A stretch of DNA of 64,000 nt, taken from NCBI GenBank assembly GCA_964019425.1, contig OZ025838.1, positions 510,501-574,500 of the forward strand, in the 5' to 3' direction. Below, one piece after another: positions 1 through 64,000 of the stretch. The notes beneath the pieces were generated by a model. It did not search any database. It saw only the letters and a program-made list of their open reading frames with translations, and was not told the DNA's origin. The translations under genes were made by a program, and so were the position numbers. This stretch comes from Flectonema sp. DT1601 (lineage: Eukaryota; Euglenozoa; Diplonemea; Diplonemida; Diplonemidae). How positions within the stretch are numbered: the first letter of the stretch is position 1; every line of letters starts with the position of its first letter.

Positions 1-1
1 A

Positions 2-2975
2 GAAGGACCTGAATGGGGTAGAAAATTCTTAGAACCAGGTGTACGTGAGATGCTACTACAAGATCCAAACGCAGCTACAAAACTTCAAGAAGAGTACGAC
101 CACATTAGAGAAAATCGAGAATGGATGAGAAGTATATTCCAACCCGCAGGTTTAATGCCTTTCGTCCAACCAATGGATGGTATCAAAGTACCGATTAACT
201 TAGTCAGATTACTTGATAATGCTAAGATCAATTTTGATATTAAATCAGAAGGACTGAGTGACTTATCACCACTTCAGGTTATCGAAGGTCTCGACCAGCT
301 AAAACGTGACATGATCGTCTGTAGAGGATTCAACTCAATCCACGAAGAGCGACAATACAATGGAACCAGACTATGGAATGTGGTATTACAATCATTCTTT
401 TCATCAAAGAGAGTTATATGTGAATATCGCTTGAATGTTAAAGCCTTTGAATGGCTACTCGGTGAAGTAAGACAACGTTACAACTCTGCACAGATACCTC
501 CTGGTGAGATGGTTGGTTGCATTGCTGCCCAGTCAATGGGTGAACCCGCAACTCAAATGACATTAAACACATTTCACTTCGCCGGAGTGGCATCTAAGAA
601 TGTTACTCTTGGTGTACCGAGATTAAAAGAATTAATTAACGTCGTAAAGAAACCTAAGAATCAGGGATTAGTAGTCCACTTAGCAAAAGGTTTAAGAGAT
701 TCAAAGGATGAGGCTAAAAGAGTACAAACGGTTGTTGAATATTTAACTTTGAGAGGAATTACCAATAAAACAGAAATTTGGTACGACCCACATCCTGACA
801 ACAGTGTTATCGAAGAAGACAGACAATGGTTAAACGTCATTGATTGGGACTTTGGTTGTATGGATGAAAAACGAGAACAACAAGTACGCCAATTGATGAA
901 AAGAATGTCTCCTTGGATCCTTCGTTTAGAATTAAACCAGCGCTCCTTCTTCTCATTTGATCTCGACATGGAAGAGATTGAAAGACGATTATCAGCTGTC
1001 TTTCCAGACTCCTTCAACGTTGAAGTCTCAACAGCGAATCGTGATAGTTTAGTTGTAAGATTACGATTTATTCATCAGAATGCTCGTCCTGAAACCTACT
1101 CTGAAGAAGACATGTGGGAAACACCTGAAGAAAACTCTGTTGATATGCTTAAGGATGAAGAAAATGACATCTTGGACAAGGTTCACTTAAGAGGTATTCT
1201 CGGAATTAAAAAAGTGTACATGAGAAAGACAAGAAAACAAGACAACGATTTACGTGTTGAGTACGATCCTGTAACTGGTGCTGCAGAAACCAAAGAAGAA
1301 TGGGTTCTCGATACTGATGGAACGAACATGCTTCGAGTAATGTCACTTGCGGAAGTTGATCCTTACCGTACCTCTTCTAATAATATTACTGAGATCATTA
1401 CAACATTAGGTATTGAAGCTTGCCGTAAGAAACTTAAGAAGGAATTAGCCAACGTCTACGGAGCTTATGGAATCTACATCAACGCTCGCCATAGTAGTAT
1501 TCTGTGTGATGTTATGTGTAATAGAGGATACCTGTTGTCGATTAACCGTCACGGTATTAACAGACAAGAGGTAGGACCTCTTATGAGATGTTCATACGAA
1601 GAGACTGTTGAAATCTTATTGGGTGCTGCGGCATTCGGAGAGAAGGATGAAATGACTGGAGTCTCTGCTAATATTATGATGGGTCAACAGTGTAGAGCAG
1701 GTACTGGATTATGTTCTTTAATCTTAGATGAGGAAAAGTTAAAGATGACTGACGTACTTCCATCTGAAACTATTCATCAACAGAAACAGTTAGCAGAAGT
1801 AAATCTCAACCTTGAAGGTCATCAAACACCTGCTTACAATGACGGAGGTATGTCACCAGGTTCAGCAATGGCTAGTAGTGTTATGTCTATGGGATCAGGT
1901 AGTGGATATGGAGGATCGATCTTGGCATCACCTCTTTCATTCTCAGGATCAGCTATTAATGAGGGATGGTCACCTCAAGTATCAATACAAGCAAGAAGTC
2001 CAAGTATAGGTATGGGTCTTCCCTCACCTGGTGGATCAGCAGGAGCAGGTTCAAGTATGACTCCAATGAGTGGTGTTGGAGATGCTTTTAGATCTCCTGC
2101 TTATGGTCCTACTTCCAGTGCGACAGGTGGATTTGCACCGTCTCCTGGATTCTCACCTTCTGCTGGGTTTGGATCTGGTTCTGTTTACAACTCTACAGCC
2201 TTCTCTCAAGCTGGAACAGATGGTCAAACACCATCGGTTTACAACGCACCATCTCCATTCTATTCTGAACAATCTGGTGGAGGATCACCATCTATTGCAT
2301 CACAATACTCTGCTAACTCTCCTTCTGTTGGAGGATCTGCTTCGTACTCACCGTCTGCAATGTCAAGTAGAGGTGGATCACCAGGTCTATCGCCTTATTC
2401 ACCAAAGGCAAGCTATGCTGAATCGGTTGCCTATTCTCCGGTATGTTTTTTTTCCCCCTATAATGTTGGCTATTTCTGATACAATCAAATAACAATCAAT
2501 CAATCAATCAATCAATCAGGGTACACAAGCACCATATTCCCCTTCCGTCGGCCAAAGTGCAGCGACATATGCTCCGAGAAGTCCAGGACCGTATGTTATG
2601 ATTTATTATTTGTAAGGAATTGAACGTCTTTAATAAAAAGTAAAGTAATCTAATTAAATACAACACAGATCAATGGCAACTGGTTCTGGTGGTGGTTCTT
2701 CCTTTACAGGAGGGTCTGGTTCTCTTAGTGTGGGACAGTCTATGTTAAGTGGAGGCACGAGAAGTAGTCAACTCGTAACTGGTCAGACAGATTCATTCTC
2801 GCCATCTCCAGAGAGAGAAGATTCTGAAGCCAGAACGACAAGAGCAACACTTCCAGCGTTAGCTGGTGTTAATGAGCAAGAGTTAATTGATGAAGAACCT
2901 GTTGACAGAGATGATAAGATAGGAGGTGATTTTGAATACGCTGAAGATGATGATGACGATGAACCAGACAACTAA
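2..2975 (+). CDS. RPB1: RNA polymerase II largest subunit, C-terminal part (5' end outside window), three exons
   Basis: Catalytic largest subunit of nuclear RNA polymerase II, which makes mRNA. The frame is open from base 2, so the gene starts upstream. Joining 2-2440, 2520-2590 and 2669-2975 keeps the frame and gives 938 residues. The trigger-loop region lies at about 500-660 ([20 protein letters not shown], then [10 protein letters not shown]). The conserved C-terminal core block follows at 1340-1690 ([36 protein letters not shown]). After about 1800 comes a Ser/Gly/Pro-rich tail of some 350 residues with scattered YSPS, SPS and APSP units, but I see no run of canonical YSPTSPS heptads. 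The protein ends in an acidic stretch ([10 protein letters not shown]). Identity is certain for the core. The exon joins are inferred from GT/AG sites and frame; reading through the first intron would add only a few codons before a stop. Confidence 0.96.
2441..2519 (+). other. RPB1 intron 1 (79 nt)
   Basis: It starts GTATGTTTTT and ends in a CAAT microsatellite (six or more units) running into the CAG acceptor. Removing it joins two in-frame pieces of the Ser/Pro-rich tail at a codon boundary (YSP / GTQAPYSPS). Confidence 0.85.
2591..2668 (+). other. RPB1 intron 2 (78 nt)
   Basis: GTATGTTATG donor and AACACAG acceptor. The splice restores a proline codon (CC/A) and leads into the last exon, which starts SMATGSGGG. 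Same size class as the other cis-introns in the window (68-79 nt). Confidence 0.85.
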
Positions 2976-3617
2976 GCCACTTCCTTCCTGCATATTTCAT
3001 TACAACTTTAGACCGGTTGTGTCGGCCAGTTAGTTTTAAACGATTGTACGTATGTTGGAGTATCCCATTTGCCAGAAGCCCTGTCCAATTTGAAAACAGT
3101 ACTATTAGTGTTTCCCCAGTGTAAAAGAGACGATCTTTTTTTCTTTTTCATTTTTTCCATTCTGCTCTTTTTTCCCATTTTATTTTATTATTATTTTTCT
3201 TTTTCAACAAAGACCTTGTACGCCATATGTGTTTCTATTATTATTATTTTTTTTTCCCTTAAAAACTTTTTTTTGCCTCCCTTTTTTAAGGGGAGGCAGT
3301 GTGCTGAAATTGGTAGGGTGGGTAACAACAAGAACAAGATGAAAGAAAAATAAGGAGTGGAAAAAAAAAAAAAAAAAAAAAACGAAAGAAAGGAACACCC
3401 TGATTAGAACAGGGACATCATCAGTGCTTACCGGTATAGAATACAACTGTTAATTTGAGGGTGTCTTCTTAACAATATTTCTAATTTACGCAGGTGTGTC
3501 TATCTTGATTCATCACTCACAAGAGCGATCGTTTAGCAGATTTATGATCTTCTTTTTAAATTATTTTACTACTCCCACAGCAAATAAGGAGCGAATCACA
3601 GAACCGAATCACCAACA
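2976..3617 (+). other. Spacer between RPB1 and ABC transporter genes
   Basis: AT-rich, with a T-rich stretch (3130-3290) and a 22-nt A run near 3361. A splice-acceptor-like site (actactcccacag) ends at 3580, 37 nt before the next ATG. A GTGTGT donor-like site at 3494 would make an 87-nt 5'UTR intron. No gene seen. Confidence 0.6.
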
Positions 3618-6600
3618 ATGACAGTGGGGGAGCCGCATGAAATGCAAGAGAAGGAGCAGGTAAAAGCTGTACCAATTGAAGTCTCCGCTGATGATGACGA
3701 AGAGAAAACAGATCGCAGTCAGGTGGTCGATGGCGTTGACACTTCACTTGTAGTGACAGAACATGAAGGAAAAGCAGTTTCCTTTACCGGGCTTTTTAGA
3801 TATGCTACTGGGTTTGATAAGATGTTGAACGTCGTGGGAATCATTTCGGCAATCATCACTGGGGCTATGTTACCGACATTTTCATACTTTTTTGGGGCAA
3901 TTGTTGAAACTGCGGCGGATGCCGATAACGTCGGGCAAGACGTCACAAGGCTCGCTGTGTGGATGTCCTTTGCGGGTGGATGTGCTTTCGTTTCTGGGTT
4001 TTTTATGATGTCGTCGTTTATAATTTCAAGTGAACGCCAAACTGGAAAAATTAGAACTGCCTTCTTCAGTTCCCTCTTAAAGCAGGAACCTGGTTGGTTT
4101 GATCTACAGAAAACAGGAACACTTACTTCTCGTCTTCATGGGGATACTCAAATTATCCACTCTGGGATTGGTGAAAAAGCTGGGTACTTTTTCATGCACA
4201 CAAGTACTATAGTCACTTCATATATTATTGCTTTTTATGTTAGCTGGAGATTGACGTTAGTTTTACTGGGTGCTGCACCAATTATTGCTGTTGCGGGAAC
4301 GCTTCTTCATCATGTGCTAACAACAATGACTGATAAAACTCGTGCTGCTTACGGAAAAGCTGGGGCCGTTGCTGAAGAGGTCCTCTCATCTATGAGAACG
4401 GTTCACTCTCTGAGTGCACATTCACAAAAAATCACAGCATACACAAAGCATCTCGATGAGGCTCGTGATTCATCAAAAACCAGCGGAGTTGCTCAAGGGT
4501 TGGGGGTAGGTGTTACAATGTTCATCTTCTTTGGTACTTACACTGTCGGTTTTATTTATGCTTCATACCTCATTAAGTGGGGTATCTCAGACTTGAGTGA
4601 TATTCTAACTGCCTTCTTTTCTATTGTAATTGGGTCATTTTCACTTGGGCAAATCCCTCCTCCTGTTGCTGCATTCGCCCAGGCTCGTGCGGCTGCTTTC
4701 AAAATATTTAATGTCATTGATAGACAGCCAAGAGTCCAGGAAGGAAAAACTAAGTTGAAAAAGTTTTCTGGTAACATCGACTTCAATAAGCTGACGTTTG
4801 TGTATCCGTCGAGACATGAAAAGCCTGTTTTCAGGGATCTGAATTTGCACATTCCTGCTGGGAAATCCACGGCACTTGTTGGACTATCGGGTTGTGGTAA
4901 ATCAACAATCGTTTCTATCGTTGAGCGTTTCTATGAGCCACATGTAGGACAGTACAGCGCGGTTCAGCTTGATGGAAGTAAGAAAAATGTTCCTTATGAA
5001 ATCAACTTAACACTTCTTGACGCAAATGCTTACAAAAACACTTCGGAAAAAACTTCGATCACGCTGCCAATCACCACCGATGGTAAATTTGAGAAGGATT
5101 GTATTGTTCAGAATATGAAGCTTCTGTGTCCGGAATCTGATGGAAATATGAGATTCTCTGGAACCAACTGGCTCTGGGTTGAAGACGATGCCGGTGGTGA
5201 TAAGAGCAAGGAGGTTGTATTTGAATTATCTCAACGTATGTCTGTAGAACTGACTACCGCTATGAGAGAACACAAAAAGACTGTTCAGTTGGACTTTTCT
5301 TTCGGAAGATACGAAATTGATTTGAATAAGAGAAAGCGTACAAACATCCCCGTGGACATGGAATACACGCAAAATGGATCAGTCACTGTCGACGGTACAC
5401 CAATCGGAGAGCTTGACCTGGAATGGTGGAGAGACCAGGTTGGTATGGTAACACAAGAACCAGTTTTATTTCAAGGAACAATCCTTGAAAACATTAGGAT
5501 GGGGTCATCCGATGCTTCTATTGAAGATGTTAAGAAAGCCTGTACCATGGCAAACATTAGTCAAGTTATTGAACGTTGGCCTGACAAGTACAATACGAAG
5601 GTTGGAGAGGGAGGATGCAAGTTAAGTGGAGGACAAAAGCAACGTGTTGCAATTGCGAGAGCGATTATCAAAAAGCCGAAGTTTTTGATTCTTGATGAAG
5701 CGACATCTGCTTTGGATCGATCAAGTGAAATTCAAGTTCAACAGGCTCTGGATTCCCTTGAGAATTCCTACAGTGAATCAGGTCATGAAAGACCAACAAC
5801 AATTGTAATTGCTCATCGTTTACAGTCAATCATGAAGTCCGATAAGATTGTGGTAATGTCACCACCAAAGGGTAACAATGGAGCAACGATAGTGGAAATG
5901 GGAACTCACAAGGAATTATTACAAAAAGAAGGTCACTACGAATCACTGTGGAACACCCAAAACAGATCAACTGGCACTTGCCCTGACGACGATAGCAGTG
6001 ATGAAGACGCTGACTCTGTCTTAGCAGAAGATGACAAACCATTGGAAGCAGAAGCTGAGCTTCAAAGTGACATTGAAATTGAAGCAAAGAAAAAGAAGGT
6101 AAAGAATCCATTGATGCGCGTTATTAGATTGGCAGCTCCTTGGAAGCACTTAGTCTGGCTTGGATTCCTTGGTTGTTTATTAGCAGGAGCAACATATCCC
6201 GTCTATGCTTATATCTTTACTGAGTCTCTTGACACTTTTAGAAAGATTGGATCCAATGCGCCTTCTGACGCTCCAATCGGAGCCCCAATTGATACTCTTG
6301 CTGACAGAAATGAAATTGACGTGTGGGCATACCTGTATCTTGCTGTTGGTGGTATTGCATTGGTTGGAAATGCTCTTCAATTTGCTGTCTTCGGATACAT
6401 GGGAGAGATGCTCACTCACAGAATCAGACAAATGTTATTCGCTCATCTACTCCGTCAAGACATGGGATTCTACGATCTCCCTGATAATGAAAGTGGTGCT
6501 TTAGCTGCTATGCTTTCTGGTAAAACAGAAGCCATAAACAAACTCTTCGGACCACAGTTAGGAATGATAATTAGAACGGTTTGTTGTTTGGGTATGGGTC

Positions 6601-7976
6601 TCGGAATCGCCTTCTCAGTTCAATGGAAGTTAACGTTAGTAGTATTCGCAGCTATTCCCTTCCTCGCAATATCTGGATTTATTAATATAAAATTGATCTC
6701 TGGAGGACTCGACAGCGACAAAAACAGTGCTGCCGGGCGAGTTACTTCCGAAGCTATCTCAAACATCAAAACTGTTGTCTGTTTTAACGGAGCTGGAAAA
6801 CTAATTAAACAATATGAAAAGTTAGCTAATTCTGGAATGCATAAAAAGAACGTTAGAGGATTGGGTATTGGAATCACATTTGGGTTATCTCAGTTCTCGA
6901 TGTTGGGATCATTCGCATTGGCTTTGTGGTATGGAGGAAAGCTAATTGACGATGGTGAAACTACCTTCAGATCAGTCATTTTAGTTGTTATGGAAGTCAC
7001 AATGTCTGCTATGGGTGTTGGTGAGACTATGGGTATGCAAGGTGATGGACTAGACGCAACACAAGCTGCTCATGAAGTCTTCAGCTTGCTTGACACACTA
7101 CCAACAATCGATCAACGCAGCGATAAGGGAAAACGTGATTGCATTTCAAAGTCTTCGATTGAATTATCCGACATAAACTTTTCTTATCCAACTCGACCAT
7201 CTGTTAAGATTCTTGATAAAATCTCATTATCTATTCCTTCACCTGGTGAAGTTGGTCAACAGATTGGACTCATCGGAGGAACAGGAAGTGGTAAATCAAC
7301 GATTATGCAATTACTTCAAAGGTTTTATGAAATTCCTTCCGGCATGATAACCGTTGATGGAACAAACCTTAAAGAAATTGATCTTCAATATTGGAGAAGA
7401 CATGTTGCAGTAGTGAGCCAGGAACCAGTTCTCTTTAACGACACCATTAGAAACAACATTTTATTAGGCAATCCATCTGCGAGTGAGTCTGATGTGATAG
7501 CTGCTGCTAAGATTGCTCACATTCACGACACTATTAGTAAACTACCAGATCAGTATGATACTATTGTTGGAGCTAAGGGATCGATGCTTTCTGGAGGACA
7601 GAAGCAGAGAGTTGCAATCGCCAGGGCTATTATCAAAAATCCGAAGGTGATGCTTCTCGATGAAGCAACTTCAGCACTTGACAATGAGAGTGAGAGAGAT
7701 GTTCAGTTAGCTTTGGATTCAATCATTGCAACCAGATCAATGACAACAATCACTATTGCACACAAGCTTACAACAATCAGAAATGCCTCATGCATTACCG
7801 TTCTTGACAAGGGTAAGATCGTTGAACAAGGTACTCACGAAGAACTTATGCAAATCGATAACGGTGACTACAAAACTCGTTACAATTTGTACCACTCTCT
7901 CGATAACAACACTCCCAACAGATCCCCAAAGGCAAGTAGTATGCACAGAAACTTCAACCCGGCTGATGGTCATTAG
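3618..7976 (+). CDS. Full-size ABC transporter, P-glycoprotein/ABCB type, with insert in NBD1
   Basis: An ATP-driven exporter with the order TMD1-NBD1-TMD2-NBD2 in 1452 residues, slightly longer than the usual 1250-1300, encoded by one exon. NBD1 has Walker A GLSGCGKST (residues 422-430), signature LSGGQ (669-673) and Walker B FLILDEATSALD (about 689-700). NBD2 has GGTGSGKST (about 1220), LSGGQ (about 1324) and VMLLDEATSALD (about 1343). Both ATP sites keep Q-loop VTQEPVLF/VSQEPVLF and H-loop IAHRL/IAHKL motifs, so both look catalytic. Between the Walker A helix and the Q-loop of NBD1 is an insert of about 140 residues (445-586, bases 4950-5375), where ordinary ABCB proteins continue directly; this accounts for most of the extra length. 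The inter-domain linker (residues about 790-830) is acidic then basic. ABCB subfamily membership is firm; substrate and membrane (plasma or internal) are unknown. Confidence 0.95.
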   Translation: MTVGEPHEMQEKEQVKAVPIEVSADDDEEKTDRSQVVDGVDTSLVVTEHEGKAVSFTGLFRYATGFDKMLNVVGIISAIITGAMLPTFSYFFGAIVETAADADNVGQDVTRLAVWMSFAGGCAFVSGFFMMSSFIISSERQTGKIRTAFFSSLLKQEPGWFDLQKTGTLTSRLHGDTQIIHSGIGEKAGYFFMHTSTIVTSYIIAFYVSWRLTLVLLGAAPIIAVAGTLLHHVLTTMTDKTRAAYGKAGAVAEEVLSSMRTVHSLSAHSQKITAYTKHLDEARDSSKTSGVAQGLGVGVTMFIFFGTYTVGFIYASYLIKWGISDLSDILTAFFSIVIGSFSLGQIPPPVAAFAQARAAAFKIFNVIDRQPRVQEGKTKLKKFSGNIDFNKLTFVYPSRHEKPVFRDLNLHIPAGKSTALVGLSGCGKSTIVSIVERFYEPHVGQYSAVQLDGSKKNVPYEINLTLLDANAYKNTSEKTSITLPITTDGKFEKDCIVQNMKLLCPESDGNMRFSGTNWLWVEDDAGGDKSKEVVFELSQRMSVELTTAMREHKKTVQLDFSFGRYEIDLNKRKRTNIPVDMEYTQNGSVTVDGTPIGELDLEWWRDQVGMVTQEPVLFQGTILENIRMGSSDASIEDVKKACTMANISQVIERWPDKYNTKVGEGGCKLSGGQKQRVAIARAIIKKPKFLILDEATSALDRSSEIQVQQALDSLENSYSESGHERPTTIVIAHRLQSIMKSDKIVVMSPPKGNNGATIVEMGTHKELLQKEGHYESLWNTQNRSTGTCPDDDSSDEDADSVLAEDDKPLEAEAELQSDIEIEAKKKKVKNPLMRVIRLAAPWKHLVWLGFLGCLLAGATYPVYAYIFTESLDTFRKIGSNAPSDAPIGAPIDTLADRNEIDVWAYLYLAVGGIALVGNALQFAVFGYMGEMLTHRIRQMLFAHLLRQDMGFYDLPDNESGALAAMLSGKTEAINKLFGPQLGMIIRTVCCLGMGLGIAFSVQWKLTLVVFAAIPFLAISGFINIKLISGGLDSDKNSAAGRVTSEAISNIKTVVCFNGAGKLIKQYEKLANSGMHKKNVRGLGIGITFGLSQFSMLGSFALALWYGGKLIDDGETTFRSVILVVMEVTMSAMGVGETMGMQGDGLDATQAAHEVFSLLDTLPTIDQRSDKGKRDCISKSSIELSDINFSYPTRPSVKILDKISLSIPSPGEVGQQIGLIGGTGSGKSTIMQLLQRFYEIPSGMITVDGTNLKEIDLQYWRRHVAVVSQEPVLFNDTIRNNILLGNPSASESDVIAAAKIAHIHDTISKLPDQYDTIVGAKGSMLSGGQKQRVAIARAIIKNPKVMLLDEATSALDNESERDVQLALDSIIATRSMTTITIAHKLTTIRNASCITVLDKGKIVEQGTHEELMQIDNGDYKTRYNLYHSLDNNTPNRSPKASSMHRNFNPADGH

Positions 7977-8831
7977 TCGAATGTATTTAACGAACCCCTT
8001 TATATTCACTCTTATCGTCTTTCCTTTCATCTTTTTTCTTCGATTTCCTCGTTTATCTCTGTGGTTGTCAATGATGAACGGAGAAATGACACTATTCGTT
8101 GGAGAGAGTGAGGGAGTCACTAATCCTTGATCATTTTGAGAAAACGAGGAAGGGGGAAAAAAGAAAAAAAGAACAAAAAAAAAAAAGGAGGAACCTTTCC
8201 CCTCCTTTTCTCTCGTTTCTTGTAGAGTCGCCAGACCGTACTGAGTACACGGGTGAGAATGATTTTACACACCGTTTAATGGAGGGGGGGGAAAAAAAAG
8301 AGAAAAATTAATTTTATGTTCGATAACGCAGGCCAACATTTCGTACTAAGATACGGAAAGGATAAAAATCCCGTTATTTGTAAGATATTTTCCTGTGCGG
8401 AAAATCATTTTTTTTACAGCTACATTTTTTTGTTTTCCTCCACCCCTCTATTTTTTACTCACTGGAAGTTCCTTTTATAAATACTACCAATCAATTTGTA
8501 GTGGTCATCTCCCTTTTTTTTTTTTCTTCTACGTTTATCAAGTAAATTTAAGAATTATATGTTTAAGAAAAGATCGTGTCGGTTTTGCTGACCTGTATTG
8601 CCAGAGCTCTTTATATTGGTGAAATCTAGCTGGGAACACTTTTAGAGGTGTTCCCAGCTAGAGTTTCTTAGTTTTATTTATTTCATTTCCTCCTCTCTTC
8701 ACCCTCATTTTATCACCAACTCAAGCGGTGTTCGACTCTGGACATGTCCACTGTGGTTTTTTTTTTTTTTTTTCTTCTTGTGTTTTTTTTTTTTTTGCAA
8801 GAAAAAAACACACAAGAAAAAAAGAAAAAAA
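7977..8831 (+). other. Spacer downstream of ABC transporter
   Basis: T- and A-rich sequence without a credible gene. It holds the perfect hairpin at 8625-8662. Next to the retro-tail, at 8760-8820, is a loose inverted repeat (ttcttgtgtttt ... acacacaagaaa). Confidence 0.5.
8625..8662. repeat. Perfect 15-bp inverted repeat (hairpin) with 8-nt loop
   Basis: tctagctgggaacac at 8625-8639 is exactly repeated in reverse complement at 8648-8662. Such a stem is unlikely by chance in this sequence. It lies about 650 nt after the ABC transporter stop. It could be a 3'-end structure, a small RNA or the tip of a small inverted-repeat transposon; nothing in the flanks decides. Confidence 0.8.
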
Positions 8832-8978
8832 AGCTCGCCGGGTCTTCCCTGCCGCCGAGACAACGATCGGAGTCAGAAGAAAGAGAATAACTTATTCTAT
8901 TCTATTAGTTTCTAAGAGACGAAAGAAAGGAGTTTCCATTTTATTCTTCCTTGAATTTCCTTCAAAAAAAAAAAAAAA
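8832..8978 (+). mobile_element. Short retro-inserted tail related to the 3' end of the GC-rich LINE
   Basis: The segment starts agctcgccgggtcttccctg, continues gagacaacgatcggagtcag and ttccattttattcttcc, and ends in a 15-nt poly(A) at 8964-8978. The same ordered blocks (agctcgcgggttttccctg, gagacaacgatcagagtcag, ttccattttatcttccc, poly(A)) form the last ~150 bp of the LINE at 36401-43498. The copy has diverged more than the LINE's two 3'UTRs differ from each other. It is either a severely 5'-truncated relative of that LINE or a SINE that borrows its tail. The head has no visible tRNA promoter, which favours truncation. Confidence 0.75.
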
Positions 8979-10409
8979 TGCATACGAAGATAGGGTTCAA
9001 CTCTAAGCCCCTCTCATCCATGTAACGTGTCAAGAATGTCACCATGATGTGACCAGTGAACCTCTGGTTGTTGATTTTGTCTTTTCCATCCGTTGTAAAC
9101 GTTTTATATTGTCGTCGTGCACCTATGCGTATATCAAAAGGGAAAAAAAAAAAGGAGAGCGACAAAAAAAAAAAAAAAAAGAAAAGAACGTTGACTGCAC
9201 AAATCTTGAGCCTTTTTGTTTACGAGAGCGTAATGGGTTTTTTGCATGCCAATTCTTTTCTATTTTCTTAGAGTAGCAGAAGCACTTCTTTTTCATTCTC
9301 TTTCTGAATCGCTGTTTGAGGCAAATCTCGCCCTTAATACCCATCGTTTGGAATAAATTACTTGCCTTGTTCTTTTGTGAATTCGTGCTTGAATCTTGTT
9401 CCTGCTCACTTCCCATGAAAATATGATATTTGTTGAAGCAGATATTGTTATGAGAAGGGGAAAAAGAAAAAAATAATACCAATTTAATATATATATTTTT
9501 TTTTTTAAAATTGTTGTAATAATTAAGTGTTTTAAAAAAAAACACTTAATCTTTTTTTTTTTTAAATATTTTATTCATAGAAGTTCTGAAGCTGTTTTAT
9601 AATAATAATAATAAAAGTTTTTTTTGTTATGTTAGATTACCCTTTCATGCTTCTGTACAGATAAAAACCTGTTATTTGACTGAAATTCCGTAAAAAATAA
9701 TTGTTTGGTGGTAGTTTCTGTTTACTGTTTTCTTATTTAATGTGTTGCTTTTGTTAGCTTGTCGTTAGAGTGCTTGGCTAGGCCTGTCCAACAGCTTAAG
9801 TCTAGAGTGATAACGACAGCCGTTTAATTTGTGTGTTTTTGTTTTTTGTATAGGTGTACTCCTTGTTGTCTCCGTTGCGTGTCCTTTTTCTGTTGTTCGC
9901 TGCGATTTGTGATTGCTTAAAGAAAACAAAAGTCGGTGTTGGTTTTTTTTTAATTTAACTTTTTAATCTCGTCTGACTTAGTTCAGGTAATCAATATAAA
10001 CTTTTCCCGACTTGTTCTTGTTTTTTTTCGTTCGTTCTTTTCTGTTTTGTGGTTTTAAATGCTTCGCACGCGATCAGGAAGAAGGTACAAAACGTGTTAT
10101 GGCGGCACGGTTGTCGCGTGAATTATTAATAAGAAAAAAGAAAAAAGGAAAAAAAAAAAGAGAGCTAAACTGATAGATTTGAGAGTGATGTAAGTTTTAG
10201 TTATTTATTTCTATTAATTTTTGTTGGAGTCTCACGGTGGGAATCTTGCTTCAGATTAAGTCTATTCTCGTGCTGATATGAAGTACGTAAAATAACATCA
10301 TATCATGCAGCAATTCAACGCAAACAACTTGCTTATATGTAAAAAGTTAAGTTGTATATTTGTAAGTCTCTTGGTTTTTTTTAAATTTTGTACTACAGGA
10401 TTGTTAGGT

Positions 10410-10442
<33 letters not shown>

Positions 10443-12483
10443 AATATTGTAGTCATTCTTATTTCTCTTCTGTTCGGAAGAACCAGAGTCCCTAGCCTTA
10501 TTTTATTTGTGTGTGCGTCGTGAACCAAAATATAATGGAATAAAATACTACGATAATAATTTCCCCCCCTCTCCCCTCTCCCAAAATGTTAGGTTGTGTC
10601 ATGAGTTTTTTAATTTTATTATTGAGTTCTGATACAATACAAAAGATTTATATTAGTATAAACCTAATCAATTAGTCTTCCCCTCTCCCCTTAGTCACTG
10701 CATCATAAATTACTAATGTTTATGTTAGTTTACTTTGGTACAATGCATAGAACCTGCTCACAAATAATATGCTGAAAACCGTTTTTTTTTCTCCCCCCTC
10801 CCCAAAGTAACTACATTCCAGTCCTGCAAACTGGAATGACTCAGTCTCAACATTTGACTGACTTACTTCTACACCATACTGATGAGAGAGAATAGAGGTA
10901 AGAGGTATATGGATTACTCTCGAAACCTAATAGTTACTTTAATATGCTAAGTTGCGCATCACCCTTAGTCACTGTATTTAAAACTAATGTTAAATTATCT
11001 TTATGTTTTTATGATACAACACAGTTTAATTTTTACAAAATCGAACATACATCCCCCCTCCCGTTTCCTCGTTAGCACGAATTACTAGCCTTTCTCAATT
11101 CGTTACAATTTTCTTTTTTTTCGTGGGTTGAACTGAAACTTTGTTAATCTTTCTTTCCTTTTATTCCCTTATCTCTTTATTCCTCCCCTTTCCCCTCTAC
11201 AGTATTATCGACGTAGGGAAAACCGTTCTTTACATTATGTTGAGGAAGGCACACATTTGTTGATTGGTACCGACCTTACTTGACATTTTTAAGGTCAGTC
11301 GATCCCTTTTAACCGACGCTATGAACACTCGTGTAGTTATCAGTTCTGTATTTTGCTAGCCAACACCAACTAACTAACTTACTAACTCAGCAACAGTGGT
11401 CTGATTCCTTCGTATTCTGCAAAACTATCCCTTTTTTATGCAGAAATAAATCAATCCTTTTTCTCTTTTTTGCACTTGGAGAGAATCCGTTTTTTTTTAT
11501 CATTTTTTATTTTTTTAAATTTTTTATTAGTTAATTACATCTCGTTCTTTCTTGTTCATTCTTTGGAAGCAAGTAACTCTGAAATATAAAAAAAAAAAAA
11601 AAATTAAAAAAAAAAAAAAAGCAATAATAGCAATAGTTGGTTCGTCACTGAGATCTTTCCTTCGGCTTTGGTTAAATTTCAGCAAAGCGAAAACTAAAGA
11701 AAAACACAGATGGCAAAATGGAAAACAAAGATACCGTCAACTGAACTAATTGCGTCAATTATTTTTGCTTTCATTTTTTTTTCTTCTTTTTCTGTCATTA
11801 ATTATTTATCGGCTAAGTATCACCGTCAGCAATTTTTTTTTTTTTAAAATAAATGTACTGACAACTACGAGATCAATGCTGTGTGCCAAGAATCCTTGGG
11901 TTCTTGTACTCTGTAGAGAAAAAAAGAAAAAAAAAAAAAAAAAGTTCTTTTCCCACTGGTTTTTTTTTTAATACTTATTATTGTTTGTTTTACGCATGCA
12001 GTTGGTTGAGGTAAGTTATTACCTTATGGCTTACCAGAATTCGTTAACGTGAAAAAAAATATTTATCAGGAAGAGTTTTGGTTTATCGGTATTTCATGTT
12101 TGTGTTGTTTTATTTCACCGCCACGAAGCTTTGGAGGTAGTTTAGGCTACTGAAGAATGCTACCCTTTCCATTCCATCCATTTTTTTTTTCACCCCTCCC
12201 GTACCCCGGCAAAACTTCATCGTACATACTGTGTTCGTAGCAATCCTTTTGTTGTTTTGCGTAGTTTTGCGTAGTGCAAGCCGCCAGCTTCATTCCGAGC
12301 AAATCCCCCAAAGTATCCCGATTTTGACCGGTCGTTAAGAAAAAGCAGGGGAACCTCCCTGTAAAATAACTTTCAAAAAAAAAAAATACATATAAAAAGG
12401 GGTCATTATAATTCATGTCTCTCAAAAAAACTTTGAATTCTACGTAGTTTGTTCTCCGACTATACTTAAAAAAAAAATAAAAA
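8979..12483 (+). other. Long AT-rich spacer
   Basis: No credible protein gene. It contains long homopolymers (a run of about 31 T near 10411, two A runs near 11590), a hairpin at about 9524-9551 (attaagtgtt ... aacacttaat), and dispersed repeats at 10676-10760, 10917-11060 and 11330-11362. Confidence 0.5.
10917..11060. repeat. Dispersed repeat family A, copy 1
   Basis: The ordered blocks ctcgaaacctaatagtta, gcatcacccttagtcactg, taaaactaatgttaaatta, atgatacaacaca and a C-rich end recur at 49745-49873 and 50089-50175, with a weaker copy at 10676-10760. There is no coding potential and no clear ends. An old interspersed element of unknown class. Confidence 0.65.
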
Positions 12484-12606
12484 ATTATAATGCTGTAACT
12501 ATAAATATCACGGTGTATAAAAGTCTCCAAATCGCCAAAAAATGGGCAAATCCACCATCTTTATTATATCCAAAGTTTTTTTAGTACAATTATTCACAAA
12601 AAACAC

Positions 12607-13011
12607 TTAGCAAAATTCGGATTCCAGAAAAATTTTTTTTTTTCTGGAATGCCTCGTCTGTAGAAGTGCATTCGCGTCTGCATACCGGAGTGCAGTTTTG
12701 GTAGTGCTGGTGATGCAGTCTAGACGAGGATCAACTACAACTAAGGAGTTCCCTTCCCCAATAGTTGTATCAGCCAGTAGCCAGTGTGATCCCATCGAGG
12801 TATGAGGTGCGGTATTAAGAAACATGAACTCATGTTCACAACTACGGACTTCAGGAGAGCAAGCCAGGTCTAGAGGAAAGCAACCACGGAACCTAATGGG
12901 CTCCCTGTTACACATGAACTTGAATACGTAAGAGCTATCACTTTCTGTGAGCAGCGTGTTCGCTGAAGCATTGGGTGTAGGAAAAGACTTAACTTCTGTA
13001 ACAGTTGGCAA
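12607..13011 (-). CDS. Unrecognised open frame inside the inverted-repeat unit
   Basis: About 134 residues with balanced, protein-like composition (for example VRSCEHEFMFLNTAPHTSM and GEGNSLVVVDPRLDCITS), unlike the low-complexity frames elsewhere in the spacer. The nearest in-frame start is a TTG. The frame opens just after a stop at the junction with the LSU rRNA piece, and its last codons run into a hairpin, so it is probably a captured gene fragment. It opposes the strand of all firm host genes. I recognise no domain. Confidence 0.35.
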   Translation of the reverse strand: MPTVTEVKSFPTPNASANTLLTESDSSYVFKFMCNREPIRFRGCFPLDLACSPEVRSCEHEFMFLNTAPHTSMGSHWLLADTTIGEGNSLVVVDPRLDCITSTTKTALRYADANALLQTRHSRKKKIFLESEFC

Positions 13012-13025
13012 TTCAAGCTTTGGGT

Positions 13026-13275
13026 TCTAGTACACTTGTTGGGACCCGAAAGATGGTGAACTATGCCTGGATAGGACGAAGCCGGGGGAAACTCTGGTGG
13101 AAGTCCGTTGCGGTGTTGACGTGCAAATCGCTCGTCAAAGCTGGGTATAGGGGCGAAAGACCCATCGAACCATCTAGTAGCTGGTTCACTCCGAAGTTTC
13201 CCTCAGGATAGCTGGAACCATAAAAGGAGTTACGCCAGGTAAAGCGAATGGTTGGAGGCATTGGGGATATAGAGG
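13026..13275 (+). rRNA. Fragment of large-subunit (28S-type) rRNA, domain II region
   Basis: Near-universal LSU blocks occur in the right order: gttgggacccgaaagatgg, tgaactatgcctggatagg, aactctggtggaagtccgt, tgacgtgcaaatcg, tataggggcgaaagac, tcgaaccatctagtagctgg, actccgaagtttccctcagg, and aggtaaagcgaatggttgg. Only about 250 nt of the several-kb LSU is present, with none of the flanking domains. It is therefore a dispersed fragment, lying inside the inverted-repeat unit. It may be a dead copy. A working piece of a fragmented rRNA, as known in some protists, is possible but less likely in this setting. Confidence 0.9.
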
Positions 13276-13577
13276 GTGGGCAAACGAAGTTGGTTGCTCT
13301 TTCACCCGCTGCTCTTGCCATATCAAATCCAGCTCCACCTTGCTCACCGACGTCTTCAGGGGTTCAAAAGGCTCCCGTTTTTTCAAGATTTTGTGCATGG
13401 TACAGAAAAATTTCATACTAAAAACTACCATTTTACAGTCAAAATGTGTACTTTCATACTTTTTTATAAAAATCCACCAAGTTTTTTTTCCGAGAATCCA
13501 CTATCTTTTTTATATCCAAAGTTGTTATACTCCAAATTTTTCATACACCGTGATCTTTATAGTTACAGTATAATATT

Positions 13578-14870
13578 CTTCCTTTGGTCATTATTATTCT
13601 CTTTTCTACCTTACAAAAGTTTTGGCTCTTTTTTCTTGTTTGTTCTGCCACCCTGTTTTTTAAGTACTTTTATTTGTTTCTTACTTTGCATTCCTTTTAT
13701 TTCATAAGTATTCAAACATAGTGAGGTCGCCCAACTCTGAAAGGTTGAATCACGTGATGTATCAGTCTGTGTGCTTAACCAAGACACCGCAGAACTTCTT
13801 TGCCCACGAAGCAATGCAACGTGCGTGTTCAGCACACAGTATGAATTGTAAAAAAAAGCAACAAACAAAAAAAGAGGGGTGGAGGAGAGTTGAGCTCTCT
13901 CTTTTTGTTCCTTCCTTAATGCTGCAGCTCTTTCTTCAAGGAGTGTCTTGTTGTTGCTGTTTGTGGGCTGTCACGGGTACTTTCACAGATTTCTTGATGC
14001 CCAGAGAAATGTTGATCGCTGCCTGTGCTAAGTTTCCATCTTACGCGACCACTTGCAAAAGAAAAAGGGAAAGAATAAGTGCAATAGGAAACAGAATAAA
14101 CGAAAATGAGCCAAGACGATAACCCGTATGCGGTTGTATTGCTATTGTACGATAGTTATTTTGAATGCGAGTGGAGGTTGTTTGAATTTGCTCACGCATA
14201 TTGTCAAAAAATGAAATTCAATCAGCGTCATGCATTCATTTGTTATTGCACTCTCAGCTCGAAGAGACGTATTTTGCTCTATCATCGATTTCTCATAGGT
14301 TTGGCCTTTGCTAAAACAAAGTGAGAAGTACGGTGATGAGGTGCTTCTTATTCTCTCTACTTTTTCTCTCTTTGCCTCTTTTTTTTTACTTTTCTATTCC
14401 AGGGAGCTTTGCCTAATGTGGTTACAACCTATACTTTGCTGCTTACCTGGATATTTATTCTTTTTCTTTCCGTGTCGTACTTACTTCTAGCCTTTCTCTT
14501 ACTTCCTACTTGCTTATTTCCCTTTTTAATCTTATTTTTTCTGTCTCTTGACCCTGTACATTTTTTGTGTTGTCACCTGGAGACAGTACCCCCAACACGT
14601 CGTGGTATTTTTGGGAATTAGAGACGAAAAACAAAAAAAAAATATAAAAAAAAAACTTGTGTTGGTGAAAATGAAGAACAGAACAAAGAGGGGAAAACGT
14701 AGTGTGCTTTTTTTTTCCCTCCCAAAAGGCATATCTAAAAAAAAAAAAAAAAAAAAGTATTAATTTGTCCCTAACGAACTTGTTTATTCAAACCAACTGC
14801 TTATGTGAAAAATATAAGGTACTGCGTGATAATATCTTTTTTTTTCTTCTTTCCAAATACAGTTTTCAAA
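13578..14870 (+). other. Spacer before the GNAT-like gene
   Basis: Mixed T-rich sequence with a few open frames of 60-130 codons, none with recognisable domains. A polypyrimidine tract and aaatacag (AG at 14861-14862) lie 8 nt before the next gene's ATG; a donor-like gtactg at about 14819 would give only a ~43-nt intron. Confidence 0.5.
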
Positions 14871-15641
14871 ATGTCTGATTTAGTAGTGAATTATATTCCT
14901 ATCTCTGAGGTCAGCAGAGAATCAGTAGGTCGAGTGTACGCTAGTGCTCAGATACTAAATATGTTTTTATCAGCTGCAAGTGAAGCTGATTTAACAGAGT
15001 ATGGAAGTAGAATTTATGATGTTTGCAAATCATTTCCTGGGAACACAGCTGCAGTTAGAGTCGACACTGGAGCTGTAGTGGGTGCTTTCATGTGTATGAA
15101 TTACAGTAAAGTAGATGAATTTGACGTCACCACTCCAGGACTAAATCAAGTATGTGTCGATCACTGGGACTTTTGTAAGTATGTAACCGCATTGGTTGTT
15201 GACCCGGCTGAGAAAAACAAACTGACAATACCTGAAAAAGTGACATACGCAGTGTGGGGAGGTGTCCTACCTTCGTTCGAGGGATTAGGAGTTTATAATA
15301 AATTAGAAACTTTGGTACGACAGGCTGCAGGGGATGCTAATATCACTCACATGGTAGCCTACACGACAAACAATACAATGCTATCAAAAAGTATGGCTCA
15401 GCGTAAGATTAAAAATCGTCGGCTTATTCTATCAGTAATTGACACCCTTCCTTCTTCGATGCTTCAACGTTTCCTACCAGTTGGAAATAATAAAGAAGTA
15501 CTAAGAATCTTTGATGCCAGGGAATATCGTACAAAGGATGGGAGGCATCCTTATAAAAGCCAAACTGTATGGAGTATGTGTCGACCAATTGCTGCAGCTT
15601 TTGTAGGGTCGGGGAAAATTGAAGAGGTGGCAAAACTATAA
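14871..15641 (+). CDS. GNAT-like acetyltransferase (tentative), 256 aa
   Basis: The start is the ATG at 14871 (MSDLVVNYIPISEVS), just after an acceptor-like site. A longer frame from 14805 begins in what looks like leader or intron sequence. The order of secondary-structure-like segments fits the GCN5-related N-acetyltransferase fold: a strand with VGAFMCMNYSK, then YVTALVVDP, VWGGVLPSFEGLGVYNKLE (like the acetyl-CoA-binding V-x(n)-RGxGV/I-x-x-L motif A) and ITHMVAYTTNNTMLSKSM. The usual R/Q-x-x-G-x-G/A is replaced by FEGLGV, so cofactor binding is uncertain. Resembles the arylalkylamine/polyamine type of GNAT seen in many protists and animals; substrate unknown. No signal peptide or membrane segment. 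Confidence 0.55.
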   Translation: MSDLVVNYIPISEVSRESVGRVYASAQILNMFLSAASEADLTEYGSRIYDVCKSFPGNTAAVRVDTGAVVGAFMCMNYSKVDEFDVTTPGLNQVCVDHWDFCKYVTALVVDPAEKNKLTIPEKVTYAVWGGVLPSFEGLGVYNKLETLVRQAAGDANITHMVAYTTNNTMLSKSMAQRKIKNRRLILSVIDTLPSSMLQRFLPVGNNKEVLRIFDAREYRTKDGRHPYKSQTVWSMCRPIAAAFVGSGKIEEVAKL

Positions 15642-16479
15642 TTAAAAAAAAAAAAAAAAAGAAAAAGAAAACACCACTTCGCTTCGCTTCGATTTGAATT
15701 TTTTTTTTTTTTTTTAAAAATTCCGAACTAATATTTTCAGTCACCCAAATTGAAAATCCTTTCTGAGTCCGTAGTATTGGATCGACTCTCTCTTTTTTTT
15801 TTTTTTTTTTGTTCCCTTTTTTTCTAACTGTTATCTTGCCTTCTGCTAACTAGACCTAAGTTAATCATTATTATTATTATTTTTTAAATCTTAAATTAAT
15901 ACTTAAAATTGGTCGCCCTTAATCAAAAAAAAAAAAAAAATCTATAAATCATAGATTTTTTTTCCGACAATTTTTTTTTTTTTTTTTTGTCCTTCCTCCC
16001 ATTATATAAATCCGAAGGTTGCAATTCCTTTCTCCTCTCCTCCTCTTATTGGCCAGCACAAGTGTCGATATAGATGGCTTCTCACCAGAAGTAAATCACA
16101 TAAAAAAACTAAATTTTTTTTTAAAAAAAAAACATAACTATAGGTGCGAAGTCCTTGTTCTCGGGTATGCATTTCTTGTTGTGTTTATGACTTCTCCACC
16201 AATGAAGTCACACGGTATCTCAAAACATTTCTTTTTTTTTTTTAATATTTCTGTTAACTTACGCTTGTTAAGTCACTGCTTTATTAATTTGACTCGTTGT
16301 TTTTATTAAATTTCTAACTATTTTTATTTACTGCAGGCAACACTCAGACTCAATGATAACGACTTCAGCATGGCAAAAAAAAAAAAAAAAAATGAGGATA
16401 TTTTTTATATATTTCTTTACTTTCTAATCCTACTTTTCTATAATAATGCAAACTATTTTTATCTGCTGCAGGCGACAAC
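15642..16479 (+). other. Spacer with duplicated acceptor-like block
   Basis: A/T runs and a hairpin-like cttcgcttcgcttcg stretch near 15678. A 27-bp block containing ctgcag is present twice, at 16316-16342 and 16451-16477 (about 24 of 27 identical). The second ends 2 nt before the next gene's ATG and contains its acceptor-like AG (16470-16471). Confidence 0.55.
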
Positions 16480-18158
16480 ATGAATCTCTTTATAGTGATG
16501 TGCGTGTTGTGTTGCTTAGTGGGTACCACGGCTTACTTAGATGTTATGTTTATCGATCGAACTGGTATTCACGAGGCAGGTATTGACGGCAGCCATCTAC
16601 AAACGATTGTAACCTGGTCGAGCCAAGGATTACAACCGTGTGAAGGAAGGGGTTTCATTGTTGATACTTCGTTAGGGGCTATTGTCTTCTTTTGTGAGAA
16701 TGACTTCACCATGTACATATGTATGTATAAGCTCCCAACCCCAACCATCACAGCTGTTATGAGACCTCAGACATACAGCGTATTCGGAATTGACGGTGAC
16801 AATAAAGGTAATGCTTACTACAGTCAATTTGAATCTGCTGGTTGGCGTATTTATCATTTAGATATCGCGACAGCGGCTGTTTCTCAAGACGGATTTTCGT
16901 TCAGATCAAACTATGACGTTGGAGGAGGTTTGACTCTAATTAATGGAATTCATTATTGTACTGCTACTGACAAAGATGGTTTCGGGATGGTTGTCACCAA
17001 CGCTGGACCTTCTCAAGCTGCAGTTTATCTTCAAAAACTAATCAGCTGGTGGGGTGACGTAGATTTATTCATTGGATTCCCAGTACATTGGTTAGATGAC
17101 TTGTATGTTATTCAAGTTGATAAGATGTTCCATAGAAGTACACTTGTAAAGGTTGACATAACCGACGCAGTCGATCCACAAGCGATGGGCGTTACTCTTC
17201 CAGAGTACTCAGTTGACACATCATTCGGTTCTAGTACTTTAAATTTACAACCCTCATTAGGATTGATTGGAGTGGATACAATATTATTTACTGATGGGCC
17301 TGATATCGTATCTTCAAAGCTTGATGGTTCTGATAGAACTGTAGTGCATACCTCAGGTGCAAAGATTGGTGCTCTTGCTTTGATAGAAATTGTACCAACA
17401 TCTGTACCGGATACACCAGTGCCGGATACACCATCTCCGCCTACTGCTATTCCGACACCAGCTCCGGACACATTGGTTCCGACACCAGCTCCAGATACGA
17501 TGGTGCCAACGGATTCGCCGACTGCTGCACCTGGTGGTGGTTCTGTAACAGAATCTCCTACCTTATCACCAGGAAGTACCCCTCTACCACCTGGTCAAAC
17601 ATTCTCTCCTCAAGTGGTAGTGAATACAACTTCGATACCAACCTCTGGAAATACTACTGCGTCACCTGGTAATACTTCTGCGAGTAATAGTTCTGCACCT
17701 ACTGTTCAAGCAACTTCTACGGCAGTTCCAACAGCTGTCCCCGAAGACGATGATGAGATCTTCCCTTTCGGTTCTGGTTCACCGATTCCTTTTGTAATTG
17801 CTATTTGTGGAGTTCTGTGTCTCTGCTCTGGTATAATTGCAGTGCGCGTAGCACAGCGTAACAAGCGTCAGATGGAAAGAAAGATGGAAAAAGAATGTGC
17901 CGCTCTCAGAGTAAATTCTGAGCTCAATACAACTCTTCTTCACGAAGAACCAACTCCGTTACCAAAAGGAAGAGGGAGAAGTCAGGTGTGTGATGATAAT
18001 TTTTATTTTATTTCGAATTAATAAATCGAATCAGTTACAACAATCACAAACAGGTTGGCATTCATACTGCTCCACTAGAAAGTGATATTGTACTTACTAG
18101 AGGACAGGTAAGCGGTGAAGATTCTAACTCCTTATACAGCACTGTTAGCCGTGTTTAG
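16480..18158 (+). CDS. Type I membrane protein: signal peptide, YWTD-like beta-propeller ectodomain, Thr/Pro stalk, one TM helix
   Basis: Exons 16480-17985 and 18054-18158 give 536 residues. Residues 1-18 form a signal peptide (MNLFIVMCVLCCLVGTTA). The ectodomain has repeats reminiscent of LDL-receptor class B/YWTD blades (FIDRTGIHEAGIDGSHLQTI near the start; FTDGPDIVSSKLDGSDRTVV at about residues 271-290). A stalk follows with PDTP/PTPAPDT repeats and then an Asn/Thr/Ser-rich part with several N-x-S/T sites. One hydrophobic helix (PFVIAICGVLCLCSGIIAV, about 430-455) precedes a basic cytoplasmic tail. The second exon adds 34 residues and a clean stop; reading through the intron would stop sooner. 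Probably a cell-surface protein; ligand unknown. PDTP-rich stalks are common in protist surface proteins. Confidence 0.75.
17986..18053 (+). other. Intron of the type I membrane protein gene (68 nt)
   Basis: GTGTGTGATG donor, TCACAAACAG acceptor, phase 0. Removing it replaces an early stop (after 11 read-through codons) with 34 further codons ending at 18158. Confidence 0.75.
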
Positions 18159-18204
18159 ATTATAATCATTCTTCACACATACTCCAGTTGTGGAATAAAT
18201 CAAT

Positions 18205-18489
18205 AGCGCAGGCGCAATTGATACGATTTCTTCCTCGTTGCTGTTGAGTGATATCTTTCCAGAGAGCATCGTGAGTTGTTACTTATTGCGCAGGCGCAGT
18301 GAAGTACAACTCATCACCGGAAATGCACAGCAAGCTTTTGTGTTTCTGTTTGCCTCTGATACCGTGTCTTGAACCTTTGCTGAATTGTGTGGATGCAGCT
18401 ACAGTTCAGTTCACTGATGGAAATTCAAAGCAAGCTTTTGTATTTCTTGTTTACTGTTATCAATAAGGTTCACAATTGCGCAGGCGCAG
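18205..18489. promoter_or_regulatory. Three GCGCAGGCGCA motifs (NRF1-like)
   Basis: gcgcaggcgca occurs at 18205-18215, 18288-18298 and 18478-18488, the last two as tgcgcaggcgcagt, in otherwise AT-rich DNA just after the membrane protein gene. The motif is close to the palindromic NRF-1 site TGCGCATGCGCA of animals. Whether any such factor exists here is unknown; the motif could equally belong to a degenerate tandem repeat unit. Confidence 0.4.
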
Positions 18490-18946
18490 TTGGAAGTGAC
18501 TACACATTGTGAATACGTGGTCTGCACACCTTCTAATAATTACTGTCTTCCCCTGAAACTATCCTACAATGGTGCTTTCTGTTCCTTGTATGTCTAGTAT
18601 TGGTATTCAAATTAATGGTTTGCTTCATATTTCAATATAGTCTTTTTTTTTTTTTTAAAAAAATTATTATTTTTTTTTAATCAAGCAATCACTTTGTAAC
18701 AAATTTATTCAGTTATGATTATTACCTTTGCAAAGCGTAGTGTCTTTTTTTTCCCCTCCCTCCCACCACAACCCACTTTTTTTTCACCCCAAGTGTCGGC
18801 ATCTTCAGTGATAATGATGCATATCGTACTGCATGGGCTACTTACCACGTAGTACACGGGAAGAATTGAGAAGGAATACTCGCTTTTCTTTTTTTTTGTT
18901 TGGCTTTCTCAGTTTTATAAGTATTTTCTACAACAAATTACAACAA

Positions 18947-18982
<36 letters not shown>

Positions 18983-20644
18983 TATAAAACCTTTTCATAA
19001 TAACAAGGCTTTGCAGGGAATTCTTGCCGTATTTTGCTTGATTTTTATTTTTGTTTTATTTTGATTTTTATTTAATTTTTTTATTGACGTGTTTTTTTAT
19101 TTTTTTGAAACGCTTTGGTTACTTTTCCAAGAGAGTAGAAAAAACTTTGTAACAATGAGCACTCGTCATAGCACTTGTCATAGCACTTGTTGAAGTTGTT
19201 TCATAATGTTATCCTCACGGTACGTATTTCAGGAAGTTTCCTGGCTGTCGTTTTATTTTATTTAATTTTTTCCTGTTTTTTTTTTGTGGATAGATAAAAC
19301 AAATAACTTGACACTTGTCTCTCGTTAAAAAAAAAAAAAAAAAAAAAAATCGCAACTTGAACGCAAGAAACTGAATTGGAATTCACAAGGTTAGCTCGAA
19401 AAAATTATATTAAATTCTGTTGACCCTCTCTTCCTTCCTCGCAGAGGTCTCTTTTTTTACTGTTTGTTGAGCTTTTTAGTGTACTTGAAACTTCAGTTCT
19501 TGTTACGATCATCAATGGCGTTGCTGTCATTTAAACTGACTGATCAAAAATTATTCCCCACCCTTTTTTTTTTTTTTCTCCATTTCCCGGTGCCAGGTAA
19601 GGATATCTCCTCGTGCCCATTAACTTTGGTTTTTAGTTTAGTTATGTTATGTTATGTTATTTTTTATTTTATTTTTTTTTTTTTCGTTGGTGTTTTTTTT
19701 TTTTTTTAAACACCAGAAAAGCCATCCATTTAAATAAAAAAAAGAAGAATTCAGTTAAAGGAAAACTGAAGACTTTAATTTAAAGATGGGTGATGTAATT
19801 ACAAAACTACTGAACTCGTATACAACTGTCGGTTGCATGAGTTCATTTTGTTAACATCCGCTGAAGATGACTTCTCAGCGGAAATAGTTAAGTAACCATC
19901 GTAAGACATCTTGATGGAAAAATTACAAATAATCAGATAGCTGCCTTTAACTGGGATCCGTGGTCTTTTTTTTTTTTTTTTTTTTTGTGTTTCTTCTTAC
20001 AAAAACAATTTCCCAAAGAAAATATGCAAAGACAAGGATAGCAGGTAGTCACTTAGTAACTTAGTTAGTGAATTACATCTCCCTCTTTTGTTTTCGTTTT
20101 TTTTTTTTTCTACTAGACAGATCCGTCTCTGCTGATCACCGAAGACGCATTTTTTTGCTAAAGTTCTCCTTTTTGTTTTATTTTAATTGCTAAGAAGTCC
20201 GACAGTTTTTTTTTTTTAGCAAATGCAAAAAATAAAACAAAGACTGAGTAACTCCCGGAAAAAGGACAATACTAGAAAAATTATGGAAAAGAAGATTTGC
20301 CATCTCATTAATTTGTTTGATGATGCAAAGTCTTCTTGTTCTAATGAAAAGTGATATATCGACGAGTGTGTTCGGTACTTCGCTTTGCCTATTCGCTATC
20401 GCTCGGTAGCCGCCTGTAACATCCTCGCGTCGCCGGTTTCTTTTTTCCATTAACCGTATTCTTCATTTTTCGTAAGAAGTTATATAAAGTCAATATAATA
20501 TATTTTCTTTAACAAAAATTAAAAAAATAAAATAAAATAAACAACTGCAATACATTCTATTAAGTACAAACTAAGATCGCTCAAGAAGATCCCTTCGATT
20601 GAGGCTAATCAAGCAATCCTCGGAAACGGCTACGGATTGTGTCC

Positions 20645-20716
20645 TCTGTTGCTGTGAGTTACCCTCCTAGAGCACTCATCATATGGAGCAACGTTCTGGA
20701 TTAAATTACTTGGTGG
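20645..20716. repeat. Dispersed repeat family D, copy 1
   Basis: gctgtgagttaccctcctag then gcaacgttctggattaaatt matches 27360-27429 (gctgtgagtcccccctcctag ... gtaacgttggactaaata). Non-coding; class unknown. Confidence 0.55.
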
Positions 20717-21517
20717 TCTTTTTTTTTTTTTTTTTTTTTTTCCGTTCTTAACCTCCCTTTTATTTCTATTCTTCCTTTTTTCTCTTTTATAATGACGTCG
20801 ACGTCTGTATTTTTATCTGATGTGCACGATAATTATTTTTTTTTTTTTTTCGGATGGAAGTAGTGGTTTTTGAGAGGTGTTTAATGGATTTTTTTCACTT
20901 CTTTTTGTTTTTTTTTTTTATAAAAAAAACTATTATATCTGCGACTGCGAGGGGGAAAAAAAAAAAAAAAAAAAAAAAACGTGTTGTGTGTATTTCGTTA
21001 AAAGAGTTTTTTGACATCTGACTGACTAGCGGCAAACCTCTATCAAGTGATTCTTTATTCCCATTATACTTCACCCCTCAGGAATTACCGAACAAGATCA
21101 AATATATTTCTCTTCGTTTTTTTATTTTTAAACGATGACTGTCTTCAATCTGAGAGGTCTTGAATGACACTTATTTTCTTTTCTTTTATTAAAAAAAAAC
21201 AATTAATATCACGGGATGAGGGCAAACGCGATGAGTAGGACAGGCCTGACACCGCAGTGTCCCCCTTGCTTTCTTCGCTGAAGAGGGCTGGGTAAGGGGA
21301 ATGGTCGGAAGAAGGATTGTTTAATCTTATCCCGAAACCAACCATTAAATCTTAAAGCAAATCAGTGAAAATGTTTAACTATTTTTCACCCCTCCTCTAC
21401 AGAGACAATCCGTTTCGACGGACAGGCAACATACTTGTCGGTACGGGAAAAAAAAAAAAAAAAAAAAAAACAACTGACATTTCTTATTTTAAAAAAAAAA
21501 AAAAATAGAGTTGAAAG

Positions 21518-24340
21518 ATGTATTCAGAAGGGGTGATTTTCATTCTTGTTGTAATAGTGTTGTTGCTGTTGCAAAATCATCCGGTAGTTAAAAGAAGAAT
21601 AACTGAATGGAATGTAAGAGGTAAGCTTTCTGGAAAGAAAACGTTAGGTCTGTCTATCGAAACAGATCTCGAGGCTGGAGAGGGATCTGAAAAAGAGAAG
21701 ATCATATCAGGCTCTTCGTCAGCCCAGCAGCAAAAGTTACGAGAAAGAAACTCAATGGGACCACCAACTCAGAGGATTAATAATAATAATATGACTAGCG
21801 GTGTTGCATTCACAACTTGTGTTACTCCAAGTCATAGCCTTGTCACTCCTAAAAATCAAACTCTTGGAAGCGATCCGTTCTTTTTGGCAGCTAATTTAAC
21901 ATTCGGTAGTGCCATCTCACCTGATAAACGGAGAGTATGTGGAGTTCCATCACCAGCAACAGGCTTTGAAGATGACAGAACTGATAAAACAGATTCACCA
22001 ACAAGACAACGACAATCATCACACCAATTAGAAGAATCAGGTAATTTTAATAACATGCGAAGACGTGGAACTGGATTAACAGAACGCAGTAATGCGACTC
22101 CCCTGACGGAAACTGTGTCACCATTCAGTCCTTCTTATGAACAAATGAAGGGAAGTCATCGTAAGATAGTCGACCTTCAAAACCTACAAGAACAAGCAAG
22201 AGAGAAAGCAATTAAATCCCTTCAAGTCATTGAATGGGAGTTACAACAACTGGAACACACAAACAGTGATATTTGTGTCGTGGAACACTGCGCTAAACTA
22301 CGGGAACTCCGAACTAGTTTAAGTGCTAAAATCAACGACCAAATGGAAAAAAGTATCGAACTCCAGCGAATAGAACAAGACTTAATTACTAAAATGGCAG
22401 CTAGAACAAGTCAATTCCAGTTCGCAGGATCTGACTTCATTGATGCTGGTTCACCCACATCTAACATGTACCTGTCATCGCCGCAGCTAAAAACTGTATC
22501 CGATACACTTGATCAGTCATTTGTAAGTAATAAAGTTGGTAATATATTCTTATCAGAAGTTGCTGTATCACAGCCAACTGAATCTCCTGGTCGAATGAAG
22601 ACGCAGCCTCAAACACAATTATTACCGCCTTCGACTCAAAAACTTGAGGCGGAAAATACCCCTCGATCTGAAACTGTTAAAAATGATGTTATTACGAGTG
22701 GAATCTTATCAGAGCTTGATGATTGTCTTGAGAATGCTCAGCCTAGAAATCAACCGAAGAAACGTGTCACGGCTCTTGTGTTTGATACTGTGGAGACTCC
22801 AGAAACGGAATACCTCACACCAGCTGAGAATAGTTCATTGTCAGAATGGGACGCTGCTAGGTCAGCTCGTCAACCAGAAGATTTCGGTAGTCCGATTGAA
22901 TCTCTCAGAAGAAGTCCCGGATCTGGATTCATGTTAGAGCGTTCCAAAAGCGGTGACTTAAACGCAAGCCCACCCCAAATTAATCAACGGCCCCGCTCTA
23001 GTAGTTGTTACGGCTCTCTCACAACACATCAAAAGAAGATAAAACGAAGCTCTTTAAGAGGCTCTCCTCGAAACAAACAATTCAAATGGAAGAAGGGCGA
23101 CTTAATAGGCAACGGAGGCTTCGGAACAGTCCACATAGCGATGATTGAATCTGACGGAGGTAAGATTATTGCTGTTAAAAACGTACCTGTGATTGCTGAC
23201 AAACCGGGAAAGTTATCCGCCTTAAAGAATGAAATAGAACTCATGAAATCACTAGAACACGTTAATATAGTTCAGTATAAAGGAGCTGAAAGAGAAGGTG
23301 AATCATTAAATATTTTTATGGAATTCGTTCCTGGAGGGAGCATCGCCTCCGTACTTAAGATGTTCGGTCCTCTCACAGAGAAGGTTGTTGTCTCATATAC
23401 ATTTCAAGTTCTCTCTGGTCTTCAATATCTTCATAGTAATAATGTAATTCACAGGGATATTAAAGGTGCGAACATCTTGCTAACAGTCGATGGTGTTTGT
23501 AAATTGGCTGACTTTGGTGCTGCGACTCTATCCTCGACTGATAGAATCCACACAAGTCTGATTGGAACCCCCAACTGGATGCCACCTGAAGTCATAAAAC
23601 AAGAAGGCCATACCGAATCTGCAGACATTTGGTCACTTGGATGCACTGTGTTGGAGATGTTGACTGGTAAGGTTCCGTGGAGTAGTGTTGGTGGAATGCA
23701 AGTTTTATTTTTTATTACATCAGACACGCCGATCGTACCTAAAGTAGTGGAAGCCACAGCAGACCTAGACCTTGATTCGCAGGCTCTTGATTTCTTAATT
23801 TCTTGTTTACAAAGAAATCCATCTTCTCGTCCGAATGTTGGTAGTCTTCTTGATCACTCTTGGAACTATTTAATTGATGATGAGGACGAAGAAGAATTTG
23901 AATCACCAGAACAAGACAAGTGGGTAGCAACCGTCAACGAGCGTACAACTGAATGTTTGTTGTCACTCGGATCACAGATACCAAATATCGACCCTGCGTC
24001 TCTTAACTGTTACAGCACTTCTGATGGAAAGCTTGCTGTTCCAAAAAAAGTTCAGCGAGCCCCAGATTTTAGAAATCCGTCCCCCAGCCACAGTCCGAAG
24101 AGAACCAGTCAACCATCATCAGAACTTGATAATCTGTTAAGTGAAGAACACGTTGAGCAAGAGGAAACTCAAAAGTTAGCCGTGCCCACCGACTCTTCCG
24201 AATTATCGGTTTGCACGAAATCCCCAATCAGAGTACCTGGTGCTGCCCCCAGCCCGCAGGCTGCCCAGCCCCGTGTGTACAAGCCTGAGGGGAAGCTTGA
24301 ACGTTGTTTCTATGAAAAGAAAGTTACTACGCCAGCATAG
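21518..24340 (+). CDS. MAPKKK-like (STE11/MEKK type) Ser/Thr protein kinase with N-terminal membrane anchor
   Basis: 940 residues in one exon. Residues 5-20 (GVIFILVVIVLLLLQN) are a membrane or signal anchor. Residues about 30-520 are mostly disordered, with a coiled-coil-like segment near 210-300 (LQNLQEQAREKAIKSLQVIE and after). The kinase domain covers about 523-787: glycine loop GNGGFGTV, catalytic Lys554 in IIAVKNV, HRDIKGAN at 645-652 (Asp647), DFG at 665-667, GTPNWMPPE in the activation segment and DIWSLGCTVLEM. HRDIKGANIL and the GTP-W-M-P-PE block are typical of STE11/MEKK kinases, which phosphorylate MAPKKs. The tail (790-940) is Ser/Pro-rich. An N-terminal membrane helix is unusual for this family. 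All catalytic residues are present. Confidence 0.9.
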   Translation: MYSEGVIFILVVIVLLLLQNHPVVKRRITEWNVRGKLSGKKTLGLSIETDLEAGEGSEKEKIISGSSSAQQQKLRERNSMGPPTQRINNNNMTSGVAFTTCVTPSHSLVTPKNQTLGSDPFFLAANLTFGSAISPDKRRVCGVPSPATGFEDDRTDKTDSPTRQRQSSHQLEESGNFNNMRRRGTGLTERSNATPLTETVSPFSPSYEQMKGSHRKIVDLQNLQEQAREKAIKSLQVIEWELQQLEHTNSDICVVEHCAKLRELRTSLSAKINDQMEKSIELQRIEQDLITKMAARTSQFQFAGSDFIDAGSPTSNMYLSSPQLKTVSDTLDQSFVSNKVGNIFLSEVAVSQPTESPGRMKTQPQTQLLPPSTQKLEAENTPRSETVKNDVITSGILSELDDCLENAQPRNQPKKRVTALVFDTVETPETEYLTPAENSSLSEWDAARSARQPEDFGSPIESLRRSPGSGFMLERSKSGDLNASPPQINQRPRSSSCYGSLTTHQKKIKRSSLRGSPRNKQFKWKKGDLIGNGGFGTVHIAMIESDGGKIIAVKNVPVIADKPGKLSALKNEIELMKSLEHVNIVQYKGAEREGESLNIFMEFVPGGSIASVLKMFGPLTEKVVVSYTFQVLSGLQYLHSNNVIHRDIKGANILLTVDGVCKLADFGAATLSSTDRIHTSLIGTPNWMPPEVIKQEGHTESADIWSLGCTVLEMLTGKVPWSSVGGMQVLFFITSDTPIVPKVVEATADLDLDSQALDFLISCLQRNPSSRPNVGSLLDHSWNYLIDDEDEEEFESPEQDKWVATVNERTTECLLSLGSQIPNIDPASLNCYSTSDGKLAVPKKVQRAPDFRNPSPSHSPKRTSQPSSELDNLLSEEHVEQEETQKLAVPTDSSELSVCTKSPIRVPGAAPSPQAAQPRVYKPEGKLERCFYEKKVTTPA

Positions 24341-27300
24341 ACGTTGTTAAAATCAATTAGGTAGTTATCCTCTAGCCTGTTGGTTTGAATAAAACCGACT
24401 ATCGTTAAAAGTATGAGGGTACAAAGTTTTCACTAAGTACCTGACCTTGATTACAACCGTTGTATCTTTCTTGAATGACAAGCCACAACGCGACTGTGTT
24501 TGGGATGGCCACCTAACGCTTAGTTTAGCCTCCCTCAATTTTCCATTACCCAGCGGACAGGTTCTCCTTCTCAGTTGATCTTTTACATAAATGAGGAACG
24601 TACATCACAATACCTCAGTCTAATACTTTAAAAAGTTCAATCAGAATACTAAACACATCTAATGCCTCTTAACGTTAAGAAAGAGTGGCGCAAGTATTTT
24701 CGTTGTGTTCCTTTGGCTTCTCGTTATTTCTATTCTGTTTGATGGATGACAGTCATATGTCCCTGCAGCCACTACTTTCTTTAATGCTATTGCGGTACCT
24801 ATTCCGTCATTAGTCGCTGGGGAGTAACCTCTTTGGTACTGCTTCTGAAGTTATTTTACAAAAAAAAAAAAAAAAAAAACTTGCCCCTGGTTGTTGGTTG
24901 CCCTCATTCTAATTATTTTGTTAAGCTGCTTTCTATAGTGACGAAAAAAAAACAGCAATTTAACTCCTCTGGGATCACACCCTGTTCCCTTCTCGGCTGA
25001 AATGTATCGATTAAACAAATATACACAAAAACATGTGTTGTGTATACTTGATATGTGTTATACGGTGTTTTCGTACAGATTTTCAAGAAAAAAAAAGTAG
25101 CTTACTTGCCCCTATCATTACTATTTATCTTAATCATTTTCTTTTTCTTTTTTGCAACGACGAGAAGAAACTATTCGGATTAAGAGCCTTTTATACCAAA
25201 TATTACCTATTTCCCTGTCTGCTATCAAACGTGTGATAGTTGTCATCACCCAGTTATTTATCTAACAAAATAATCTTCTTAGCCTTTAGCTGTTACGGTT
25301 AAGTAGTTTAAGTTAGAGGCAATCAATTATTCGTTTTTCTATTGGTTCAGGTGTATTATTGTTGAAAACCTGGTCAGTTCTTTCCTTTGGTGGTGCCACA
25401 TGTACTGACTGGACAGGTGAAGGGCGTTCCTGTGCGAGAAATAACTACCGCGCTTCTTAAAGAAAGTGCCATCTGCATAGTCCCCCACCCCCCAAAGTAA
25501 CTGTCGTTTTATTACAATGGGAAAAGAAAAAAATGGTTGATTCATGAATTAGTATTGATGTGTGAGTCTCCTTCTTACGTCATTTATGATGTTCTGTCAT
25601 TTAACGTCTGTCTCAGTCACTTCACGTTTTCCCCTTCCCTCCCTCGTAATGTGTAATTCAACAAGAAACTAACTAAATAACTTCTCATTGTCTGAAGACT
25701 ACCATATCTCCCGCTATGCGTTGGAGGTTTGTGATAGAGCTGACTTAAAGTGTCGCTCAGATCCCACAGGGGTGTGTCGGTATCTACACAACTGACTGAC
25801 TTTTATAAAATAATATTCTGTGGAAATGTAGAATTGATTTCTGTTTCTGGTCTCTCTCTGTTTTCTCCTTTTTTTTTTTCCCTTTCATTCTCTTTCTCCC
25901 ACCCTTTTCCTTAGATCCCTAAGTTGTGTTCTCAGTGAAATGTAGATAGTACCAGATTGTTTTGGGTTTTTTTTTTTATTATTATTATTTATTTTCTTAA
26001 TTATAAAAATACGTTGAAGGCTTACGGTAGCCCAACGGTTATAAATAAAAAGTCTAAGAGAGAAGGAGCGAGCTGTATCTTTTTCTAAAACCCTTGTGAA
26101 GGATGTCTACCTGTTCTCTTGTTGTGTTGCGGTTTCCTTGTTCTCATGATAATACAGAAGATGATGTACTAATTTCAAAAAAAAAGAAAAAAAAATAGAA
26201 TGACATTTTTAAGTTCTATTCGGTATCGGAGCCTGCAGCGTTCATCAGTTTTTCTTACACCTTGGCTAAGCACAAGAAATTCTTCAATTTAAAACAATTA
26301 AAAAAAAAAAAAAAAAAAAAGCAGTTAATGTTTATGTAATTTGCAGAATACGAAATTTGCTTTGTCTTTATCTTTTCCAAAAAAAAAAAAAAAAAAAAAA
26401 AACCCTTAAATTTTTAAAAAATATGTTTCTGTTTTTTTATTTTTGTTTAATTTTCTTTTTTTTTTAGAATGATTTGTAATCCGTATTGGTGCTCTGCAAG
26501 GCTCCTTTTTTTTTTTTATAATTCTAATTCCTGTGTTTGCTCTGATTTTACAAAACGATAAAGGTATAGCTTTATTATAGTTTTGCTTACTGTGCGACTT
26601 CGGTACACATTCCGATGCTCTCAAGATTTGTCTCCTAATTTCTACATTCCCTCCCCATCCCCTTTAAAGTATATTACTGTTTTAACATTGTTGAATACCA
26701 TCTATTAATGATGATATTATTTTATTCGTCTGTATCAATTACACGGTATTCTATCTTAAGCTCCATTGCTGGATTGGTCATCCTTTTTTTTTCTGAAATA
26801 TTTGTTTCTCCCTATCGGTAGTTCGTAATTCTTAGTGCGTGCCTCCTTGCCTTGGCAGTTTGTAGTAAGGGCAGACGGACAGACCACTACATGTTTCGAA
26901 GCCATTCCTTACGGAATACAATGGTACGTGAAGTTTCAAAAGAAAAAAAAAAAAAAAAGAAAAAAAGGAAAATCGTTAAAGCAGCGTGAAATTCTACTTC
27001 ATTACTTGTATTGTTACCCTTACAAGTGCTATCGAGACGATCTAATAAAGCGTTTTGAAAAAAAAAAAGCAAAATATTTGTTTTTCATCCTACTGTTGTA
27101 GGGATTACTAAGCCTGTACCGTACGGTTTGGTTTTTAGTTTGAGAACAGCCATTCTAAAAATTATATTCCCCATTAAAAAAAAAAACCATCCCACTAGCG
27201 TGGAGATGCGACTAACTAAGGATTTGAGTTGAGGTTGCATGTAGGGCCTTACACATGACGTGTTGCGTTCTTTTGTTATAAACTCAATCACTTTGTGGAG

Positions 27301-28131
27301 TTTCCTGCGAGCTATGGTGATTCGTTTTTTCTTCTTTCTGTTATTCATTTACTCGGGTCTCTCTGTCGCTGTGAGTCCCCCCCTCCTAGAGTGCCCATAA
27401 TATACAGTAACGTTGGACTAAATAACTATGCTTAACTAAAGAAAAATGGCCCTTTGCGTATTGTTATTTCCTATTCTAGTAAATCGACTCTTTTCTAAAC
27501 CTAACAAAACTGTTTCTGTTTGTGTGTTGACTGCTTCAGGTTCTTTTTTGACATTTATTCCTTCAGTTTCTTTTTGTACCTACAAACCCATTGTTTCGGT
27601 AGAAAAAGAGAATTGTGGCAGAACTTATTGCTTTATTAGGATTTTACCGGTTTCGCACAAAACAAAATCAAAAATGTAAAAAAGTAAAAAGTAAAGTCTG
27701 CCGATTCTTTTTTTTTTTTTGCGCAACAATTACATGGTATTTTGCTTTCATTTTCTGAAGTACATTATGACTTAGCAGTCACTCACTGCGATCTATCTAT
27801 CAAAAAAAAAAAAAAAGGAAAAACAAAAAAAATCAAAAAAACAAAAACAATCCTCAACCTCTTCAAAGATTGAATTTTTGTTTTTTCTTTGAGTCTTTAT
27901 TTTAACCTATATTTTTTTTTTCTTTTTTCTGTATGCCCTCAAAAATGCGAATGTGCTGTCCTTTTTTTTAAGCAACTGGCAGATCCTAAATCTGCTCTGT
28001 CGATCTATATATATATTGATTCCCGTAACCTTTTTTACACCTTTTTTGCGATTAGTTAATAAATCATGAAGAGCGTTCATTTTAATGCCTCTGAGTATCC
28101 CGACTGTACAACTTCAGGAAAAGAAAAAAAG

Positions 28132-28165
<34 letters not shown>

Positions 28166-29146
28166 TTTTATGCCTCTCCCGTTTCTTTTTTTCTTTTTCT
28201 GTTTTTTTAACTTTAAGGTATACTATCATTACCTTCCCCATGCCAACAATGCTTTTCTTCATTAAATAAACTAATTAACACGGTCACTGCTTTCCCGAAG
28301 TACGCTCAATATTCCCCCATTGACGTTTCCTTGCAGTGAATATTTTGCTGCATGCCTCAACAGGCATTTTTGTGCGACAAATGTCCGTTTTCAGGCGTAG
28401 CTTTAAGTGGATCAGTGACTTGTTTGTGTCTTCCCGTTTCCAGCTCGTTTTTTTTTATTCCACAATCCGAATTGCCATAAAAGAAGGTAGAAATTAAAAA
28501 AAAAATTAAAAAAAAAAAAAAAAATGAATCAATGACTGTCTAACAAGAAATGAGATCATGGTCTATTGACGCTAATCATGTTATCGTGCTAAGTATAATT
28601 GCGGCTGCTTATGATTCGCGTTCGCGGCCTGCTTCCTTTGCAGTTATTCTCTCTTCTTTGCTTATTTATTTTTTTTTTTTTTGCCTACACCCTCCGTTGT
28701 CTTTGATACGATACGTATATTTATATCATTATTTCCAGATATTTGAGTTCCCTGACTTCAATTACATAAATGAGAATAAAATTATTAGTATGGCAAAACT
28801 CGATGTCACAAATCTGCTGCCAAAAACTTCTCAGTTTGATCTGCTTCTGACGATTAAATTTATTACTGTTTCTACATTGTCAAACTGTCACCCCTGTTGT
28901 CCCCCTCCTCTTGTGTTTTATATTACTGCTGATCCCACAGCCCTCCGCTTCTTTAGAATAGTAAGCTATCCTTTGTTCATAGAATTTAATGAAAAAAAAA
29001 AAAAAAAAAAAAACACTTAATTCCTGTACAGCAATCGATGAATAAGCTTCAGAGTTCTTTTTTTTTTTGCTTCTTTTTCTTATTTCCCGTTAGTGTTACC
29101 TGCATTCTACCTACAGCGTGGTTGACCCGCACTACAGAAAAAAAAA
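24341..29146 (+). other. Long AT-rich spacer
   Basis: No credible protein gene over 4.8 kb. Long A runs (24859, 26303, 26380, 28124-28162) and T runs. A copy of repeat D lies at 27360-27429. The only open frames are low-complexity or lack any domain. Confidence 0.45.
27360..27429. repeat. Dispersed repeat family D, copy 2
   Basis: Shares ordered blocks with 20645-20716: gctgtgagt, ccctcctagag, a short AT spacer, then caacgtt/taacgttgg and taaata/taaatta. Confidence 0.55.
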
Positions 29147-29657
29147 ATGGGTCCTCCAAAGAAATTTCACAAGTCGAAAATAAATGCGAAGAAAAGTAAG
29201 AAGGTAAGAGGGCTAAAATCAAAATTAGAAAAAACGCTAGAAATGGACCTGGTAGAGTCGAGGGATAATGTCGAGATGGAGCTCGCAAAGGTTCGACCTG
29301 TATACACTAAAATTCTAAAGAGAAAAGACGAGCTTAGGGAAAAAAAAGAAAAGGCACCCCAGACTCCAAAAACAGTAAAGAATCCCCTGAATCCTTTGGG
29401 TGAGACACGCAGTCAGCTAAAGGACAGGGTAAGAGGAAAACGCAGATTAAATCACGTTGCGGGTGAAATCGGTCCAGCGGGACCGGGAGTTGTGCGTCGC
29501 GCAAAAGAAATAAAGAACGAGTCAACAGCTTCTAGACTGGTACGTATTTCATTTTTATTCAAGTTCAAAAAAGTTAATAAAAAAAAACAAAAAACAAAAA
29601 AAAACACAGCTTGCAAAAATTGCAAAGCGCCGTGCGGAGAAGAACGGACGTGCGTGA
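29147..29657 (+). CDS. Small, very basic hypothetical protein, two exons, 146 aa
   Basis: Exon 1 (29147-29539) and exon 2 (29610-29657) join at a codon boundary and end ...LAKIAKRRAEKNGRA. Lysine and arginine dominate (MGPPKKFHKSKINAKKSKK at the start; RDELREKKEK-type helix in the middle), with one Pro-rich stretch (APQTPKTVKNPLNPLG). This composition suits a nucleolar or ribosome-assembly protein, but I recognise no family. The ATG follows an acceptor-like AG at 29136-29137 by 9 nt. Without splicing the frame would run to 29761 through A-rich sequence, which looks less natural than the spliced form. Confidence 0.6.
29540..29609 (+). other. Intron of the small basic protein gene (70 nt)
   Basis: GTACGTATTT donor, A-rich body, AAACACAG acceptor, phase 0. 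It resembles the RPB1 introns in length and donor. Confidence 0.65.
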
Positions 29658-30244
29658 GAGACACACCTGACTGGTTGGCTTCACTGCGAATCGTACACTT
29701 GAGGACCAGGTGCTTACATTTGACTAAAAATGGTCTCGAAGACCTGTTTAATAATCAGTAAGAGCGGGGAAATCACAACTCTTTTTATTAGTAGTTTCGT
29801 ATCACGATAGTTATCTGTGCATTAGCACGATAGCCCTACGAGTGTTACGTCTTACGTACTGAACCATTTCTTTTATTTTATAGGAAACACAATGGGAGTT
29901 GAGTTGCCCATCGGGGTATTTTTATTTTATGTTGGAGGAATGTCCCAAACTTCGTGTAAAAATCCGAGGTTTTGAGTACAACGATAACACAAAAAATGTA
30001 GGAAAAATGTAGCAAATTCGCTTATCAGGTGAGGGAAAGTCGATTACAGTCAACAGTAGCCTGTATCGTCCTACTGGTGAGTTGGTTAGATTTATATTTT
30101 ACATTTCTTGCGACGACGACTGTCGTAAAGTATGTATACGATCTTACTGATACCATATAGGGAAATGAATCCTTTCTTTGTCGTGTTAATTCTTAACTCT
30201 TCTTCCAGAAAGCGGTTATCATCCCTAAAAAAACACTATTTTAA
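29658..30244 (+). other. Spacer before the cyclin gene
   Basis: No gene recognised. A donor-like gtatgt at 30130 and an acceptor-like ttcttccag ending at 30208 would make a 79-nt 5'UTR intron, the same length as RPB1 intron 1; 36 nt then precede the ATG. Confidence 0.5.
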
Positions 30245-31036
30245 ATGTGTAAACAAAGAGATCTGAGCACCGCAGAGAAGGTAGAATTCGACTTCATCTT
30301 AGAGAAGCTAAGAAAAGGTGAAAGTAGGGCTGTTGCAGCGATAAGGGGAACAGCACCACCACCTCCAAGTTTAGATGGAATATGTATGGAGAGAGCTGGA
30401 TGGGCAGAGGTACCAGGATGGTTAAGACCAGCTATTGCTGCAATGATGTTGAAATGTGAAGACTTCTCTGATGAGAAGCCAATCATTCAGGAAGAGTTCG
30501 AGTGTGTTACTGCTCCTGAAATCACTGTTGAGGAATACACAGGAATCCTCCATGAATCATTCCCGAGACTGATGTGCTGGATTCGTGCATTAGTAGTAAT
30601 GCAAAGATTCTTAGATACGAGCAACGTAAAATTAACACCTCTTACCATCCACAGAATTCTACTCACATCGATAGTAGCAACAGCCCGTCAGGAGGGGTAC
30701 GTCGCTGATGTCGATGCGACCTGGGGAATAGAGGAAAATGATCTATTCGCCATGGAAGAAGCCTTTAACTCAGTAGTCGATAATAATTACAGTGTAACCA
30801 TACTAGAGTGTCTTAGAATACTGTTGCCATTCGGGACTCCACCATCGGAGTGTATTATGGCGGCTGGATTAATATCACCTCAGAGAATTCCTCTTTCTTC
30901 TGTTCAGAGAGTTGAAAATTGGATTCAACATCTGCAAATCCCATCAGAGGAGACTACTACCGCAACTAGTTCTTTGTTCAAGAGAATTCTGTCTAAGGTT
31001 AAAGTAACAAGAAAATTACTACCAAAGATTGGGTAA
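30245..31036 (+). CDS. PHO80/U-P-type cyclin-like protein, 263 aa
   Basis: The cyclin box lies at about residues 95-185: ALVVMQRFLDTSNVKLTPLT, then IHRILLTSIVATARQEGYV and EENDLFAMEEAFNSVVDNN. This fits the PHO80-like pattern (AL.Y..R.L.....LT..N.HR.LLTS...A.K......W...GG....E...LE..FL). PHO80/U-type cyclins bind CDKs of the PHO85 type and act in phosphate sensing, cell cycle and morphogenesis. The usual KF.DD.YYNN stretch after the third helix is replaced by RQEGYVADVDATW, so CDK contact may differ. The N-terminal 60 residues have a PPPP run, and the C-terminal 60 are Ser/Thr- then Lys-rich. Single exon. Family call fairly sure; partner CDK unknown. Confidence 0.7.
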   Translation: MCKQRDLSTAEKVEFDFILEKLRKGESRAVAAIRGTAPPPPSLDGICMERAGWAEVPGWLRPAIAAMMLKCEDFSDEKPIIQEEFECVTAPEITVEEYTGILHESFPRLMCWIRALVVMQRFLDTSNVKLTPLTIHRILLTSIVATARQEGYVADVDATWGIEENDLFAMEEAFNSVVDNNYSVTILECLRILLPFGTPPSECIMAAGLISPQRIPLSSVQRVENWIQHLQIPSEETTTATSSLFKRILSKVKVTRKLLPKIG

Positions 31037-32207
31037 GAGCTATTTATTATTATTATTATTATTATTTTCGAATTTTTTTTTTATTTATATAAATTAATTC
31101 CCTTCGCAAGCCGATTCCAACGAGACGTCACTCTCTGAATTAGGCTGCTGGGAGATAACAAGTCCCGTTGAACAGCATTAATAGAAGAAAAGGAAAGAGG
31201 AGAGAAATAGGAAGGGCAAAAAAAAAAAAAAAAGAAAAATAATCCTGTGAACCGGACAAAAGAAGTCAGCCTTCCCAGTCAACACATAAACATTTTTCTT
31301 TTTTATTTTTTTTTTCTTTTCCCCCTGTCCCCTCTTTTCCTTTGGGTTTCTTGTTGTTCTTGGTTTACTTATTGTTTTTGTGTGCAACTAAATGTGTCGT
31401 TGAAAAAAAAAAATAAAAAAATGAAGTCTCATGGTTTTTCATGAAAAGAAGGGAAAAAAAAAAAAAAAAAAAGTGCTTTGTAAGTAGTTCTTTTTTAACT
31501 TCTCAACAACAAGACGACTCGAACACGTAGGCCTCCTGCGGGAGTTCAGCTGTCAACCTACAATTCTGATTGGATGTGACAGAAATGGTATCACTCGATG
31601 GTTTCCTTATTCTCCTCCTTTTTCAGAAGCGAAAACGATTTTTTTTTTTCTCCCCAACCAACAAGAAATTTTTTTTTTTGCATTTCTATTGCATATCCTT
31701 CTGAAATATTACCTGTGTGTAGTTCCAAAGGATGCGACAAACAGTTCGATTTCAGATGCACGCATGAACGTACTAGTTACGTAGGTCATTGTAAGGAATC
31801 TCTTTTTGATAATTTCACTTGAACGTGCTGCCTCTTAATCTGAATGAACTAACTAAAGCGATGCGTACTTTTTTTTTCTCTCTTCCTTTTCTTGTTTCAT
31901 TTTTTCTTTCTTTCTTTTCCTTCTAAAAGTTATCTTTTTTTTTGTTTATTTCTCTTTTCAATAATTCAACAAAAGAAAAGGAGGGTAATTATATCTGGCT
32001 GTTTATCTATATAGCAGATTCAGATTGCTAGTTTCACTAATCGTTTTTTTCCCCCCCCCTTTTCTCGATCACATATCTATTCTTCGTGGTTCCCAAAATT
32101 GAAGTAAGTCAAGTTTGCAACAATCACATTATGCTGTTTTCCGCTTAGCGGTTCTATAGCCCTACCTGATTTTCTTTTGTAGCTGAAAGCGTTCTACGTT
32201 GTACGCT

Positions 32208-32239
<32 letters not shown>

Positions 32240-35200
32240 GCGTGACGTGCAATCTATCTATCTACTAGGAACCGATGTTTAACTATTTTTTTTATTTTAT
32301 TATTTATTTATTAAATAATTTTTTTTTTTTTTTTTTTTGAAATTCTTTATTCGTTTCTCTTATGGCAATTCAACTTATGGTTTTCTATGAGTACTGTTGC
32401 CTGTCAAAAAAAAAAAAAAACACCCACAACAGAAAAAAAAAGGAACAATTTGGCAAATTAATTATTTGTATCCAAAGAGAGAAAACTGCTTCGTTTGTCG
32501 CAGTCGCTACTTTCGCATGGAATGCAATAGATTAATTTCGCAAAAGCAATATATTCAAAAAAAAGAAAAAAAAGAAAAATTAACTGAAGTCTGTTGAATT
32601 AAAACCATTCTTTTAAAGCCATCCCCCCCTTCTTACTGTCTTTCCTGATTTTTTCCAAGATTACTTGCTTATTTTTTTTTTTCTTCCCATCCCGTAATTT
32701 CTTTTTATTTCTCTTGTCGAAAATAGGTGTTGTCAACAGTCCTTAACACTTGCTCTTTTGTCAAGTGGGTCTTAACACCAATACTGAAGGTCATAACGTC
32801 CCTTCACGACTGAGGGAGTCTTTACGGTTGTGTGGTATCAAATGACTGATACCCCGTAAGCTTACCATGATGTAACAAGTGTTAGATTTCTGGAATAAAT
32901 AAATAAATGAAATAAAATAAAATAAAATTTTCTACAAGTCATACCCAAAGTGAACTCGTCAGGTTTCGTGTTATTCTGAGTCACTTTTATTTTTGCTTTT
33001 TGATTATTTTTTAAAAAAAAAAAATCGTTGATTAAATAAAAATAGTTATTTTTATGTTTGATTATTATTATTATTATTTTTTTATTGTTGTGCATGACGA
33101 GAGTCTGGATAGTCATTTACTTTGAGTTTGTCTCATTGACCCTCGTTTCATGCATGTAGCGGTGTGTACGCAACTTATTGGTTGCATGCCTGTATAGATT
33201 GTTTGTTTTCAATCTGTCATGCAATGTGCTTGTGTTGATCATTACTGAGTTGTATATTTTAGGTTTATTTGGTACGGATATTTTGTGGTTACAGCGCAGC
33301 AGATGAATCTGCCCGCAAGATCCATAGCTTGCGCTGCTTCGGAATACTTGGAAGGAATGCTTTGTAGTCCTCCAGTAATCATCGACAGAATAAAAAAAAA
33401 AAAAAAAAAAAAAAAAATCTCACTTTTCGTTTATTGTGAGTGACCGTTTTTCAAAGGCCCCTGCACGTTTTATAAGAATTCTTTGTATAATAATATTATA
33501 TATAAAAAAACAAAAAAGATGCCTAATCCTTCACCCATTCCCCGTGTTTCTTTTTACCGTAATACCAATCTTAAATGCAATTATACCTTTTTTTTTAAGT
33601 ATAGCCGGTATTGTAGGAATTCATAATCATGTTTGCACCCCTTTAATCTACCCCTATATTATAATCAGTCTTGTATGGTATTTGTGGATTGTTTACTTGT
33701 TCTGTACATATATGTTTGTCATAATAAGTGTGCATGTTGGTGCCGTAAGACGTCAGTGAATATCAATTTAACCCCCCCCGTATTGTAATGTGGTGTCTTT
33801 TTACGACGTTCGTTTCCGTAAATGCGTTGCAACAAATGATTGCTCGCTTCGGACACCTTTCTTACGTTTTCATACGAGTGGTTATTATCAGAACTCCGCC
33901 CCCCTCTACCTTGAGGGTTTATATCAGGTTGATTCCCTTCAGACAAGTTTTTATTTGTAATGTGTATGCTCATGAGTTATGAAAAACAGTTATGGTAACA
34001 TAGGTAAGACGATAGTATTTTATTTTTGCAATCACCACGTTTTAGGACCAGTTCTTTTAGTTTTCCTTTTTCGTGTATTAACCTTCAAAAAAAAAAAAAA
34101 TATATCCAATTCATCCTTTCCCAAACTACGTTATCATTTTCATTTTTTCTTCATTTCTTTTTTTTAATATATCGAATTTTCAAAAAAAGGTAATCTGAAT
34201 AGTGATATTTCTTTTTGTGCTATTTTTTTTTTTGCAAGCATCAGATACTTCAGAAATGCTTGCCTTATTTCAGCTACAAAGGTCTGGTAAAATTTTTCGG
34301 ACTTTAGTTGTGAGCAAATTGCACTGAGAGGTTATCCCCTCTCTCGAAAAAAAAAAAGAAAAGAGTGAGTACATTGTTGCAGTTTGAACCAGAACAGTGA
34401 TTTTATTTTTTTTAAAAATCTTCAATTGTCTTTTTTTTTTTGAAAAAAAAAAGCTCTTCTCCCTCCCTTTCAATTTAAAAAAAAAAAAAAAAACATTTTT
34501 TTCGGCAATCATTGCTGGCAGTGTCTACCTGTACGAATTACAAAACGGTACTCAAAGATTCCGGAAATACGGTGACGTGCATATGCAGATTCTCGAATAC
34601 TTAAAAGCGCCTGGTACAAACACCCGATGTCTGAGTTGCTTGCTCCTTTTCTCCTAAACGTTCATTGTTTCTTAATGAATGTGGAATCTGTTATAAAAAC
34701 CTTATCGGCCGGATAAGTAGGACTCAAATTTTTTTCTTCTTTTTTTTTGTTTGTCGATGCGGGTTTTATAACATTTTCCATTTCTCTTGGAATCCAAAAC
34801 GAAAAAAATGTATTATTTCTTATCATGTTTTGTCATGTGGTACAAAAATGTATAACGGCAAGCACCTGCTTTCAAATGCTGTTGTCGCATTTAAGAGTTC
34901 GACGTTGATCTTCTTTGTCAGCTATCTATAACTGTTTAATTGCTGAGCTATTTGAAAGGTGATGAGAAATCTTTCCTTTTTGTTTCCCCCTCTTCCCCCC
35001 TTTTTTTTCATAGCGTTTATTTTAGTTCACTCTGGTACAATACAGATACTTTATTTTTTCATAAATATACGTCTCTTATCGTCTGTGAGAGTCTCATGGT
35101 TGCTGGTAGCGATCTAACTGTTACCCTGTTGAGCTTTTCCTGACTTTTGGCTTCCTAGGCTTCGTAAATAAAATAAGTTTTTTTAAACATTTCAGGCCCC

Positions 35201-36400
35201 CCCCCCCCGACTTTTTTTGCATCCGTACTTTTGTTTTGAAAGACATCTAATTCAAGGTCCGGCGCAGTTATGACCTTAAACTGACTGTCATCTTACCTGA
35301 TCCTTTTGGTTTTCATTTCTTGCTGAGTGATATGGCTATGTGCTGCCCAAATCTTTTGTGGTGCATTTCTAAAGCTTTTCGGTAAGCCCACAGTACACTT
35401 ATAATGCTTTGGACAACTGGGGGTGAACGATCCTCGGTACTGTTCCGGGGGTTTCTATTTTCTTTCGTGGAGTGTGGGCATATGGCACATGTGGTCGTAT
35501 TATAAAGAAAGATGTATATGAAAGAAAGAAGATTTTTTATTTTTTTCACCTTCCCCCCACTCCCAGATCGTTTCTCTTTTATTTTCTTTTGTTGTTTACA
35601 ACCTGTTAGCCTCTGGGCAAGGTGGAGGCTGGAAGTCGATCACTTCCAGCCAATACTATGAAACTACAATCTTCGCGATTGGGTCCTTACTGATGCGGGC
35701 TACCCAGACCCCTCGTAGTCATCAGTTTGTATTTTGCTAACTAAACTAAACTAATTGCTGCCCTCTCGTGTTTTTTTGAAAAGACTAAACTGAAAGTGAC
35801 TCACAGAAATTACTGAACGAGATTGAAAGGCTCAATTAAATTTCTTTCATCTGAAGACTGAATGATTTTATATTTTTTGTTTACAATAAACCAGAACAAA
35901 TAGTTCACTCCAATCTCCTTTTTTTGTTGTTACTCTAGTGCATGTCAGCGAGCTTACGCTTTATTAGGCAATCATGTGTTTCTATCTTAGCAGGTCCATT
36001 TTTATTTTTAGTTTTCACTGTGTTATGCAAAGCATTGTCCTTGCTCCTGTGAAACTGGAAATTTTCAAATTTTTATTTTTCCCAATTTCTCATAGTGTAA
36101 AAAAACAATTCAAAAAAAAAACTAATTGGTGAACAAAAAAGAGAAAGAAATGCTTGGGCAGTGACATCTCGCTGCGTCCCCGCATATTCTTTTGGCATGT
36201 TATCCTAAGACAGATTGTTTGTGTTGAGGAGAATGCTTCTGAACAGATAAAATAAATATGTCGGAAGTTGCATGCTCTGTCTTTCACAACCTCTTTTGTT
36301 TCACATTCCTTTCTCCGTTTTTTTTTTTTTTTTTTTTTTTTTTTTCCCCCTTGACTTTAAAAAAAAATTGCTGCGGTCCATGAAAATTTAAAAAAAAATC
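31037..36400 (+). other. Long AT-rich spacer
   Basis: No credible protein gene over 5.4 kb. It includes ATT microsatellites (31045 and 33061), T runs of about 20-29 nt (32210, 32321, 36318) and A runs (33392). Dispersed repeat C is at 35070-35179. A hairpin-bearing stretch at 35605-35755 shares its last ~32 bp with 11330-11362 (atcagttygtattttgcta). Confidence 0.45.
35070..35179. repeat. Dispersed repeat family C, copy 1
   Basis: cgtctcttatcgtctgtgag, agtctcatggttgctggtag, cgatctaact, gagcttttcctgacttttgg and cttcgtaaataa recur in the same order at 57799-57915 with few changes. No coding potential; ends in an A/T-rich tail, so it may be a SINE-like or retro-inserted RNA. Confidence 0.7.
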
Positions 36401-39400
36401 TACCTGGACGATGGGCTGGTGGCGGGCACCCTGGAACAGGTGGACAAGGCCCTCCAAATCCTGCAGAAGGAGACGGCGGAGCTGGGGCTGACGCTGAGGC
36501 CGGACAAGTGCCAGACACACGTGCTCGACTCAGCCCAGAACACCCTGCCCATGGGGTGGGGGTTAGAGGGGATGAGACCCCCACTGTACAACGGGGACTT
36601 CCTGGGGGCACCGTTCGGGACGGATGAACACTGCCAGGAGTTCGTCGACAGGAAGGTGGCGCAGCTGGAGAAGAAAGCGGAGCTGCTAGCAGACCTGCAG
36701 GACCGGCAGGTGGCCATGGTGCTCCTAAGGCAATGCATGGGCTTCTGCAAGGTGACCCACCTGATGCGATGCTGCACGCATGGGAAAATGGACACCTCGA
36801 TGCGGAAGGTGGACGAGCTGATGAGGTCCACGGCGAGCCGAGTGTTGGGCCTGACACTGGAGGGGCCAAAGTGGATGCAGGCACAACTGCCGACCCGGAT
36901 GGGGGGATTGGGGCTGCGGTCATGTGCAGAGCACAGGGGAGCAGCACTACTGGGATCCCTGGAGTTAGTCCAAGGGGTGAGCAAGTCACTATGGGAGGGG
37001 TTCAAGGGTGTGCTGATGCCAGCGCTGAAGAAGGGGTTGAACCTCGCCCTCCCGGAGGAGCTAAGGATAGAAGAAGACGGGCCCGGGCCGAACCCCCAGA
37101 GACTGTCCTCGGCGAAACTGGACCAGGTCAAGAGAGACTGCCTGCTGGCGGGGGCGGATGACCCGCGCGATAAAGGGAGGCTGCTCTCTCTGCGCATGGA
37201 TAAGGCGAGCGCATGGCTGCAACAAGCAGATGAAGAGTGCGCGATGGACCCAGAGACGTTCAGGATCGCATGTGGGATGCGATTGGGCGCAGCGCTGTTC
37301 GCAGAAGGGGCAGTATGCAGGATATGCTCAGGCCCGCAGGATAGGCAGGGATACCATGCCTCGATCTGCATCAAGAACGGGCACGTGCACCAGCGACACG
37401 AGAGGGTGAAGGAGGAGTTCATCTCCATCTTTAAGCAGGCGGGATTGCCGCTGCTGAGAGAACCCAGCCACCTACTGGGACCCAACAAGCAGAGACCGGG
37501 GGACTGGTACTGCCAAGAGGGGCTGAGGGAGGGGAGAGGCCGAGCCTTCGACATCACGGTGGTAAACCCGGGGAAAATTAAAGTTTATAAAACCCCGGGG
37601 CAAGCCGCGAGAGAAGCAGAGTCCCTGAAAGGGAACAAGTACGCGGAGCAGTGCACGAAACACGGGATTAATTTCTCGACAATCGCGCTGGAAGCGTACG
37701 GAGGGATGGGACGGGAAGCGGTGGGGACCCTGAAGAAGTTGGTGCAGATCTGCGCAACGAACTCGACGGTGCCACACCGGGAGATCGCGGGGGAGATGGC
37801 GAGGAGGATCTCGACATCGGTGGTAGTGGCGACGGCGGAAGCACTGAGAGCGAGGGAGGCGTCGGTGGCGATGGACTCGGTGAACCCATTGCCAAGGACG
37901 AAACCGCCGCCCGAGATGACGGAGAAGCCGACACCACAAGAGAGAGAACCAAGACCGAGAGCGGAAACGGAAGAGATCCAGCAGCTGGAAGCAATGCGGC
38001 AGTCGGCAGGACCGAACCCGACGATGAGTGGTTTGCCGAACATCGGGAACTCCTGCTACCTCAACGCGTCCGTACAGTGCCTGCTGAAGGGCACGGCACT
38101 GACACAAGTGCTGACGGGGAAGGAGGAAGTGGGGATGTCGGGCCTCCTGAGTGGAGTGGTCAAAGGGAGTGGGGAGTGCCTGGAGAAGCTGTCCAAGATG
38201 TTCGACCCGCTACAAGACAGGCGGCAGGGGGAGGTAGTAGGAACCCTGACGTCCATAGTAGACGCCCTGTTGGAGGAGAAGAAAGAGGAGTGCGAACCGT
38301 TGTTCTCGGCAGTACAGCTGAAACAGCTGGTCTGCACGGGATGTGCGGACGCCTCCGGATCGACGGATGAGTTGACGCTGATCCCACTGTGTGGCCGTAC
38401 ACCACAAGTGAGGCTTCAGCCGACGAAGGAGAGAGTCGAGCGGTCCTGCGAGAAGCTGTGCGGCAGCAAGGAGGCCACGTTGGAAGAGAGTTTCGCCTCG
38501 CTCCCAAGCTCCTTGATCTTCCAGAGAGACAAGCAGGACACACAAGGGTCCTTGGGATGGGAAGAGCGCTTCCAGGTGCAGGTCGGGGAGAGGGTGATGA
38601 CGTACCAGCAAACGGGAGCGATCGCACACCTCGGGAGTGACAACGCGGGGCACTACGTGTCATACACGTGGGACGGAGTAGGCTGGCAGAAGCAAGACGA
38701 CAAGGCAATAAGCCAAGTGTCGACAGAGGAGATCCACGGTACGAAACCAGTAGTAGTGGTCTACTCGAGGGTAGAGGGATCGACCCAAGAGGATGTCGGG
38801 GTGCCGGTGAGATGGATTCCGGTGGCGAACAAGGACCGGATGGAGGTACGCGAGGCACCGCCGTCGGAGGAGGACACCGCGGGGTACACGTCCAGGGAAG
38901 AGGCGGAGTGTGTCCTCCGGACGCGAGTAGTAGGGGGGCAGACGCAGCGCAAGCTGCTCCTACTGGTATCGAGCGTCTGGAACGCGGAGATGGAGAAGCT
39001 GGGGGCGGCGGCATGCCTGATACACATGGGAACGCTCGACAGGAGGTTCACGTGGTCGGGCTGCCTACCGACATGGGACGAAGCGACTGCGGAGTACGTG
39101 GCAGCGCTGCTAGGGCTCAACGCGATCAGGGAGAGATCGCAACTGCTGGGGGGTGAGACACAGATCGAGGTGGTCACACCGCAGCAGGGGTGGGGAGCCG
39201 AGCAGCAGGAGGCGCTGAAGTTGGTAGCGCTCCCGTCGGTGATAGAACACCAGGTGACGGAAAGCTCACGAGGGGTGGAGAACCTGGCCCTCTGGGAAGC
39301 GGAATCGGCGGCATGGGACGAGCCGGTGGAACTCTCGGAGGACGGGCTCGACTACTTGGTGATCGAGCTGGAGATGAATCTGGGGCTGTCCCAATTGAGG

Positions 39401-41989
39401 GGAATGGCGGCGGAACCGGATGAATCCCAGTCGCTCCCAGGAGGGTCGACGGCATCAGGCGAAGACAGACCACGAGCCGAAGCGCCAGCCCAGGTGGAAG
39501 CGCAGACGACGGAAGCACAAGGAGCGGAAGCAGTAGGGCTGAGAGACGAGCCAGCACAGGAAGTGGGACAACCCGAGGAAAAAGAGCCCCCATCCCCCGA
39601 CCCCCCGTCGAAGGAGGAGAAGCTGTATGCGGTGGCGGTGGGATGGAAACCGGGAGTGTATGCATCGTGGGAGGAGGCGAAGGCACAGACGGAAGGGTGC
39701 CCGAATGCGACACACCAGAGTTTCTCCTCCAGGAAGGAGGCGGACAGGTTCGTAGAGAGGTGGCAGCCGGAGACCAGGGAACCGACCCGGGCCACGGAGG
39801 GAGTCAGCCCACGTAAGTGGTACGCAGTGGCGAGGGGCAGGGCGGTAGGCCTGTTCCAATGCTGGAACGAGGCGAACTCGATGGTGTCAGGCTACGCGGC
39901 GGCGAGACACAAGAGTTTCGCAAGCAAGGGGGAGGCGGAGGGATACCTCCGAACCCACCTGCTGGGGGAGGTGGTTGGCGAAGTAGGGACGAGGTACACC
40001 TTGGTGTACGCATGCGAGGAAGACCCGGTAACGGGCCGTCTGGGGGCGGCGGCGAGCTGGTTGGACACACACCGTTTCGAGGTGTTGGGCACATGGTCAG
40101 CTGGCCTGCCAGCGGGAGACACACACTGGGGGCGATACTTCGCAGCCCTGGTGGGGCTGGTAGCGGCCAAGGCGTGTGGAGGCCTCGTCCCAGCGGAGGC
40201 ATCCCTGCTGCTGCGAGGAAGCACGACACACTGGTCGACGGACCAGAGAGAGGTGCTGGAGGAGGCGGAGTTGATGGGGAGGCGTACGACGCTGGTGGAG
40301 ATGCCAGAGAGGATGAGAACACACGCGACGGAGGAGGCTGAAAAAGCGGCGAAGGAGGGCTCGACCTCAGTGACGGAAGCCGTGATGAAGGTTTTCACAG
40401 AGGGGGCAAAGAACTGCCTGGGACACGGGACACAGACGGGTCCCTTCACGGTGCGGTGGGAGGGAAGACAACTGCGTCTGGAACCCCAGTACACAGAAGA
40501 GGGGACGGGATCGTCAGGCGGCCGAGAGTCGGTGGAAGGAGAAGACGCGAGGGTAGAGGGCCGAGACGAGCAGAGCCCGGTCCCAACCCCGAAGGGGGCC
40601 GTACAGAGGGTAGAGGCGGGAGTCCTGGAGTTGAGCTCGGAAGGGTCGGAGGGAGATGACGATAGATCATCCTCCCCAGCGACAGGGCAGGACGAAGGGA
40701 ACGGTTCCATGTCGGGAGGCTCCTTGGGGAGTCCAGGGACGTCGGACATGGAAGCAGAAGAACAGACGGACGAAAGGGACCAGTCAGTAGACCCGTCGGC
40801 AGCAGAGACCTCAGGCGAAAACCATCACCTGGCCGAGGACCTGCAAGCCGAGAAGGGGGACGAGCTGGACGAGACGTCCCATCACTCAGGAGAGCCACCG
40901 TCGTCAGACGGCATGGACGGAGTGGAGGGGTTGGAGGACCTGGAAGACTCACAGTCGGAGACGGAAGTCGACGGAGAAAATGTGACGGAAGGGTCAGTAG
41001 TCCAGTACGTCGAGGAGACGTCAGAGGACGTGGTCCAGGTGGCAGAGTCGGACACAGAGGAGGAGGGATCGTCAGACTCCCAAATGACCAGGACGGTCGA
41101 TGAACAGGAATGGGAAGAGGGAGCGGCGCCTGAGGGGAACGCAGGTCAGATGGCCTGGATGCTGGGACTACACCCAGAAGGGGGGAACGCGGAAACACGA
41201 CGGGAGGGCCAATCGGAGCCCCTTTCAAAGCTGGTGAACTCAGGCGAATCAAAACCAATGGCCGAGAGATCCAGTTTGGGGGCGAAGATGGGACCACGCG
41301 CAGTGGGTAGTGACGGGAGCGGGGAAGACGCAGAGAGATCGCCGGGCACGGTGTCGACACCGAGCACGAGAGGGAGGACGAAGTACAGAAAGGGAATGGA
41401 GGAGGAGAGGGAGGAGTGTGTGTCGCCGAAGACAAATACGGGAAGGGGACGCACGAGAGGCCGGAAGGCAAAGACGGGGGCAAAGGGGGCCGGAAAGGAG
41501 GACCCAAGTCCGCAGGTGTTGCAGGCGGAAATAGGAGAGTCCACCCCGAGCTCAGGTGAACGGCAGGCGAGGAGGAGGTACAGGAAGGGAGAAGAGAGGG
41601 AGAGGATAGAGGTTCTCTCCCCAGACCCGAGCAGGAGAGCGAAGAGGAAGAGACGCAAGCAGAAGGAACCGGAGCCAGTGGAGGGCACCACGAGGGAACA
41701 GGCGCCGCGGAGTTACAACAGGAAACCCACACTGCGTCGGGTAGGTAAGGGAGACTCACCCGACACAATGGGGTACGCACACGGGCCCCCGGGCTCCCTG
41801 ACCTCGTTCACGGACGCGGGCGTACGCCCGGAGCCGGCGGAGCGAGACGGACAAGGTGTGGCAGGAGTAGAGTTGGTCACAAGGTCGTCGTCACAGAGTG
41901 AGAAAAGCACCCAAGGAGAGATGAGGGAGAGAGAAGGGGATCCAACACGAAGGGTCCTGGACTTCTCGTCGAAAGGGGGAAGGTGCTAG
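36401..41989 (+). CDS. LINE polyprotein: RT C-terminus, R2-like endonuclease, USP-type protease, RNase-H-like folds, two hybrid-binding domains
   Basis: Open without a native start; residues are numbered from the first ATG at 36419. RT motif C (YLDDGLVAG) and the following LGLTLRPDKC helix are at the very start. At 300-317 is CRICSGPQDRQGYHASIC (CCHC knuckle), then RHERVKEEF, RPGD (Asp362) and FDITVVNP, in the order of the R2 restriction-like endonuclease. At 538-785 is a USP domain: Cys box GLPNIGNSCYLNASVQCL (Cys546), VCTGC, LPSSLIFQ and His box GHYVSYTWDG (His745) with WQKQDDKAI. Two related RNase-H-like segments (about 840-960 and 1190-1300) share LGAAA...GLNAIR / LGAAA...GLVAAK. Two RNase H1-type hybrid-binding (viroplasmin) domains are at 1068-1115 and 1133-1181. 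A long acidic tail ends with two basic repeats containing YRKG. USP domains remove ubiquitin; its role here is unknown. Confidence 0.85.
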   Translation, partial: YLDDGLVAGTLEQVDKALQILQKETAELGLTLRPDKCQTHVLDSAQNTLPMGWGLEGMRPPLYNGDFLGAPFGTDEHCQEFVDRKVAQLEKKAELLADLQDRQVAMVLLRQCMGFCKVTHLMRCCTHGKMDTSMRKVDELMRSTASRVLGLTLEGPKWMQAQLPTRMGGLGLRSCAEHRGAALLGSLELVQGVSKSLWEGFKGVLMPALKKGLNLALPEELRIEEDGPGPNPQRLSSAKLDQVKRDCLLAGADDPRDKGRLLSLRMDKASAWLQQADEECAMDPETFRIACGMRLGAALFAEGAVCRICSGPQDRQGYHASICIKNGHVHQRHERVKEEFISIFKQAGLPLLREPSHLLGPNKQRPGDWYCQEGLREGRGRAFDITVVNPGKIKVYKTPGQAAREAESLKGNKYAEQCTKHGINFSTIALEAYGGMGREAVGTLKKLVQICATNSTVPHREIAGEMARRISTSVVVATAEALRAREASVAMDSVNPLPRTKPPPEMTEKPTPQEREPRPRAETEEIQQLEAMRQSAGPNPTMSGLPNIGNSCYLNASVQCLLKGTALTQVLTGKEEVGMSGLLSGVVKGSGECLEKLSKMFDPLQDRRQGEVVGTLTSIVDALLEEKKEECEPLFSAVQLKQLVCTGCADASGSTDELTLIPLCGRTPQVRLQPTKERVERSCEKLCGSKEATLEESFASLPSSLIFQRDKQDTQGSLGWEERFQVQVGERVMTYQQTGAIAHLGSDNAGHYVSYTWDGVGWQKQDDKAISQVSTEEIHGTKPVVVVYSRVEGSTQEDVGVPVRWIPVANKDRMEVREAPPSEEDTAGYTSREEAECVLRTRVVGGQTQRKLLLLVSSVWNAEMEKLGAAACLIHMGTLDRRFTWSGCLPTWDEATAEYVAALLGLNAIRERSQLLGGETQIEVVTPQQGWGAEQQEALKLVALPSVIEHQVTESSRGVENLALWEAESAAWDEPVELSEDGLDYLVIELEMNLGLSQLRGMAAEPDESQSLPGGSTASGEDRPRAEAPAQVEAQTTEAQGAEAVGLRDEPAQEVGQPEEKEPPSPDPPSKEEKLYAVAVGWKPGVYASWEEAKAQTEGCPNATHQSFSSRKEADRFVERWQPETREPTRATEGVSPRKWYAVARGRAVGLFQCWNEANSMVSGYAAARHKSFASKGEAEGYLRTHLLGEVVGEVGTRYTLVYACEEDPVTGRLGAAASWLDTHRFEVLGTWSAGLPAGDTHWGRYFAALVGLVAAKACGGLVPAEASLLLRGSTTHWSTDQREVLEEAELMGRRTTLVEMPERMRTHATEEAEKAAKEGSTSVTEAVMKVFTEGAKNCLGHGTQTGPFTVRWEGRQLRLEPQYTEEGTGSSGGRESVEGEDARVEGRDEQSPVPTPKGAVQRVEAGVLELSSEGSEGDDDRSSSPATGQDEGNGSMSGGSLGSPGTSDMEAEEQTDERDQSVDPSAAETSGENHHLAEDLQAEKGDELDETSHHSGEPPSSDGMDGVEGLEDLEDSQSETEVDGENVTEGSVVQYVEETSEDVVQVAESDTEEEGSSDSQMTRTVDEQEWEEGAAPEGNAGQMAWMLGLHPEGGNAETRREGQSEPLSKLVNSGESKPMAERSSLGAKMGPRAVGSDGSGEDAERSPGTVSTPSTRGRTKYRKGMEEEREECVSPKTNTGRGRTRGRKAKTGAKGAGKEDPSPQVLQAEIGESTPSSGERQARRRYRKGEERERIEVLSPDPSRRAKRKRRKQKEPEPVEGTTREQAPRSYNRKPTLRRVGKGDSPDTMGYAHGPPGSLTSFTDAGVRPEPAERDGQGVAGVELVTRSSSQSEKSTQGEMREREGDPTRRVLDFSSKGGRC

Positions 41990-43462
41990 GGACTCCACGA
42001 AGGAGGTCTCAAGAGTCGAGGAAAAAACAGAGCCAAGACCCCAGAGCCAACCCAAAACACATGGTAGAGGACGAGGGAGAACAAGAGCGGGAGCGAGGTT
42101 AGAAACGTGACCAAAGCCCCCGCGAAGCAGGAGACACAACCTGCAACCAGACCCCCCCCCAAAAAAAAAAACCCCGGTCAACGAGGCAAACTCGGACCAA
42201 AACATGCTTTTCACCCCCCCCAGGAAACACCGACCAGTGGAGCCAAAGGCCACACACATATTATAAAAATCAAAGGCCGCCCCCCAACCCAAGAAAAGGA
42301 TGAAAAACTTTCAAGCGAAAAAACTTGACGTCCGTACGCCCCAGAGATCAAAGGACGGACGACTCACACCCCCTTCTTTCGCCCCATTTTATTTACTGGT
42401 ACAGCGACAAATGTAAAGCTGGGTAGACGACGAATTATTTTTTATGCACAGAGACAAGGGATCCATGAGAACAAAGGATCAAGAGTAGAAGTGCACATTC
42501 CCCATCCCAAACCCAGAAACATGAGAACTCATTAAATTGAAGGGTCATGTCTTTTCAAGTCGAAAAATGCTTAAATGCTAAAGAAGACTGTCGTCCCCAG
42601 CTCGCGGGTTTTCCCTGTCACTGTATGTCGAGACAACGATCAGAGTCAGTAGAAAGATTGTACTAATTAACAGTATAATGAAAAAGGACAAAGAGAGTAG
42701 TTTCCATTTTATCTTCCCGAAAAAAACGCTAGGGACTCCACGAAGGAGGTCTCAAGAGTCGAGGAAAAGACAGAGCCAAGACCCCAGAGCCAACCCAAAA
42801 CACATGGTAGAGGACGAGGGAGAACAAGAGCGGGAGCGAGGTTAGAAACGTGACCAAAGCCCCCGCGAAGCAGGAGACACAACCTGCAACCAGACCCCCC
42901 CAAAAGAAAAAAAACCCCGGTCAACGAGGCAAACTCGGACCAAAACATGCTTTTCACCCCCCCCAGGAAACACCGACCAGTGGAGCCAAAGGCCGCACAC
43001 ATATTATAAAAATCAAAGGCCGCCCCCCAACCCAAGAAAAGGATGAAAAACTTTCAAGCGAAAAAACTTGACGTCCGTACGCCCCAGAGATCAAAGGACG
43101 GACGACTCACACCCCCATCTTTCGCCCCATTTTATTTACTGGTACAGCGACAAATGTAAAGCTGGGTAGACGACGAATTATCTTTTGTGCACAGAGACAA
43201 GGGATCCATGAGAACAAAGGATCAAGAGAAGAAGGGCACATTCCCCATCCCAAACCCAGAAACATGAGAACTCATTAAATTGAAGGGTCATGTCTTTTCA
43301 AGTCGAAAAATGCTTAAATGCTGAAGAAGACTGTCGTCCCCAGCTCGCGGGTTTTCCCTGTCGCTGTATGTCGAGACAACGATCAGAGTCAGTAGAAAGA
43401 TTGTACAAATTTGTTGTATAATGAGAAAGGACAAAGAAAGTAGTTTCCATTTTATCTTCCCG
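41985..43462 (+). repeat. Tandem duplication of the LINE 3'UTR (2 x ~743 bp)
   Basis: Copy 1 starts at 41985 (gctagggactcc, overlapping the stop codon) and ends in a short A6. Copy 2 starts at 42728 with the same words and runs to the poly(A). They differ at only a handful of sites, such as homopolymer lengths, so they are recent or kept alike. Each has the same small frame of 73 codons (42107 and 42850), which I take as non-coding. Confidence 0.9.
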
Positions 43463-43500
<38 letters not shown>

Positions 43501-43587
43501 ATGTTTAATTAAAACGGAACTTTTTTTTTAAAATAACCTTTTTCGTATTCACAAAAGTTCCTGTTTTTTTCCCCTAAAAAAAATTAC

Positions 43588-43637
43588 GGGAAAACCTCTA
43601 ATCCAGACACAAAAGTTTCCGAAACCGCCAACTCTAT
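43588..43637. repeat. Left arm of a 50-bp inverted repeat
   Basis: The reverse complement of 43588-43637 matches 47951-48000 at about 47 of 50 positions (shared start atagagttggcggtttcgga). The arms are 4.3 kb apart and enclose the SINE pieces and LINE 2. Confidence 0.85.
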
Positions 43638-43910
43638 ACAAAAAAAGTGCCTTGTGGCCTGTGGTTAAAAAATCCGCCACCCGGAATCGAACTTGCCAAT
43701 TTTAAGGCAGACTTTTTTTTTTCCCTGAAAAATGCGTTGAGTAATTTTAAATCTCCTCACGATTTTTTCTAAACAAACATGTCTGCTTCTTATGGGAGAC
43801 ACTTTGGGGACGCGTGACAAGTTCACAACGAGTTTTTCCCAGATTATTTTGGACGTTCTTGCACCACGTCCGCCTGTCGATGTTTAGCTTGTACTGTCAA
43901 CATCATTGCC

Positions 43911-44348
43911 TCAAACCACCCGCACATCGTTTAAGATGGTCTCTATGGAGGTGGGTGTTACAGTGGCACCAACTGCCCTTACATTGGCAACAGCTGTACA
44001 AGCACCCACTGAAGGGATGTAAGCACCTTGTTGACAATGTGGTGGCCCAAACGAAGATGCATCAATCGTTGTATGCAAAAATGACTTCCAGGGATGAAGC
44101 CGGACGGAAGACATAGAGGGGATGGATATATGGGGCAGACACTCTGGAACGTTGGTCAGACGCTTAATTGGCCCAAAGACGTACCCTGACCGAACGAATG
44201 TGGTGTGTGATTCAAAGGAGGGCTTGTTGTTTATGATCGGAAAATCAATCTTCGTGTGCCAAAGAGCCATCCATCTGGGCGCAGGATTGTAACTCCACCG
44301 CCTTTGCCAGGATAACCTTCGCCACAGCAAGTCCGTACCTGACGGCAC
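43911..44348 (-). CDS. Unrecognised open frame, 145 codons
   Basis: Protein-like composition (HTKIDFPIINNKPSFESHTT; SIPSMSSVRLHPWKSFLHTT) but no family recognised. It lies between a GC-rich LINE and SINE pieces, inside the inverted repeat, and opposes the host genes, so it is likely part of an unidentified mobile element. Its upstream boundary and true start are unclear. Confidence 0.3.
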   Translation of the reverse strand: MPSGTDLLWRRLSWQRRWSYNPAPRWMALWHTKIDFPIINNKPSFESHTTFVRSGYVFGPIKRLTNVPECLPHISIPSMSSVRLHPWKSFLHTTIDASSFGPPHCQQGAYIPSVGACTAVANVRAVGATVTPTSIETILNDVRVV

Positions 44349-44445
44349 AAAACCTCGTATTCAAGTTATCAACAAGTTCCTCAAGTTATCAAGTACAGTT
44401 GGTCAGTACAGTTACTCAACATTGTGAGGCAAACAAAAAAAAGGT

Positions 44446-44517
44446 CTGCAGCCGGGTTCGAACCCGCGAGTTACACCTCAGAAAGCCGCGGTAACACCCA
44501 CTGGGCCACCGTGTCAG
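44446..44517 (-). mobile_element. tRNA-like SINE head, minus strand
   Basis: On the minus strand an A-box TGGCCCAGTGGG (44497-44508) and a B-box GGGTTCGAACCC (44454-44465) are about 32 nt apart, as in the internal RNA polymerase III promoter of tRNAs. The T-loop is one base short and the acceptor ends do not pair, so I call it a tRNA-derived SINE piece, not a working tRNA. Confidence 0.6.
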
Positions 44518-44603
44518 CAACAAAAAATAAATTTTATAATTCTTTCATTGAGGGATTGTTTCTCCCGTGACAATTTTTATAAATAAAATTTTTTTTTGTA
44601 TAG

Positions 44604-44690
44604 AGGGTGGGTGGTCTAGTGGTGCCGCGCCTAACAGCGCAATACAGCTTCACGTGGTCGGCCTGGGTTCAAACCCGCCCCGCCCCTCAT
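44604..44690 (+). mobile_element. tRNA-like SINE head, plus strand, abutting LINE 2
   Basis: A-box TGGTCTAGTGG at about 44612-44622 and B-box GGGTTCAAACCC at about 44668-44679. Between them is the block ccgcgcctaacagcgcaa (44625-44642), found again at 47633-47650 and, with one change, at 47793-47810. The LINE frame is open through this segment, which seems to be chance. Confidence 0.6.
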
Positions 44691-44705
44691 TCGGTGGAAT
44701 TTGGA

Positions 44706-47432
44706 ATGCCTGAACTGGAACGACAAATTTCAAAAACAAAGGAGAAGAAGGCACCTGGACCTGACCACATCTGGAACTCGATGTTAAAACAACTTCCAAA
44801 AGCTTTCCTCGAGCAACTACTAAGACTATTCAACCTCTCATGGCAACGATCAGCAGTACCCAGGTGCTGGAAAAGTGGAATGGTAATACCCATACTGAAA
44901 CCTGATAAAGACAAGAAACAAGTCTTATCGTACAGACCGATAGCACTAACCTCGACCGTCTCGAAACTCTTTGAAAGAATGGTCGTAGAACGGATGCACC
45001 ACCTGTTGAAAGACAGAATGAATCCGAGGCAAGCAGCCTACAAACGAGGACGGGATTCCATTGAAAATCTCTGTATAGTTACAGACAAACTCAAAAGTGC
45101 CAAGGCAATGGGAGAAGAAGCGATATTAATCACCTTCGACCTACAAAAAGCCTTCGATGCAGTTCAACCGGCAACTCTTCTAAATAAGATGTCCAAAATA
45201 GGACTACCAACGAAATATCTACGGTGGGTTCAAAACTACTTGACTAGTAGGAAGATTTCAACAAGGGTGAATGGAGTGAAGGGAGCATTCCGGAACATTC
45301 GAGTAGGAGTGCCACAAGGAAGCGTGCTGGGACCCCAGTTATTCTCTATCTTCATAAATGATTTGATAGACAAACTAGAGATGTACGAACCGACTGTCTT
45401 TGCAGATGATGTTGGAATAGTAATAACCGCAGGCACTGTCAGCTGTTTAGAAAACAAGGTTAACAACGCAGTCAAAATATTTGAAAGGTGGGCACTTGAC
45501 TCACACATCAAAATCAATAAGAACCCTGGCAAGACGGAATACATTCACGTGAGGCCAAGTGGAACTCATGACAAGTCCCCAGTAGTAGTATACTCTGAAG
45601 AACACACATTTAAATATGTGGTGGCCACGGCAGAACAAATGAGTAACCTTGTGAAGGATGATAACTCAACAACTGTAGTTTCAAAAGAAGAATTCGCCAT
45701 CACTCACCTGTATGTCGTTCCAAAACATAAGATCAAAGTCAAGCTACCGAACAAACCGGCGGTACTGAAAACAATGAAGATGAGCGCCAGCTTCTCACAA
45801 CTGAAGAAAGTCCACAACAAGGCAGAAATAGATAAGATGCTGGAAAGAGTGGGACCCGGATTACACGGATTTGCCTATGCGGTTGGACGAAAAGTTCACA
45901 AGACGAATACCGTGCGGTATCTAGGCGTACATTATGACGAGAAGTTAACCTTTAAGTCGCAAATTCAAAAGATGATGACAGCTGCTTCCAAGGGTCTAGG
46001 CTTGTTGGTTAGACTCACCAGGATAGGCTGCAGAAAGAGGACACTCATCAGTATACTGGTGACGGTGGTGTTAGCAAGGGTGCTTTATGGTGTTGAAAGC
46101 TTTGCTTGGATGCTACCAAAAGAGTGCTTCGAACAACTGGAATTACTGGTAAACAGGGCAGTGAGGCTGGTAACTGGATGTCTGCGGAGCACCAAACTAC
46201 AGAGACTTTACAAAGAAGCCGACACGCCAAGACTGAAGGAACACATCCAGTATAAGATGTGTAGAACTTATGAACGTTTCAAATTGAGTCCGTTCCTACC
46301 GACTCGCAAGCTGACGAGAACAGGGAGTTCAGAATTATTTCAAAAATCGAAATGGGGATGGAATGTCTGGATAGACTATGTCTCTGGTGTCCCTGGCCTT
46401 GACAACTACCGGAGCATTACCAACCTGGAAGTGAACCCAGAACACTACACTCTCCCTCCATGGAAAAGTACTAATGCGATGAAATTCACATATTCACGCA
46501 ACAAGGAAGAGGCTGAACAGCGAGAAACTGAATTACCAGCTCACGAGATGAAAGTCTACACTGACGGGTCGATAAGACACAAACCCAACACTTACATGAC
46601 AGACTCGGCTGCCGCTGTGGTCATGGTTAACGGAAGCAAGATGCGTCTACTTGGATATAAAATACCAGTAGCGGGTTCCTCTTATAGGACCGAGCAGATT
46701 GCAGTAAAAATGGCGTTGGAAAATTTAGTTCAGGTGGCGGAGGATGAACATGAATCTCTAACAACAACGACGCACCTGTTGACTGATTCGATGTCAGTCA
46801 TGCAGGCATTGGAACAAGGGCCATATAAACAAAGGTCCCCAATGAACAAAAAGATCTGGAAGTTGGCAATGAAATTGGAGAAGAAGGGAATCCAAGTCAA
46901 CATGCAGTATGTACCGGCACACAGAAACGTGCGGTACAACGAAGTAGCGGACCAACTGGCGAAATTCGCTGCAGGCCTGAAGGAAGATCCACCTCACGAA
47001 GATGTTATTATTAAACAACTGCCCACTCAACTTGACATGGGAACATTGATGACGTTTCACAAGCGGAGAAAACGGGAGAACTGGATCGGACCAGGAGAGG
47101 TAAGACACCCTCCGTACATCGAAGCTCTAACACGACCAGAGGAAGTACTGATGTCACGCTTTAGAGTGGGACATTGCAGATCTCTGATAATCAAAGGACT
47201 GAACGAGCTGTGCTTTTTCTGTAAACTTGGAAAGGCGACAGCACATCATGTATTATTTATATGCGAACATTGGTGTATAGAAACCTTGAGGGAAAAATAC
47301 ATCAGTCACATGATGAATGACAAGGGAGAGGAAGCATGCCAACTGGAGGACTGCTACTTACCTGCGAATCAACAGCAGATGACTGGTTTTGTCACAACCT
47401 TAGACAGACTGGCACAACTATTAGGACGGTAG
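44706..47432 (+). CDS. LINE 2 polyprotein fragment: reverse transcriptase, RNase H, CCHC knuckle
   Basis: Non-LTR reverse transcriptase of the I/Jockey/Ingi-like group. The fragment starts at the RT domain (KEKKAPGPDHIWNSMLK, then YRPIALTSTVSKLFERMV) with motif A ITFDLQKAFDAV, motif B GVPQGSVLGPQLF and motif C FADD (45399-45410). RNase H begins KVYTDGSI (Asp codon at 46563) with LLTDS and the late motif NEVADQLAKFA. A CCHC knuckle CFFCKLGKATAHHVLFIC starts at 47211. The apurinic endonuclease that normally precedes the RT is missing, so the copy is 5'-truncated; the frame also stays open upstream to 44607 through SINE sequence. About 110 residues separate RT motif C/D from the YLGVHYDEKL motif, longer than usual. 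RT and RNase H catalytic residues are present. Confidence 0.9.
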   Translation: MPELERQISKTKEKKAPGPDHIWNSMLKQLPKAFLEQLLRLFNLSWQRSAVPRCWKSGMVIPILKPDKDKKQVLSYRPIALTSTVSKLFERMVVERMHHLLKDRMNPRQAAYKRGRDSIENLCIVTDKLKSAKAMGEEAILITFDLQKAFDAVQPATLLNKMSKIGLPTKYLRWVQNYLTSRKISTRVNGVKGAFRNIRVGVPQGSVLGPQLFSIFINDLIDKLEMYEPTVFADDVGIVITAGTVSCLENKVNNAVKIFERWALDSHIKINKNPGKTEYIHVRPSGTHDKSPVVVYSEEHTFKYVVATAEQMSNLVKDDNSTTVVSKEEFAITHLYVVPKHKIKVKLPNKPAVLKTMKMSASFSQLKKVHNKAEIDKMLERVGPGLHGFAYAVGRKVHKTNTVRYLGVHYDEKLTFKSQIQKMMTAASKGLGLLVRLTRIGCRKRTLISILVTVVLARVLYGVESFAWMLPKECFEQLELLVNRAVRLVTGCLRSTKLQRLYKEADTPRLKEHIQYKMCRTYERFKLSPFLPTRKLTRTGSSELFQKSKWGWNVWIDYVSGVPGLDNYRSITNLEVNPEHYTLPPWKSTNAMKFTYSRNKEEAEQRETELPAHEMKVYTDGSIRHKPNTYMTDSAAAVVMVNGSKMRLLGYKIPVAGSSYRTEQIAVKMALENLVQVAEDEHESLTTTTHLLTDSMSVMQALEQGPYKQRSPMNKKIWKLAMKLEKKGIQVNMQYVPAHRNVRYNEVADQLAKFAAGLKEDPPHEDVIIKQLPTQLDMGTLMTFHKRRKRENWIGPGEVRHPPYIEALTRPEEVLMSRFRVGHCRSLIIKGLNELCFFCKLGKATAHHVLFICEHWCIETLREKYISHMMNDKGEEACQLEDCYLPANQQQMTGFVTTLDRLAQLLGR

Positions 47433-47700
47433 TATTATTAAAACATCGACATTTCGAATATCAACATTGAAGGCATAATTGCAACACATCTGAAGTCGTC
47501 CAAGTGGACAATTTATTCTGTAGTATTAGTTTTAAGTTATCAAAACAAAGAAAGGAGATACGAAGCCTACGGGATTCCCACCCCCAACCCCCAAAACAAA
47601 GAAAGTAAGAAAGAAAGAAAGAAAAAGAACAACCGCGCCTAACAGCGCAAACAGCATCACAGACTCACGGGTCGTGGTGCACACAAAAAAAAAAAAAAAA
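44706..47700 (+). mobile_element. LINE 2, 5'-truncated non-LTR retrotransposon
   Basis: It runs from the RT start to an A run at 47684-47700. The 3' region holds a C-rich stretch, a GAAA microsatellite (47598-47630) and the SINE block ccgcgcctaacagcgcaa. Its base composition is close to that of host genes, unlike the GC-rich LINE 1. Confidence 0.75.
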
Positions 47701-47810
47701 TAGAGTTGGCGGTTGGAGGGGGCGTCATAGTGCAGTGGATGGGGTGGTGCCCCCGCACCCAATCGGCCTCGGTTCGAACCCCGCTGTACGCACCGCGCCT
47801 CACAGCGCAA
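47633..47810 (+). mobile_element. SINE-like pieces after LINE 2
   Basis: The ccgcgcctaacagcgcaa block lies at 47633-47650 and 47793-47810. Between them, an A run and tagagttggcggtt (47701-47714) lead into a tRNA-like head with A-box TAGTGCAGTGG (47728-47738) and B-box GGTTCGAACCCC (47771-47782). The block sits between the boxes in the 44604 copy but after the B-box here, so the copies are rearranged. Confidence 0.55.
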
Positions 47811-47950
47811 TCAGTTTCCGTGTCGCATCCCCCATTGTCTCGAAAAAGTGAACGGCCACCCAGTAAGGGCAGCGCCTAAGCAATTATAGTAGTAACAAAA
47901 AGAAGGAGAAACACAGTAGTGAAACACTCAAAAAAAAAAAAAAAAAAAAA

Positions 47951-48000
47951 ATAGAGTTGGCGGTTTCGGAAACTTTTGTGTTCGGATTAGGGGTTTTCCC
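47951..48000. repeat. Right arm of the 50-bp inverted repeat
   Basis: Partner of 43588-43637. It follows a 21-nt A run, as the shorter tagagttggcggtt copy at 47701 also does. Confidence 0.85.
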
Positions 48001-48046
48001 AAAAATTACTAAACGTTTAATTTTTTTTTTTTTTTTTTAAATTTCG

Positions 48047-48130
48047 ACTTAGTTTTTCAGTTAGTATACCAAAAAAAAAAAAAAAAAATACCGGACAGAG
48101 TGGAAGTATTGTGGTTGTAGATCTCTTGAT
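48047..48130. repeat. Dispersed repeat family F, copy 1
   Basis: cttagtttttcagttagtat, an A run, then ccggacagag and aagtattgtggttgtagatc match 61066-61120 (cttagtttccagctagtat ... cggacaagtattgtggttg). The A run is absent from the second copy. Confidence 0.6.
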
Positions 48131-49744
48131 TTAGTATACCCTTTGCCGAAATTAATAAAACAATCTCTCGGGATTAGGTTCATCCTTTTACCGCAGTATT
48201 GGAAACCCCGTAACCGATACTCGGTGGTCTGCTGGTAACTAACTTTAAAAGAAAAAAAAAAAAAGATTTTCATGCAATCCGTAAAGCAACAATGTCAAAA
48301 AAAAAAAAAAAACAAGCTTTATTACCCTGATCTACATATCTACCTATGTTGTGCTTTGAATTTAGTAGGCATAGCTGTTGTGGATCTGAGTGCGTGTTTG
48401 GTGATTAAAACCAATGTATAAAATAACCTCCTCCTCTTTGTTGTAAAATGTATCAGACTCAACAAACGCTATCAGGACATGGTTTTTGTGTCTCCTGTTA
48501 ATTTCTTTTGTTGTTTTTCATTCAGTGGTGCGGTTTGTGTCGATAGACCTTTTCTGATGGCAGGATTGGAAGAAGCGCCCTTCTTTATATCTTATTTTAA
48601 TACTTATTTTAAAATGGTACTCCAGTTTTCAACTGCTGACGAAAGAATTATCTTCGTAGCACTAAACCTTTCTCACCTTTCTTTCTTTCATCGTGTTGTT
48701 TCAAGAATATATATTTTTCTTTTTTTTTGCACCGACAAAAAGTCGGTATTATTCAGATTTAAGAGCTTGTAGATTGTATTAATGTTACCTATTTTTAAAA
48801 AAATAAAAAAATTATTTCCCTGTGCGCTCAGTGTTACTGTCTGCGATAACAATAATAATATAAGGCTATTATCCGAAAGGTTTTTTTTTTTTCTTCTTTC
48901 CATTTTGCTTATACAGAACGATGCTTCAAAATACCGACTTACTAAATTCAAAAATAGGAACAAAATAGAAAAATAAATGTGTCTGAACGGTTTCGCCTCC
49001 TCTCTTTTTGTGATTGCGAGGAAATGATTCCTCTATGTTTAAGCACAAATGTGATGTCATACGTTATTTACTCGTTTTCTCTAAATCCATTTCCCCTCCC
49101 CCTTTTTCTTTTGCAAGTAGTCTTTTTGATTATCTCTTCCACCACTATCGTTGGCTTTTAATTTATCGGTTTTCAATTTGTTCAAATCTCAGTTTTTTTT
49201 TTTTTTTTTTTTTTTTTTGATTTTGATTTTGTTGTGTAATTGCAAGACGCGGTATTTAGATTTTTTTTTTTTTTTTTTTTCTCTGAAAAAAGAATATTGC
49301 TAATTCGCGTGGTTTGCAATGGCTCGGTACATAAGTTTTATACTTTGATAAGTGTCTCTAGAATTGGAGGGTCTCTCATACCTCTGAATTTCTTTTTTGC
49401 TAACTTTTTATGGATCCGAAATCTCCCCAAATTCAAAACAAAAAAAAAAAAAAATATGTTAAATTATCTCTATCTTAATCTTGTTTTTTTTTCTTCTCTC
49501 TTATATATCAAAATAATCAAACTTTTCTTTTTTTTTTCATTTCAGGTGCTGCCTGAAATCTTGGATTCCAAGTAACCTCAGATTTCATGAGATATGAATG
49601 AAGAATGACATCAGCTCGAGGAGAAAAGATACCCTCCCAAGTAATTAAATTTTATCTGCTCGAGGAGATGGTGTGAGGCAATCTCGGATTGTAATTCTTA
49701 GTAATTTTTCCTTTTTAAGTTTTTTTTTTTCCCCACCCCTTTTT

Positions 49745-49873
49745 GACTTAAAAGGCTAAGTTTAGCATCACCCCTTGTCACTGTATCTAAAACTAATGTT
49801 AAATTATCGTTATGTTGTTTATGATACAATACATTTGTATTTTAGGTACAAAATCAAGCAGTTAACCCCCCTT
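49745..49873. repeat. Dispersed repeat family A, copy 2
   Basis: ggctaagtttagcatcaccc, cttgtcactgtatc, taaaactaatgttaaattat, atgatacaatac and a C-rich end match 10917-11060 in order. It is followed at 49876-49902 by a 27-bp block (ggaattaccagattacgaca...) shared with 57646-57672 (family G). Confidence 0.65.
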
Positions 49874-50088
49874 ATGGAATTACCAGATTACGACAACGTC
49901 TGTCTTCTGGTCAATAAGACAAAAAAAAAAAAAATAATAATTTCCCCCTTTTTTTTCTAAACAAAACAACAAATATTTTTTTTTCAGTCAAGTACTTTTG
50001 ATATTAATTTTATTTTTTAATACCCTAAAGTCGTTTACTGTTTTTTTTACATTGTAAATTTTTCACCCCACCTAATAATAAGATTGTT

Positions 50089-50175
50089 CTCGAAACCTAT
50101 TTAGTTAAAAGGCTGTTTAGCATCATACCCAGTCTCTACATCTAAAACTAATGTTAAATTCCTCTTCATAGGTAA
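50089..50175. repeat. Dispersed repeat family A, copy 3
   Basis: ctcgaaacctatttagtta, aaaggctgtttagcatcat and ctaaaactaatgttaaatt in the same order as copy 1; it lacks the second half. Confidence 0.6.
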
Positions 50176-53100
50176 AGATACGTCAGAATCGACTTATTGT
50201 GAAAGGGTTTTCGAGCATTTTCAAAATTATTTCTCTGTTAAGACTATCACCCCTTTGGTGAATATTTTTTGATTGATTTGGTGTAATTTATTTTCCACGA
50301 GTTTTAACAAAATACAGACTTCCACCCTCCTCTGCGTTTTTCTCATAGTGTCCACAACGTTGTTCTTTTCTCTCCCCAAATGCATCGGAGATGCCTTTTA
50401 TTTTATTATAATCTCATAGTCCCCATCGGGTTACGAGTTTAACGCACAGACACTCACGGATTTTATGTAGTTCGCAGAGCCAATTATTTCTTACGCTAGG
50501 ATTGGCAGGAATTTTTGCATTTATTTTATTTTATTTTATTTTATAATACACCCTTTGAGGTTGGGAAGTAATGGTATTATTCGAAGGAAGGGGGAAAAAG
50601 AAAAAAAAAAAAAAAAAAAAAAAAAATCTCATTATAATATATTAAAATCATTTTATTCTATATTATTGCGTGTAATTCTTAATTATTTAAAAAAATTATG
50701 TATTGTGGTACAATACAATGGTATTTTGTATTTTCTTTTTATAAATCAAACTAACTTCCAAATATTCTCTTTTATCAAGCCACTTATATTGGTTACTTTA
50801 ACATAAAGTAATGAATTTCCCCCTTTCTTCTTTTCTTGTTATTGATATCTTGCTAATTGTTAGCGTGCTGCACGAACGACTTTTGGCATCTTGGAGTGGT
50901 GAATTAACAGCAACTAACCACCAGTGTGTATTATTTGTTTGTTGTTTGTTGTTATTTGCACCTATAGTTGTCAATTGTTTGTTGGGAAGCAGTAAAATCC
51001 CCAGCCCATCCCCTTCAGTTTTTGCGAGACTTTATTGTGTCCCTCTTTGGTACGTTATAACACAGTGTGTCTTGTACATGCGGTGGGTTGACTTGTCTTA
51101 GGAAGTATATGTCTCAAATTTCTGCTTTTTTTATGAGTCATCTCCTAGTGTCGGGCTTCGTGATTTCCCAAACCAAGCAATACCACTACCCAAATCATAT
51201 TTGGTTAGTGGTCCAGTTGCGCGTATTTATAAGTAATTTCCCTTTTTTTAAGCTGCTTTATTTCTCTGTTTTCTCTCGTGCGAAACTTATATAAATAAGT
51301 AAATTAATTTTCATCGTTGCACGTCTTAAGAAAGTCTTTTTGTGGTTGTCTGTTTTCATTTTTTTGTGCGAACAATATTCGTTTTCGTGTTTTTCATGTT
51401 TCTTGAATATGTTCACCTGGGTTCTCCTTAGGAAGCTGCCTGCCTGTCAACTCAAACAAATTTTCGTTTCGATTGTATCAAGGATCTCATTTTGGTAGTT
51501 CCTTGCCTAGTTAGATACAATAGATAATCAACAATCAAATTTAATAGCTGTCACACCTTGAAGATACATTCTGCTCAAAAGATAATGGCTGCTTAAAGTG
51601 ACCAATGAAAAAACCGTTCTCAGTTGTCGCTGTCGCTGGGAAGTTGTCACACAATTTTGTTCTAAGTGAGACACGTCTTAAGAGGACAGTGAATCACAAG
51701 TAGCAAAAAAAACAACAACAAAAAAAAAAAAAAAAAAAATCGTCCACTGCTACTGCGCAGATATGGAAAACAACGTACACTTCTTGGAATACAGGCGGGC
51801 AATTTTAACTGAGGCTACCTCGTCATGAAAGATGATTATTTGCAATTTATTTATTATCTGTTTTTCTTTTCTTTATGTATTGAAGGGAAATGCTCTCTTC
51901 GTTTTGTGTTTTAACACCCATTGTTATTAATGGGTTAAGTGGTAATGCATTTGTTACCACACTTACTGTTTTATGATTAAAAAAAAAAAAAAAAAAAAAA
52001 AAGAACCGACTGTCTGTCTGCTCTGTAGATATAGCTTATTCATTTAAATTTCTTATCAAATTTTTCCACTCCCTCCTGTTCCCCATGTTACTGTTGGGAA
52101 GTATAATGTAGTTTCTGCATCTATAACTGGGTTAACCGTGTTGTGTATTGCGGTAGTATTATTTTATACTTGTCAAAGAAATAAACTTTCTCTCCTTTCA
52201 TCTTGCTTTTGTAAGGAATTTTTGTCTATATTTTTTTTATTTTTTTCTTCTTAATGTGTGTCAAAAATAATAGGTTGTTTTTTTTTCTTCCTATCTTCCA
52301 AAATTACTTAATTGTTAATCGGGATGTGTCTGTTCGATTCTTTTTCTCCTAAGCCTCCCCAAGCTGACCCCTCATCAAAAACTGTTGCTTGTGGTTCCTC
52401 CGAGCAACAATATTGACAAAACAGTGGCAGTTATGCTTGGAAAAAAGTGGGGTGTTTTTTCTTCTTCCTTCCTTTTTCTTCTGTTTTTTTTTTTTTTTTT
52501 CATTATTTTTCCGTTATATAGAGGGTAGTTCAGTCAGCTATCTTCTAAATATTGCTTTGCGACAATTTGCTTTTATCTGCGACACTTGTTGTTTGTCGTT
52601 TCAGTGACCTGTTTTGATCCCGCAACTTGTGTCGCATTCCACTCTTTGGAACCTTTCATGGCTCGAAATTAATCAGTTGTGGGAGGACTGAAAGGCGTCG
52701 ATGTGTTGAATTTTTTTTTTTTTTTTTTTTTTTGCCCGTTTCTCCCCTCGTTAGACACGAATAAAATCTCTTTTATCAAAGAGAGCCTCGCAGAATTGTG
52801 AGTTTTTTTCTCGGTGATCCGATCAGTATTGATATCAGAAGTCTCTCCTCACATTATTTTAAAACTTTTCACTTCGGAATTATATTGACGTACTGACGTC
52901 GATTTCTCATTCTCATTCTCATTCTTTTTTTTTTTTTTTTTTTTACATTACATACGTGTTTGCGATTGCTTGTTATTTGTGTTACGTTCCCATTTTTATT
53001 AGTAAGAAAATTAAGTTGAAGAATAGCTCCTATGCCTGTGATGAGTGTTGTTTGGATATTTTTTTTTATGGGTCTTGTTTATTGCTGTGAATCGGAACAT

Positions 53101-53412
53101 TTTTGGCATTACATTCCGGAAAAAAAAAAACTACAGCAGCATCTTCGAGAATTAAATTTCAACGACAATTTTTTTTTTTTTTTTTTTTTTTCCCCTTTGA
53201 ATATTGAATCAGTGCTGTCAGCTCTCTTTTGACGGAGATTGAAAAAAAAGAAAAAAAAAAAAAACGCACAGCATCTTTTTTAAAAACAAACGCTCATTAT
53301 AAAATAATAAGTGTTTCTCTTTTGTATGAATCGTAATAAAGCTTTTTTTTTTTTTCTCTCTCCCCTCTTCTTTAAGAAAATGTACTTAAAGCTGACAATG
53401 ACATACTGTGCT

Positions 53413-53580
53413 CAGTATGCCCCATCAGCCTATAACAATCCTAACAAGATTGTGTCTAATTTCGTTGTTGTTGCCTCGTAGCTCTGGGGAGTTAACCCGA
53501 TGCTCCTTAGTTTGCTGTATCAGCGATGCTCAGCATGCAATAAAATAGACTTCCTTATCTATCTCTATCTCTCTATTAAT
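53413..53580. repeat. Dispersed repeat family B, copy 1
   Basis: gccccatcagcctataac, aacaatcctaacaagat, gttgcctcgtagctctgggg, gttaacccgatgctcctta, caataaaatagact and a TATC-rich end recur at 55033-55193 in the same order with many substitutions. Class unknown; the ~160-bp size suits a SINE, but no A/B box is clear. Confidence 0.65.
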
Positions 53581-54120
53581 CTTCTGTGTATACATAGTTC
53601 CTTGATTGGTAGTGAAACTTCGTTTTTTAAGAACGTCTAAAACGCTTTCTTCCTCGATCTATTTTTTTTTTTTGTTTAAAATGTTTTTCTCTCGTGTAAA
53701 AAAAAAATAAGGTTTACCAGCACCAAAATGTTTAAAATTGGAAGAGAAATGTTTCAACAAACTTTTGCAAAAAAAAAAGTCGAGAAAAAAAAAACAATCA
53801 ATTTATCATGTGGTTCTACTGCTTTTTTTTTTGGGGATCTTTATCACAGATACGAGGTGTAAAGGAATTCTCTTATGGTGGTGTTTCCCTCATGTTTCAA
53901 ATCAGCAATCAAAACTTTAATGGTAGCGTCTACTCGACATAACTCCAATCAGGAAAGTAAAATGTAAAGGAAAAGACACCCAACCTGAAATTACTTTACT
54001 ATTCTATTTTTGAAGCCAAGCCTATCTATTTAAAATACGCCAGCCAAGGGATGACAGATACACTTATATGCACATCAAAGCAAGAAGAGATCCTCTTGCT
54101 GTGTACACGTACTGCCAAAA

Positions 54121-54156
<36 letters not shown>

Positions 54157-55032
54157 AAAGGCATACAAAATTAACTTAACGTTTAACACCAGCTGTGTTA
54201 AGACTTTCCTTTTTTTTTTTTTTTTTTGATCCCTCTTTTTGCTTTTCCTTTTTAACTAAGATAACTCGTTTTAACTGAACCAGAGAAATTAATAATGTGA
54301 TTAGTAATTACTAATTGACCCTCTGTTATGTTCTACCGCGAGTGAAGGTGACAGAACTGCATTGTGAAAGCAGTCTTATAATTCCTTTATACCAATGCGC
54401 TATCAATTATTTCTACTATGCATTCAGTGTAGTCCATCATCTTGTTACATCCGCTGTCTGCTGCGACTCTCAGGCAGTGTTGCATAATACCTACGAATGT
54501 TAACTTTAACAATGTGATAGTTTTGTTACCCAACATCCCCGTTGCAATCGTATTAAATAACTTCAGAGCAATTGATGTGAAATCGAACAAAGCATTCCTT
54601 CGGAAGTAACAATTGTCAAGTTTAACTATATATGGTCCCCGCCCCCCCGTTAACCTTGATTTATTTATCCAAGGCCCCCCCTCTTTAAAACTTTGTTGCC
54701 GTAGCCGTCGTTTTACAGTCAGGTTGGCAGCTATCGCTACTTTTACTATAATGAGAAGTTGTGAGAAAGTTTGAAAGAAGTTACGAAAACATTACTCGAA
54801 GAGTGGTGCGTTTTTGATGTATTTATTTTCATTCTTTTAGGGGCTCTCGATTTTTTCCACGCGCGACAAACCTCAATAATAAATAATTAATGTGTGTGCG
54901 AAATTGAGGATTACTTTCGAAAATAAAAAAAAAAGAAGAGGCTTGGATCTCTTCTGACCTATTTACGTGCGTGTTTTTCTACTTTTTTTTTTTTTTTTTT
55001 TTTTTTGATTCTATAATTTTCTTTTCTTTCTT

Positions 55033-55193
55033 GCCCCGTCAGCCTAAGCTATACCATAACAATCCTAAACAAAATCGGATCAATTCACGTTGCTTATGCT
55101 TCGTAACTCCATTGGAGATAACCCGATCCTCCTTTGTAGTGATGTACAATACGCAATAGATCAGACTTTTTTTCCCCTACCTATCTATTAATT
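55033..55193. repeat. Dispersed repeat family B, copy 2
   Basis: gccccgtcagcctaagct, ataacaatcctaaacaaaat, ttgcttatgcttcgtaac, agataacccgatcctcc and acgcaatagatcagact parallel 53413-53580. Confidence 0.65.
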
Positions 55194-56851
55194 ACGTAAA
55201 TTGCAATGCAAGACGCGTTAGCTTGAACTGTTGGCTACTTTTTTTTTTTTTTTCCACGTAGGATGGAAACCTGAGGGTGGCAACGAGTAGCTAATAAGGA
55301 GATATATCTACGTCCCTTGAACCAAGCACGGTAGAAGTCCTTAGAGGCCTCTACTAAGATGCTGAAGCCTATATATTTCCTGGGATGTTGTTACTGTAAG
55401 TAAAACTGATGTCCACTACTCCTCATTGTTGGTTAAAATTTAAGAGGAAGGGGAAAAAAAAAAAAAAAAAAAAACATTATAATATCGTGTGCAACGTTTG
55501 ATATGTATTTTCTTCTTTTGTTGTTGTTGGGCTCGGATGCGGTTCAGTTTTCGGGGATTCCTTTTGACTCTTCTTTCTTTCTTTCATTCTTTTTCCCTTT
55601 CAAAACTGAAACAACGGAAAACCAAAAGCATATTTATAAGTAAATCAATGGGTTGTAGTCACGCAGGCTTCATTCGGTTTGACTACCTTGTTAGTAAAAA
55701 AACTATATAAGGGTGACAGCAACAATGAATTCCCCCCCCCTCCCCCTTTTTTCTCCTCACCCGTTTCTTTTTATAATGCGGTTTGTGTTACAGGTTCCTG
55801 TCGTCAGCAGCGGCTGACTGACAGGAGTCTTGTTCCGATATACACATCAATCACACGGACGTATTATTTTTATGAATATCTTTGATTCCAGCTGTCTAGT
55901 GTAGCACAGATGATTTATTCTCAGCAAGAACTTTGTATAAAATAATCATCATTCTATACCATAGATTAAAAACTATCACCCCAGCTGTTTAGACGACATT
56001 TATTTTTTTGATTGGAATGTCTTTGTGGCCATCACGTGTTTCTAGCTTGGTTAATGAAACTCTTTTGTTGGTCTTTGTTTTACCTTTCCTGATGTCACTG
56101 AGCGACTGTTATCTGTGATGATTCAAAATTGCATGACGAAAAAAAAAAAAAACGTAAAGGGGGCGTACGTTTTTTTTCCTCTAAATTGCGGTGTCCTCTC
56201 TTTATATATAATTTTTTTTTTATTTTTATCTATAAAAATAAACAGCTAATGCAAAAACACATCATTTTTTTTTTTTTTTTTTTTTTTTTCATTCTTAAAG
56301 ACAAAAGAACATTTTGTAAGAGAGTGGTATCGATAATTTTAGACAACAACGACTATTGAAATCTTCACTTCGTCTTAAAAACAATATTATCCCCTTCAAT
56401 ATATCATCTGCTTTGCGGATGACCAAGAGCTGATAATTATTCTTGATCCGTACTATAGACGAATCAATAACATCATTTTGAGCATGAAATATGAAGTGAA
56501 AGATTGGAGCAAAAAAAAAAAAAAGAGAGAACCTTTAAAAGAAAAAAAAAAAAAAAAAAAAGAATCAAAATTCCTCTTCTCTATCGCAACGATCATTTCT
56601 TGTTCTTTCTGCATATTCGTGGGAGGAAAAGAACTTGTCATTAAGGGTTGTATTGTTGGTGTTTAAACCCCCCAAGCAATTGAGTTAGAACATACATGCT
56701 TATGAACTAAACGGCGTTACTTTCTTCAGTTATATACTCACATCATTATCGAAGACAGTTTGCGTTACGAAGTCAACAGGTTAGTGTTTTCTTGTTTCAA
56801 TATTCTTTCATCTGTTTTCGGGTATTTTCGAAGTCCTCATTCATCCACAAT

Positions 56852-57508
56852 ATGTCGATTAAAATTGTCTACTTTCCGTTTCCAGGACGCGTAGAACCAA
56901 CCAGACTCGCGCTCACACTCGGAGGTATTGAATTTGAAGACCAACGTGTCACAATAGAAGAATGGAACGCACTGAGGGTCGATATCGCACCAAAACAGCT
57001 TCCACTAATGCACGTTGGTGACAAAGTTATTAGTCAGAGTAACGCTCAGCTGAGATACGCGTCGCAAATCTCAAAGTTTCAGGGAAAGCCATTATACCCA
57101 GAGAATGCTGAACTCGCACTGGAAGTTGATGAATTTGTTGCTTTCGTGGGAGAGATGTTCGGACCAATTAGGGATTCGTTAGACATTAAAGATCTGACTG
57201 AGAGGAAAGCGTTTCGCGCCAAAGCGATGGCTTCAGGAGGCGATCTTCACAAATGGATTTCATACGTAGATACCCTTTTAGGGAAGTCAAAGAGTCAGTA
57301 TGCCATTGGTGATCACTTGACTTCAGCTGATCTCGCAGCCTTCTGTTGGATTCAAATCCTGAAATCTAGATACTTTGATGGCATCCCTAGCACTTGTCTT
57401 GATGTGTTTAAAAATATAAATACTCACAGGCAGATGGTTGCCAACATTCCTGCGGTGAAAGCTTACTATGCTGAGCCTAAGATGCCATTTTACAAGTCGT
57501 ACTTGTAA
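56852..57508 (+). CDS. Glutathione S-transferase, cytosolic type, 218 aa
   Basis: Conjugates glutathione to electrophiles, or isomerises substrates, in the cytosol. The start is the ATG at 56852 (MSIKIVYFPFPGRVEPTRLA); the frame upstream has only a TTG. The N-terminal thioredoxin-like half (residues 1-75) has the early Tyr (KIVYF), the R-x-E-P-x-R-L-A helix of sigma/prostaglandin-synthase-like GSTs, PKQLPLM with the cis-Pro, and QSNAQLRYAS, equivalent to the glutathione-binding QS-x-A-I-x-RYL. The C-terminal helical half has the SADLAAF element (D-x-A/L) with the N-capping box TSADLA. Full length for the family. An acceptor-like AG lies at 56832-56833, 18 nt before the ATG. Confidence 0.9.
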   Translation: MSIKIVYFPFPGRVEPTRLALTLGGIEFEDQRVTIEEWNALRVDIAPKQLPLMHVGDKVISQSNAQLRYASQISKFQGKPLYPENAELALEVDEFVAFVGEMFGPIRDSLDIKDLTERKAFRAKAMASGGDLHKWISYVDTLLGKSKSQYAIGDHLTSADLAAFCWIQILKSRYFDGIPSTCLDVFKNINTHRQMVANIPAVKAYYAEPKMPFYKSYL

Positions 57509-58294
57509 TCGTCACCTGCACGATCTAAAGTTAGATTAGCTTATTCTTTTATATCTTGTACATTGCCATGGCACTGCTCGAGGATACTACATCGTTAGGC
57601 AATACTTTTTTTTTTTTTTTTTTTTTTTCCTGGTAGTACGTCTCCGGAATTACTAGATTCGACAACGTCTGGCCAAAGACGTTGTCATTTTCTTTTTTTT
57701 TCGGTACTTGACGTGGCGTGTTCTCCCTCTCTTTGACGAAAATTGGCGTTATCAGCCGTCTCTAACACTTAGGTAGTCATTTGTTTCAGGTTATTCTGCG
57801 TCTCTTATCGTCTGTGAGAGTCTCACGGTTGCTGGTAGCGATTTAACTACGCTGTGAGCTTTTTTCCTGACTTTTGGCTTCCCAAAGGCTCCGTAAACAA
57901 ATAAAAAATAAATAATGCGTTGCTGTTGTTAATAGTTATGTTTATTTTCTTTTTACAGGCTAATACAGATTTAGATCGAATGAGTAGCAGATCACCTTAA
58001 GTGTTGTTTTGTTTCTGTTGTTCTTCATCATGTGTGCAACAGATTATGCCTATCGTGTGCTCCACATTATTGTATATTTATTGCAACTATAAATCCACTC
58101 TGCGAAGAATGCTGGGGTTTAGAACACGTTCATGAATAAAGAAAACACTGCGGGTTTCATTAATAAATATGATCATCGTGAAACTCTTTTATTTTATCAT
58201 TGTGACTTGTTGTTTTCTTGACAGCGAATCCTTTTACACACCCGCCCTTTGGATTTGTGATATCTGAGGACTATTTTTCTACAGGAAGTGTTGA
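57509..58294 (+). other. Spacer with repeats
   Basis: A T run at 57607, the family G block (57646-57672), then repeat C (57799-57915). A frame at 58218-58433 (NPFTHPPFGFVISEDYFSTG) looks somewhat protein-like but overlaps, in a different frame, the better candidate at 58295-58573. Confidence 0.4.
57799..57915. repeat. Dispersed repeat family C, copy 2
   Basis: Matches 35070-35179 block for block: cgtctcttatcgtctgtgag, agtctcacggttgctggtag, gtgagcttttttcctgact, tttggcttcc, ctccgtaaac. Confidence 0.7.
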
Positions 58295-58573
58295 TACGCC
58301 GAATACAAAAACCTTTCGTTCTCAGCACTCAAGGACTATCGTCTATTTACTGGATGTCTTCAAGGAGACTGGGACTACACGACGACTGCAAAGGATGCAC
58401 TTACGGAGTATAACCAGGTGGTCAACGAGTTAGAGTCTTCTTTAACAACTGTAGGACCTCGCTGGTGTTGGGTAAAAACTAGCACCAGAATACTCGAATC
58501 GTACTGTGGAGAGTGCATGGAGGTTAAAAAGGGACCGGATAAATATTTAAATTTTGCAGCCTCAATTGTTTAA
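58295..58573 (+). CDS. Possible terminal exon of an unrecognised gene
   Basis: Open from a TGA at 58292 to a TAA at 58571, with convincing composition: ALKDYRLFTGCLQGDWDYTT, AKDALTEYNQVVNELESSLT, VGPRWCWVKTSTRILESYCG. No ATG in a sensible place, so it would need an upstream exon. The acceptor could be ctctcag (about 58331) or a later AG. I found no matching upstream exon, and the overlapping frame at 58218-58433 competes. It could also be a pseudogene piece. Confidence 0.35.
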   Translation, partial: YAEYKNLSFSALKDYRLFTGCLQGDWDYTTTAKDALTEYNQVVNELESSLTTVGPRWCWVKTSTRILESYCGECMEVKKGPDKYLNFAASIV

Positions 58574-59000
58574 TTCAAATAGTGTTCTCTCCATTACCGA
58601 GATTGCTAATCCATTTGATCTAGTCCCAGCTTAACTGGCAGATATGATTAGAGGGTTATCAATCTCAGTTACTTACTTCCCTGTGGGGCGGACTGAATTC
58701 TAACTTCGCTGGTTTGCATTCAATTCGATACAAACTACTTAGATTATCAAACAGCTTATAGTTAGAGTAAAGAGGATATTAAATAAATACGATTTGTTTA
58801 TTATTTATTCTGCTTTATTTTACTCAGGTACCTCGGACATTGGTGTGGGGTTTTTTGCTACAATAAAAGACATAACTCATCTCGTTACTGGGTAGTAACA
58901 TACAGGAAACATTCTAATTAACTTTGTACCGATGTCCTTTTATCCAGTAACGAGACATATGATGTGGAATGGACAATCTGAACTAAATAACATTCCCGAC
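58574..59000 (+). other. Spacer with an inverted repeat
   Basis: ctcgttactgg (about 58878) and ccagtaacgag (about 58946) can pair around a ~57-nt loop. No gene seen. Confidence 0.45.
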
Positions 59001-59079
59001 TAGAAATGTTCCTCCTCTGTAGCTACAGCAAGGACCTGATTCAGATGTTTGTGATATCTGAAAAGAGTTGAATCAGCTT
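59001..59079. repeat. 79-bp direct repeat, left copy
   Basis: Identical over 79 bp to 60470-60548 (starts tagaaatgttcctcctctgt, ends gagttgaatcagctt). The two copies bracket the ubiquitin-like/LRR gene. Confidence 0.95.
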
Positions 59080-59152
59080 ATCTAGTATCAGGTTACCCCC
59101 TTTGTTGGAATCTAATAACACCTTCTTGTTCTTCAGTAAGTTACTCAAAACA

Positions 59153-60448
59153 ATGCAGGTTTTTGTGAAGTGTTCGGATTTGGGGTTTGCCGCCGTGTCA
59201 GTCACGGCTGGTGCTGATTCCCTTGTGAGCGAAGTGTTGACGGCTGCGGCTGGGGAGTGGGATGTTGATGTTGAGGAATTTGAACTCTCGTTCGCTGGCG
59301 ACACCCTTTGCGAAAGTGAGCGGTTAGCAGATCATGGAGTGGGAGCAGAGAGCGAGTTGGAAATGTTGAAGAAGCGGTTTCGTTTATTTGGTAAAAGCTG
59401 GTTTGTTGATGATACAAAACGTGAGAAGATGCTTCGTTGGATCAAAAACCACGATGAAGAATACTTATACCTAGACATCCCTACATTCACAGAGGATAGT
59501 TGTATCAATATTTCTGGTGATTTACTGCTTCCAGCTGCCCAACGGATTTCTTTGTGTAATTCAAATTCCGACATTACAGCCATCTCACAAGTTACTAGTA
59601 TTGGAGATAATTTCTTGCGTTCCTGTTCACAAATCACTTCTCTTGACCTTTCAGGTCTCAGTAGTGTAACAACTATTGGAAATAATTTCTTGTTTTCCTG
59701 TTCACAAATCACTTCTCTTAATCTTTTAGGTCTCAGTAGTGTAACCACTATTGGAGGTGAATACTTGTCTCACTGTTTAGAAATAACTTCTCTTGACCTT
59801 TCAGGTTTCAGTAGTGTAACCACTATTGGAGATTATTTCTTGAATTCCTGTACTCAAATCACTTCTCTTAACCTTTCAAGTCTCAGTAGTATAACCGCTA
59901 TTGGAGATTATTTCTTGTTCGGATTACAAATCACTTCTCTTGACCTTTCAGATCTCAGTAGTGTAACCACTATTGGACATTATTTCTTGTCTTACTGTTC
60001 ACAAATCACTTCTCTTAACCTTTCAGGTTTCAGTAGTGTAACCACTATTGGAGATAATTTCTTGGATTCCTGTTCACAAATCACTTCTCTTGACCTTTCA
60101 CGTCTCAGTAGTGTAACCACTATTCGAAATTATTTCTTGTTCGGATTACAAATCACTTCTCTTAACCTTTCAGATCTCAGTAGTGTAACCACTATTGGAG
60201 ATTATTTCTTGTCTCACTGTTCACAAATCACTTCTCTTAACCTTTCAGGTCTCAGTAGTGTAACCACTATTGGAGATGATTTCTTGAATTCCTGTTCACA
60301 AATCACTTCTCTTGACCTTTCAAGTCTCAGTAGTGTTACCGCTATTGAAAATAATTTCTTGTCTCGCTGTTCACAAACCACTTCTCTTGACCTTTCAGGT
60401 CTTAGTGGTGTACCACTATTGGAAATAACTTCTGCAATGGGTCAGTAA
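59153..60448 (+). CDS. Ubiquitin-like domain fused to BspA-type leucine-rich repeats, 431 aa
   Basis: The start is the ATG at 59153 (MQVFVKCSDLGFAAVSV); the open frame before it has only a TTG. Residues 1-78 have a ubiquitin-like beta-grasp pattern (MQVFVK start, LVSEVL helix, FELSFAGDTL as in ubiquitin's RLIFAGKQL, LADHGV). A linker follows (YLYLDIPTFTED). From about residue 145 come ten full 23-25-residue repeats of the type QITSLDLSGLSSVTTIGDNF, plus partial repeats at each end. These are BspA-type LRRs, which form solenoids for protein binding. The repeats are near-identical at DNA level (59585-60420), showing recent expansion. In the last repeat one base is missing relative to the others (gtaccact for gtaaccact), so the frame leaves the repeat and ends LLEITSAMGQ. 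The protein may be shortened but still folded. Confidence 0.85.
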   Translation: MQVFVKCSDLGFAAVSVTAGADSLVSEVLTAAAGEWDVDVEEFELSFAGDTLCESERLADHGVGAESELEMLKKRFRLFGKSWFVDDTKREKMLRWIKNHDEEYLYLDIPTFTEDSCINISGDLLLPAAQRISLCNSNSDITAISQVTSIGDNFLRSCSQITSLDLSGLSSVTTIGNNFLFSCSQITSLNLLGLSSVTTIGGEYLSHCLEITSLDLSGFSSVTTIGDYFLNSCTQITSLNLSSLSSITAIGDYFLFGLQITSLDLSDLSSVTTIGHYFLSYCSQITSLNLSGFSSVTTIGDNFLDSCSQITSLDLSRLSSVTTIRNYFLFGLQITSLNLSDLSSVTTIGDYFLSHCSQITSLNLSGLSSVTTIGDDFLNSCSQITSLDLSSLSSVTAIENNFLSRCSQTTSLDLSGLSGVPLLEITSAMGQ

Positions 60449-60469
60449 GTTTTGTTTTATTATTCCGTT

Positions 60470-60548
60470 TAGAAATGTTCCTCCTCTGTAGCTACAGCAA
60501 GGACCTGATTCAGATGTTTGTGATATCTGAAAAGAGTTGAATCAGCTT
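60470..60548. repeat. 79-bp direct repeat, right copy
   Basis: Exact match to 59001-59079; it starts 21 nt after the stop codon of the LRR gene. Flanks beyond the repeat differ. Confidence 0.95.
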
Positions 60549-61065
60549 GTCAATCAAGTGAAAGGGGGGATGAAAGTTTCTAAGAGATTCACCCATTCAT
60601 GTAGTGAAATGAGAGCGTGCTACTGCGTTTTTATTTGCATCTTTCATTTTTCATTAAGGGGTTCTATGTACCTTTTCCCTGTATTATTTTAAGGCTAGCA
60701 ATTGTTAACACTGTTATTGTTTGTTGTTACAATTCTCCATTACGTCTGTTTTAAATAGTAGAATTTCTTTATTTATTTTTACTCCGACTCAAAAGTTACA
60801 TAGACGTACTCTTCAAACTTAATCCTTGAAATCTAGTATAAATAGCGTATCAACTTAGATTTCTCTTACCGAGTTACTAATTAATTTATATTTTTATTAA
60901 AAAAAAAAAAGAAAGAAAGATATAGAAAGGAAAGCGTTTTTGTTTGTTTTCGTTTTTTGCTCTCACTCTCCTGCATCATCATGCTATCAGTTTTATTTAG
61001 TGTATCAAAATGTGAACCGTTTATTTTATTTTATTTTTTTTTTAAAATTGTGTATTTGTTTATTT

Positions 61066-61120
61066 ACTTAGTTTCCAGCTAGTATATCGGACAAGTATTG
61101 TGGTTGTATATCTCTTTCTC
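61066..61120. repeat. Dispersed repeat family F, copy 2
   Basis: cttagtttccagctagtat and cggacaagtattgtggttgt correspond to 48047-48130. Confidence 0.6.
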
Positions 61121-61202
61121 TAGGGTTTTTAAAAAAAAAAAAAAAAAAAAATGGGTCTCTTTTTTTGCAAATGACCCATGAGATAGCTAAGATAGGTTGT
61201 TC

Positions 61203-61469
61203 TCAACCAGGGTAGGAATAATTTAAGGCAGGTGGGCCTACTTTCACAGAGACTTGTTTACGGTGTCTTGTCTCTGCGTAGGTGACCCAGCCCTGCACAC
61301 ATACCGAGCTGTATCCAACATCATGTATCTTCTGGAGATTCATGATGTAGGATTTCTCTTGTCTCCTCTGATATTTTGAGATTTTACTCTCTGAACCCTC
61401 ATAGTTGTATGAGTAATACTTGGTTACAAGTCGGGAAACAAGTGTCTCTCCGAAATTTGTGGGACTCAT
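61203..61469 (-). CDS. Unrecognised small open frame, 88 codons
   Basis: Complete from ATG to stop, with protein-like composition (MSPTNFGETLVSRLVTKYYS; VGYSSVCVQGWVTYAETRHR). The ATG follows ccccatagg, a weak acceptor-like site. It opposes the strand of the firm genes, and I recognise no family. It may be a gene fragment or part of a repeat. Confidence 0.3.
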   Translation of the reverse strand: MSPTNFGETLVSRLVTKYYSYNYEGSESKISKYQRRQEKSYIMNLQKIHDVGYSSVCVQGWVTYAETRHRKQVSVKVGPPALNYSYPG

Positions 61470-62194
61470 CCTATGGGGACCTCGGTCACAGTCAGGTCTA
61501 GGTCACACAGGTTCGGTGTATTTTGGGCCATAGCTCAAGAAAAAATGAAAAGAAAATTTGCTATTACGAACAAGTCTTTTTACTTGACCAATTGTCACGT
61601 GTATCAGTCACATGGGGATCGAAGCACATGATGAAGTTGACGAACTGGCTAAGAAATCGACCTCCCTCAAATCCCAATCCGAGGATCCTTCTTGTATCAC
61701 AGATCTCGAGTGAAGAGGCTAACTGTTCGATTTTTGCCCTGGGAAACCAAAACCAGGGTATAATGTAATACGGCAGAGTGTAGGTTTCACCTACGAATTA
61801 CTTGCTTAAATTAACGATTCTTTTAAAAAAAATGAATCTCGAGTGAAGTCTCTCTAACATCATCATACTACCAGATTCATGTTATATTTATTTATTTTTT
61901 AAATTGACTGTAATGGTGAAACAAGCAGACGTCGAAGATATAAGCTTAAATTGAACGATCTTAGAATGATATCAACTTCAACATAGAATGAAGTCCCTTA
62001 CAACTTACTGATGAAAGCCTAAGAAGGGACAAGGTGGTGATTTAAGGCCTGAAACTACATGATGTTAGGAACCTGCAGAAGTGAATACTTTTCGTTTGCT
62101 GATGTATATTTTTAATTTTCACTTTTGTAGACTAAGATTAATAATTGCCAACTAACATTTCTTGCGACATCAGATTTATCACAGCTTCCTTCCT

Positions 62195-62338
62195 GTCACA
62201 ATTCCTTTCGGATTCAGGCTTGGGCTGTTCCCTGTTCACTCGCCGTTACTGGGAGAATCGCTGTTGCTTTCTTTTCCTGTGCTGAGTGATATGCTTAAGT
62301 TCAGCACGTAGATCTTCAACTGCTGAGGTCCGACCTCA
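62195..62338 (-). rRNA. Fragment of the 5' end of large-subunit (28S-type) rRNA, antisense
   Basis: On the minus strand: gacctcag, then gctgaacttaagcatatcac, ggaaaagaaagcaacagcg, attctcccagtaacggcgag, tgaacagggaacagccca and gcctgaatc. This is the near-universal start of LSU rRNA (GCTGAACTTAAGCATATCA ... AGTAACGGCGAGTGAACAGGGA). Only about 145 nt is present; neither 5.8S/ITS nor the next LSU domains follow. A 17-bp palindrome (ctgaggtccgacctcag, 62322-62338) marks its outer edge, ending where a GTAAGG donor-like site begins. A dispersed copy, probably not functional. Confidence 0.85.
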
Positions 62339-62426
62339 GTAAGGAGTAAATAGTGATTCCCTTCAAACACTGAAGTTACCAAGCAGTAGGACGGACTAAT
62401 GTTTTACTCTCATCTCAGACACAAAT

Positions 62427-63296
62427 ATGTCAACAGATGCTTCTGGTTGGATACCTTCCGAAGATGAAATTCGATTTCACGGGTCTCTCGTAAGGCAAGA
62501 CTGGAAGAAACCACGACTTGTTGCACAGTGTCATGAGAAGGCTCGTCCAGGGTACAATAGTGAAGAGGCATCTGAATATTTAGATCTTGAGAGTACCTTA
62601 CGAGCGAAAGTAAAAATACTTGCACAGTTAATAAAAAAATCAAAAAAGACTGTCGTCTACACAGGAGCTGGAATAAGCACCGCAAGTGGAATTGGTGACT
62701 ACGCTAGCAAGGCAAAGAACAGCGTAGCACCACACAGACAGAGTTCTGGTGGAACGATAAATCGTCTTGATGTACAACCAACGTTGTCACATCATGCGAT
62801 AGCAGCTTTAGAAAGAAAAGGATACATCCATCATTGGTTACAACAGAATCACGATAGGCTGGCACAGAAGGCTGGATTCCCACAAACAAAACTAAACGAA
62901 ATCCATGGAGCATGGGGAGATGATAAAAACCAAGTAAAGATGATGGACGACACTCTCCGTGAAGATCTCCATTCTTGGATGATTAATTGGACAAAAGAAG
63001 TCAGCCTTTGTCTCGCAATAGGAACCTCTCTGTGTGGTATGTGCTCTGATTGCATTGCTCAACAAGCTGCTAACAATAGTGGTCTTGTTGTAATTACTCT
63101 CACAAAGACTCCGATGGATTCTGACAGCTCACTTAGAATATGGAGTACTGTTGATGTTGTATTTGAAATACTTTCTAAAGAAATGAAAATTAAAATTCCG
63201 AACAGTGTGGCTGCAGCAGCAGGTACTGAATGGATGAACCGACACGGTCGATGTAAATACAACACACCAAAGAGGAAAGCTTCGGATCCGTTGTAG
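62427..63296 (+). CDS. Sirtuin-like (SIR2 family) NAD-dependent deacylase, compact form lacking the zinc module, 289 aa
   Basis: Rossmann-fold motifs of sirtuins are present: VVYTGAGISTASGIGDY (TGAGIST at 79-85), LSHHAIAALERKGYIHHWLQ, QNHDRLAQKAGFP (140-152; usual QN-V/I-D-x-L-H-x-x-AG) with Asn141 and Asp143, LNEIHGAW with the catalytic His160, GTSL, and VVITLTKTP. After His160 sirtuins normally carry two CxxC pairs that bind zinc; here the next about 40 residues have none and only a short KMMDDTLREDLHSWM linker, so the zinc module is lost. The only cysteine cluster, LCGMCSDC, follows GTSL. The N-terminal ~65 residues are not sirtuin-like (GWIPSEDEIRFHGSLVRQDW). NAD pocket and catalytic His suggest activity; target unknown. 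The ATG lies 8 nt after an acceptor-like catctcag; a GTAAGG at 62339 would make an 80-nt 5'UTR intron. Confidence 0.85.
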   Translation: MSTDASGWIPSEDEIRFHGSLVRQDWKKPRLVAQCHEKARPGYNSEEASEYLDLESTLRAKVKILAQLIKKSKKTVVYTGAGISTASGIGDYASKAKNSVAPHRQSSGGTINRLDVQPTLSHHAIAALERKGYIHHWLQQNHDRLAQKAGFPQTKLNEIHGAWGDDKNQVKMMDDTLREDLHSWMINWTKEVSLCLAIGTSLCGMCSDCIAQQAANNSGLVVITLTKTPMDSDSSLRIWSTVDVVFEILSKEMKIKIPNSVAAAAGTEWMNRHGRCKYNTPKRKASDPL

Positions 63297-63556
63297 TAGC
63301 ATTTACCTTTTGTTTGTCATAACTGGTTAAGCATTATTTCTATTGTATCCCTAGCCTCACTTAGCAAGCCAATTTTTCAGTCTTGCCTCGTAATATTGTT
63401 GGTGTACCAATCTGCTTTATTCTCTTTTTTTTTTTTTTTTTTTTTTGACAGGATTGAAGAACTGTAATTAGACCATAAAAAATGAAAACAGATAAAACCT
63501 TTGTTGATGTGAAAAGTTGATTATTTCTTACAGACTTCTAACTTTTTTTGAATAAA

Positions 63557-63983
63557 ATGGCAAAGCTCTTTACCAACCACGATCCGTACCACATGCACAA
63601 GATCCTTGGACTGATATGCCTGTTGCATTACCTTTATAGGTTCGATAGTTTTTTTAGATACGGTAGAGCTTTTGGATTGCAGGATGTTAAAGTTGAAATA
63701 TTACTGGTAATGATGCACGGTGTGCTTTCACTTTCAAGTTTGTTATTGCCATTACCCGGAGCTCGCAATCACAGCGCACCAATGATCTGGAAAGAATTTA
63801 GATTCCATTCAATTTTATTTGCTAACAGACATGTTGTCTTTACTGTTATTTATTTGTTGGATTTAAATAAATCTTTTGATCCTTTGTGGCAGCTTCTCCT
63901 GTCTGATTCTTCAGCAACATCGATCTTGTCAAATGATTTTGACTACACAACAATACCGCTGAATGCGTGCATCTTGTCAGTGG
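63557..63983 (+). CDS. Multi-pass membrane protein, first exon only (3' end outside window)
   Basis: Starts at ATG 63557 (MAKLFTNHDPYHMHKILGLI); the frame before it has only a TTG. Three or so hydrophobic segments are visible: ILGLICLLHYLYRF, ILLVMMHGVLSLSSLLLPLP and HVVFTVIYLLDL. The His-rich start (NHDPYHMHK) and FRFHSILFANRH are distinctive and look conserved, but I cannot name the family. The exon probably ends at a GTATGTGAG donor at 63984; reading on stops within two codons. An acceptor-like ttcttacag ends at 63533, 23 nt before the ATG. Confidence 0.65.
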
Positions 63984-64000
63984 GTATGTGAGTTTCTTGT

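Follow-up and report, generated by a model that had tools for sequence, protein, structure and literature searches.

A predicted ubiquitin-specific protease domain behind the endonuclease of a LINE polyprotein in the diplonemid Flectonema sp. DT1601

The cysteine proteases carried by some LINEs, such as the Ulp1 of NeSL, have so far been an unexplained curiosity. In a stretch of 64,000 nucleotides from the diplonemid Flectonema sp. DT1601, hereafter the window, one open frame runs from a reverse transcriptase (RT) motif through an RLE endonuclease into a domain resembling a ubiquitin-specific protease (USP). Is this domain a genuine USP, is it a regular part of the element, and what would a deubiquitinase (DUB) do for a retrotransposon? 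The copy present in the window is composed of the following parts:

36392..41989, + strand: whole open frame with its stop codon, 1865 aa, C-terminal third of low complexity
36399..36721 (end approximate), + strand: C-terminal end of the RT, from YLDD onward; RVT_1 tail at residues 4-44, E=0.04
37199..37891 (approximate limits), + strand: RLE with CCHC, RH, RPGD and FDITV, from motifs in the sequence
38030..38764, + strand: predicted USP (UCH, peptidase C19) domain; UCH at residues 547-791, E=7.8e-12
39620..39751, + strand: first RNase H1 N-terminal (Cauli_VI) domain, residues 1077-1120; whole-protein E=1.2e-27 in two stretches
39800..39931 (approximate), + strand: second RNase H1 N-terminal (Cauli_VI) domain, the second Cauli_VI stretch; limits set by eye from alignments
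41990..43498, + strand: 3' UTR and poly(A), from the sequence, the alignment to the full-length copy L010 and a run of 36 A

The stop-free frame covers 36392-41986 and the stop codon 41987-41989. A sequence-only reading of this locus had proposed a single frame leading from the RT motif via the RLE into a USP, and all the motifs that it named were found, at coordinates that are right for a truncated copy: YLDDG at the start, then the CCHC, RH, RPGD and FDITV of the RLE, then GLPNIGNSCYLNASVQCL, VCTGC, GHYVSYTWDG and WQKQDD of the USP. The copy is 5'-truncated at about 36399, just before YLDD, where the alignment to L010 begins; the codons ahead of YLDD are therefore flank, and the truncation is the reason why RVT_1 is matched by its C-terminal tail only. 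The 3' UTR is present in tandem duplicate, the first unit reaching to about 42726 and the second spanning about 42728-43462, followed by a poly(A) tail of 36 A at 43463-43498; positions 8964-9735 of L010 align to 42728-43498 as well as to the first unit. With a GC content of 0.55-0.62, in comparison with 0.31-0.45 in other 2-kb segments, the element forms a GC-rich island.

By using the translation of positions 38000-39000 as a query against the assembly (89.5 Mb in 92 contigs), 90 matches were obtained, of which 22 span the full query at 98-100% identity, all 22 free of stops. These belong to family A. Four further groups at 25-32% identity were recognized by eye in the table of matches, namely B (6 rows), C (11), D (15) and E (4), the rest being fragments. 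The RT of family A gave 83 genome matches. Of these, the 38 with a coverage of 415 or more of the query's 523 residues were selected, and the 15 kb following each RT was scanned on its strand for a USP. A USP was present behind 37 of these 38, and at the family-typical distance in 32, which speaks against a one-off fusion. The distance from RT to USP is exactly 760 nt in 18 of 19 family A rows (4639 nt in the remaining one), 3898 nt in all six rows of D and 3799-3802 nt in all three of E. In B and C it is 2617-4372 nt in five of nine rows and 6.5-8.4 kb in the other four; the USP behind the B/C RT at C67:121287 probably belongs to a neighbouring element. Behind the D/E-like RT at C4:1212336 no USP lies within the 15 kb searched. 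Recent activity of family A is favoured by an RT identity of 99-100% among its 19 rows, 14 of which show frames of 2850-2971 aa.

The full-length copy L010 encodes a single frame of 2885 aa in which Pfam detects OTU (E=1.9e-12), RVT_1 (7.5e-17), UCH (2.7e-11) and Cauli_VI (2.6e-27). The order of family A is thus OTU, RT, RLE, USP, two RNase H1 N-terminal domains and a low-complexity tail, and its polyprotein holds two unrelated DUB folds, one on each side of RT-RLE. The OTU could not be seen in the first reading because it is absent from the truncated window copy. Families B, C, D and E share the order OTU, RVT_1, UCH and Cauli_VI, with frames of 3734 aa in B, 3210 aa in C and 4514 aa in E. 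The OTU lies above the Pfam cut-off in A, B, C and D and is recognized in E by motif and alignment only; its Cys and His are kept at every locus that returned a match (5/5 in A, 1/1 in B and 1/1 in C, where three loci were searched). The region that follows the Cauli_VI domains might be read as RNase H-like, but with only four invariant columns this identity is not claimed. In family D, N-terminal repeats gave short matches to Glyco_hydro_11 (1.3e-9) and, below the cut-off, to FLYWCH_u (1.9e-8); these were taken as repeat matches over short stretches and neither identity was adopted.

The element is an RLE-type non-LTR retrotransposon, with RVT_1, the RLE motifs, poly(A) ends (in six family A copies) and 5' truncation. 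No Pfam model matches the RLE in the window frame, so that it is identified by motif, not by profile: the positions C, C, H, C, R-H, P-D and D-x-T are invariant across four aligned families, and a PDB search with the RT-RLE stretch returned R2 retrotransposon proteins (best E=2.3e-6). As to known groups, Pfam detected OTU and UCH and no Ulp1 domain, the mark of NeSL and Utopia, in the families examined. The single insertion position of CRE/SLACS, in spliced-leader genes, is likewise not seen among six A copies (the window copy and L009-L013), whose 3' flanks differ when compared by eye.

Is the domain behind the RLE a USP? On the window frame, Pfam UCH scored 45.8 bits against a cut-off of 23.9 (E=7.8e-12), a significant match in the profile check that had been proposed, and the curated cut-off for UCH is exceeded by each copy examined, namely that of the window and one from each of families A to E. 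The single window sequence found USP15 as the best PDB match (E=1e-6). With a profile of the five families, the best match was USP36, at E=3.3e-24 over profile positions 11-264 of 266, followed by USP15 in two pieces (2.6e-23). By these profiles the domain is a genuine USP domain, and the idea of a LINE polyprotein with a USP stands. A single-sequence AlphaFold model of the window USP alone had a mean pLDDT of 37 and lends no support. In comparison with USP36-type cellular DUBs, which give the best profile match, the LINE versions are shorter, strongly diverged and fused to RT-RLE.

The USP domains of B-E are only 20-28% identical to that of the window. Invariant in all five families are the oxyanion Asn, the Cys, the His, one CxxC and an Asp five residues after a Trp; the residue preceding this Asp is Asp as well, but Asn in family E. 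The Asn, Cys and His, together with the third catalytic residue, are kept in the 24 loci checked (10/10 in A, 4/4 in B, 3/3 in C, 4/4 in D, 3/3 in E), the third residue being Asp in 4/4 D loci and Asn in 3/3 E loci. The CxxC is also kept in 10/10 family A loci. Of the two CxxC pairs of the fingers, the first is invariant in the five families, and the second is clear in B-E and altered in A (SCEKLC). Between B and C, compared with one copy each, omega is 0.31 for the USP (0.20-0.46), 0.14 for the OTU (0.08-0.24), 0.05 for the RT, 0.06 for the RLE, 0.44 for the linker (0.36-0.53) and 0.33 for the tail (0.24-0.45). Within A, piN/piS is 0.29 for the USP (14 entries representing 10 loci and 7 haplotypes), 0.03 for the RT (5 entries), 0.27 for the tail and 0.56 for the region of the RNase H1-type domains. 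The USP is under purifying selection that is weaker than that on the RT and no stronger than that on the tail. Since its omega is near that of the tail, has an interval overlapping that of the linker and is far above that of the RT, the constraint on the whole domain is modest; what is strictly kept is the set of USP motifs, not the entire domain. In the linker, a loose pattern, P..P..AGG, was noticed after the fact: it has 18 matches in B, 8 in C and 6 in the Diplonema protein, a few of them outside the linker, against shuffle-control means of 0.7, 0.4 and 0.9 (maxima 4, 3 and 4), and it occurs at least once in 38 of 131 retrieved proteins.

Families D and E carry an extra domain between RLE and USP, 43% identical between the two, with a Cys box and a His. 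In a profile comparison it aligned end to end with the main USP (probability 95.5%, E=1.4e-8). Its PDB matches are weak, with USPs in 6 of 7 rows (best E=0.0025), and Pfam returned a sub-threshold UCH_1 match in D (0.00068) and nothing in E. The extra domain is read here as a putative divergent USP, the activity of which is doubtful in view of the Ser at its third catalytic position.

A search of 5.8 billion proteins, in which scoring was limited to the 8000 candidates with the most words in common, was carried out to place these elements among relatives. Among the scored candidates, the family A query from RT to USP found 17 proteins and a four-family profile found 166, of which 120 are listed. 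The alignment behind this profile is sound in its RT-RLE part and sets the USP of A against the extra USP-like domain of D/E; because of this misalignment, little can be concluded from the profile search about USPs themselves. With the USP region alone as query, P0001 was the only protein retrieved, at 98% identity. When the 131 retrieved proteins were examined with the USP profile, three matched: P0001; P0019 from Diplonema papillatum, with the USP behind the RLE (44.6 bits; Pfam UCH 2.7e-7); and P0119 from a JGI metagenome, with the USP before the RT (25.4 bits; Pfam UCH 3.1e-7). The OTU profile matched eight of the 131, with the OTU before the RT in P0003, P0016, P0020 and P0123, behind the RLE or RT in P0022 and P0047 (both weak), and in both places in P0004 (clear) and P0029 (weak). 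One further retrieved protein, P0083, combines F-box domains with an RT.

In an RT-RLE tree of 118 rows, families A-E, P0019 and five OTU bearers fall in one clade of 14 (SH-aLRT 99). P0016 and P0047 were left out of this tree, their RT-RLE match being too short. In a tree of 39 rows, the corresponding set plus P0047 again comprises 14 rows, held by a branch of 92/97; labelled without P0047, the DUB clade needed two changes and formed one side of a branch in 12% of bootstrap trees, and P0047 falls inside. The only reference CRE element of the RT trees is P0019, which carries its name from the database. Relatives with a DUB behind the RLE, be it USP or OTU, thus fall in one RT clade, and P0119 and P0123 are placed elsewhere. 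Within the clade of 14, the USP and OTU profiles detected no DUB in P0021, P0038 and the partial Diplonema protein P0056. A DUB behind the RLE was not found in the four clade members P0003, P0020 (which ends at the RLE), P0021 and P0038; therefore, universality of the post-RLE DUB is not proven.

With regard to the origin of the USP, the best 39-row tree unites neither the USP bearers nor the five families of this genome alone in one clade, but neither clade is rejected (p-AU 0.256 and 0.401, respectively). The RT evidence is thus compatible with a single capture without favouring it. Including LINE copies, 134 UCH family matches were counted in the genome, and a USP tree was built from the five LINE USPs and 20 host USPs chosen for long matches. 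In this tree the LINE USPs A-E form one group apart from the host USPs (83/94, a branch that is not starred), in support of a single capture, which we infer for the ancestor of A-E. The nearest host USP to the LINE group is L058, although long branches make the deeper placement unsure; the best match of L058 is USP36 (E=7e-41), with ubiquitin carboxyl-terminal hydrolase 8 entries close behind (7e-39). The Diplonema and metagenome USPs join neither group with confidence. The probable source of the USP is a cellular USP with closest resemblance to the USP36 type, acquired before the split of A-E and kept since. USPs have probably joined RLE LINEs at least twice, at different positions of the protein.

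How does this arrangement compare with known systems? According to PMC4640811, NeSL and Utopia-1_TSP are alike in being RLE-type LINEs with one polyprotein in which a protease of ubiquitin-like proteins is fused to RT-RLE, but that protease is Ulp1-like and N-terminal, whereas in family A the USP is C-terminal of the RLE and the N-terminal domain is an OTU. P0019, annotated as 'SLACS 132 kDa protein', a name which derives from the CRE/SLACS LINEs of Euglenozoa, has RT and RLE motifs followed by UCH, belongs to the same RT clade and shares 36% identity with family A across 51% of the query. It differs in that neither Pfam nor profile detects an RNase H1 N-terminal domain and in that its USP is only distantly similar; as its sequence begins close to the RT, the presence of an OTU cannot be judged from it. 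The OTU-bearing RLE LINEs of the same clade resemble family A in having a post-RLE DUB fold, an N-terminal OTU, or both (P0004, P0029), yet the fold behind the RLE in P0004, P0029, P0022 and P0047 is OTU-like, not USP, with weak matches in the last three.

Outside LINEs, Ginger1 and other DNA transposons have also captured proteases of the ubiquitin system. In PMC2836005, OTU or Ulp1 is described in Ginger1, Mutator and Helitron DNA transposons, never both in one protein for Ginger1, and a transposase of T. vaginalis has a Peptidase C19 (USP family) domain. A review on giant transposons describes domains related to ubiquitination in Burro LTR elements, and an OTU in Helentrons (PMC6431247). 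The Diplonema genome paper mentions SLACS reverse transcriptases, and the word 'ubiquitin' is absent from its main text (PMC10161547). A search of open-access literature, mostly by titles and the beginnings of abstracts, showed no report of a USP in a LINE. The assertion that no such LINE had been described is to that extent uncontradicted, but a protein with UCH and RT, P0019, already stood in the NCBI database. A LINE with a cysteine protease was already known; the pair of OTU and USP in an RLE LINE is unreported as far as searched.

The reading preferred here, with a probability of about 0.5, is that family A is a recently active LINE whose captured USP acts in cis as a predicted DUB and protects the retrotransposition complex. 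Enzyme activity, substrate and benefit to transposition are all predicted. The USP would accompany the RT/RLE protein along with its RNA; it would trim ubiquitin from this complex, and perhaps also from nearby host proteins; and the complex would outlast proteasomal turnover or ubiquitin-based restriction until target-primed reverse transcription. An unlikely alternative is a role of OTU and USP in maturation, in which they would cleave the giant polyprotein to release RT/RLE and its other parts, comparable to the processing by the OTU of a tymovirus. The very long single frames (2885-4514 aa in A, B, C and E), with two or three cysteine protease domains flanking RT-RLE, would suit such a role, and the abstract of PMC5695851 describes a plant virus OTU with a dual role in processing and deubiquitination. 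Yet no ubiquitin-tail-like sequence is conserved at the domain borders of the five families, where GG sites were inspected by eye. Moreover, RLE LINE proteins, e.g., R2, function uncut, and known USPs are, to our knowledge, ubiquitin-specific, both of which speak against maturation. The OTU as a second DUB type and the USP-like extra domain in D/E favour a link to ubiquitin over a part in protein maturation.

The position of the USP, between the RLE and RNase H1-type domains, which in RNase H1 bind RNA-DNA hybrids, could instead suggest an action on chromatin at the insertion site, where ubiquitinated H2A/H2B or repair factors would be the substrates and nicking or repair in target-primed reverse transcription would be eased. 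A role in DNA repair has been proposed for OTU/Ulp1 in DNA transposons (PMC2836005), but Pfam finds no chromatin reader domain in the window frame, and this explanation is regarded as quite improbable. Very little weight is given to the notion that the domain is by now a non-catalytic ubiquitin-binding module: its fast evolution outside the motifs (20-28% identity of B-E to the window's) and the Ser at the third catalytic position of the extra D/E domain would fit, but all five families have the active-site residues of the main USP intact. A one-off fusion or assembly artefact without a role, for which nothing speaks except the high GC of the element relative to its surroundings, retains next to no credence. 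It is refuted by the copy survey, with 22 intact matches and four further families in the same genome, and USP and RT are fused also in Diplonema and in a metagenome, in addition to the near-identical P0001.

Beyond family A, protection by ubiquitin removal is extended only tentatively to a deep clade of RLE LINEs. Some relatives in this clade have an OTU behind the RLE and others a USP, as if a DUB, and not a given protease, were wanted there. Ubiquitin removal may accordingly be core to the life cycle of the clade, with an N-terminal OTU and a post-RLE DUB slot filled by OTU or by USP (twice in D/E), both of which would be kept because hosts police the elements by ubiquitination.

Two unrelated predicted DUB folds in one LINE, in five families and with USP-bearing relatives elsewhere, narrow the explanation for such proteases to ubiquitin itself, and the proposed role becomes testable through the mutation of one cysteine. 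If true, it would point to ubiquitin-based restriction of retrotransposons in protists and suggests that these elements may meddle with the cell's protein-disposal system in order to survive.

The N-terminal coding region is almost the same in two of the five Flectonema LINE families, family B (loci L029 and L014) and family C (loci L019 and L030), with a dS of 0.06, whereas across most of the remaining coding sequence the same copies are separated by a dS of about 0.3-1.0. From this disparity, it is concluded that 5' ends have been exchanged between families B and C. Both families, as well as the Diplonema papillatum protein P0019 (annotated as "SLACS 132 kDa protein"), carry repeats with AGG ends in the linker between the RLE and USP domains. 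By examining these repeats in L014, L015, L016, L027, L017-L019 and P0019, it was found that the four family B copies hold 15, 12, 13 and 9 units, the last of these in a short frame, and that each of the three family C copies holds 5. Among other relatives of the RLE LINEs, additional captures of host domains are represented by an F-box in P0083, an MLLE domain in P0119, also listed for P0084, and a PHD domain, likewise listed for P0084.

Apart from the coding part of the family A copy, the window contains the following features:

13043-13184, + strand: fragment of 28S LSU rRNA (Rfam, 172 bits)
31184-31350, both strands: weak match to the MIR2118 model, below the model's cut-off
41990-43498: two tandem copies of the 3' UTR, the first ending in seven A only
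44604-47432, + strand: second LINE fragment, of a different type; RVT_1 and RNase H domains within 942 aa
59599-60433: tandem repeat array of 75-bp units, about 84% alike

The array may code for leucine-rich repeats of the BspA kind, and the segment matched by MIR2118 is perhaps an inverted repeat. The rRNA fragment is the sole Rfam match above cut-off within the window; in Diplonema, too, scattered pieces of 28S have been reported (PMC10161547). The tandem 3' UTR may reflect a second insertion, 5'-truncated almost completely. Nested insertions were read by eye among other family A copies (L010, in its last about 120 bases, and L012): one copy is adjoined by a family D fragment comprising the second USP-like domain of that family, and another directly borders a family E frame at its beginning.

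In the family D frame (L031), the N-terminal repeats gave short matches to Glyco_hydro_11 (1.3e-9) and, below cut-off and over short stretches, to FLYWCH_u (1.9e-8), both of which are probably a product of repetitive sequence. The family A frame, as read in the full-length copy (L010:446-520), is hydrophobic around its first Met, MLLCGYVLLWALLSGTRA, and this region looks like a signal peptide, a start that would be unexpected in a nuclear retrotransposon protein.
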